From contig JAITHJ010000048.1 of assembly GCA_031280035.1 (NCBI GenBank), forward strand, positions 1 through 48,424: a stretch of DNA of 48,424 bases. The letters run 5' to 3'. Origin of the DNA: Spirochaetaceae bacterium. Lineage in GTDB: Bacteria; Spirochaetota; Spirochaetia; Treponematales; Breznakiellaceae. Shown here piece by piece: positions 1 to 48,424 of this stretch. A program made the translations under genes and the position numbers. Below the pieces are notes generated by a model, which saw nothing but the letters and a program-made list of their open reading frames with translations, had not been told where the DNA came from and made no database searches. Numbering within the stretch: position 1 is the first letter of the stretch; every line of letters begins with the position of its first letter.

Positions 1-387
1 GCGATAGACTTTGTTACCGAAATAAGCTATGACGCTTCCGGCGATATAGTTCGCATGACGGGATTACCCAGTTACGGCAAAAGAACCATACCGGTCATGC
101 GTCCGGTTGAAGGGTGGGAGCGGTATTACCGCTACACAAAGAATGAGGAGAAAGACGGCATTGTTACTGAAAATACGGATATTGCTTTGTCCCGGGCAAT
201 CATCTTCCGGGATTCATTTTTTACGGCGCTGGAACCGTTTATTTCCACGCTGTTTTCGTCCGCAGAGTACCATGTGCGCTGGTTTACCGAACAGGACAAA
301 CAGGCTATTCTGCAAAACAAACCTGACATTATTATTTGGGAAGTGGTAGAAAGAGCAACGGCGGGGATACGCCATTTACCGTGGTAA
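1..387 (+). CDS. C-terminal part of an SGNH-hydrolase-like / AlgX-AlgJ-like acetyltransferase domain protein (5' truncated by window)
   Basis: Frame of ORF 55..387 is open back to base 1 (AIDFVTEISYDASGDIVRMTG...); FRDSFF and DIIIWEVVER resemble AlgX/DHHW C-termini. Confidence 0.55.
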   Translation, partial: AIDFVTEISYDASGDIVRMTGLPSYGKRTIPVMRPVEGWERYYRYTKNEEKDGIVTENTDIALSRAIIFRDSFFTALEPFISTLFSSAEYHVRWFTEQDKQAILQNKPDIIIWEVVERATAGIRHLPW

Positions 388-493
388 ACCAGAGAACAGG
401 AACAGTACGGTTAAAGCGTAACTGTACAGGGCTTGATTTTCTTGCCGGACGGCGCTACAATTTTACAATATTTTAAATTGAGAGAGGTAGTAT

Positions 494-667
494 ATGGCAC
501 ATCAAATAAAAAAAGAAGCCTGTGTGAACTGTGGTACATGCGATTCAGAGTGTCCGGTGGAGGCTATCACCGAAAAAGACGGCGCGCGCTGGATTGATCC
601 TGGAAAATGTGCGGATTGCGGCACCTGTGTGCCGGCATGCCCGTGCGAAGCCATTGTCCCGGAATAA
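494..667 (+). CDS. 2x[4Fe-4S] ferredoxin, 57 aa (missing from the supplied ORF track)
   Basis: Translation MAHQIKKEACVNCGTCDSECPVEAITEKDGARWIDPGKCADCGTCVPACPCEAIVPE; two CxxCxxCxxxCP motifs; GAGAGG upstream. Confidence 0.95.
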   Translation: MAHQIKKEACVNCGTCDSECPVEAITEKDGARWIDPGKCADCGTCVPACPCEAIVPE

Positions 668-689
668 ATCAGGATTCCATCAAAACAAA

Positions 690-1628
690 TTGACCGGAGT
701 TTTCGCTCTGGTCTTTTTTTTATTGTGCTGTGCGGAAAAACTTGAAGGGGAGGGACTGGAGCGCGCGTTTCCAGTAATTGCCCGCCTTGATCCGCGCGAT
801 TTAATTTTCAGACAATATCTTGATGATGTCGAGGCTGGCCGCCGCGCTGTTTTTTCGCGCTACCCCGCTAAAACCGCTGAAGAAATCACAAAGGAACTGG
901 TAATTTATACATACACTCCCTCCACCGATGACGACCTTATGCTCATTGCAGCGCGCTGTAATATTCCTTACGATACGTTTGCAACATTAAACCGGTGGCC
1001 GTCTTTGTCGGCGTTTTCGCGCTCACTCCCCATAATGATGCCGTCTATTCCGGGAATATTTATCGCACAAAATCCGGCAAGTGATTTGGAACGGCTGATA
1101 TTCTCCAGCAGAAATAACGCCGGCATTTTAATCACGATAAAAATGCCGTCCGGCAATTTTGAACAGTTCTATTTTATTCCCGGCGACAGTTTTACGCCAA
1201 ACGAACGCCATTTCTTTCTCAACCCAGGACTATTCCGGTTCCCGCTGCACTCTTACAGACTGACAAGTTCATTCGGAATGCGGGTAAGTCCGATAAGCGG
1301 AAAAAGAACGATGCACGGCGGACTCGACCTTGCCGCTCCAGCCGGAACGCCGGTCTTTTCCGCCGGTGAAGGAATAATTACAGAAACCGGCAGAAACGCC
1401 GTTTACGGCAAATATGTAGTCATAACTCATAACGGCGGCTGGACAAGCCTCTACGGGCATCTTTCTTCAATAGACGCAGCCTTGCACAGCAAAGTAAAAT
1501 CAGGTACTATAATAGGGAAAGTTGGAAACACCGGACTTTCTACAGGACCGCATCTTCATTTTGAACTGCGGCAAAACGGCAAATTACAAGACCCGGGACG
1601 GCTTTTAAAACGGCGCGATGGCGCGTAA
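690..1628 (+). CDS. Secreted M23-family peptidase with LysM-like N-terminal region; likely TTG start near 690
   Basis: Longest ORF 531..1628 overlaps the ferredoxin, so a start after 667 is more likely; hydrophobic leader LTGVFALVFFLLCC; M23 motifs HGGLDLAAPAGTPV and GPHLHFEL. Confidence 0.85.
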   Translation: MTGVFALVFFLLCCAEKLEGEGLERAFPVIARLDPRDLIFRQYLDDVEAGRRAVFSRYPAKTAEEITKELVIYTYTPSTDDDLMLIAARCNIPYDTFATLNRWPSLSAFSRSLPIMMPSIPGIFIAQNPASDLERLIFSSRNNAGILITIKMPSGNFEQFYFIPGDSFTPNERHFFLNPGLFRFPLHSYRLTSSFGMRVSPISGKRTMHGGLDLAAPAGTPVFSAGEGIITETGRNAVYGKYVVITHNGGWTSLYGHLSSIDAALHSKVKSGTIIGKVGNTGLSTGPHLHFELRQNGKLQDPGRLLKRRDGA

Positions 1629-1650
1629 TTGGAGTTGTTCGGAGCAGTTA

Positions 1651-2694
1651 ATGTATACCATCAAAAATAAAAATTCTGTAACCGGCACTGTGCCGTTCCC
1701 GTGTTTCTTGCAGAACTATTTATTCTTTACCGCGCTTATCCTCATGTTTTTTTTATTCTCAGGAAGAGCGTTAGGGGAAAATATCCGTGTAAATATAATC
1801 GATACCATAGAAATTTCAAAAGAAAGGCCTTCAGGCGCTTCAAATCAAATAGGCTATAATGATTCAGTAATGATCCTTATGGACCGCGATACGCGGTTTC
1901 TGCGCGGAATAGAAATCGAACTTACCGCGCCGCAGCTTTGGCTTGCATATAACGGAAGTCTTGCCGTGTCCCTTTATGCCCTGCATGGCAGAAATTCCGC
2001 AAAAGGACACGTTGATCTTGACGCACGCCAGATACGCATGGATGTTATGGCCAACCGTATACAAACGGTATACCAAATACCGCTGCGTAAAGACAGTAAT
2101 TTGCGAAACACGCCTTATTCCGCTGTGCTTCCTGAAATGCTTTCCGGCGAGTTTCCCGTGCTTCTGCGGATCATGCCGATTATTAAAGATGTCGCTGAAG
2201 ATGTGCAAAATATGAAATTCCATCTCAATGTAAAACCAATTTTTAACAGTGAAGGTTCTGCCCGTATCAATATTCATTATCCTGTTAATTTGCAAAACAA
2301 ACCTTACACAATGCTGATTGACGACATAATTATTGAAAATCCGAATGAAGAACAGCTGCTCAAGGAAGGATCGCATCATCTTATTTTAATCTCAGATTTC
2401 TACCGTAATGAAAGCCGCCGGTTCGTTATCGAACGCGGTAAAACAGTAGAATTAAATATCAATATGCAGGATTTGACGCCGATAATCCTCTTTGAAGCGC
2501 CGAATAACGCGCGGATTTTTCTTGATAATGTCAGATTTACAAACACCGCATCGCCAAAGCCTGTGGAAACAGGCCCCCATGAAATAAAAATTCAGTTAAG
2601 CGATTATACCATCATAAAATCAGTTTATATTCAGAAAGGGAAAACATACCGGATATCATTTACCGTTGATATTATCGTACAAGAAGAAGAATAA
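1651..2694 (+). CDS. Hypothetical secreted/membrane-anchored protein
   Basis: ORF 1618..2694; Met at 1651 precedes a hydrophobic segment (NYLFFTALILMFFLFSGRALG). Confidence 0.6.
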   Translation: MYTIKNKNSVTGTVPFPCFLQNYLFFTALILMFFLFSGRALGENIRVNIIDTIEISKERPSGASNQIGYNDSVMILMDRDTRFLRGIEIELTAPQLWLAYNGSLAVSLYALHGRNSAKGHVDLDARQIRMDVMANRIQTVYQIPLRKDSNLRNTPYSAVLPEMLSGEFPVLLRIMPIIKDVAEDVQNMKFHLNVKPIFNSEGSARINIHYPVNLQNKPYTMLIDDIIIENPNEEQLLKEGSHHLILISDFYRNESRRFVIERGKTVELNINMQDLTPIILFEAPNNARIFLDNVRFTNTASPKPVETGPHEIKIQLSDYTIIKSVYIQKGKTYRISFTVDIIVQEEE

Positions 2695-2752
2695 CCGACG
2701 GCGTACCTTCGCAGGGATTATCATTCATAAAACTAGCGCCCTGTTCGGGACA

Positions 2753-3457
2753 CTAGTAAGCGGCGTATGGAATTATTTCAGTAACACGCAGCCGGAAACT
2801 TGCCTGAGCCGCCCAATTCCCATGAAAAATCCTATAAAGCGGAAATTCCGAAAGCGCAATATATCCGCGAACCATGCGGGGACGGTTCTTCTGTGTTGCA
2901 CGGAGTTCAGCGCGGATAGCTTTTTTAAGAGCGTCTTCCAGCGCAGCTTCTTTTACCATTTTACGGTCTGTTACGCCGTCTTTTCCTTGCAGCGGCGCGA
3001 ATCCCATCGCCTTTATTTTTTTTGTACCGGCGGCGTTCCACGCGGTCATACGGAATTGCTGTTCGCCGGAAAGATTGTAATCACACCACGTATACAGGAC
3101 TTCGTTTTCAACAGAAGCGTTTGTAATTCTAAGCCTGTCGTCTTTCATTTCAATCCTGCCTAATGGCGTTAAACTGATATATTCACTTATTTCACGGACT
3201 CTTTCGCCAGGCTCGTATTCAAATATCCAGCCGTATATCATGCCGGAAAACGCCGTCGCTGAATCCTCCAGCGCCCAAAGATCCGCTGTTTTTTTGTCCA
3301 ATGGAGAAGATATTCCAAGATGAAGCAAATACACAGGTTCAAGCTCGACAGACACTTCGCCCCTGAGTACTTCACGCGGAACGCTTTGCGCGCCGGCTGT
3401 AAATGAAGTGATAATAGCAGTACAGAAAAATACGCAAAAAAACTTGCCGCGCAACAT
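2753..3457 (-). CDS. Hypothetical secreted protein
   Basis: ORF with N-terminal signal-like MLRGKFFCVFFCTAIITSFTAGAQS. Confidence 0.6.
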   Translation of the reverse strand: MLRGKFFCVFFCTAIITSFTAGAQSVPREVLRGEVSVELEPVYLLHLGISSPLDKKTADLWALEDSATAFSGMIYGWIFEYEPGERVREISEYISLTPLGRIEMKDDRLRITNASVENEVLYTWCDYNLSGEQQFRMTAWNAAGTKKIKAMGFAPLQGKDGVTDRKMVKEAALEDALKKAIRAELRATQKNRPRMVRGYIALSEFPLYRIFHGNWAAQASFRLRVTEIIPYAAY

Positions 3458-3586
3458 ATTTTTATTATCGGATTTTTTGACGGCCAGCGCTGTATTAATT
3501 ACCGTTCACACTGGATAGCGCATCTTAAACCCGCCGCCTAATGAATATATACAATGTAAAAGCTCAACAAAAACACCCATAAAATG

Positions 3587-4411
3587 CTAGAACCGCCATT
3601 TTGTAACAAGCGCGTCAAAAAGAATGCCTATACCAAGCATTGCTGTCCAAACGGAAAATCCGTAGAGTGTTTTGTGGCGTATGATATTTAGCATAAATTT
3701 CACCGACAAAAAGCCTGTTATGGCGGCGGTAAACGTACCTGCAATTACCGGCGGCCATTCGATAACCATAGATAAATTACCCTCGTGAAACAAGTCTTTC
3801 AGCTGAAGCAGCAACGCGCCCAAAACAGCTGGAATAGCAAGCAAAAATGAAAATTTTGTAGCAAATTCACGATCAATTTTCAGCCCAAGCGCGCCGGATA
3901 TCGTAAATCCAGACCTGGAAATACCTGGTAAAATGCCAATCCCCTGCATAAAACCAATAAAAAGCGCGTCCTTCCAGTTAAAATCATCTTTATTTCGTAT
4001 TATTCCGCCACGCCGTGATAATTTTTCTGAAATAAAAAGCGCGGAGGAGGTTATCAAAAAAGCGCAGCCCAAAAAAATGCTGGATGTCATCGCGTTCTCT
4101 AAAATAGACTGTCCCGTTTCAGAGACAGTTTTTTGCAATACAAATGCAAATACTGTTGTAACCGCTGTAGCAAGGATCAGAAATCCTGTAAGCTTTTGTA
4201 TGGGATGACAAAGAATTTTCCAAATATCAGTCCAAAGGACAACCAGAGCCGCCAAAAGAGTCCCTCCATGCAAAAATGTATCAAATAACAACGCAGGTTC
4301 ATCAATACCCAGTACCTTTTGCGCAATGGAAAGATGGCCTGAACTGCTCACCGGAAGGAATTCAGTAAATCCTTGAAGCGCGCCAAGAAAAATCGATTGT
4401 CCTATATTCAT
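3587..4411 (-). CDS. uppP: Undecaprenyl-diphosphatase (BacA/UppP)
   Basis: ALQGFTEFLPVSSSGHL and PGISRSGFTI motifs. Confidence 0.95.
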   Translation of the reverse strand: MNIGQSIFLGALQGFTEFLPVSSSGHLSIAQKVLGIDEPALLFDTFLHGGTLLAALVVLWTDIWKILCHPIQKLTGFLILATAVTTVFAFVLQKTVSETGQSILENAMTSSIFLGCAFLITSSALFISEKLSRRGGIIRNKDDFNWKDALFIGFMQGIGILPGISRSGFTISGALGLKIDREFATKFSFLLAIPAVLGALLLQLKDLFHEGNLSMVIEWPPVIAGTFTAAITGFLSVKFMLNIIRHKTLYGFSVWTAMLGIGILFDALVTKWRF

Positions 4412-6450
4412 ATTTTACCTTTAGAATTTATCGAATTAAAATGCTGCTGTAATTTTGACGTTATATGTTTTATCTGTGCATTACACTCATTTATATCAAA
4501 AAACCCGCTGTTAAAATTTTCTCCTAAATGCATTCTGGCTGTTTTGCGCTCCTCTTTGTTGTGAGAATTAAATGAAGTGATAAATCTTCGAAATCGCAGA
4601 GGGCCTTCAAGCTTCTCCGGCGGCGCGGCGCTTTCACCCGCAACGCAGCGTATACTCTCATTTTTTCCGGCGTTGTAAGCAGCAAGAATTATTATTTTTA
4701 TTGTCCAGCACATTCCGTATTCATAAGCGACTTCCGAAAATCCGTTTCCTGCTAAATCCGCTATGGTAAGATGTCTTTTGATACAATTGTTTTTATCAAG
4801 GAAATCGGCGTTCGCCCTGTATTCAAAAACAAAACGGTGCGCGTAAATTCCCGTCCAGCCGAAAAGCGCCTGAATTAATTTATGCAAATCAAGAAGCTGA
4901 ATCGTTTGCGGAAGCACCATACGCCGCCAGACATCAGTTCCGCCTATGCCGATCTGCACAGTGCGCCACACAAAATCCGGTTCAGCGTCATGCTTAACAA
5001 GCGTAATATTACTGTATCTATAATTATCAAGCGATTTTTCTATCATTTCTTTAATTTCCTCGTAAGTATCAATCATACTATCAAGGGAATTTTCAATAGC
5101 GGTAATATCATACTCAAAACTTTCATCGTCACTTATAAGATCTTCCAATAATGTAGCAGCGTGGTTTTGGATTTGCGATAATACGGTAAATGCGTGTTTA
5201 GGAAGCCATGTATGATTTATATCGCCTTTTCGAATTCGAGCAGCAAGATCTATTACAGCCGTATGAAGTTCGGCCACGCGCTGGCGGAGCGGGCCTGTTT
5301 TCTTGTCTGTAAAAACCGAATAATTATCTTTGAACTCCTGAAATGTCTCTACAACATAAGATACCAGCACTTCAAGATTCCAACTGCGCATTCTTATCGA
5401 AGGCGGCACGATTCTATCAACAATTGCTGATACCTCCGTGTCCTTACGAAAAAGCGCATCATAAACATACGACTGTATCACATATTCAGAAATCGGAATA
5501 TCGTTGTGTAATAAAATTTTCTCAATAGGCGTCTGGTCGCTCTGGGTCTGAATACCTTCAAGTTTGGTAAAATCAGGAATTTCTTTTCCCGCAAACCAAA
5601 ATCTTGATTCAATTCCAAAAGGAACCGTTTCTATTTTATCGGTTTTTTCATAAAGAAATGACTCCAATGAATACGCCGGAACAGTACGCATCCTTATCCC
5701 GCCGTAAAAAAACGCCCACGCGACTTGTTCTTCAATAGTACAATTTGGGCCAACTTTCTCAAAAGACATTCTAAACCCGCTTTCAGCTATTGTAAACCAT
5801 TTTACCAGTTCATCCTTATCCCACCTGGAGGCCGGGATATGTTCAACTTCAAATACGGAATTTCGCCAATCAATAAGCGTAAGAACAAGATTGTCGCCGG
5901 GTACAAAGAGCGATTCCCGGTAGAAAGACCGCATATCAAATGTTTTTATTGAAACTTCCAGCGGTTCTTCGTAAGGATCGGCGTTATAAGCCGCCTCGTT
6001 CTGGGGACTTTCCCGCGCAATAAGCTGAGGCGAAAATTCATCGCCAAATATCGAATAGTACGGGTAGAGATCATCAGGGGATGCCTCTGTATCTATAAAA
6101 GGAATTTCTTTACCTTTCCAAAGACACGTATATTCCTTCTGCATTCTAATAGGGCTTGCAAACGGAATAAATCTATGACCTGGAATTAGAATGCCATTGA
6201 CAAGCTCGTCTTTTGTTGGGTTTATAACAAATTTTGAACCTGTAAAACAACCCGCTCTCGTTATCCAGCGATTTGAGCCGATATTAAAGGCAAGCCGATT
6301 TTCCTTAATGAGACGAGATATTTCTGCGGAAAGCCGGCCAAAATTTGAGCTGTCTTGAGCGCGTACAGTTGCCGTAACGTCTTTCAGCAAAAACGGTTCA
6401 CGCCGCTCAAGTAAATATTCATAAAGCGCATCTTCTTGAACTTGTGTCAT
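4408..6450 (-). CDS. Large protein with plasmid pRiA4b ORF-3-like domain
   Basis: C-terminal IQLLDLHKLIQALFGWTGIYAHRFVF resembles pRiA4b ORF-3 family; overlaps uppP start by 4 nt. Confidence 0.65.
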   Translation of the reverse strand: MTQVQEDALYEYLLERREPFLLKDVTATVRAQDSSNFGRLSAEISRLIKENRLAFNIGSNRWITRAGCFTGSKFVINPTKDELVNGILIPGHRFIPFASPIRMQKEYTCLWKGKEIPFIDTEASPDDLYPYYSIFGDEFSPQLIARESPQNEAAYNADPYEEPLEVSIKTFDMRSFYRESLFVPGDNLVLTLIDWRNSVFEVEHIPASRWDKDELVKWFTIAESGFRMSFEKVGPNCTIEEQVAWAFFYGGIRMRTVPAYSLESFLYEKTDKIETVPFGIESRFWFAGKEIPDFTKLEGIQTQSDQTPIEKILLHNDIPISEYVIQSYVYDALFRKDTEVSAIVDRIVPPSIRMRSWNLEVLVSYVVETFQEFKDNYSVFTDKKTGPLRQRVAELHTAVIDLAARIRKGDINHTWLPKHAFTVLSQIQNHAATLLEDLISDDESFEYDITAIENSLDSMIDTYEEIKEMIEKSLDNYRYSNITLVKHDAEPDFVWRTVQIGIGGTDVWRRMVLPQTIQLLDLHKLIQALFGWTGIYAHRFVFEYRANADFLDKNNCIKRHLTIADLAGNGFSEVAYEYGMCWTIKIIILAAYNAGKNESIRCVAGESAAPPEKLEGPLRFRRFITSFNSHNKEERKTARMHLGENFNSGFFDINECNAQIKHITSKLQQHFNSINSKGKI

Positions 6451-6614
6451 TTATTTTACACAGCCGGATAAGCCGGTCCGCCTCCGCATTTTATAAGTAA
6501 AGTACCATGCAAGGCGGAGAGAAATTCTCTTTTAACCTGCTCTGCACGAATATAGCATATCAAATATTTACTTTCAAGGCTCTGCTTTATAGACAGCAAA
6601 TACAAACATCCGAC

Positions 6615-6643
6615 TTGACTTTTCGCCGCTTTCCTGATAACAT
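6615..6643 (+). promoter_or_regulatory. Candidate sigma-70 promoter upstream of fchA-folD
   Basis: TTGACT - 17 nt - TAACAT. Confidence 0.4.
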
Positions 6644-6750
6644 CACATAATAAAGCGTGTCTTAAAAATTCAGCATTTTATCCGTACCGGCTAACCGCGG
6701 GAATAAAACGGTGTATAGATGCGCTCAATTTTAAAAACAAGGTGGATATT

Positions 6751-7383
6751 ATGAGCATTTCTATAAAAACAATTCCGGATTTTGTACAGATTCTGGCAAG
6801 TAAAACGCCTGTACCAGGCGGCGGCGGCGCATCAGCCCTTGTTGGGGCAATAGGAACGGCGCTTGGCAACATGGTTGGCTCGCTTACCGTAGGAAAGAAA
6901 AAGTACGCTGAGGTTGAAGTTTCTATAATCCAGCTTCAAAAATCCGCTTCAAAACTTCAAGACGACTTATTAAGTCTAATAGATAAGGATGCTGAAGATT
7001 TTGAACCGCTTTCAAAAGCGTATGGACTTCCTTCCAATACGGAAGAAGAAAAAGCGGAAAAAGCAAAAATTATGGAAAAATGCTTAAAAGACGCATGCGC
7101 CACCCCATTTGAAATTATGAAAAAATGCGCGGAAAGCATTAAACTCTGTGAGGAATTTGCGGCAAAAGGCAGCAAACTTGCCGTAAGCGATGCCGGAGCG
7201 GGCGTTATTCTTTGTAAGTCCGCGCTTATGGCAGCGTCTCTTAATGTCTATATCAATACAAAGGCAATGACAGACCGCGCCTACGCGAATAAACTGAATG
7301 AAGAAGCGGATGCGCTACTTGCGGAGTATGAAGCCGCCGCTGACAGCGTGTTTTCCAAGGTGAAATCCAGTTTACGGGGATAA
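6751..7383 (+). CDS. fchA: Formimidoyl-THF cyclodeaminase / cyclohydrolase family protein
   Basis: SKTPVPGGGGASALVGAIGTALGNMV motif; ATG at 6751 preceded by AAGGTGG; upstream of folD. Confidence 0.85.
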   Translation: MSISIKTIPDFVQILASKTPVPGGGGASALVGAIGTALGNMVGSLTVGKKKYAEVEVSIIQLQKSASKLQDDLLSLIDKDAEDFEPLSKAYGLPSNTEEEKAEKAKIMEKCLKDACATPFEIMKKCAESIKLCEEFAAKGSKLAVSDAGAGVILCKSALMAASLNVYINTKAMTDRAYANKLNEEADALLAEYEAAADSVFSKVKSSLRG

Positions 7384-7428
7384 TCGTAATAAAAAAACAA
7401 ATCAATAAATAAATTTCAGGAGAAAATT

Positions 7429-8289
7429 ATGGGTCTTTTAAGTGGGAAAAATGTAGCGGAAGCTCTTAAAGAGCAAATGAAGAGGGATGTTGCGGCGCTC
7501 AAAGCCAAAGGCGTTACTCCAGTTCTTGGTATTATCAGAATGGGAGAAGAACCCAATGATATTTCTTATGAAAAAGGCGCGACAAAAACGTGTGAAAGCG
7601 TAGACGCCGGAGTTAAAGTCTTTGCTATGCCAAGAGACGCTTCTCAGGACGAACTTCTCAAAATAATAAAACAGGTAAACGAGGATAACAGCGTTCACGG
7701 AGTTCTCCTCTTTCGCCCGCTGCCAAAACAGATTGATGATAACGCGGCGCGCGGCGCATTACTGCCATGCAAGGATATGGACGGCATAACAGACGGCTCC
7801 ATGTCAGGCATATACTCCGATTCCGGAGCTGGTTTTCCGCCATGCACGGCTGAATCAGTTATAAAAATTCTTGATTATTATAAAATTGATGTTGCAGGAA
7901 AAGATGTAGTTGTACTGGGCCGCTCGACGGTTATCGGTAAACCCGTATCGATGCTCCTTCTAAAAAAGAACGGTACTGTTACGATTTGCCACTCAAAAAC
8001 AACAGATATGCAAAAGAAAGTTCAGGCCGCTGATATAGTTGTTGTAGCAATGGGTAGAGCGTGGTCCGTCGGCAAAGAGTGCTTTAGGGCAGGACAGTAC
8101 GTTATTGACGTAGGAGTGAACGCAAAACCCAATGGAGAAAAAGGCACCTGCGGCGATGTCCGTACCGAAGAAGTAGAACCTATTGTTGCGGGAATTACTC
8201 CTGTACCGGGCGGCGTTGGTTCTGTTACCAGTGCAAACCTTGTTTGTCATGTGATTGAAGCGGCAAAAAAAGCCGCAGGACTCATCTAA
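7429..8289 (+). CDS. folD: Bifunctional methylene-THF dehydrogenase / methenyl-THF cyclohydrolase
   Basis: VVVLGRSTVIGKPVSMLLL and PVPGGVGSVTSANL motifs. Confidence 0.95.
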   Translation: MGLLSGKNVAEALKEQMKRDVAALKAKGVTPVLGIIRMGEEPNDISYEKGATKTCESVDAGVKVFAMPRDASQDELLKIIKQVNEDNSVHGVLLFRPLPKQIDDNAARGALLPCKDMDGITDGSMSGIYSDSGAGFPPCTAESVIKILDYYKIDVAGKDVVVLGRSTVIGKPVSMLLLKKNGTVTICHSKTTDMQKKVQAADIVVVAMGRAWSVGKECFRAGQYVIDVGVNAKPNGEKGTCGDVRTEEVEPIVAGITPVPGGVGSVTSANLVCHVIEAAKKAAGLI

Positions 8290-9678
<1,389 letters not shown>

Positions 9679-9689
9679 GGCGCAGTTTT

Positions 9690-10124
9690 ATGGCAACATT
9701 CAAACTTGAGGTCTTTACTCCTTACCGGCTTTTTTTTTCATCAGAGGTTGAGGCAATAACCCTCCAGCTTGCTGACGGTGAAGCTGGAATATATGCCGGA
9801 CACAGCTTTTTTACAGCGCCTTTTAAAACATGTATTCTTCGTATCCGGGAAATTTCAGACGGATGGAAAGAGGCGTTTATAACCAACGGAATTATCGAAG
9901 TAAAACGTTATAAAACGGTGCTGCTCGCCGATGCCGCTGAATGGCCGTGGGAAATTGACAAGGAGCGCGCGCTGTCGGCAAAGAACGATGCCGAATCGGT
10001 GTTGATAAATACATCATTTAAATTTGAACATAGAACGGCAAAAGAAAAACTTATCCGGGCGCAAACGCGCTTGAATGTAATTAACCATGCTTCACCGGAT
10101 GTATTATCCTCCGGCGCCGGTTAA
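9690..10124 (+). CDS. atpC: F1 ATP synthase epsilon subunit
   Basis: Directly after atpD; LADGEAGIYAGHSFF pattern; length 144 aa. Confidence 0.85.
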   Translation: MATFKLEVFTPYRLFFSSEVEAITLQLADGEAGIYAGHSFFTAPFKTCILRIREISDGWKEAFITNGIIEVKRYKTVLLADAAEWPWEIDKERALSAKNDAESVLINTSFKFEHRTAKEKLIRAQTRLNVINHASPDVLSSGAG

Positions 10125-10600
10125 TTACCAAGCTTTTCAAGAACATTCAGTATATCGCCTTGAGCCACGCCGGATTTATCAAACCAGCCAAGAGGCACCT
10201 CAAGTGCATATCGTAAAGGACGGCGGGATTGTACCGGAGAAAGATCTTTTGGTTTCATGTCATGTATTTCCATTATAACGCCGTCTTTATTTATATATGC
10301 TATTGAAAGCGGAATGAGCGTATTTTTCATCCAGAAAGAAAGCGTACTGTCATCATCAAATACAAATAACATACCGCTGCCATCAGCAAGCGATTTACGA
10401 AACATCAGACCCGATGCTCTTTCATCAGTTGTTCTGGCAATTTCAGCGTTTATACCAATATTTTTTCCATCGTGTGTTCCGATTATAAATTCTTTTGTTT
10501 CAAGTTTAGGCTGCGCTCTTTCATCTTCAGAAGGACATGATACAAAAAACAAAAAGGTAAAAGCACAAAATAAAAATTGAGCAACAGGCCTAGAAGTCAT
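10121..10600 (-). CDS. DUF192 family lipoprotein
   Basis: RASGLMFRKSLADGSGMLFVFDDDSTLSFWMKNTLIPLSIAYI typical of DUF192; lipobox-like FVSC. Confidence 0.85.
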   Translation of the reverse strand: MTSRPVAQFLFCAFTFLFFVSCPSEDERAQPKLETKEFIIGTHDGKNIGINAEIARTTDERASGLMFRKSLADGSGMLFVFDDDSTLSFWMKNTLIPLSIAYINKDGVIMEIHDMKPKDLSPVQSRRPLRYALEVPLGWFDKSGVAQGDILNVLEKLGN

Positions 10601-11180
10601 CTAAAAATTCTTCCCGCAACTCTGCCGAACGGGAGCGCACCACACGCGAATCATCAACAAGTGCATCAAAAACCTGTTTATCAATATACTTGACCGTCAA
10701 CGGACGTTCAATTGATATTCTTACGTTATCTTGTTCCCAAACAGCTTCTTTTGGACTAAGAACCTGCGGCTGTCCATATTTTTCAACAAATGCCGTAAAT
10801 ACTGAATAATGATCTATCATTCCGGTGTTCATTGTAAAAGCCATAATAAAAATGGCGCTGTCTTTTAGCTGAAAAAAAGCCCGTTTTATAAAACTAGTTC
10901 CCGCGCTCTCTACAAGATTCTGATCTGATACCGGTAAATATGAAACATCGCGGTCGCCGCGAAATGCAAAATAACTGTCTTTTGTTAATGAAGTCTTCAA
11001 ATCTTCAAGATTCATACCCAAAGAAAATTCACGAAATGTCGTCGGAAGCGGAGTTTTTTCATCTGAAGATTCCGCAGCCTGTGCAATAAGATTTAAATTC
11101 GATATAACAAAAAGGAACACTATTACGGCATATTTCTTCATCATCTGTTCAAATATCGGTAAAACCAGCGTCTTTATCAA
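10590..11180 (-). CDS. Hypothetical secreted protein
   Basis: ORF with signal-like N-terminus from internal Met; adjacent to DUF192 gene. Confidence 0.55.
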   Translation of the reverse strand: MIKTLVLPIFEQMMKKYAVIVFLFVISNLNLIAQAAESSDEKTPLPTTFREFSLGMNLEDLKTSLTKDSYFAFRGDRDVSYLPVSDQNLVESAGTSFIKRAFFQLKDSAIFIMAFTMNTGMIDHYSVFTAFVEKYGQPQVLSPKEAVWEQDNVRISIERPLTVKYIDKQVFDALVDDSRVVRSRSAELREEFLDDF

Positions 11181-11207
11181 TACAAATATTATTTATATAA
11201 TACGGCT

Positions 11208-12134
11208 ATGCCTACAAATGAATATGAAAACTGCTGTCTTTGTCCGCACCATTGCGGAGTAAACCGTACCTTAGACAAAAAAGGAGTTTGCGGCGAAACC
11301 TCCCGGCTAAGAATTTCTTGTGCGGTAATACACAAAGGCGAGGAACCGCCCATAACCGGAAATGGAGGTTCAGGAACAGTTTTTATTTCAGGCTGTACGC
11401 TGCATTGTGCATTTTGTCAGAATTATCAAATTTCACAAAATAGCATGGGTAGGATAGTAACTGAAGAAGAATTTATAAAAATTATGCTTGAATTACAGAA
11501 CAAGGGGGCTAATAATATCAATATTGTTACTGGAACTCACCACATTCCAGCGATTATTTCAGCAGCAAAGAAGGCAAAATCATGCGGATTATCAATCCCA
11601 TTGGTCTGGAATTCATCAGGATATGAAACAAAAGAATCACTATGCTTATTAAATGATATTATAGACATATACCTTCCAGACATTAAAACGCTTGATGCTT
11701 CAGCGGCAAAGAAATTTTATAACGCGCCCTTATATCCTAAATATGCGGCGGCAGCGGTAAAACAAATGATATTACACAGGCCAAATAATACTATTATACG
11801 TCATCTTATTATTCCCGGATATTTGGAACTTACAAAAGAGGTCTTAAAATGGTTCTCGCAAAATGCGTCAGGCAAAGCAAAACTTTCACTTATGACACAG
11901 TATACGCCTGTTTATGCGGCGGCAAAAGGGACCGCAATTCCAGACAGATTTATAAATCAGCATGAATACGAAACAGCGCTTTCATGGCTCGATACCTTTG
12001 ATATTGATGACGGATTCTATCAGGAACTGGAAACTGCTACAGATTGGCTGCCCGATTTTAATAAAAGCAACCCGTTTTCTTCCAGATTATCAACGCCGGT
12101 ATGGCACTGGAAATATGGATTTGTTGAGGAATGA
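11208..12134 (+). CDS. Radical SAM protein, pyruvate formate-lyase activating enzyme-like
   Basis: SGCTLHCAFCQNYQIS (CxxxCxxC); N-terminal CCLCPHHCGVNR cysteine motif. Confidence 0.9.
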   Translation: MPTNEYENCCLCPHHCGVNRTLDKKGVCGETSRLRISCAVIHKGEEPPITGNGGSGTVFISGCTLHCAFCQNYQISQNSMGRIVTEEEFIKIMLELQNKGANNINIVTGTHHIPAIISAAKKAKSCGLSIPLVWNSSGYETKESLCLLNDIIDIYLPDIKTLDASAAKKFYNAPLYPKYAAAAVKQMILHRPNNTIIRHLIIPGYLELTKEVLKWFSQNASGKAKLSLMTQYTPVYAAAKGTAIPDRFINQHEYETALSWLDTFDIDDGFYQELETATDWLPDFNKSNPFSSRLSTPVWHWKYGFVEE

Positions 12135-12212
12135 TACAGCCGCCGCTCAAGCTGAAAATGGCGGTTATTAATTATACGTATTATACATAAAAGGCCGCTG
12201 TGATCTGGCAAG

Positions 12213-12242
12213 TATCAAAAAAAAGGCCGGTTTACACCGGCC
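12213..12242 (-). terminator. Intrinsic terminator for the minus-strand DUF362 gene
   Basis: Minus strand: GGCCGGTGTAAACCGGCC followed by an eight-T run. Confidence 0.7.
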
Positions 12243-12259
12243 CTGCCCTTGAGGCATAT

Positions 12260-12295
12260 GAGAATATAGTGATTTGGGAGGGGAACTATATTCTC
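12260..12295. repeat. Perfect 11-bp inverted repeat with 14-nt loop
   Basis: GAGAATATAGT - gatttgggagggga - ACTATATTCTC. Confidence 0.85.
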
Positions 12296-12329
12296 AACAA
12301 TTATATTGTCGGCAATAAATCAGTTTTCT

Positions 12330-13598
12330 TTAATTTTTTAAATTCATATTATAAATAAATATTGAATCTATTTCTGTAGTTGCCGGAATACCGGCGTTTT
12401 TTACTTCAAAAAGGCTTTTTTTCAGCCAATAACCAAAAGAAATGGTATCTTTACTGTCCGGATCCATTAATTTTGCACGAACATTTCCGGCCGATTCGGC
12501 GGCAGGAGTCAAAATATACTTTGCCGCCCACCAATCAAGCGCAAACGGATCTGTACTGGCGGCTATTATATTCTTTTGCACAGCAGTATTATATAATGAG
12601 GCCGGTCCGCGTTGCGGACATATATAAATCATATCAAGAATATTCAAAACGGGGAAACGTGTCTCTACCATCAATGTTCCAAGTCCTCCAAAACCAACGC
12701 TTTTATGTGGCGATAAATCAGTAAGCGCGTCTGATGGAATTCCCATATATGATTTAACAGCGCCTGTTACATGAAAAAGCTGATGCGACTTTAATACCGG
12801 AACATTTATCACACGAAGTTTTTTTGTATCATAGGTTTTTGAAAGGTGATTCCAGACGCCATATTTAAAACTAACCTGCGTACCATATTTTGTCGTCCAT
12901 TTAGCATAACTTATCTGAATACCGGTTGGTTTTATGCCGGACTCAACCACATATCCGTCATTATTGTCCCCGGAAGAAAATTCGCTGACCTTCTTTTTGG
13001 TAATGTTATCCCACAAGATGCTGGAAATTTTATAATTGCGCCTTGCAAAATAATCTATAACATTCTGAGCAGACTGGCTTTTGTCTTTTGCGTTTGATGC
13101 CGCCCAATTGAAATTTCCGCCATTTCCTTCAGACCCGAACATCCCCTGCCCGTTATCAGCAATGATAATTTCTCCATTAAATCCTGACGGATGATCAACA
13201 ATAAACTGAATTAAATTTTTCAGTAAGTCAGTATTAGTTCCACCACGTTCAGCCCATTTCGAATTAATCTTTATCAGAACAACGTCATTTTCACCTATAA
13301 TGCCATCATTATCTTTTATACGGTAGAAATCAATATCTTTTAGTTCCGAAAGAAGCGTGAGAACTCCCTTATCGGTTCCATTAGTATTTTCTATAACATT
13401 TATAACAGAACCATACGCCATCGAAAAAGTATGCAATATAGTATCTGTACCAGGAATATCACGTAAAGGTATTTTGTTTTCCCGCAAATTAATGACTATT
13501 TCTCCGGTTTTTTCACTCGCGGAAGCGGCTATAGAAATGAAACTTGCAACAACTGCAATGGCCGCTATAATTAGAAAATTTTTATATTTTAATTTCAT
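12330..13598 (-). CDS. DUF362 domain-containing secreted protein
   Basis: VVLIKINSKWAERGGTNTDLLKNLI; SHQLFHVTGAVKSYMGI; signal peptide. Confidence 0.75.
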   Translation of the reverse strand: MKLKYKNFLIIAAIAVVASFISIAASASEKTGEIVINLRENKIPLRDIPGTDTILHTFSMAYGSVINVIENTNGTDKGVLTLLSELKDIDFYRIKDNDGIIGENDVVLIKINSKWAERGGTNTDLLKNLIQFIVDHPSGFNGEIIIADNGQGMFGSEGNGGNFNWAASNAKDKSQSAQNVIDYFARRNYKISSILWDNITKKKVSEFSSGDNNDGYVVESGIKPTGIQISYAKWTTKYGTQVSFKYGVWNHLSKTYDTKKLRVINVPVLKSHQLFHVTGAVKSYMGIPSDALTDLSPHKSVGFGGLGTLMVETRFPVLNILDMIYICPQRGPASLYNTAVQKNIIAASTDPFALDWWAAKYILTPAAESAGNVRAKLMDPDSKDTISFGYWLKKSLFEVKNAGIPATTEIDSIFIYNMNLKN

Positions 13599-13943
13599 CG
13601 GTATTAAACTCCCATTCTCTACTACATCTACTTATATATAATATATAATTGCCGGATAATTTTTTCTGTTTATAGAAAAAGCTGATTGCTGATTTTTAAC
13701 AACACGATAATGACACAATGACGGCATATTCTGCGTTATAACCAGCGGCCAGCAGGCGTTGTAAGGATATAGTAAAATGTCTTAGACAAGACACAAGAAT
13801 TACAAGACCAAAGTCTCATCAAAAACAGAAGCCGCTGCCAACAAAAGATAACACCGGCAGGCAAAAATAAAAGCCGGCCGGTGGAATTAGAAAAAATATT
13901 AAATAAAAATAAACATACTTTAAGTTTAATAAAATTATAAAAA

Positions 13944-14666
13944 CTAGCGCTTGCTTTTAGCAAGAGTCATCAGTACCGATTTGGCTCTGTCCCGTACGGA
14001 TGTTATGTATTTATAGTTACTCGATATACCGCGTACTTTTTCAAGCGTATCGGAATATATTCTTTTTTCATCGTCTGTCGTCTGCTGCATCTTTGGAATA
14101 AATATCTCAATTGCTTCAAGATAAGATAACGCAAGACGATTATCAGGATTCATTGCGTTAAAACGATTAAAAATCCAGTTAGCCGTATCAAGCGTCCGTC
14201 CCTTCTCGTTAGAGCCTATTTTGGTAAGAGAACGGAAAGCCGCTGTTATAACAGCGGGTTCTTCCTCAACTAGCGCCACTTTAACAAGCGCTTCAGAAGC
14301 CTCTTTGGTGCCAATTTCCCCAAGGTATTCTACCGCCCTAATACGTACTTCAGCATAATTGTTCGCCACACGTCCTTCAGAACGGTTTTTGTTCAAGATA
14401 CCTTCCAGCGCAAGGTCTTGTAATACAGCACGCATTTCATCACTTTTATCGCCGCTTTCAATTGCTTCACGGATATAATCCAAAGCAATGAGCTTTCCTT
14501 CGCGATCTTCAGATTGCGCCTGCTCGCGTATTACCATTACCGGAACAGATTCCTTCAAATAGAATTCCTCAACGGATATCTCGGAACTCTTGCCCTGCTG
14601 GGCAGCCAAAGACAGAACAGATACTGCCGCAAGTGCTGTTACAAAAACACTTTTTTTAAGTTTCAT
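13944..14666 (-). CDS. Secreted HEAT-repeat-like protein
   Basis: Signal peptide; VEYLGEIGTKEASEALVKVALVEEEPAVITAAFRSLTKIGS repeat-like helices. Confidence 0.65.
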   Translation of the reverse strand: MKLKKSVFVTALAAVSVLSLAAQQGKSSEISVEEFYLKESVPVMVIREQAQSEDREGKLIALDYIREAIESGDKSDEMRAVLQDLALEGILNKNRSEGRVANNYAEVRIRAVEYLGEIGTKEASEALVKVALVEEEPAVITAAFRSLTKIGSNEKGRTLDTANWIFNRFNAMNPDNRLALSYLEAIEIFIPKMQQTTDDEKRIYSDTLEKVRGISSNYKYITSVRDRAKSVLMTLAKSKR

Positions 14667-14675
14667 AAAATCCTC

Positions 14676-15188
14676 CTACTTAACAATTCGCCAAGAATCA
14701 CCGTTTCTTTCAAGCTCGTAAATGAGCAGCCGCTGACCCTTTTCTTCCATAAAAGCTTTTACCCTATTTTCTGATAGAAATTCAATATCGTCAACCCTCA
14801 AGTTGGAACGCGATGGAACTACCACATGAATAAAGTAATCAAAAAGAGTCTTAAGCACAACACCCTGTTGTTTTAGGCGCTCAGACATAGACGCCTGTTC
14901 AAGATTATTTTTGGATTCAAGACGTTCCTTGTACTTTGGTTCAAGATATTTTGTCCATGCGCTAAAATCCTTTCGCTGTATTATTTTATTTACATCTCCG
15001 ACGAATTTATTTGCATCGATTCGTACAATCTCTTTTTCTTCTTTAGTAATGGAATTTGGATTAAAAACCGGACTTTTATCTACAGTAGTCTGTACCTGAA
15101 CGGAATGACCGTCTGACTTAATATCAGCCGTACCGCATGAAAAAAACATCAATGAAACAAATACATAGACTGGAAATTTAATTATCAT
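14676..15188 (-). CDS. Hypothetical lipoprotein
   Basis: Lipobox-like LMFFSCGT. Confidence 0.65.
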   Translation of the reverse strand: MIIKFPVYVFVSLMFFSCGTADIKSDGHSVQVQTTVDKSPVFNPNSITKEEKEIVRIDANKFVGDVNKIIQRKDFSAWTKYLEPKYKERLESKNNLEQASMSERLKQQGVVLKTLFDYFIHVVVPSRSNLRVDDIEFLSENRVKAFMEEKGQRLLIYELERNGDSWRIVK

Positions 15189-15265
15189 AGTAAAAATATC
15201 GGCAGAATAATGAGTATTTTCAATAGTATATAAAACGTTTTGTTCCTAATTTTCAGTTATTGATA

Positions 15266-15302
15266 AAAACCGGACGGCGGGCTTGACTGTCCCTCCGGTT
15301 TT
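15266..15302. repeat. 9-bp perfect inverted repeat in divergent intergenic region
   Basis: AAAACCGGA (15266-15274) and TCCGGTTTT (15294-15302). Confidence 0.7.
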
Positions 15303-15365
15303 GAGCCTATTATAGATGAATCCGCAAAAGACTGGAAAAGTTACGTGGATTTATTATAGAAAACG

Positions 15366-16472
15366 ATGTCTGGTAACAGTTTTGGCAAAATATTCAGAGT
15401 AACGACTTTTGGCGAATCGCACGGACCGGCTACAGGCTGCGTAATAGACGGCTGTCCGTCCGGACTTCCGTTTACGGCTGAGGCAGTAAACCGCGAACTT
15501 GCACGGCGTAGGCCCGGCGGCGGAGGCGCGGCAACACTGCGGCGCGAAGCGGACGAATGTGAAATATTATCAGGTGTTTTTCAAGGGACAACGCTTGGTA
15601 CGCCAATCGCCATAATCATAAGAAACACCTCCCAGCGCAGTGCAGATTACGATGTATTAAAAGATGTATTCAGGCCGGGACACGCCGATTGGTGCTGGGA
15701 AACGAAATTTGGACTGCGCGATCATAACGGAGGAGGCCGAAGTTCCGGACGAGAGACAGCGGCGCGCGTTGCCGCAGGAGCTTTAGCAAAAATGCTGCTT
15801 GCGCACTTCGGTATTGAAATACGCGCATGGACTGGAGCGATCGCCGGCATAATAGCGCCTGAGCCGCAGGAAAATGGATTCGATCTTCAGGAAGCAGAAA
15901 ACAACAGTCTGCGAATTCCCTGCTCAAAAACTGCCGTCATAATCGAAAAACACATAGAAAAATTACGAAAGGCCGGAGACAGCGCAGGAGGCATAGTTAT
16001 ATGCCGCGCTGCCGGCGTTCCAGCCGGACTTGGCGAGCCTGTTTTTGAGAAACTCGACGCGCTCATATCTCAAGCAATACTTTCAATAGGAGCCGCTAAA
16101 AGCATTGAGTTCGGAAACGGATTTAATGCGGCGGCGGCTTCAGGTTATGAAAATAATGATACGCCCATTCCTGCGAAAGACAGCGTAACCTTTGACGGAA
16201 TGCCGCCGGTTTCTTTTGCATCAAACCGCGCCGGCGGCGTTTTGGGCGGAATATCAACTGGAATGCCGCTGGAGTTTCGCGTGGCCTTCAAACCAGTGCC
16301 ATCGGTTTCAAAAGAACAAAAAACAGTAGACAAAAATGGGCATGAATGTTCAATTTCAATACAAGGCAGACATGATATATGCGTATGCCCCCGAGCCGTT
16401 CCCGTTGTTGAAGCTATGACAGCGCTGGTTCTTGCCGATTTAATGCTGCAACGCCGCTGTAACAGATTATAG
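15366..16472 (+). CDS. aroC: Chorismate synthase
   Basis: FRVTTFGESHGPATGCVIDGCPSG; GGGRSSGRETAARVAAGA; GRHDICVCPRAVPVVEAM. Confidence 0.97.
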   Translation: MSGNSFGKIFRVTTFGESHGPATGCVIDGCPSGLPFTAEAVNRELARRRPGGGGAATLRREADECEILSGVFQGTTLGTPIAIIIRNTSQRSADYDVLKDVFRPGHADWCWETKFGLRDHNGGGRSSGRETAARVAAGALAKMLLAHFGIEIRAWTGAIAGIIAPEPQENGFDLQEAENNSLRIPCSKTAVIIEKHIEKLRKAGDSAGGIVICRAAGVPAGLGEPVFEKLDALISQAILSIGAAKSIEFGNGFNAAAASGYENNDTPIPAKDSVTFDGMPPVSFASNRAGGVLGGISTGMPLEFRVAFKPVPSVSKEQKTVDKNGHECSISIQGRHDICVCPRAVPVVEAMTALVLADLMLQRRCNRL

Positions 16473-16549
16473 CTGATAAATTAAGCGGCTCAAAATTTCT
16501 ACAAACTTTCAATGCCAACGCGGAGGCATACCACTAAAAGACGCCTTAG

Positions 16550-16624
16550 TCGGGCAACCCGGATTTGAACCGGGGACCCCAAGTCCCCCAGACTTGTACG
16601 CTAAACCAGCTGCGCTATTGCCCG
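16550..16624 (-). tRNA. tRNA-Pro (anticodon GGG)
   Basis: Minus strand folds as cloverleaf: acceptor CGGGCAA/TTGCCCG, anticodon stem CAAGT-CTGGGGG-ACTTG, T-arm CCCGG-TTCAAAT-CCGGG; CCA not encoded. Confidence 0.93.
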
Positions 16625-16646
16625 GCTAAGACACCCTGGTACAATT

Positions 16647-16678
16647 AAAAGGGCGCGTGCAAAACACGCCTCCCTTTT
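16647..16678 (-). terminator. Candidate intrinsic terminator
   Basis: AAAAGGGcGCGTG-CAAAA-CACGCctCCCTTTT hairpin just after the 16688..16948 minus-strand ORF. Confidence 0.55.
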
Positions 16679-16687
16679 AGGTGAAAA

Positions 16688-16948
16688 TTATTTTTTCTTT
16701 CCGCCCTTCCCTGCTGAAGACGAAGTTTTCTTTTTCGCGGGAGAAGCAGCAGCCTGCTTTACCTCAACCCTATCAAGCGACTGAGCCGGAAAAGTAGCCG
16801 ATTGACTTTCGCCTGCAGAGGAAAACCATACAGTAGTTACCTGTTTTGCCTCCTCATTAACAGACAAAACAACCATTTTAGGACTATTTGGAAGTCCAGA
16901 TACTGAAACCAGATCCGCAATAAGCGAATTTGTTGCACGTACACTCAT
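16688..16948 (-). CDS. Small basic-tailed hypothetical protein
   Basis: 86 aa ORF between tRNA-Pro and rpsU; Lys-rich C-terminus; AAGGAG upstream. Confidence 0.65.
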   Translation of the reverse strand: MSVRATNSLIADLVSVSGLPNSPKMVVLSVNEEAKQVTTVWFSSAGESQSATFPAQSLDRVEVKQAAASPAKKKTSSSAGKGGKKK

Positions 16949-17051
16949 TTATTTCTCCTTAAAATAATAAATTAATTATAGCAAATTTTAGAGCTTTACG
17001 CAATGTTGTCCGCCACTTGCCTTGCAACAAGATGGACAGAAATAACACAAA

Positions 17052-17255
17052 TCAATACTCGGATTTACCACGCCTTGTTTTTTTTATCAATTTCCGGCGA
17101 AGTGCTTTATTTTTCCGGTTAAGTATTGTTGAGGGTTTTTCATAATACTCCCGTTTTTTGAACTCACGAATAATGCCTTCTTTTTCAACCATTCTTTTGA
17201 AACGTTTTATCGCCCTCTCTAATGGTTCACTGTCATCAACAGTAATATGCGCCAA
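17052..17255 (-). CDS. rpsU: 30S ribosomal protein S21
   Basis: [33 protein letters not shown]. Confidence 0.95.
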
Positions 17256-17351
17256 GTAACATCACCTCCTTACATAAACTAATCATAAGGCAGAGTCTGA
17301 CATACAATCAAAAAAGTTACAAGTACAAACCACTCAGTAAAAGGGCATACG

Positions 17352-18080
17352 CTAATAATTTCCGCGTTTCATAAGACTGTTAATCTGTTCAGGGGAAAGA
17401 CTCCTTGTTTTTCCTTCAGTAAGCCCGTCTAAAAGCACACAGCCTATTCTAATACGCCTTAGTACTGTTGGATGAAGGTGGAAATATGAAAAAACCCGCC
17501 GAATTTCACGATTTTTGCCTTCTACAAGAGTTATGCGTACGGACTTTCCAGTTATCTTCTCTATTTTAATGCACCTGTAAAAAATATTTTCTATAGTAAT
17601 GCCTTCAAAAAAGGCGTGTAGTAATTCTTCCGGTATAATCTGTGATGTTTCAACTATATATTCCTTTTCAATTCCACATGACGGATGAGTAAGCGAGACG
17701 GCAAATTCACCGTCATTTGTCCAAATGATAAGTCCCGATGAACGAAAATCAAGCCGGCCGGCGCTGTAAAGCCTCTCGGTAATTTTTGACGGAAGCAGAT
17801 CGCGGGCAAGAGGACGATTCAGAGGATCTCTTTGCGAGCATAAATAAAATGGCGGCTTATTCATCACAATATAGTGAAAATGTTTTTCCGGCGTTACGGC
17901 TTTGCCGTCAACACAAACAAAATCTTCTACGCAAACTTTAGAACCCAGCGTCGTAATAATAGTACCATTTACGCTGACTCTGCCGGCAGCGATGATTTTT
18001 TCACATTCTCTGCGAGAAGCAACGCCTGCATGAGCAAGATAAACATGCAATCTAATGTTATCTTCATTCGGCTTACACAT
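17352..18080 (-). CDS. 16S/23S rRNA pseudouridine synthase, RsuA/RluB family
   Basis: S4-like VYLAHAGVASRRECEKIIAAGRVSVNG; AGRLDFRSSGLIIWTNDGEF; EGKNREIRRVF. Confidence 0.93.
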   Translation of the reverse strand: MCKPNEDNIRLHVYLAHAGVASRRECEKIIAAGRVSVNGTIITTLGSKVCVEDFVCVDGKAVTPEKHFHYIVMNKPPFYLCSQRDPLNRPLARDLLPSKITERLYSAGRLDFRSSGLIIWTNDGEFAVSLTHPSCGIEKEYIVETSQIIPEELLHAFFEGITIENIFYRCIKIEKITGKSVRITLVEGKNREIRRVFSYFHLHPTVLRRIRIGCVLLDGLTEGKTRSLSPEQINSLMKRGNY

Positions 18081-18612
18081 TCTTTTTTTTAATATTTTTA
18101 TCAATGAATAATTTATTAAACAGATCGCAAGAATGCATTTCAACAAAATGGCCTTTCGGTATGTTTCTTATATGCGGTATAGCCTTTTCATTTTTTTTAG
18201 AATTTGTTTTTACTATACTGTATTTTTTTATATCCGGCAGGTCTCCATCTATATCCGATCCCCAGAACAAATATCTAAAATCAAAGTCTCTTTTCTTTGT
18301 GTTATAGTTGTATAGAATCCAGATGATGCATGGATTTTTCTTATTAAGCAAAGTTGTGTTCACTTTCTGAGAAGAACGTTTTGATGTGTGCTCAGACGTT
18401 TTTAATTGAATATGCCTATAAACATTTTCACAATCAATAACAATATCGTATCCTGACGAATCAATTTCAGAACGCAAAATTTTTATTTCTTTTTCATGCA
18501 AGAACCAGCCGTACATCATCATATCGGCAATAAATCTATGCTCAATCAGTTTCTCAAAGAAAACTGATTTAGTCGAAATTACTTTGTTATCATTATATAT
18601 AAAAACACGCAC
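18073..18612 (-). CDS. Hypothetical protein with PD-(D/E)XK nuclease-like motif
   Basis: EIDSSGYDIVIDCENVYRHIQLKTS resembles E...D...QxK core; overlaps the pseudouridine synthase start. Confidence 0.55.
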   Translation of the reverse strand: MRVFIYNDNKVISTKSVFFEKLIEHRFIADMMMYGWFLHEKEIKILRSEIDSSGYDIVIDCENVYRHIQLKTSEHTSKRSSQKVNTTLLNKKNPCIIWILYNYNTKKRDFDFRYLFWGSDIDGDLPDIKKYSIVKTNSKKNEKAIPHIRNIPKGHFVEMHSCDLFNKLFIDKNIKKKNV

Positions 18613-18701
18613 AAAAATTCTATTTTTAAATTTGTATATACCAGTGCATCATGCCGCTGCATTATGCGGCAGCACGATGCACATCCAACTTAACTACAAT
18701 A

Positions 18702-19565
18702 TCATCCTTGGAGAAGCTGCAAAACAGACTGCGCTCTCTGATTAGCCTGTGCAAGCATAGCCGTACCTGACTGATTAAGAATCTGATGCGTCGTGTAACG
18801 GACCATCTCGTTCGCCATATCCGTATCACGTATACGTGATTCCGCCGCCTGCAGGTTTTCCGCGCCAATATCAAGGCCACGAATCGCATGTTCAAGCCGG
18901 TTTTGGTATGCGCCAAGATCAGCCCGCTGCTTATTTATGATTTTTATGGCCTCGTCAAGCGTTCCTATAGCACGGTTTGCATCAGCTGCTGTCTCAATCG
19001 TAAGTATGGAATTATCCCCTAAATCACGCATACCAAGAGCTTGAGCAGTCATCGTTCCTATAAACGCCCGTTCTCGCTGATCAATATTCGCGCCAATATG
19101 AAACCACATTGAAGCGGTAACATGATTTTCGCCCGTTTCACGCGCAAAACGCCCTGTTAAAAGGTTCATTCCGTTAAACTGAGCATGTGATGCAATGCGG
19201 TCGACCTCATCAACAAGCTGAGAAACCTCAACCTGTATTTGCATTCTGTCTTCTTCGGTGTATATACCGTTAGCTGATTGCACCGCAAGTTCACGTATAC
19301 GCTGAATAATATCCTGCGCTTCTTGCAGATACCCTTCTGTAGTTTGAATGAAAGATATATCATTCATTGCATTTTCAGAAGCCTTATTCAAACCGCGAAT
19401 CTGACTGCGCATTTTCTCGGATACCGCAAGACCGGAAGCATCGTCTCCCGCTCTGTTAATTCTAAGTCCGCTGGACAATCTTTCTGAATTTTTTGAAAGC
19501 TCTACTTGCGTAACTTTTAGAGACCTGTCCGCAAACATTGCGCTCAGGTTGTGATTGATAATCAT
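18702..19565 (-). CDS. flaB: Flagellar filament core protein FlaB (flagellin)
   Basis: [59 protein letters not shown]; conserved flagellin C-terminus. Confidence 0.97.
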
Positions 19566-19644
19566 AAAATCCTCCCAATTCAGGAAATTCTGGAGACCGC
19601 CGCGTACGGTCCTGACCAAGGCCATCCCTTGCCTTACAATTTGA

Positions 19645-19671
19645 GTATCGGTTTAACCTATAGTACCTTTA
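19645..19671 (-). promoter_or_regulatory. Sigma-28 (FliA)-type promoter of flaB
   Basis: Minus strand TAAAGGTA - 11 nt - ACCGATAC versus consensus TAAAGTTT-N11-GCCGATAA. Confidence 0.75.
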
Positions 19672-19716
19672 GTAATTTTTTAATATTTATCATATATTGA
19701 CTCTCCAGCAAAACAT

Positions 19717-21087
19717 ATGATATTCTTAGATATAATGATGATAATCAAAATACTTATAGGCTTAATGGGGCTTGGTATAGTAGTTTTTGTTCATGAACTT
19801 GGCCATTTTCTGGCAGCCCGTTTTGCAGGTATACGAGTTGAAGCATTCTCTATAGGCTGGGGTAAACCTATACTGAAAAAAAAGATCGGCAGCGTTGAAT
19901 ACAGGCTTGGCGCTTTTCCTATAGGCGGCTATTGCAAAATGTCAGACGAAAATGAATTTGAAAAAGCATGGGAAAATCATAAAAATCACCTGCCGGCAGA
20001 TAAAGGTTCTTTTTGGGCGGCATCCCCGTACCGCAGAATACTAACCGCCGCCGCTGGACCATTCTTCAATATTATTTTTGCAATTATTGTTTTTGCCGTA
20101 ATCTGGAAAATAGGTTTTGAATATGAATCTATGGACAACCGTATTGTATTGGCAAGCGACATTACTCAGGAAAAATCACTGCCGGCAGATATGGCAGGAC
20201 TGCAAACCGGTGATCGCATATTATCAATTAACAATAAACCAGTTCAAAATTTTCATGATATACAGCGCATGGTCTCGGTAAATGCTGAAAGAAATATGGC
20301 CTTTGAGATTGAACGCGGCGATAAAAAATTCAACGTCATGATAAAACCGGAATTGCGTAAAGACTCAGGCGCCGGAATGATTGGAATTTATTACTACGCA
20401 GAACCGGTAATAGAAGACATAATTCCAGACAGTTCCGCTGCAAACGCAGGATTGCAAAGCGGCGACCGCATCCTTAAATTAAACGGAAAAGACATCTTGT
20501 ATTCGGCGGCGCTTATACCGCTTCTTAACAACCTGCCCGAAAACAGTACCGTTGAATATCAGCGGGCAGGATCTGTTTTTGAAACCAAACTTTCACCGCA
20601 GAAAGATACGCCGGAAAGACCGGGTATAATCTGGCAAAGCATACAATACCATTCACCGCATTACTCACTATTCGGCGCAGTTAAAAAAGGCATCGAAGAA
20701 ACTCTTTGGACGTTAGAGACTACTATTCGCGGATTCCGGTTGCTTTTTCGCGGTGTGGATCTTACAAAATCGCTTTCCGGCCCTGCCCGTATAACATGGA
20801 TGGCCGGTGAAATAGCTACAGAAGGCTTTGGACAGAGCATAGGCGAGGGCCTGCGCATAACCGGCAATTTTCTTGCCTTAATATCAATTGCGCTTGGCGT
20901 TACCAATCTTCTTCCATTGCCTATTTTAGACGGCGGCCTGATAATTATTTTTATAGTTGAAATTATAAAACGAGGCCCTTTAAATCCCAAAATTTTTTCT
21001 GTGATTCAAACAGCCGGCGTTATAATAATAGCCGGACTTATGATATTTGCTATAACAGGAGATGTAATGTTCTTTGTTAGAAAATGA
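19717..21087 (+). CDS. rseP: Site-2 (RseP-type) membrane zinc metalloprotease with PDZ domains
   Basis: VVFVHELGHFLAARFAGIRVEAFSIGWGKP; NLLPLPILDGG. Confidence 0.93.
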   Translation: MIFLDIMMIIKILIGLMGLGIVVFVHELGHFLAARFAGIRVEAFSIGWGKPILKKKIGSVEYRLGAFPIGGYCKMSDENEFEKAWENHKNHLPADKGSFWAASPYRRILTAAAGPFFNIIFAIIVFAVIWKIGFEYESMDNRIVLASDITQEKSLPADMAGLQTGDRILSINNKPVQNFHDIQRMVSVNAERNMAFEIERGDKKFNVMIKPELRKDSGAGMIGIYYYAEPVIEDIIPDSSAANAGLQSGDRILKLNGKDILYSAALIPLLNNLPENSTVEYQRAGSVFETKLSPQKDTPERPGIIWQSIQYHSPHYSLFGAVKKGIEETLWTLETTIRGFRLLFRGVDLTKSLSGPARITWMAGEIATEGFGQSIGEGLRITGNFLALISIALGVTNLLPLPILDGGLIIIFIVEIIKRGPLNPKIFSVIQTAGVIIIAGLMIFAITGDVMFFVRK

Positions 21088-21101
21088 TAATATCAACATA
21101 A

Positions 21102-22610
<1,509 letters not shown>

Positions 22611-22831
22611 GCTATCCTGAGCAAAAAATAAAACGCCGCCTCTATCTCTAATTTGTTTATAAATTAAACGCACAGGGAAAAAACGGCGGTATTCTGGATA
22701 AAAATGATTGTATGTGTTTTAGATTGTTTGCAGACTCTTCTAAAATTGAGACGAGAGAAGTCTGCGGTATTAACCGAATGTGTTTTGTAAATTCACGCAG
22801 TTCGCGTATATAACGATAGGAAGGATATTTT

Positions 22832-24268
22832 ATGGAAGATGTTATCATTATTGGAGGCGGAGTGTGCGGTTGTTCGCTTTTGTATGAATTGAGCCGCACA
22901 AAAGGCAAGTTTTTGCTGATTGAAAAAGAAAACGATATAGCTTGTGGAACAACAAAAGCGAACAGCGCCATAGTTCACGCTGGTTATGATCCCGAACCAG
23001 ACACAGCTATGGCTCGTTTTAATGTTGAAGGAAACCGTCTAATAGAACAACTTTGCAGCGACCTTGACGTTCTTTACAAAAAAACCGGTTCTCTTGTTGT
23101 AGGCTTTGACAGTGAAGACCGTAAACGCATAGAGCAGCTTTTTGAAAACGGTAAAAAAAACGGCGTACCCGGTCTGCGAATAATTGAAAGCAAAGAGCTT
23201 TTTAATCTGGAGCCGAATTTAAACCGGGAAGCCGTCTGTGCGCTGTACGCGCCCAGCGCCGGTATAATAGCGCCGTGGGAGCTTGCCTCGGCGCAGGCCG
23301 AATGCGCTGTGCTCGGCGGCGCGCGCGTAGAACTGGATTGTGAAGTGCGTTCAATTAAAAAAAACGGAAACGGATTTACCGTAACAACATCGAAAGGCGA
23401 CTATGAAGGACTTTTTGTCATTAACGCAGCAGGAGTCAACTCAGATTTGGTGAGCGCAATGATAGAGCAAAAGCGCTGGTCAATAACGCCGAAGAGCGGC
23501 GAGTACTTCATACTCGATACGACAGAATCGGGACTGGTAAATACCGTCGTGTTTCCCTGTCCTTCCAAACTCGGAAAGGGGGTGCTTATTGCGCCGACTA
23601 TTCACGGCAACATAATAGTAGGACCTGACAGCAAGGATTTTAAACGTGATGATTTTTCAACAACGTCCGCCGGACTTGAGTATGTTAAAAAGAATGCGAT
23701 ACGCTATGTACCTTCGATAAATTTTCGCGCTTCAATACGAAATTTTTCAGGATTGCGCGCCGATGCCGGACTTAAAGATTTTATAGTAGGCGAATCGGAA
23801 GAAATTCCGGGATTTTTCAATATAGCCGGCATAAAATCGCCCGGACTTACATCGGCTCCGTCAATAGCAAAAGAAATCGCCCGTCAGCTTCATAAACGCG
23901 GTTTATCCGGCGAATCAAATCCTGATTTCAAAACAAAGCGAAAAATCAAGCGTTTCAAATATATGAGCGCAAAAGAGAAATACGAAGCCATTAAAGAAAA
24001 TCCTCTTTACGGTACTATTGTGTGCCGCTGCGAAACCATTACTGAGGGAGAAATTGCCGATACAATGGCACGGCCATTGCCGCCGCGTTCGCTGGACGCG
24101 CTAAAACGGCGCTGTTCCGCTGGAATGGGACGCTGCCAAAGCGGTTTTTGCGGCCCGCGCGCCCTATCTTTAATATCAAAATATCTTAACATAAAACTGG
24201 AAAATATTCCTAAAGACAGAAACGGTATGTATATCATTACAGGAGAAACCAAAGGGGGAGTTCAATGA
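22832..24268 (+). CDS. FAD-dependent glycerol-3-phosphate dehydrogenase-like oxidoreductase with BFD-like [2Fe-2S] domain
   Basis: DVIIIGGGVCGCSLLYELSR; C-terminal CRCETITEGEI...GMGRCQSGFCGPR. Confidence 0.87.
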   Translation: MEDVIIIGGGVCGCSLLYELSRTKGKFLLIEKENDIACGTTKANSAIVHAGYDPEPDTAMARFNVEGNRLIEQLCSDLDVLYKKTGSLVVGFDSEDRKRIEQLFENGKKNGVPGLRIIESKELFNLEPNLNREAVCALYAPSAGIIAPWELASAQAECAVLGGARVELDCEVRSIKKNGNGFTVTTSKGDYEGLFVINAAGVNSDLVSAMIEQKRWSITPKSGEYFILDTTESGLVNTVVFPCPSKLGKGVLIAPTIHGNIIVGPDSKDFKRDDFSTTSAGLEYVKKNAIRYVPSINFRASIRNFSGLRADAGLKDFIVGESEEIPGFFNIAGIKSPGLTSAPSIAKEIARQLHKRGLSGESNPDFKTKRKIKRFKYMSAKEKYEAIKENPLYGTIVCRCETITEGEIADTMARPLPPRSLDALKRRCSAGMGRCQSGFCGPRALSLISKYLNIKLENIPKDRNGMYIITGETKGGVQ

Positions 24269-25908
24269 AAGATAACTATGACGTAGTAATAGTGGGAGGA
24301 GGACCTGCCGGACTTGCCGCCGCGCTTGGCGCAAAAGAAGGCGGCGCAAAAGACATATTGATTCTTGAGCGGAATACGAGTCTTGGCGGAATACTTAATC
24401 AATGCATTCACAACGGATTTGGCCTCCATCATTTTAAGGAAGAACTCACAGGCCCCGAATACGCGGCTCGTTTTATTGAACAGGTAAAAAACGCTCAAAT
24501 AGAAACGCTCACCGGCGCTATGACCCTTGATGTTTCAAGCGGTAAAGTAAGCTTTATTCACAACAAATTCGGTTACACAGAAGTTAAAGGCGGTGCAGTT
24601 GTGCTTGCAATGGGGTGCCGCGAACGTCCCCGCGGAGCAATAGGTATTCCTGGCACACGGCCTTCCGGCGTATTTACCGCCGGCGCGGCTCAACTCTATA
24701 TGAATATAGAAGGGTATCAAGTTGGAAAACGGGTAGTGATTCTCGGCTCAGGCGATATAGGACTTATTATGGCGCGCCGGCTTACGCTTGAAGGAGCGCA
24801 GGTACTCGGCGTATTTGAGGTGATGCCTTACTCCGGTGGACTTACGCGCAATATCGTACAATGTCTTGAAGACTACGGAATTCCCCTGCATCTTGCACAT
24901 ACTATCACCGAAATCCGCGGCGACAAACGGGTCGAGCAGATTGTGGTCAGCAAAGTTGATGAAAACCGCCTTCCTATTGCGGGAACAGAGCGTATTATTG
25001 ACTGCGACACGGTACTTCTCTCTGTTGGACTTATACCGGAAAACGAGCTTTCCCGCAACGCCGGAATACAAATTGATGCAAAGACATCAGGACCTATAGT
25101 ATACGAAAATATGGAAACATCGGTTCCAGGTATATTCGCCTGCGGTAATGTCGCTCATGTACACGATCTTGTTGACTTCGTAAGCGCGGAAAGCATGAAA
25201 GCCGGCAGATCAGCTGCATCCTATGCGCTTGGAGGAAGCAAAGAGTCCGCCGCGCTCAATGTGAAATACGGAGACGGAGTTGGGTATGTCGTACCGCAAA
25301 AAATCAGAACAGCGCAAGCCGGAAAAACCGTCGAAGTTTTTTTTCGCACAACAGCGATATACAAAGAATCCAAAATCGAAGTACGTTCCGGCGGAGAGCT
25401 TATAGCATCATTCAATAGAGAACATCTTGCACCGGGCGAAATGGAAAAAATTGCGCTGTTAAAAGACGTTTTGGAAAAAGCACACGGTGAAATCGTAGTT
25501 TCAGTAGCGAGCAGCACCAAACAAAACGGTTCTAACATACAATTTAGGAACAAAAGATCTGACGGCGTTACAGAACTTATCTGTATAGTTTGTCCCAAAG
25601 GCTGCCACCTTCAGATTGATGAGAAAAACGATTTTAAGGTTACAGGAAATTCGTGCGATCGCGGCGCAGCCTATGGCAAACAGGAAATACAAAGTCCGGC
25701 GCGTGTAATAACCTCTACGGTACGCATATCCGGCGCTGAACTTCCGCGTATGCCGGTAAAAACTGATAAACCGCTGCCAAAAAACAAGGTTTTTGATGCG
25801 ATGAAAACCCTAAACAAAATTGAAGCTCCGCATTGCAAAACAGGAGATATTATTGTAAAAGATATATGCGGCACAGGCGTTAATTTTATCTCAAGCAGAA
25901 GTTTATGA
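24265..25908 (+). CDS. NAD(P)/FAD-dependent oxidoreductase fused to C-terminal DUF1667-like domain
   Basis: DVVIVGGGPAGLAAALGAKE; C-terminus ICIVCPKGCHLQIDEKNDFKVTGNSCDRGAAYGKQE; overlaps preceding gene by 4 nt. Confidence 0.87.
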   Translation: MKDNYDVVIVGGGPAGLAAALGAKEGGAKDILILERNTSLGGILNQCIHNGFGLHHFKEELTGPEYAARFIEQVKNAQIETLTGAMTLDVSSGKVSFIHNKFGYTEVKGGAVVLAMGCRERPRGAIGIPGTRPSGVFTAGAAQLYMNIEGYQVGKRVVILGSGDIGLIMARRLTLEGAQVLGVFEVMPYSGGLTRNIVQCLEDYGIPLHLAHTITEIRGDKRVEQIVVSKVDENRLPIAGTERIIDCDTVLLSVGLIPENELSRNAGIQIDAKTSGPIVYENMETSVPGIFACGNVAHVHDLVDFVSAESMKAGRSAASYALGGSKESAALNVKYGDGVGYVVPQKIRTAQAGKTVEVFFRTTAIYKESKIEVRSGGELIASFNREHLAPGEMEKIALLKDVLEKAHGEIVVSVASSTKQNGSNIQFRNKRSDGVTELICIVCPKGCHLQIDEKNDFKVTGNSCDRGAAYGKQEIQSPARVITSTVRISGAELPRMPVKTDKPLPKNKVFDAMKTLNKIEAPHCKTGDIIVKDICGTGVNFISSRSL

Positions 25909-26080
25909 GTATAAAGCAAACCTTATGTTTAGCAGGATGATTTAATGAGAACTTTATGGAAAAAGTTTATATTATAAAAGATATCTGCGGCGCAGACGTC
26001 AGTTTTATCTCAAAGATGAATTTGTGAATTATAAATTAGACAGAGTGTTTAGCAGAATGATTTAATGACAATTTTATGGA
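25851..26080 (+). repeat. Diverged tandem duplication (25851-25960 and 25970-26080) spanning the oxidoreductase tail and the leader region of glpF
   Basis: tattgtaaaagatatatgcggcacag...gatgatttaatgagaactttatgga versus tattataaaagatatctgcggcgcag...aatgatttaatgacaattttatgga; roughly 75-80% identical by eye. Confidence 0.85.
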
Positions 26081-26088
26081 GAATTTTT

Positions 26089-26808
26089 ATGGAAAAAGCT
26101 TATGTAGGAGAATTTATAGGGACTGCGTTATTGGTTTTACTTGGACTCGGTATAAACGCAAATGTAACGCTCAAAGGAACAAAGGGCAAAGGCTCCGGCT
26201 GGATCGTTATAACAGTAGGCTGGGCGACTGCAGTTATGGTTGCAGTTTTTTTGTTTCACGAAATATCAGGCGCGCATTTTAATCCTGCGCTGACCATTGC
26301 ATTGGCTGTTGCCGGTAAATTTGAACTGGCAAAAGTTGCCGGCTATATTGCAGCGCAGTTTCTGGGCGGCATGGCAGGAGCATTTTTGGTTTGGGTTATG
26401 TATAAAGATCACTTTAATGTTGAAGAAAACGAACATGAAAAACTTGGCGTGTTCGCTACTGCTCCTGCTATACGAAATCCCTTTATAAATTTGATGTGTG
26501 AAATTATCGCTACTTTTGTAATGGCGTTTACGCTGACCAGCGGCGTATCGCAAGCGAATGACGGCGGTTTAGCCGCTCTGGGCGCGTGGCGTACATGGGC
26601 GGTAATACTTGTTATAGGTATGGCGCTCGGCGGAACGACAGGCTATGCAATTAACCCTGCGCGTGATTTGTCTCCCCGTATAATGCATGCAATTCTACCT
26701 ATTAAAAATAAAGGAAACTCCAACTGGGGATATGCGTGGATTCCTGTTATAGGCCCTGTAATTGGCGCGATAATTGGCTCTGTTACAAGCGTTGCCCTAT
26801 TTGGCTAG
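26089..26808 (+). CDS. glpF: Glycerol uptake facilitator / aquaglyceroporin (MIP family)
   Basis: EISGAHFNPALTIALA and GYAINPARDLSPRI (two NPA motifs). Confidence 0.95.
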   Translation: MEKAYVGEFIGTALLVLLGLGINANVTLKGTKGKGSGWIVITVGWATAVMVAVFLFHEISGAHFNPALTIALAVAGKFELAKVAGYIAAQFLGGMAGAFLVWVMYKDHFNVEENEHEKLGVFATAPAIRNPFINLMCEIIATFVMAFTLTSGVSQANDGGLAALGAWRTWAVILVIGMALGGTTGYAINPARDLSPRIMHAILPIKNKGNSNWGYAWIPVIGPVIGAIIGSVTSVALFG

Positions 26809-26821
26809 CAAAAACAAACTA

Positions 26822-26848
26822 CCTCGCGGCAAGTCCGCGAGGTTTATT
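26822..26848 (+). terminator. Intrinsic terminator of glycerol operon
   Basis: CCTCGCGG-caagt-CCGCGAGG followed by tttattt. Confidence 0.8.
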
Positions 26849-26911
26849 TACCGTCTTAAAAAACATTTCTAATAAATATGAAACTAGGATAAACGCCTGT
26901 ATCGCCGCCTT

Positions 26912-27565
26912 TTAGCGGACGTTTTTTATTTTTTGAATAAAGGCTGGTTTATCAGCAGCATTAAAAAATGATGATCCGGTAACAAGAACATCAGCGCGGT
27001 GTTGTACGGCCTGTTGCGCTGTTTCAAGATTAATTCCGCCGTCAACGGAAATCAAATAGTTAAGATTTCTTTCAGAACGAAGCCGCGCCAGCGCCGCGGT
27101 CTTTTTAAGACATTCTTCAATAATTGTCTGGCCGCCAAAGCCGGGATTTACCGTCATGACGAGTACCAAATCGACAAATGGCAGCATAAAATCTATCGTA
27201 GAAACCGGAGTTGAAGGCACAATACTGATACCGGCCTTTACGCCAAGACTTTTGATCAATGCGACTATATTATGGCAATGTACCGCGGCTTCGACATGGA
27301 ATGTGATGTAGTCCGCACCGGCTTGAGCGAATGTACCAATATGTTTTGCAGGATCATTAATCATCAAATGAACGTCGAATGGAAGACAGGTCTTTGGACG
27401 TAAATCGGCGGTCATTTTGGCGCCAAACGTAATGTTTGGAACAAACGCTCCGTCCATAACATCAAGGTGAACCCAGTCTGCGCCAGATTTTTCAATTTCT
27501 GTAATACCGCTTGATAAATCAGAAAAATCCGCGCTCAAAATTGAAGGCGCAATAATTGTATTCAT
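26912..27565 (-). CDS. rpe: Ribulose-phosphate 3-epimerase
   Basis: IAPSILSADFSDL; VHLDVMDGAFVPNITFG; MTVNPGFGGQ. Confidence 0.96.
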   Translation of the reverse strand: MNTIIAPSILSADFSDLSSGITEIEKSGADWVHLDVMDGAFVPNITFGAKMTADLRPKTCLPFDVHLMINDPAKHIGTFAQAGADYITFHVEAAVHCHNIVALIKSLGVKAGISIVPSTPVSTIDFMLPFVDLVLVMTVNPGFGGQTIIEECLKKTAALARLRSERNLNYLISVDGGINLETAQQAVQHRADVLVTGSSFFNAADKPAFIQKIKNVR

Positions 27566-27636
27566 ACATTGATTATACCATTTTTTTAGCTCAGCTATCC
27601 AGCCCTATGGACAATTCTTGCCGGATATAAATTTTA

Positions 27637-29280
27637 TTATGGCGCGGTAAAGCAAGCGGTATTCTGCGATTTTTCACTGGCGCGCAGCGCAAAAAAACAG
27701 AGTAAAATCAGTATAACGCCTGCTGAAGACGCGGCGCCATAACGGTATGCCGCCGCCGCCCGGTATATATAAAGCGGCAGCGTTTCCCAGCTATCAATAC
27801 CAAGCATAATCAACGCATTAAATTCACCAAGACTTATACACGCTGAGAACGCCCACGCCGTACGTATACCCTGAGAACACAGGGGTATGCCGATCTGTAA
27901 AATTCGGCGAAGCGGATTCGCGCCAAATACTGCGGCGGCGGCAAGCGTATTGCGCGGAACAGATGAAAGCGCTGCATATATCGAGCTGTATGCAAAAGGC
28001 AGCGAAATAATTGCATGAGCCACTACCGCTGCAACAGGATGCCGGACAACTTCCCGTCCATACAACGCAAACGCGCCAAACCCAAGCGCAATTCCCGATG
28101 AAGCTATGGGAAAGATTACTATCCAGCGTGTTAAGGCTGATATAAGGCCGCCCTGAATCGCCGCGCCGGCCGCTAAAAGCGCGATAACGCATGATAACGC
28201 AGCGGATGCCGCGCACAATGCCGTGGAATGAAACGCAGCGGAAAGCATCCGCTTCCATCCTGTAGTGTAATTTGCGAACAAAAAATCAGAAACGCCTGCG
28301 CGGCTTGATTTTACAAAGAAGGAATCGCCTGCTATAGCGAAGATTGGCCCAGCCGCCAGTATGAGTATCACAACAAAATACGCAGCTTTTATGGATTGGG
28401 AAGCATAATTCGGCGTATCGGGCTGGTAAACAGGACGTTCAACCAGATTTGACTCTGTAAACCGCCTGCTTTTCCGTTCGGCGGCAAGATAAATCAGGAA
28501 CGCCAGCGCGGCGATACCTGTTTCTATTCCTGACAACGCGCCGGCGTTATGAAAATCAAGCGTAATACGCGCGAAACGATAAATTTCTACGGCAAGCGTC
28601 GCTGAACCGGCGCCGCCCAATAACAATGCAATGCTAAAACTCGTAAAGCAGTACAAAAACACCAGCATTGATGCGGAAATTATATGCGGTATTGCAAGGG
28701 GTATGCTTACTGAAAGCGCTGTTTGAAAGGGGCCGGCACCCAGAGAAAATGCCGCCTGAGTATACCCCGCCCGTATCTTTGCAAAAGCATCGCCCGCAAT
28801 CCGCATAATAAGCGGGAAATTATAAGACGCATGACAAAAAATCAGCGCGGAAGGCCGGTAAAGTATCTTAAGCGGAGTCTTTAGCCCAAGAACGGCCAGT
28901 AAATTGTTTATTATCCCTGAATTACCCCAAAACAGCACAAAACCCAGTCCCATAAGCAAGGGAGGCAGCGCAAAGGGGATTGACGATAACGACCTGACTA
29001 CCGCTTTATACTTAAAACGCGGTGAGCTTGCAAAATAAGCGCCGGGCAGTCCCAGAACAAGAGCAAGCAAAGTACTTAATAACGCTTGAATAACCGTCCA
29101 GCCGGCGATGCGCCCTATCCGCAAAAATTGTACGCCGCCGCCGCAAAACCCAAATGCAAGGGCTGCGGCATAAGGCAGTACAAAAAAAAGAGTTACTGCC
29201 GCAAAAACAGGGGCGGCGAAAAGAACGTTATATAAAACATTCTGCGGGATAAACCGGACTACTTTTGTATGTCCGCCCAC
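27637..29280 (-). CDS. thiP: ABC transporter permease, thiamine (ThiP)-like two-domain
   Basis: Two permease segments in a 547-aa membrane protein; downstream of the thiB-like gene and TPP riboswitch. Confidence 0.8.
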   Translation of the reverse strand: MGGHTKVVRFIPQNVLYNVLFAAPVFAAVTLFFVLPYAAALAFGFCGGGVQFLRIGRIAGWTVIQALLSTLLALVLGLPGAYFASSPRFKYKAVVRSLSSIPFALPPLLMGLGFVLFWGNSGIINNLLAVLGLKTPLKILYRPSALIFCHASYNFPLIMRIAGDAFAKIRAGYTQAAFSLGAGPFQTALSVSIPLAIPHIISASMLVFLYCFTSFSIALLLGGAGSATLAVEIYRFARITLDFHNAGALSGIETGIAALAFLIYLAAERKSRRFTESNLVERPVYQPDTPNYASQSIKAAYFVVILILAAGPIFAIAGDSFFVKSSRAGVSDFLFANYTTGWKRMLSAAFHSTALCAASAALSCVIALLAAGAAIQGGLISALTRWIVIFPIASSGIALGFGAFALYGREVVRHPVAAVVAHAIISLPFAYSSIYAALSSVPRNTLAAAAVFGANPLRRILQIGIPLCSQGIRTAWAFSACISLGEFNALIMLGIDSWETLPLYIYRAAAAYRYGAASSAGVILILLCFFALRASEKSQNTACFTAP

Positions 29281-30263
29281 TCGTTCAATTCTTTTTCAGT
29301 AACCGGCGCAACGTAAAGGGTCTTTTCAGGCTTAACGGCCATATTAAATGACTCTGGCAATGGTATGCCGTCTACTGCCGGATACATCCAGTTGGTAAGC
29401 GGAATTACCTCTTGAAACCCTTCCGTCAGCATAAAATCAAGAAAGCGCTGTGCATTTTCTTTGTTCCGTGCGGCGGCAAGCAGTCCGGCATACTCAATTT
29501 GCATAGGGTGGCCTTCACTAAAAAGCGCGGCGCGATAGCGAACGCTGCCTTCCTCTTGTGCATGATAAGCCGGACTTGTCGTATACGATAAAACAAGCGG
29601 CGCTTCACCTTTCAGGAAAAGTCCATATCCTGTATCCCAGCCGTCCGTTACAGTCAACACGGAAGGACGCAGCCGCCGCCAGTAATCCTGCCAATCACCG
29701 TTATACACCGCAACAGTCCAGCATAAAAATCCAAGTCCGGGCGACGAAGTTCTTGGATCCATCAGTATTATTTTGTCTTTGTAATCTTGAGAACAGAGTT
29801 CTTCAAGGCTTTTTGGCGGCGCTTCAAGAACATCACTGTCATAAACAAAAGCAAAATAGCTGTAATCATAGGGAATAAGCCTAAAATCACCGTTTGTATC
29901 AAGTTCGAGCAGGATTTTGGCGGCGGTCTTTGGTTTGTAATCTTCAAAAAGGCCTGACGCAAGCGCGCGATCGGCTAAATTCTGATCAAGGCCAAGGACA
30001 ATATCCGCATTTGCATTCTCTTTTTCGAGCAAGACACGCGATAATAAACTGCCTGCATCTCCGGCGCTTTCCCAGCGTACATCAATGCCGCAGTCGCGCT
30101 TAAAGTTCGCAGCAATTTTTCCGCCGGGTCCCCATTCTGATGTAAACGAATCGTACGTCCAGATTGTAAGCGTGTTCTGAGCGGCTTCAGCCTGTTCCTT
30201 TTTGCAGGATACGGCGAGTACAAAAACGATAAGCGCGGCGCTTATCAGCGTTTTGTTTTTCAT
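29259..30263 (-). CDS. thiB: Thiamine ABC transporter substrate-binding protein
   Basis: TLTIWTYDSFTSEWGPGGKIAANFKRDCGIDVRW; TbpA/ThiB-like; lipobox VLAVSC. Confidence 0.88.
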   Translation of the reverse strand: MKNKTLISAALIVFVLAVSCKKEQAEAAQNTLTIWTYDSFTSEWGPGGKIAANFKRDCGIDVRWESAGDAGSLLSRVLLEKENANADIVLGLDQNLADRALASGLFEDYKPKTAAKILLELDTNGDFRLIPYDYSYFAFVYDSDVLEAPPKSLEELCSQDYKDKIILMDPRTSSPGLGFLCWTVAVYNGDWQDYWRRLRPSVLTVTDGWDTGYGLFLKGEAPLVLSYTTSPAYHAQEEGSVRYRAALFSEGHPMQIEYAGLLAAARNKENAQRFLDFMLTEGFQEVIPLTNWMYPAVDGIPLPESFNMAVKPEKTLYVAPVTEKELNEWADIQK

Positions 30264-30329
30264 AAAAAGTTCTCCTCTATAAAACAGAAATTATAATTCT
30301 CTTTTCAGACGAGACTTTCCACACAGTCC

Positions 30330-30411
30330 AACTCTTCCTACGCCGGCATTATCCGTATCAGGTTCAGCGGGTATAATCTCAGACAAGCCGTTTTAGCTTG
30401 ACACCCCGAAA
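30330..30411 (-). ncRNA. TPP (THI element) riboswitch
   Basis: Minus strand TCGGGGTGTCAAGC...GGCTTGTCTGAGATTATACCCGCTGAACCTGATACGGATAATGCCGGCGTAGGAAGAG. Confidence 0.95.
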
Positions 30412-30538
30412 AGATTTATTGTTATCTTACTCAAATTGATTATGAAGCGCAAGACGCCCACGGTCTCTCTGCGTTTCCGTTTGACGCTTTTATCATATCC
30501 CTCTTTATCAAAGAAATCGAAATATGCTATTTTTCTTT

Positions 30539-32269
30539 ATGGAAATAAACTTAAACAGGCTTGTTCAGGTTGCGGCGGGCGATAAACCTGCCGATCTTGT
30601 CATTCGCGGCGCGGCTGTCGCGTGCGTCTATTCGGGGACTTTTATTGAAGGCGATATTGCCATTGCCGAGGGGCTTATCGCCGGCATTGGCAGCTATCAA
30701 GGCGAAAAAACGATTGAGGCAAAGGGGCTTTACGCGCTGCCCGGCTTTATTGACAGCCACATTCATATTGAATCTACGCATCTTTGTCCTGAAGAGCTGG
30801 GGACGCTTCTTGTTCCGCACGGTACATCCACTATTATAGCTGACCCGCATGAAATCGTAAATATTGGCGGTCTTAACGCGCTGGACTATATGCTCAACGC
30901 AGCGGAGTTTTCACCGCTTGAGATTTTTTTTACGCTGCCGTCCTGCGTGCCTGCAACGCCGTTTGAGAACAACGGCGCAGCGCTTGACGCCTGCGCTCTA
31001 AGCGGGCCGCTGCTTCAGGAGCGGGTACTCGGACTGGGCGAGTTTATGGACTTCACCGGCGTATGCCGTGCGGAAACGGCTGCGCTTGACAAGATACGCG
31101 CCGCGTGGAAAGCGGGAAAAATTATTGACGGACACAGTCCCGGTCTTTCCGGCAACGCGCTTAACGCCTACTGTGCAATGCGTATACATACTGATCATGA
31201 ATGTTCAACCGCACAGGCTGCGCTCGACCGTATATCACGCGGAATGTATGTGATGCTTCGTCAAGGCTCGGCGTGTAAAGACATTGTAAACCTGCTGCCC
31301 GCTATAACGCCTCAGAACGAGCGGCGCTGTCTTTTTTGTTCCGATGACCGCCAGCCCAAAACCATTTTTGAGGAAGGCCACGTTGACGGCCATATGCGCC
31401 TTGCCGTTGCCAATGGGCTTGATCCGATGACTGCAATACGCATGGCCACGCTCAACGCCGCGGACTGTTATCATCTTAGCGACCGCGGGGCCATCGCGCC
31501 CGGACTGAGGGCGGATATTGCTCTTGTAAACAATCCGCGTGATTTTAACGTGTGCAAAATGTTTATAGGCGGCGTTCTTGCCGGTGAGGACGGACGCTGT
31601 CTTGTTCCGGTAACGCGGTATGACGATTCGGCGCTGCGCGGACGGTTTAACGTTCGGGATTTTTCCGTTTCAAAGCTCAGTCTGCGCCTTAAAAGCGATG
31701 ACGTGTATGTCATTGACGTTAAGCCGGGTATGGTGGAGACTGTTAAGGGACGCGCGGTTATTACGCGGAATGAAGACGGCGAGTACCTTTATGACGCCGC
31801 GTCCGGCATAGCGAAGCTTGCCGTAGTTGAGCGTCATAAAGGTACAGGGAATGTAGGCGTGGCGCTGATACGGGGTTTTGGGCCGCGCGCCGGCGCGCTG
31901 GCGCTTTCGGTAACGCACGATTCGCACAACATCATTGCGGCGGGAGCTAATGACGCTGATATGGCCTATGCGGTGGAGACTCTGATTGCAATGGGCGGCG
32001 GCGTAATTGCCGCAAAAGACGGCGTAACGCTTGCCGCAATGCCGCTGCCTTTGGGCGGCATCATGAGCGACCAGAACGGCGAATGGGTCGAGGCCGCTCT
32101 TGCCCGTATCCATCACGCGGCGGAGCATGAGCTGGGCATTGAGGCGGGGCATGACCCGCTCATCACTCTGTGTTTTATGGCGCTGCCTGTAATACCCGAA
32201 CTCAAGCTGACCGACAAAGGACTCTTTGACGTCCAGAGCTTTTCGTTTATTCCGCTGGAAGCGCGCTGA
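30539..32269 (+). CDS. ade: Adenine deaminase
   Basis: LYALPGFIDSHIHIESTHLCPEELG; IADPHEIVNIGG; CSDDRQPKTIFEEGHVDGHMR. Confidence 0.95.
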   Translation: MEINLNRLVQVAAGDKPADLVIRGAAVACVYSGTFIEGDIAIAEGLIAGIGSYQGEKTIEAKGLYALPGFIDSHIHIESTHLCPEELGTLLVPHGTSTIIADPHEIVNIGGLNALDYMLNAAEFSPLEIFFTLPSCVPATPFENNGAALDACALSGPLLQERVLGLGEFMDFTGVCRAETAALDKIRAAWKAGKIIDGHSPGLSGNALNAYCAMRIHTDHECSTAQAALDRISRGMYVMLRQGSACKDIVNLLPAITPQNERRCLFCSDDRQPKTIFEEGHVDGHMRLAVANGLDPMTAIRMATLNAADCYHLSDRGAIAPGLRADIALVNNPRDFNVCKMFIGGVLAGEDGRCLVPVTRYDDSALRGRFNVRDFSVSKLSLRLKSDDVYVIDVKPGMVETVKGRAVITRNEDGEYLYDAASGIAKLAVVERHKGTGNVGVALIRGFGPRAGALALSVTHDSHNIIAAGANDADMAYAVETLIAMGGGVIAAKDGVTLAAMPLPLGGIMSDQNGEWVEAALARIHHAAEHELGIEAGHDPLITLCFMALPVIPELKLTDKGLFDVQSFSFIPLEAR

Positions 32270-32295
32270 CCGCAGGCTCTTGCGTTATCTTTTTT
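32231..32295 (+). repeat. 65-bp direct repeat, copy 1 (3' end of ade plus downstream)
   Basis: gtccagagcttttcgtttattccgctggaagcgcgctgaccgcaggctcttgcgttatctttttt; 64/65 match to 33130-33194. Confidence 0.98.
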
Positions 32296-32318
32296 TCTGA
32301 TATATTCTTTATAATGTA

Positions 32319-33120
32319 ATGGAAGCTATCATAGAAACCATAATAATCCCCGCAGCTATAACTTGCCCCCCCCCCCCCCCCGAACCACTATGTTACTCTT
32401 CTATTACTGATAACTAACACTATAACACTAGTATGTTTAATAGTCCTTACCCTGTATTATAAAATACCTAAGAAAATAATTCCTAAAATAATTGAACCTA
32501 AATATTCCAAAACAAATTTCTTGAAAAGAATAAACCACAAAGGAACGATGCTGGATGCCGGCTGCGGTAATAACTCTCCGTATTATATAAAATCAAAGTA
32601 CCCTGATATAATTTATACCGGTATTGACGTAGGGGATTATAACCAGATAAATCCCAATTCCGCTGACAAGTATATTATTGTAGAGCCGGATAAATTTGCT
32701 GAAGCAATAGCGAGTTTACCGCAGAGATTTGACACGGTAATTTCATCTCATAATTTAGAACATTGTAATGATAGAGAAAAAACATTGGAGGCATTGATAA
32801 AAGTATTAAAGAACAACGGATATTTATATTTATCATTTCCTTCAGAGAAAACCGTTAATTTTCCCGGGTTCCGTAGAGGATCGTTAAATTATTATGATGA
32901 TCCGTCACATAAATACTCGCCTCCTGATTATAATAAAACAATAGCGGCATTGCAGCAAAACAATATGGAGATTATATTTGCAAATAAATCATATAAACCA
33001 TTCTTTATGTATTGGATAGGGTTTTTCTTGGAACGGAAATCAAAAAAAGACAAAGAAATAAAGAATGGTACGTGGGCATACTGGGGATTTGAAACAATAA
33101 TTTGGGCAAAGAAAAAATGA
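32319..33120 (+). CDS. Class I SAM-dependent methyltransferase with N-terminal TM leader; frame interrupted at a 16-C tract (putatively phase-variable, OFF as assembled)
   Basis: ATG 32319 reads MEAIIETIIIPAAITCPPPPP then terminates at 32415-32417; deleting one C joins it without stops to NHYVTLLLLITNTITLVCLIVLTLYYK...GTMLDAGCGNN...HNLEHC. Confidence 0.8.
32366..32381 (+). repeat. Poly-C tract, 16 nt
   Basis: Direct count. Confidence 0.98.
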
Positions 33121-33129
33121 TGCCGCGGC

Positions 33130-33194
33130 GTCCAGAGTTTTTCGTTTATTCCGCTGGAAGCGCGCTGACCGCAGGCTCTTGCGTTATCTTTTTT
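33130..33194 (+). repeat. 65-bp direct repeat, copy 2
   Basis: gtccagagtttttcgtttattccgctggaagcgcgctgaccgcaggctcttgcgttatctttttt. Confidence 0.98.
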
Positions 33195-33258
33195 ATGGAC
33201 GCGCGCCGATAAAGAGAGTATACGCCGTATTCAGGGCGCAATGGTTTTAAGGAGAATA

Positions 33259-33948
33259 ATGATGTTTCCACAAGGAAAAATGAAAGCGATTACATTCAGT
33301 TTCGATGACGGGGTGGAGCAGGACCGCAAGCTGGTCGAAATCCTCAACCGGTTCGGGTTCAAAGCGGCGTTCAACTTAAACAGCGGCGTTCAAAGCGGTT
33401 CCGCTCCGTGGTGTCAGAACGATCTTGTTGTCCGCCGGCTGAACATAGCCGAACTTCCCGGTCTCTATGCCGGACACGAAATTGCCGTACACTCGCTGAC
33501 GCACCCGCACCTAGAATATCTTGATGAGCCGACAATCCGCAACGAACTGGAACAAGACAAACTCAATCTGGAACGAATCTTCAACACAAAGGTTCGGGGC
33601 ATGGCGTATCCGTACGGAACATACAACGCGCTGGTAACAAAAACCGCGCGCCGCTGCGGTCTGGAATACGCGCGGGGCGTCTCCGCTACCGGCCTGTTCG
33701 ACATTCCCCAGACTACGGAGGAGCGGCTCGCTTACCAGCCCACCTGCAACCATGACGATCCGCAGTTGATGACGCTTGCGGATGCGTTTCTCAAGCTCAC
33801 GCCGCAGACCCCACAGCTTTTCTATATCTGGGGACACAGCTATATGCTTGAAGCCAATAACAACTGGCATGTACTGGAAGAATTCTGCAAGCTCACCGCC
33901 GGACGGAACGACATCTTCTACGGCACGAACGCCGAAGTCTTACTATAA
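33259..33948 (+). CDS. Polysaccharide deacetylase (NodB-like)
   Basis: AITFSFDDGVEQD; HEIAVHSLTHPHL; RGMAYPYGTYN; GGAG SD at 33251. Confidence 0.9.
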   Translation: MMFPQGKMKAITFSFDDGVEQDRKLVEILNRFGFKAAFNLNSGVQSGSAPWCQNDLVVRRLNIAELPGLYAGHEIAVHSLTHPHLEYLDEPTIRNELEQDKLNLERIFNTKVRGMAYPYGTYNALVTKTARRCGLEYARGVSATGLFDIPQTTEERLAYQPTCNHDDPQLMTLADAFLKLTPQTPQLFYIWGHSYMLEANNNWHVLEEFCKLTAGRNDIFYGTNAEVLL

Positions 33949-34107
33949 AAACATACACTGAAAAATAAATCTACATACACTAAAGCGCCAAAGATGCGAG
34001 TACAGTACACTATAATGTGGGAATGCTGAGACCCACGCGCGGCGCATAACTGTCTTGTAAACAAGCCTTATATGCGCTAAATTTAGTATCAGCAAAGGAA
34101 TATTATT

Positions 34108-34869
34108 ATGGCATTGGATTTCATTACCAAGGACATCATGCACCACATTGCGGCTAAGTTCATCCATGCGTATCTGCCTGACGCAAAGAAGCCTTACAAT
34201 CTGCGCGCCGTTCACCAGCCTGAGCTGGACATACACGGCATCGCCAGTAAAGCGGACGTTTACAACATCACAACGCCCCCTAAGGTTATTGAAGAAGGGC
34301 TTACCGCAGGACTGGAACTGATTTATTATCTGGCTGCAGACGGCTACAAAGCGAAGACGCCGCTGTTTAACCTCTCGGTGAAGTTTCCCGGGGAGTATGA
34401 CGGCTCGGAGACGCATCTGGCTGAGGGTGTGCGCCCTGTGGCGCGGCTTTCGCCCAGCGCGGCCTTTCGCAGCTACATTGCGCAGAAGGTGCAGGTTGAC
34501 TTTGACGGTATCGATCAAACCGAAGGACACATCGGCGAAGCGCGCGATGAAGCTACGGGGCTTATTGATGATGTGATGACCGCCGGGAACATTATCACGC
34601 TGCACGGGTCTGGCCTGAAGATAGAGAGCGATGCAGCGCATTCCGCAGAAGCGGGATTGTTCTTTGAAGATGACGCGGGCGATGAGGCAAAGGCTTCGGT
34701 AATTGCCGTAAACGAGCCGCGTACGCTAAAAGCGGTAGTCCCTGCGTTCTTGAAACCGGGGACGGCCTACAGACTGAAGATAGTTACGCAGAGTTCTGCA
34801 AAGAACAGCAGTACGATACTCAAAGATCTGCGCAAGATCTCTTCAGAGTTTACGCTGACCGCTCAATAA
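34108..34869 (+). CDS. HU-like DNA-binding / DUF4469-type protein
   Basis: N-terminal HU-like layout and C-terminal Ig-like TAGNIITLHGSGLKIESD...GLFFEDD...VPAFLKPGTAYRLKIVTQ. Confidence 0.55.
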   Translation: MALDFITKDIMHHIAAKFIHAYLPDAKKPYNLRAVHQPELDIHGIASKADVYNITTPPKVIEEGLTAGLELIYYLAADGYKAKTPLFNLSVKFPGEYDGSETHLAEGVRPVARLSPSAAFRSYIAQKVQVDFDGIDQTEGHIGEARDEATGLIDDVMTAGNIITLHGSGLKIESDAAHSAEAGLFFEDDAGDEAKASVIAVNEPRTLKAVVPAFLKPGTAYRLKIVTQSSAKNSSTILKDLRKISSEFTLTAQ

Positions 34870-34899
34870 TGAAACGGCGGCGGAATAAGCCTAGTTCAC

Positions 34900-35005
34900 A
34901 GCCGTGAACCAGCTTGGTTAATAGTCATGAACTAGCTTAGTTAATGGCTGTGAACCAGCTTGGTTAATGACCGTGAACCAGCTTAGTTAATGGTCGTGAG
35001 GCAGC
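34900..35005. repeat. 23-bp imperfect tandem repeat, four units plus a partial, intergenic
   Basis: AGCCGTGAACCAGCTTGGTTAAT / AGTCATGAACTAGCTTAGTTAAT / GGCTGTGAACCAGCTTGGTTAAT / GACCGTGAACCAGCTTAGTTAAT / GGTCGTGAGGCAGC. Confidence 0.95.
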
Positions 35006-35119
35006 CGGCGTCTAAGGGCGGCGGCTGCTTTGTTCCTGACCGGAAGGCTGCGTACAGCGGCCTTCCGGTATAATGCAGAATAGCCGGCATATCTGGCGTA
35101 GAGAGGAGTTACAAGATAA

Positions 35120-36283
35120 ATGGAAGAACAGACACGGAACAGCGAATGGAGCGGCATGACTCTGCTGATATGCGTTCCTACCTATAACGAAGCAGAGAAC
35201 ATTATGCCGTTTCTAGACGCGGTATTTCAGTACGCGCCGGCGGCGGCCAGCGTGCTGGTTATTGATGACAACTCGCCTGACGGTACGGCGGCGATTGTCC
35301 AGCGGCGTATTGACGAGCACGGAGAAAAACTCCACCTGCTCAATCGACCTGAGAAACAGGGTCTAGGGGTTGCCTATATCGCCGCGTTCTACTGGGGTAT
35401 AGACCGCAGTTACGACGCCTTCCTTGAGATAGACGCGGACTTCTCACACGACCCTGCGTACATTCCCCAGATGTTCAACGAGCTGCAAACTCACGATGTG
35501 GTCATAGGCTCGCGTAATATTAAGGGAGGCTCGGTCTCCGGCTGGGGGCCGCTGCGGCATATCATATCAAAGGGCGGCTCGCTGTACGCGCAGTGCATTC
35601 TTGGCTGCCCCATCAAAGACCTCACCGGAGGCTTCAATATGTATCGCAGACAGACGCTGCTGCGTATCGGTCTCGATAAGATTATTTCGAAAGGATACAC
35701 CTTCCAGATCGAAGCAAAATACCATGCATGGCGCGCAGGATGCCGTATCATAGAAATACCCATCCTCTTTACAGACAGAACGCGCGGCGCATCTAAGATG
35801 TCAAAAAAGATATTTATAGAGGGGCTGTTAAGTGTTTGGAAGATACGCTTGTCTACGGCGGACACTCAGGCGGCGCGGCGCACTGTGGAGCAGGCTTTTA
35901 AGTTCGGCATAACCGGCACGCTCGGCACGGCAACAAACCTGGCTCTGTTCTTCCTCTGCGCCGATATATTCTCTCTGCCGCCCGTCCCCGTCAGCATAGG
36001 ATGCTTTTTAGTGACAGGCACGCAGAACTACTTTATCAACCATATATGGTCGTTCGCCAGCGTTATGCGCGGCGCAAAGCTCTCTGTCCTGCGGTGGCTC
36101 AAGTATCTGGCCAGCGCGCTTGCCGGACTTGCCGTGAGCCTCGCCGTGATGTACGCCGTCCTCAACCACTGGACGCTGCCGTACAAGGTCATTGCACAGG
36201 CGGCAGGCGCTATCGCAGGGATGTTCATCAACTTTACAGTATCCAAGTTTATCGTGTTCAGGAGTAAGAATGAAAATATATAA
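35120..36283 (+). CDS. Family 2 glycosyltransferase (polyprenol-phosphate mannosyl/glucosyltransferase-like) fused to GtrA-like membrane domain
   Basis: VPTYNEAENI, VIDDNSPDGTA, EIDADFSHDP; C-terminal GtrA-like FGITGTLGTATNLALFFLCADIF...NYFINHIWSF. Confidence 0.92.
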   Translation: MEEQTRNSEWSGMTLLICVPTYNEAENIMPFLDAVFQYAPAAASVLVIDDNSPDGTAAIVQRRIDEHGEKLHLLNRPEKQGLGVAYIAAFYWGIDRSYDAFLEIDADFSHDPAYIPQMFNELQTHDVVIGSRNIKGGSVSGWGPLRHIISKGGSLYAQCILGCPIKDLTGGFNMYRRQTLLRIGLDKIISKGYTFQIEAKYHAWRAGCRIIEIPILFTDRTRGASKMSKKIFIEGLLSVWKIRLSTADTQAARRTVEQAFKFGITGTLGTATNLALFFLCADIFSLPPVPVSIGCFLVTGTQNYFINHIWSFASVMRGAKLSVLRWLKYLASALAGLAVSLAVMYAVLNHWTLPYKVIAQAAGAIAGMFINFTVSKFIVFRSKNENI

Positions 36284-36986
36284 AGCGTTCCTTTCGGTAC
36301 TCTGCATTGCCGCAGCAGCAGTCTCGTTCCTCTATTTGACTCTGCGTAACCGCGATAGTCTCGGCGAGTACTACGCCAAAAGCGCCGTCAACGTTGAAAT
36401 CGACAGGCGCTATGCAAAGAATATCGCGCTGTCCATAAAGACGGAGCCGTCAGGCTGTTCGTACTGGCTTGCCCCAACAACAGACGGCGATGATAACAGC
36501 CCTAACATCGTGATGCACGTAAGAGTGCCTCTCAAGCGTCCTTATTGGGAGCCTGCGTTACAGCTTCCGCTTGAACAGGCCGGCGAAGCCGTCTCGCACA
36601 TTGATAATATCGCAATGTTCATTGGAAACAAACTCCACTACTTCACTCATGACGATATACCGCGGTTTAAGAGCGCGATCAAGGACATAGGCGGCGTGAA
36701 GTATGCGCTCTATTACCTGCCCGGCGTGCACTACGCTTCGTCACTAGTCTTTCCAGACTGGAGCAACTATTACGGCGATGTCAACTTGGGGATAAAGGCG
36801 TTGACAGCCTTCTTTGTATACCCCGCCCAATACGCCTTTACATGGATATTTCTTGCGCTGTTCGCGCTGCTCAACATAGACTGGATACGCAGCCGGTTCG
36901 CCGTGCTGTTTAACGCGCAAACCGGCGCTTCCCTATTCCTCCCCCCCCCCGCACGTACGGTGCCACAGAGGAGTGTACTACAGTAA
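36270..36986 (+). CDS. Membrane-anchored hypothetical protein; N-terminal half of a putative phase-variable glycosyltransferase (ends just after a 10-C tract as assembled)
   Basis: ATG 36270 with GGAG upstream; N-terminal TM, extracytoplasmic region, second TM, then LFLPPPARTVPQRSVLQ*. Confidence 0.75.
   Translation: MKIYKAFLSVLCIAAAAVSFLYLTLRNRDSLGEYYAKSAVNVEIDRRYAKNIALSIKTEPSGCSYWLAPTTDGDDNSPNIVMHVRVPLKRPYWEPALQLPLEQAGEAVSHIDNIAMFIGNKLHYFTHDDIPRFKSAIKDIGGVKYALYYLPGVHYASSLVFPDWSNYYGDVNLGIKALTAFFVYPAQYAFTWIFLALFALLNIDWIRSRFAVLFNAQTGASLFLPPPARTVPQRSVLQ
36941..36950 (+). repeat. Poly-C tract, 10 nt
   Basis: Direct count. Confidence 0.98.
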
Positions 36987-38407
36987 CACGGAAAAGCAGA
37001 TGGCTTGTACGAGGCCTGCGTTCTTGCACAGGCAGGGGCCGCGCGGCGGCGCTGCTCCTTATCGCAATCACGCTTGCCGGATTTACCCTTCGTCTCAACG
37101 GATTTGTCCGTCATTCAGCATGGACTGACGAGCTTGAGTCCGCCGTCTACTACAGCAGCCCCAACAACCCTGTAAGCAGCGTCCTAGACGACACCGGCAA
37201 CCCTCCGTTCTATTACTTCCTGCTGCGATGCTGGTTTTCCGTACTGGGCTGGTCTGAAGAAACCGGAACGCTGCTTTCGGTCATACTGGGAACCGGCGCG
37301 ATTGTTACCATCTATCTCTTTATCGCGCCGTTCATGGGAAAGCGTACGGCTCTTTACGCCGCGCTCTTTACGGCGTTCAGTGGTTTTGTCATAGACTATT
37401 CACATGAAATGCGCGCTTACATCTTCAAAATATGCATGGCGCCGCTCGCTTCACTGTGTCTGCTGCGTATCATGCAATCATTCTCGCTCAAGTACGCGCT
37501 CTTATACATCGCGCTGTCGATAAGCATTGCAGGCAGCCATTACTACGGGATTCTGTTCGTCATGGCCAACTTCCTGTTCTTTATCTGCAATATGATCTGC
37601 CAGCGTCAGTGGAACGGTAAAAGGTTCTTCGGATTCCTTGCCGTAAATGCAGTTATCGCCGCAAGCTTTTTGCCGGTCTTTTGGTATCTAGTGTTTCAGA
37701 AAGGATATAATTTTAAGCGTAATTTAGCTCCAGGGGCGGGACATATCTTTTTGCTTGCGGTCGTTATCGCGGCTCTTTCCTGCTTCTTCCTGTTCAAAGA
37801 CAAACTGCAAAAGCTCAACTTCCTAATCTGCAATAACCGGACGGAATCGCTTCGCTTTGCGCCGTACTGCATTCTTCTTCCCGCCTTTATGTTCTGCTGC
37901 GCGTTCTTGATTTCACTTGTTAAGCCGCTGATTTCAATCAGGCGTTTTTGGCCCATTTGCGCGCCGTATTTCTTTGCGCTGGCCGCCGTCTTTATATCCC
38001 GAATCGCTGACAAATACAGATTCCTCAAAATCCTTTTTGCCTATATGGTTATCGCCGGACTGCACAGACTAACGCCCGACCTTCCCGCCGGCGGAACGGA
38101 AGGATACAGAGAAGCGCGGGCGTATATTGCCGCTGACGCCGCGGCGCACCCTGAACGAAAAGCCGCGCTGCTTACAGACACCTCACCTATAGCGGCTTAT
38201 TACGGATACGAAGAATTGCCCGTCTATCGCAAAGGAGAACAATATGACGTACTATATGTTTTGCACGGCGTATACTCCATGAATGAGACTGATATGTATG
38301 AAACCCTTCACATCCATAAAATGGATGCGGACAATATGCTAAAAATACGCTTTGACTACGATTTTCCCCGAGGAGACGGCAATGTTATCTTCAAGAAATT
38401 CTTTTAG
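36953..38407 (+). CDS. GT-C / family 39-like membrane glycosyltransferase domain, without its own start codon near the 5' end (out of frame with 36270 ORF by one C)
   Basis: Frame is open from the C tract: ...AALLLIAITLAGFTLRLNGFVRHSAWTDELESAVYYSSPNNPVSSVLDDTGNPPFYYFLLRCWF...; ORF track begins only at the internal ATG 37334. Confidence 0.75.
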   Translation, partial: TYGATEECTTVTRKSRWLVRGLRSCTGRGRAAALLLIAITLAGFTLRLNGFVRHSAWTDELESAVYYSSPNNPVSSVLDDTGNPPFYYFLLRCWFSVLGWSEETGTLLSVILGTGAIVTIYLFIAPFMGKRTALYAALFTAFSGFVIDYSHEMRAYIFKICMAPLASLCLLRIMQSFSLKYALLYIALSISIAGSHYYGILFVMANFLFFICNMICQRQWNGKRFFGFLAVNAVIAASFLPVFWYLVFQKGYNFKRNLAPGAGHIFLLAVVIAALSCFFLFKDKLQKLNFLICNNRTESLRFAPYCILLPAFMFCCAFLISLVKPLISIRRFWPICAPYFFALAAVFISRIADKYRFLKILFAYMVIAGLHRLTPDLPAGGTEGYREARAYIAADAAAHPERKAALLTDTSPIAAYYGYEELPVYRKGEQYDVLYVLHGVYSMNETDMYETLHIHKMDADNMLKIRFDYDFPRGDGNVIFKKFF

Positions 38408-38478
38408 AACAGGCGCACGGCGCGCTCGCTCGTCCGGCTGTTTCCGTATAAGGGCGCGCGCTGCGGTATTTCAAACGC

Positions 38479-38507
38479 TTGACTTTAATTAACAATTACG
38501 CCAGAAT
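38479..38507 (+). promoter_or_regulatory. Candidate sigma-70 promoter upstream of methyltransferase 2
   Basis: TTGACT - 17 nt - CAGAAT. Confidence 0.35.
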
Positions 38508-38602
38508 AAAGGCAGGGTTGGAAAAGTTCGCGTTCAACATATTTGTTAATAGTTCAACCCGTTTTTCTGAAATTAACTGGAAGAGTTATTCTGGAGGCTG
38601 TT

Positions 38603-39476
38603 ATGTACTCTTTTAAAACATTTCTAAAAAAGATAGTAAAAAATCTCTTACCTTATTTTATTATAAAGATGTATAATAATCCCCCCCCCCCCCCCCCCGC
38701 ACTTGAAAGACTGGAAATCCGCAGTTATAACATATAACGATAAAACCATAACAATTAACGATATTTACAAATATATTGACATACTCTATACAAACGTAGA
38801 TGTAGATGAATATAACTATTATCAAGCTCATGCCTTACGCTATTTAATAACATTAGACTATGTCATTAAATATAATCTATACAAAGGAAAGGTTCTTGAA
38901 GTAGGAGGCGGCGGTTTCTTTACCTATTTAATGAAAGATATATTAGGAATTGATATAGTTAATTTCTCAGATGATTTACGAAAACCTATTGAATTAGATA
39001 AAGACCAATTTGATGTTATTATCTGCATGGAAGTAATTGAGCATATAATAGACAATGACGCTTTTTCTCTTTTTACTTTTAAAGGCCTTGCCGTAATGCT
39101 CAATTCTTTTTGGAATCTATTAAAAGAAGACGGTAAAGTATTGATAACAACGCCAAATAGCTGCGGCCTCTTTGCCATGTCAAAATTACTTAACTCAAAG
39201 AGTCCTCTTATGTTTGTATTTCATGCAAGAGAATATACTCCCTATGAAGTAAAAAAAATATTACGCTCATTTAATTATGAGATAGACGCATTAACTACTG
39301 AATGCGCATTTGATAAACACTATAAGAAGAATAAAATGTTAAATTTACTCAGAGACAACCTGTTCAATCTAAAATACAGAGGCGATGATATTTTTGTAGT
39401 TGCAAGAAAACCTGCAAAGACTGAAATAAATGCAGACGTGAATATAAGCGATGTTTTAATAAATGAGGACACATAA
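38603..39476 (+). CDS. SAM-dependent methyltransferase with short N-terminal leader; frame interrupted at an 18-C tract (putatively phase-variable, OFF as assembled)
   Basis: GGAGG SD then ATG 38603 MYSFKTFLKKIVKNLLPYFIIKMYNNPPPPPP...; deleting one C joins it to HLKDWKSAVITYNDK...GKVLEVGGGGFFTYLM...FDVIICMEVIEHI. Confidence 0.8.
38681..38698 (+). repeat. Poly-C tract, 18 nt
   Basis: Direct count. Confidence 0.98.
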
Positions 39477-39575
39477 AATCCACTATGCCCGCTATATTAT
39501 AGTACATGGTACGCTTAACAGAGACCTTTATGCCTTACCCGCCAGCGCGGACTTTCCGTAAACTGTTATCAGGGA

Positions 39576-40571
39576 TTGAAAGAACACGGTAAAGATGATA
39601 AACTCCCGCCTCGTATGGAGCATGAAGCGGCGCAAAATGCCTGCGCAGCCGCCCTTATCGGCGGCGCAGAGGCTGTTATTCGGGGCAAGCGTGATTTTCT
39701 AGAATTATTGACAGCCTGTATTCTGGCGCGCGGGCACGCGCTGCTTGAAGACAATCCAGGTCTTGGTAAAACCACTGTAGCAAAGACATTCGCCGCGCTC
39801 ATCGGCGGCGAGCAGGAAGTCCGGTTCAAACGCATTCAATTTACGCCCGACCTTTTGCCCTATGATATTACCGGAGTCGATGTCTTCGACCCTGAAACAC
39901 ACGCCTTCCGGTTCATGCCGGGCCCCGTTCTATCAAATATCGTGCTTGCCGATGAAATTAACCGGACAACGCCAAAGGTGCAGTCAGCCTTGCTTGAGGT
40001 TATGGCTGAAAGACAGGTTACCATAGGCAATACAAGTCATAAACCGCCGGAACCGTTCTTCGTAATAGCAACGCAGAATCCCATCGAAAGCGAAGGAACA
40101 TTCGCTCTGCCGGCTGCCCAGCTTGACCGTTTTATGATAAAGCTCTCTCTGGGATATCCAGAACGTGATGTTGAACTTACCATTCTTGACGATAATCCCG
40201 CAGAAACCGCGCTTTTGGCTGTTAAGCCGGTACTTTCAATCGAACAATTTACCAGTCTGCAAGACGCCGTACAGCACGTTTTCTGTCATAATCTGCTAAA
40301 AGAAGCGATTATTGATATAGTCCGCCAAACACGCAGCCACCGCTCATTCATTCTTGGAGCCTCTCCGCGCGCTGCACTGCACTTTCTTTCGCTTGCCAAA
40401 TCTCTCGCCTTCATAAAAGGACGTAATTATGTTACCGACGCCGATTTAGCAACGCTCGCAGCGCCGGCGCTGGCGCACAGGCTCAAGCTACGCGACCCGC
40501 GCGCATCTGCAGACGATATAATCCGGGAGATAACCAGTGAACGAATCAACGCGATTAAACCAACTGCGTAA
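39576..40571 (+). CDS. MoxR-family AAA+ ATPase
   Basis: HALLEDNPGLGKTTVAKTFA; VLADEINRTTPKVQSALLEVMAERQVT; ATQNPIESEGTFALPAAQLDRF. Confidence 0.95.
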   Translation: MKEHGKDDKLPPRMEHEAAQNACAAALIGGAEAVIRGKRDFLELLTACILARGHALLEDNPGLGKTTVAKTFAALIGGEQEVRFKRIQFTPDLLPYDITGVDVFDPETHAFRFMPGPVLSNIVLADEINRTTPKVQSALLEVMAERQVTIGNTSHKPPEPFFVIATQNPIESEGTFALPAAQLDRFMIKLSLGYPERDVELTILDDNPAETALLAVKPVLSIEQFTSLQDAVQHVFCHNLLKEAIIDIVRQTRSHRSFILGASPRAALHFLSLAKSLAFIKGRNYVTDADLATLAAPALAHRLKLRDPRASADDIIREITSERINAIKPTA

Positions 40572-41883
40572 TAAAACGCCCGGTAATGCGCCGCGCGCTC
40601 TTGTTCCAGTTCCCTGCGTATCCGGCGTTCTTGCATTTGCTGTTTCCGTTCTGAGTTTCATGGTTGGCAGAGCGCAAAATGAAACTATACTGCTCCTGCT
40701 TGCGTTCATGCTCTTCACTCCGCTTGCCTACAGCTTTTCGGCGCTGCTCGTTCTATCAATGCTGCACCGGAGAAAAATCACCGGCTTAAAAACACGGATA
40801 GCGCCTGCACAAATAATCGCCGGAGGCGAAACCGCGCTTTTTCTGGAAACAATTAACTCTGAAACCTGCATGATGACTCAAGGCATCAGCGTTAAACCAA
40901 AAGACAATGCCGTCAAGACAACATACAGTTCTAAGGCATTCTTTCAGTTTCCCGCAATTTTGATTCGATACAAATTATATCTGGCAACCAAAGATAATAA
41001 AAAAATAACGCTTATACTTGGCAAAGATTTCTTTGCCGGCGGGCGGAGCGCCATTCACATTCCGCTGAGAGGAGCATATTTTGGTACTGAAGATGAAGTC
41101 GCCATGTTCGACGTGTTCGGATTCTTTGTCTTTACTTACAGAATATCCTGCGGAGATCAAGCGCGGATTTGCGCATCGCCTTCTCTGACTAACGCCGCGC
41201 CGCTGATTACGCATTTTTCAGGCGGCGTCAACCGCCGTACCGAGAACCAGATTATTAAAACCGATGATCTTATTGAACAACGCCCCTACATACCAGGGGA
41301 CGACCCGCGCCGCATTAACTGGAAACTCTACGGTCATTCAGGAGGACTTTTTATACGCGAAGAAGACAAAGAACCTCCGCCTCATACTCAATTTGTAATG
41401 ATTATATGTGCAGAAGCGGACAGCGCATTGTACCGCCCGTCCGCTGAAGCAGGCTATGAAAACGCCGTTCCAGGCGCGGCGGAAACCGATGCGTTATGTG
41501 AAACTGCGCTTGCCATAGCCGCTGCGTGCGCCAAAGACGGCATAAACGTTTTTACCGGATGCCCCGGCATAGAGTTCTCAAATGAAGACCCGGGCAGCGC
41601 GGCGGAAATACTGGCGTTTCCGTATTCCGCGCCCAAACCGCTGACCGAGCCGCTGCCCGCAGTACCCCCAAATATAGAAGAAGAAATTGTAATACTTGCA
41701 CTGCCGGCCATCTGCAATGACGTAACGGGAGCGCTTGACCGGTATATAACGCAAAAATCCGCGCTGCGTAAAATAACAGTGCTTTTTATATACAATGATG
41801 AAAAGCTTGCCGGACCGGCGGAAGCTTCAGCTTTTCTTTATGGAAGAATAGAGGGAGTCCATGCAAAAGCAATCAGGGTATAA
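40537..41883 (+). CDS. DUF58 (vWA-like) membrane protein
   Basis: DDLIEQRPYIPGDDPRRINWKLYGHSGGLFIREEDKE; downstream of MoxR. Confidence 0.88.
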   Translation: MNESTRLNQLRNKTPGNAPRALVPVPCVSGVLAFAVSVLSFMVGRAQNETILLLLAFMLFTPLAYSFSALLVLSMLHRRKITGLKTRIAPAQIIAGGETALFLETINSETCMMTQGISVKPKDNAVKTTYSSKAFFQFPAILIRYKLYLATKDNKKITLILGKDFFAGGRSAIHIPLRGAYFGTEDEVAMFDVFGFFVFTYRISCGDQARICASPSLTNAAPLITHFSGGVNRRTENQIIKTDDLIEQRPYIPGDDPRRINWKLYGHSGGLFIREEDKEPPPHTQFVMIICAEADSALYRPSAEAGYENAVPGAAETDALCETALAIAAACAKDGINVFTGCPGIEFSNEDPGSAAEILAFPYSAPKPLTEPLPAVPPNIEEEIVILALPAICNDVTGALDRYITQKSALRKITVLFIYNDEKLAGPAEASAFLYGRIEGVHAKAIRV

Positions 41884-44800
41884 TAGTACGCCGGCGGCGG
41901 TCATCGTCCGGTCGGCTGCGCTCTTTGGCGTTATATTTCAATACAATCTTATTGCTGATGAGCTAACCAGTACAAGCGTTTTTATTTCCACAACGGTATG
42001 TGCGTTCTTTGCCGGTTACGCGCTTTACTTTAATAAAACAAAACCATTGCACGCTGTCATAACGCTGCTGCTTGCGCCGTTTGCGGCACGTATGCTTTTG
42101 GCGCTTCCGCGTCTCTTTACAGCCGGAAACTTACAGGCAAATATCGCGCTTGATTCGCTTCTGCTAAATTACGACAGAAATAATTTTGTGTTATGCATTC
42201 CATTTTATTACGCCGCAATAACAACCTTCTTTTCATCACTATCACGGCGTGTTCTTCGCACAATGACGCTTCTGGACTGCGTAATTATAGCTGTTACTTT
42301 CAGCATCACACGAAGCGCAGAAATAAAATTTTATAATCTTTCAATTGTGCCGATCAGCGTATTCGGGCTTCTTTTGTTTCTGGAATTATTGGCAATGGTT
42401 ATTTCCATACCAAAAGAAATATCCATCAAAAAAAAAGAAACTGCATCCGCCTTTGCATTATTGATATGTTTTATGCTGGTCAGCGGCGCCATTCTGATTT
42501 CTCAGTCAGGTAAAGGAAAAGCAGATAATACAAGCGCCGGAAATAAAACAACCGATATGGCAGGCGGGAAAGGCCTTATAAGGCCGGAAGTATTCAATTT
42601 TGATATGACGCCGTTTCTTAATCTGAATACGGAAGTATCGCTTGGCAACGACCTTATTTTTATCGTACGTAAAAACAAAAACGATAATCATATCTTTATG
42701 CGGCGCTTTGTATTATCCGCATATAACAGCGTAAAAACAAATGATGCGGACGCAGGATTTACGCGCAATGATATAGTTGATGAAAAAAATCAGCGCATGG
42801 AAATCCCTGTCGGGGAGTCATCATGGGTAATCCCCCGTTATAAAAAACGCAGTAATCTTGAACAAGAGTATTATATCAAAAATATAGACGGCTCAGCGTT
42901 TCTTGCTATGAACGAACCGGTTTCGGTTATTCCGTACAAAAATTATGATTCATCGTCGTTTAAGAGCGTCTATGCCGTTAAAAGCATGATAACGGATGCT
43001 GATATGCCCGATCTTTACAAAGTATCGCTGGCCTACAAAAATGATCCTTGTTTTGGAATGACGCCCGAAGAATTTTTGTGGTACACAGCTTATGCAAATT
43101 CAAAGAATGGCATAACGCCTACTGAAGAAAAGATACAGCAGCTTGCAGAAAGAATTACCGCATCATGTAATGATAACTTTTCAAAAGTTTTAACGCTGCT
43201 TGGATTCCTTACGTTTGGAGAATACCGGTACAGCCTTAAACCAGGCATAGCAAGTGACGGTGACCAGCTTAACTATTTTTTGTTTGAAAGCAGACGCGGA
43301 TATTGTTCATACTTTGCAATGTCTTTTGCATCAATGCTGCGTTCACTGCAAATTCCATCGCGCGTTGTTGTTGGTTTTTATCTTGACCCATTAACAGAAC
43401 GGCTTGGGTTTTATCCGGTACGTTCAGCAAATGCTCATGCATGGGTAGAAGTTTTTTTTCCTGAATACGGCTGGATAGAATTCGATCCAACAACACAAAT
43501 ACTTGCTGAAGACGAACTTGATCCCGGCACAGAAGGCGCATCTTATGATAACTTTGAACAGCTTATGAAGGAAATACTTGAAAACCGCAGCAAGCTTGAA
43601 GCAAAATCAAAAGCGGAAGAACAGCAGGAAAATACATTTCTGAAAATCATCCATTCCACAGTTGAAAAAGTACGTTCACTGCTGTTTCCTGTTATACTTA
43701 CCGCCGTATTCTTGTCAGTGATAATAATAAGATTTAGATTTTATTTTTTAAGCCGCGCCGGTACGCAGGCGCGAAAAAGAACAATTTATTTATGGCGGCA
43801 TATTGTTTTTAGATTAAGATTTAAGGGATACAAGAAGGCGCGGCGGCAAACTGAGTATGAATGGATTCTCACGCTGCCGCATAACGAGCTGCTTACAAAG
43901 CTTTATGATAATGTCTCATGCGCAAAATATGCGCCTTCATATACTGATAATAACTACGCGCTGTTTTTTGAAGATTACAAAAGATTTTCAGCCGCATACA
44001 AAAACATTACGAGATATAAGATAAAGACGCTTATCTTTGCGCTGTTTTTGACATTATTTCTGACGCATGATTCAACACGCGCTCAGGAAGAGCAAAAAAA
44101 TGCTGAGGACATTTATAAGGCTGCGGAAAAAGCCGTACGTGAGGAGTATTGGGAGCAGGCTGTAACATTATTTAATGAAGGAAAAAAAAATTATCCAGAA
44201 GACTGGCGGTTTCCAGAAGAACTTGGTGATTTGTATTCCAGCAAAGGCTTGCACCGTCTTGCCAAGAACGAATACCTTATTGCATATAACATCATTCCTG
44301 ACGATCTGTATCTCATTTATAGTCTTGCAATGACATGCGCTAGTTTGAATGAAAACAGTGAAGCCGCGCTTTATTTTGAAAACTATCTTGCCATAAATCC
44401 AGATAATACAGACGTTATTTCCAGTCTGGGCTGGCTGTACTTAAAGCTGCACAGGCTAAAAGAAGGCGAAAGCCTGCTGCTATCGGCAATAGAAAATCAT
44501 GGCGCTGATAAAAGGCTGTCTATGACACTGGCTATTATTTACTCTGATATGCTTAATTATGAAGAAGCGGAACACTGGTATAATGTATCAATTGATACTT
44601 CATTAAAAACAGGAACATTTGAATCTTTAATTTTTGCGTCTACAGCGTACTATAACTATGCAATATTGGAAAGCAGATTTTATAACTATAATAACGCTTA
44701 TATAAATGCACAAAAATCTCTGGATATGGCAAATCGTGATACAGGACACATGATACACGGCGAACTCTACCTGCGCCGTCTTGATTTCTCAAATTCATTT

Positions 44801-45808
44801 TCTGAGTACACAAAAGCATTTGATATGGATAAACATTCGCCGCTTCCAAAAGTAAGTCTGGCGCAGATTTATCTAATTACAGGAAAGCTTGAACATGCGC
44901 GCCTCTATGCCGAAGACTGCTTAAAAGCGACTAATCACGAATGGATGTTCCGTTTCGGCATGGATCTTGACCAATATGCAAGAGATCTTCATGAAATACT
45001 TTATAAAGCCTATTTAGGACTTTACAATTGTGAGAAATTCAAATTATCCGGCACAATAAAAGAACGCTGGAGCAATTTTATAAAAAAATCAACCTATCTA
45101 TTTAGATATACTATACATAAAAAACTTTATGAGAAACATTCCCTTATTACGGCGCATTCATACAATATAAATGAAATGGGCGGACAATTTGTTGATGCGC
45201 TTATACAATATTATAACTCATTCAGCAGTTATAAAGATCGCGCGTCATTTTATCTTAAACTTGCCGCAGATTACGAAACAAAACTTATTGAAAAATCAAT
45301 GCCCTCGTATTTATATGAAGAAGGAAAATTAAAAGAGAACGCAGCTTTTCTGGAAGACGCTATCAAAAATCTTGATGCTGTTTGGGAGAGAGATACAATA
45401 GCAAACTCTCTTGCCAGCCTTTATCATTCAGCTAAAAACAAAAAACAAAAAGAACGTTCATGGGCAGCCGCAGAATCATTATACCTGATGAATTCCGGCG
45501 CGCTGCTGCAGAATCTTATACGGCTGCCTGTGGAACTTAACGTTACCGGAGGCTCAAATTCCCAAAACAGGAAGACAATGAAAGCCCTGTCTAAGACCGG
45601 TTTTATGCCTGTTTCGGCGCGGAGCAGATATTCGTGCCGTTTTTCGCTGGATATTACCATCGCTGACGGCGCCGCGCAAGGTATAGTGCTCGACCGAATT
45701 TCTGGAAAAAGCATTACGCGTACAACCATTCCCCTAAACGATTTTTCCCGCGCGGCGTTATCCGAATTTGCAAATAAATTTTCCGCCGCTGTCTTTAATG
45801 TCAAGTAA
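41861..45808 (+). CDS. Transglutaminase-like (TgpA-type) membrane protein fused to C-terminal TPR domain
   Basis: RRGYCSYFAMSFASMLRSLQIPSRVVVGFYLDP...ANAHAWVEVFFPEYGWIEFDPT; later TPR units LGDLYSSKGLHRLAKNEYLIAYNI, ALYFENYLAINPDNTDVISSLGWLYLK. Confidence 0.9.
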   Translation: MQKQSGYNSTPAAVIVRSAALFGVIFQYNLIADELTSTSVFISTTVCAFFAGYALYFNKTKPLHAVITLLLAPFAARMLLALPRLFTAGNLQANIALDSLLLNYDRNNFVLCIPFYYAAITTFFSSLSRRVLRTMTLLDCVIIAVTFSITRSAEIKFYNLSIVPISVFGLLLFLELLAMVISIPKEISIKKKETASAFALLICFMLVSGAILISQSGKGKADNTSAGNKTTDMAGGKGLIRPEVFNFDMTPFLNLNTEVSLGNDLIFIVRKNKNDNHIFMRRFVLSAYNSVKTNDADAGFTRNDIVDEKNQRMEIPVGESSWVIPRYKKRSNLEQEYYIKNIDGSAFLAMNEPVSVIPYKNYDSSSFKSVYAVKSMITDADMPDLYKVSLAYKNDPCFGMTPEEFLWYTAYANSKNGITPTEEKIQQLAERITASCNDNFSKVLTLLGFLTFGEYRYSLKPGIASDGDQLNYFLFESRRGYCSYFAMSFASMLRSLQIPSRVVVGFYLDPLTERLGFYPVRSANAHAWVEVFFPEYGWIEFDPTTQILAEDELDPGTEGASYDNFEQLMKEILENRSKLEAKSKAEEQQENTFLKIIHSTVEKVRSLLFPVILTAVFLSVIIIRFRFYFLSRAGTQARKRTIYLWRHIVFRLRFKGYKKARRQTEYEWILTLPHNELLTKLYDNVSCAKYAPSYTDNNYALFFEDYKRFSAAYKNITRYKIKTLIFALFLTLFLTHDSTRAQEEQKNAEDIYKAAEKAVREEYWEQAVTLFNEGKKNYPEDWRFPEELGDLYSSKGLHRLAKNEYLIAYNIIPDDLYLIYSLAMTCASLNENSEAALYFENYLAINPDNTDVISSLGWLYLKLHRLKEGESLLLSAIENHGADKRLSMTLAIIYSDMLNYEEAEHWYNVSIDTSLKTGTFESLIFASTAYYNYAILESRFYNYNNAYINAQKSLDMANRDTGHMIHGELYLRRLDFSNSFSEYTKAFDMDKHSPLPKVSLAQIYLITGKLEHARLYAEDCLKATNHEWMFRFGMDLDQYARDLHEILYKAYLGLYNCEKFKLSGTIKERWSNFIKKSTYLFRYTIHKKLYEKHSLITAHSYNINEMGGQFVDALIQYYNSFSSYKDRASFYLKLAADYETKLIEKSMPSYLYEEGKLKENAAFLEDAIKNLDAVWERDTIANSLASLYHSAKNKKQKERSWAAAESLYLMNSGALLQNLIRLPVELNVTGGSNSQNRKTMKALSKTGFMPVSARSRYSCRFSLDITIADGAAQGIVLDRISGKSITRTTIPLNDFSRAALSEFANKFSAAVFNVK

Positions 45809-45853
45809 AACAACAAAAATACCGATAAATAGCCGGAGACTTACGTTTATTTT

Positions 45854-47029
45854 ATGAACCGGATTTCATGGGCGCTTGTTATATTTTTTGCCTCCGGCAT
45901 ACCGGTTTTTGCAAATTCAAGCATTACTTATAGAGAAGAATCAGAGAAGCGAATTGTACAAAGAATCCAATGGCAGGAAGATGATTCCGTTTTGAATTTT
46001 TTAGTTGAAATACAGAAAAATGAAAATGGCAAATGGATCAACAAAATAAATCAAATAACGGAAAATAACTATATTGAAATTTCACTTCTGCACGGCCTGT
46101 ACCGGTATCGCGTTACGCCAAGCGATCTATTGGGACGGCGGCTTCCCGCAGCGGCGTGGTCTGAATTGTCTATTGCCCAGCTCTTTCAGCCTGAAATAAC
46201 TAAATACGCTCCTGACACGTTCTATCTGGATGAAGACCGTGCTGAATTTACACTGAAGCTTACCGGAAGCAACATATTGCAAGAATCAAGAATATTTCTA
46301 CGCGATGAGGGCGGTAAAGAAATCGAAGGAGATAGCTTTGCCGTATCAAAAAACGGTAAGACAGCTCAGTTAGAATATAAAAAAGCGGCGCTTTCTGAAG
46401 GCGTTTTCGATTTGGTTGTAGAAAACCCCGGAGGCTTAAATTCCGTGCTGCGAAATTTTAGAGTCATAAAAAACAAGTCCTCCAACAGACCGGATTCTCC
46501 CGCAAATTTTTATGTTTTTGAAGGATATGCGCCGTTTATTGCCTTTCCTGGCGTTTTTAACAACTATTTTGCCCGCCGCTTTTTTGAGTCGGGATTTAAT
46601 ATGCGCGCAGGCTGGCAGCCAATTAAATTTAAGAACGGCTTGCTCGGCGGGGAATTCAGTCCTTCATATCATTATCTATCAAAACCTGTCATGAATCCGA
46701 ATTACAGCAGCTATAATATCAAAGCGCAGCTTCTTGATTTTAGAATAAACGCTGTTTGGAGTAAATTCCTTGCCTTGCGCTACAAGATTAACCTGCGCGC
46801 CGGCGCCGGTATTACTATTTTTACCGACGTTCATCTTGAAGAAAACAGACTGCGAAGCCCTATACAAGGCGGATGGACGCCATCGTTAGATATAGGAGCG
46901 TCAGTCTCTTTCCAGATTTTCTCTAATTTTTTTATTGACGCCGGCACGGAGCTTTTATACATAATCTCTGTTGATAATCCGCCTCCGGTATACTTGATGC
47001 CTGTCCTTGCAATAGGCTTTAAATTTTAA
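45854..47029 (+). CDS. Predicted secreted/outer-membrane beta-barrel-like protein
   Basis: Signal peptide; alternating beta pattern near C-terminus; terminal Phe (AIGFKF). Confidence 0.6.
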   Translation: MNRISWALVIFFASGIPVFANSSITYREESEKRIVQRIQWQEDDSVLNFLVEIQKNENGKWINKINQITENNYIEISLLHGLYRYRVTPSDLLGRRLPAAAWSELSIAQLFQPEITKYAPDTFYLDEDRAEFTLKLTGSNILQESRIFLRDEGGKEIEGDSFAVSKNGKTAQLEYKKAALSEGVFDLVVENPGGLNSVLRNFRVIKNKSSNRPDSPANFYVFEGYAPFIAFPGVFNNYFARRFFESGFNMRAGWQPIKFKNGLLGGEFSPSYHYLSKPVMNPNYSSYNIKAQLLDFRINAVWSKFLALRYKINLRAGAGITIFTDVHLEENRLRSPIQGGWTPSLDIGASVSFQIFSNFFIDAGTELLYIISVDNPPPVYLMPVLAIGFKF

Positions 47030-47121
47030 ACTATCTCTGATATTCTTCAGAAAGATGCTAAATCTGCCTTGCTTCAAAAAGGTAATGCAGAAAATTAAAT
47101 TCTTAAGGAAGGATGTGTAAA

Positions 47122-47562
47122 ATGAAAAAGACTAATATACTTTTCGTGTTATTTTTGTGTCTTTTGGAATTTATTATAAGCTGTGAAAATTTCAATCCGT
47201 CATTTGAGGATTTTCTGGAAACCTCTGCCGACCCTGAAAATAAAAAGGGATTCCTTGCGTATGAAATCGTTATTACACCTTCCAGTTTATTCAGCAGCGA
47301 CTCAGGACACTTCTCGCTTAATTTAGTTCCTTTAAGCGGCGGAGCTACCCTTGATTTAAGCTCAGACTGGATACTCCATAACAATATTTTATCATACAAA
47401 GCCGGCGCGCATAAAATACCTTATGGCGGGTACAAATTATCGTGCCGTGTACAGAATCCTCAATCTTCTTTGACCAATGAAACAACTATTTGGATTCTAC
47501 CCGGAGAAACGTCAATATACAGCCGTTCTTTTTCTGAAGCCGATTTTACATCAAACAACTAG
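47122..47562 (+). CDS. Hypothetical lipoprotein
   Basis: MKKTNILFVLFLCLLEFIISCENF lipobox; AAGGAAGG upstream. Confidence 0.7.
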   Translation: MKKTNILFVLFLCLLEFIISCENFNPSFEDFLETSADPENKKGFLAYEIVITPSSLFSSDSGHFSLNLVPLSGGATLDLSSDWILHNNILSYKAGAHKIPYGGYKLSCRVQNPQSSLTNETTIWILPGETSIYSRSFSEADFTSNN

Positions 47563-47570
47563 GAGGCGGC

Positions 47571-48206
47571 TTAACTGTTTTTAGACGGCTCTACCGGCAA
47601 AATATATTTTAGGTGTCCGTTTTCTTCGTATATTATTTTCTGGATAAACATTTCTTCAATGATTTTCTCTATATCTTCGTTCTGCTTGATTTTTAATAAG
47701 GTTTTTATGTGTCCGCTCAGCCCTTTTTTGCTTTTGGGCCGCTTATTAGACGTTACTTTATTGAGATTCTCCTTAATCCTTAAGATGTTTTCTTCTTGAA
47801 CCTCATTCTGTCCGAAATCGTTCTGGGAATTTATAAAACTGCTGTTCAACTGTTTAAAGCTTACAATTCTTTTAATATCAAAATTCTTTAATTTTAAATA
47901 TTCAATAAGCGGATCATAACCCGTATCTTTTGAATATATAATGTACTCCTTGTTTTTATATTGAGAAGTATAGTACCCAAGAAAATATACCAGAAAAAAA
48001 TCCAACGCATTTTTTTTGCCAAATGAGCGTATCTGTATCCATTCTACCGAATCTCCATAAGGCTGAGTCATCTGAATTAAACTTACAGGTATTTTTTTTT
48101 GATTCTCGCCGACAATAATGAGCATCTTTATTTTTTCATTGATTATATCGGTATTTATATCCTGAACATTTTCATAATCGACTAGGATGTATGCATCATA
48201 TTCCAT
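47571..48206 (-). CDS. NYN/PIN-like domain protein
   Basis: YILVDYENVQD; DFFLVYFLGYY; YIIYSKDTGYDPLIEYLK. Confidence 0.65.
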   Translation of the reverse strand: MEYDAYILVDYENVQDINTDIINEKIKMLIIVGENQKKIPVSLIQMTQPYGDSVEWIQIRSFGKKNALDFFLVYFLGYYTSQYKNKEYIIYSKDTGYDPLIEYLKLKNFDIKRIVSFKQLNSSFINSQNDFGQNEVQEENILRIKENLNKVTSNKRPKSKKGLSGHIKTLLKIKQNEDIEKIIEEMFIQKIIYEENGHLKYILPVEPSKNS

Positions 48207-48388
48207 AAGTAAAGCTCCGGTTGTATTTGCTTTTTTAATAATTCTAGCCTTTTATAACTTCACTGTCAATATCTGCGTCCGTACTCACGCCTACAGGACG
48301 CCTCGCTGACTAAACTCAGAAACAAATAGGACACCCAGCCTCGTGGTAGAATGGAAAAACCAAGACCATTGTACTGAGGAGGCAAGCC

Positions 48389-48424
48389 ATGAAAGGCTCA
48401 ATCGGGTGTCCTACAAGGATTGTA
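48389..48424 (+). CDS. Start of an ORF truncated by the window end (possibly of a mobile element)
   Basis: Strong GAGGAGG SD before ATG 48389 (MKGSIGCPTRIV...); nearby perfect inverted repeat TAGGACACCC/GGGTGTCCTA. Confidence 0.35.
   Translation, partial: MKGSIGCPTRIV

Follow-up and report, generated by a model that had tools for sequence, protein, structure and literature searches.

The window, by which we mean the whole 48,424-nucleotide stretch of Spirochaetaceae DNA that was analysed, contains an intact gene for adenine deaminase (ade, 30524..32269; TIGR01178 at 573 bits, above cut-off, with PF13382 and PF01979) whose 3' end is present twice. The first copy of this 3' end (32230-32295) runs on from the intact ade ORF and is the native one, consisting of the last 13 ade codons, a weak terminator-like hairpin downstream of them and a T-run. 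The second copy (33129-33194) is a detached and truncated ade tail that retains the 13 codons and the terminator-like element. An insert of 833 bp (32296..33128) separates the two copies, and the native neighbour on the right, a polysaccharide deacetylase gene (33241..33948; PF01522), follows the second; all of these features are on the forward strand. An earlier note on this DNA, made from the letters alone, had described a 65-bp direct repeat with one mismatch and a spacing of 899 bp. Our repeat search found that repeat at the same spacing but one base longer, at 66 bp, with the single mismatch (C32239 / T33138) synonymous in ade. The note's description of a stop codon and downstream T-run was also correct, and the terminator-like hairpin, with a 5-bp stem, is present in both copies (32271-32284 and 33170-33183), while the folding of the whole 66-bp repeat is no better than that of shuffled sequences. 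A search of the 1.43-Mb assembly found the 66-bp sequence in these two copies and nowhere else, which excludes, within the assembly, the dispersed element that the note had named as a refuting case. Among 2000 random control intervals of island-like length drawn from the genome, a bracket score of at least 60 was reached by 0.05%; the bracket formed by the ade tails scores 63.

The GC content of the insert is 0.34 in surroundings of ~0.53-0.57 on either side. As the note had stated, a methyltransferase gene is the sole gene between the repeats, where it is the only ORF of at least 80 aa. This gene, MT1 (32319..33120, forward strand), occupies 96% of the insert, essentially from edge to edge: its ATG at 32319 is 23 bp past the first repeat copy and its stop at 33120 is ~8-9 bp before the second. 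The product is a class I SAM methyltransferase (PF13489, Methyltransf_23, and PF08241, Methyltransf_11, both above cut-off), and ahead of the catalytic domain there is an N-terminal hydrophobic segment resembling a membrane helix, which aligns with its counterpart in the homologue from genome G144. No signature of a DNA-methyltransferase family was found in MT1, the nearest approach being a weak PADLOC match to mad2 (E 0.0056), and a role in DNA methylation or defence was rejected for lack of family support. Within 5 kb of MT1 there are genes for GT2, PMT-type and deacetylase proteins, and this neighbourhood of glycan genes, with its GT2/GtrA functions, suggests a surface glycan as the target of the enzyme. 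We predict that the substrate of MT1 is probably a surface glycan or a lipid-linked sugar.

The reading frame of MT1 is interrupted by a homopolymer of 16 C residues (32366..32381, forward strand), unmentioned in the earlier note, which separates the frame on the ATG side (MEAIIETIIIPAAIT...) from the methyltransferase frame. The two frames are joined with 15 or 18 C and disrupted with 16. Across the window, a search for 10 or more consecutive C gave 17 overlapping matches, where 0.05 would be expected. MT1 is probably phase-variable by way of this tract, to judge from the break in its frame, and would be OFF as assembled, the length of a C tract read from a metagenome assembly being uncertain. 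Slippage at the tract would switch MT1 on and off reversibly.

Other genes of the window and the genome carry tracts of the same kind. A second poly-C methyltransferase gene, MT2 (38604-39476), has a C18 tract (38681-38698) in its N-terminal frame and in the assembly is out of frame by one base; it resides in an island of GC 0.31 that is not bracketed by repeats, and no relative of MT2 was detected at E <= 1e-8 in 200 genomes of the family. A C10 tract (36941-36950) splits the gene for the PMT-type membrane glycosyltransferase (36192-38407) in two ORFs, which the addition of one C would join, bringing to three the candidate phase-variable genes within 7 kb. On contig C69 (L048), a glycosyltransferase-like ORF has an in-frame C12 tract (2301-2312, MYLPPPP...) and is ON as assembled. 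The genome has about 23 C or G tracts of at least 12, mostly outside long ORFs. A tandem array with a 23-bp unit (GAACCAGCTTGGTTAATAGTCAT-like) occupies positions 34883-34999, between a DUF4469 gene and the GT2 gene.

This genome belongs to the termite-gut Treponema group: its best named matches are Treponema MAGs, from the records of which the termite source is deduced. The distribution of MT1 is patchy. Protein matches to it occur in 12 of 99 relatives, only 2 of which exceed 50% identity outside this genome, and a DNA search added 2 more. The homologues share 65% (G021), 64% (G232) and 63% (G144) amino acid identity with MT1; a further homologue in G013, at about 58%, has a broken frame, and G127 retains a remnant of 51 residues. 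The sites they occupy are mutually unrelated (by a ruvA-like gene, before a glycosyltransferase-like gene, within a glycan cluster, or alone, the neighbours having been named from a reading of the sequence), and some homologues adjoin glycosyltransferase-like or sulfotransferase genes. At the DNA level, MT1 and its homologues are similar within the gene only, and the similarity stops at 33106-33121, near the MT1 stop codon. In five other genomes the homologues have neither a common flank nor an ade tail, and no bracket of host sequence was found around any homologue elsewhere. The unrelated sites, together with similarity that ends at the gene, indicate that MT1 moves as a single unit of which the ade tail is not part. 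The homologues of G144 and G232 have no C tract and that of G013 is interrupted in mid-gene by a frame-breaking G9 tract, so that tracts, being at different positions in the MT1 family, seem to have arisen more than once. Dispersed palindromic repeats (GTTCGGAAACTTCAGTTT...) are found on both sides of the G013 homologue (L103 7306-9002), and in L144 (40-973) an element similar to them stands on either side of an AT-rich stretch of 860 bp.

A distant homologue (37%) is encoded by a plasmid of Pseudodesulfovibrio, among methyltransferase, nucleotidyltransferase and sulfotransferase genes. An origin of MT1 from a phage or plasmid was rejected, there being no relative in phages or viral contigs and this one distant homologue alone on a plasmid. 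The search for an empty site covered 99 genomes by protein and 200 genomes of the family by DNA; the adjacency of ade and the deacetylase gene is kept in none of them and no empty site was found. The nearest ade among the relatives is ~60% identical, and neither G013 nor G021, both of which carry MT1 homologues, gave an ade match.

Nearly the whole assembly (all but 9,091 bases) was scanned for non-tandem direct repeats, with coding tandem repeats, paralogues and dispersed heptamer-type repeats set aside, and one clear parallel emerged. Contig C66 has a 196-bp repeat (2687-2882 / 4773-4968; 97.4% identity, 5 mismatches) which is present in two copies only in the genome, is unrelated to the ade tail and derives from the 5' end of a host gene, as opposed to the 3' end duplicated at ade. 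The 1890 bp that it encloses are AT-rich (GC 0.35) and occupied by a single gene (2937-4703), the product of which is a membrane protein with a weak likeness to the LA_3751-family glycosyltransferases (E 0.001, below cut-off). The repeat (AGAGACA)7 follows directly after the start codon of this gene. Since the search that turned up the C66 cassette started from the MT1 case, the two cases are not a statistic. Among the 35 AT-rich islands of a separate scan, whose flank criteria the C66 island failed, the MT1 island is the one that is bracketed; the proposition that all AT-rich islands enter by bracketing was therefore rejected, and bracketing appears to be an occasional and not a general route of entry. 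A 132-bp repeat on C66, which surrounds an insert of ordinary GC, and a 175-bp repeat at the edge of C72 were not counted as brackets. The latter (1-175 / 3485-3659; 94%) represents a gene 3' end and flanks genes that resemble baseplate or injection functions (weak Phage_base_V, DUF6931); it may represent a further bracket or else a paralogue. In G142 and G195 the C66-type gene also has repeats around it; these have the spacing of tandem paralogue arrays and were likewise rejected as brackets.

The insert and its borders were also examined for the hallmarks of known mobile elements. Neither the insert nor any other part of contig C48 has a match to PF00589 or PF00239 (tyrosine and serine recombinases), in agreement with the earlier note's statement that no integrase is encoded between the repeats. 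There is no transposase ORF between the repeats, and the ends of the insert show no terminal inverted repeats beyond matches of A/T runs. A transposon or IS was judged unlikely on these grounds and on the size of the duplications, which at 66 bp here and 196 bp in the second case are far above the usual target duplications, as the note had already remarked for the ade repeat. The repeats lack attC sites (GTTATCT is present, not GTTRRRY, and has no partner box), and the reading of MT1 as an integron cassette was rejected. Elsewhere in the assembly there are five tyrosine recombinase genes, including an IntI/Xer-like one on C3, a possible integron integrase near 18968-19450 (TIGR02249 at 202 bits and XerA at 212 bits, both below cut-off). 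C51 (1-4000) has an integron-like array of AT-rich genes split by attC-like sites (CATAACA ... GTTATGC / GTTAGGC).

From the anatomy of the locus, and not from an observed event, we deduce an insertion accompanied by duplication, and we consider it fairly probable that the MT1 locus represents a single-gene insertion with a long target duplication. Insertions of this type have been described for restriction-modification genes of H. pylori (Nobusato, Uchiyama, Ohashi and Kobayashi 2000, cited in PMC1643837 and in PMC3031569, the latter with the words "long and variable target duplications"). The cases in H. pylori resemble the MT1 locus in that a small gene unit without a recombinase of its own is bounded by long direct repeats which derive from host DNA and vary in length and sequence with the site. 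They differ from it in that the cargo here is a methyltransferase of the non-DNA type with a homopolymer switch, in a spirochaete, and that no empty site was found in a sister genome. Several observations weigh against a long target duplication: no relative with an empty site was found among those searched, one AT-rich island in 35 is bracketed, MT2, the gene most similar to MT1 in design, has no bracket, and the precedent concerns restriction-modification genes, whereas MT1 bears no DNA-methyltransferase signature.

To our knowledge, the mechanism by which long target duplications form is not settled. MT1 might have entered through DNA uptake and recombination, through end-joining or template switching, or through a single crossover of a circle that carried an ade tail. 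The duplication itself could have originated from a widely staggered break repaired with capture of foreign DNA, from replicative template switching, or from the crossover of a circle at short homology. A ComEC gene is present in the genome and makes DNA uptake plausible, though it does not prove it. Once the bracket was in place, recombination of the two 66-bp copies with each other would remove MT1 precisely, as a one-way step, and restore ade with one terminator-like element. The downstream copy may act as a terminator for the MT1 transcript. The earlier note's picture of an excisable cassette survives in part: a foreign one-gene cassette is bracketed by a duplicated gene end and could in principle be deleted by recombination between the repeats, but att-type integration and a passenger moved in trans are not supported.

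Among the alternatives, the one that fares best, though with a low probability, is an integration of the Campbell type, in which a circle bearing MT1 together with an ade tail recombined homologously into the chromosome. A length of 66 bp is sufficient for homologous recombination, and the one mismatch in 66 bp would fit two slightly different source copies. Such a route needs a donor in which MT1 was already beside an ade tail, for example a circle excised from a bracketed strain, and it could therefore propagate an existing bracket but not account for the first one. No donor arrangement of this kind was found, none of the MT1 homologues adjoins ade, and the genomes G013 and G021 gave no ade match.

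Two further alternatives are both improbable, and to about the same degree. The ade tail might first have been duplicated in tandem, with MT1 arriving later between the copies or replacing sequence there; tandem duplications are common in this genome, but two events would be required, and MT1 leaves just 23 bp and 8 bp between itself and the copies, with no trace of an intermediate. Or the second tail might be an artefact of assembly, a strain-variant junction or a chimeric join, as could be imagined for a fragmented assembly (74 contigs, 63.7% complete) with a repeat that exceeds the k-mer of some assemblers. Against an artefact, the copies are distinct sequences, with a one-base difference close to one end, ordinary coding DNA continues for kilobases on both flanks, and a longer and more diverged bracket exists on C66. 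The weakest alternative, by a small margin, is the one that the earlier note had proposed, an att-type integration in which a recombinase supplied in trans would have placed a passenger cassette at an attachment site in the ade 3' end: the duplicated sequence is indeed the 3' end of a gene, where many att sites lie, and the five tyrosine recombinases could be invoked, but an att core is unlikely, since the repeats are host sequences that differ in sequence and length from site to site, the C66 repeat coming from a gene 5' end, since neither insert nor contig encodes a recombinase, and since the homologues share no junction, flank, ade end or att-like core and the repeat has no attC features.

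As in the islands that tyrosine recombinases insert at gene 3' ends, one junction of the MT1 insert has the gene 3' end regenerated and the other has a duplicate of it; unlike those islands, the MT1 cassette consists of one gene without an integrase, has no common core and is paralleled by a cassette that uses a gene 5' end. Integron gene cassettes share with it the form of a single-gene, AT-rich unit, yet the MT1 bracket is host coding sequence. Homopolymer tracts that make surface-glycan genes phase-variable constitute the contingency loci of Campylobacter, Helicobacter and Neisseria. MT1 is like them in its poly-C tract in the coding frame, its potential for on/off slippage and its glycan-gene neighbourhood, and unlike them in being also bracketed by direct repeats that would permit precise loss. 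In the literature searched, no report of homopolymer phase-variable glycan genes in termite-gut treponemes was found.

The MT1 locus is probably a member of a rare but known pattern, familiar mainly from the restriction genes of Helicobacter, with an unusual cargo. A bolder idea, to which we give rather little credence, is that termite-gut spirochaetes carry one-gene "contingency cassettes" for surface glycans, in which a tract switch and a long-target-duplication bracket are combined, so that reversible toggling would be joined by clean loss and regain through recombination, the same process of entry serving unrelated cargo and sites. A regenerated gene 3' end is, by itself, no proof of an integrase. 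The two cases, each with a single, switchable and putatively surface-modifying gene in one uncultured spirochaete, would suggest that the process extends beyond restriction genes, and long target duplication may be a general way in which transformable, surface-variable bacteria gain and lose single genes.
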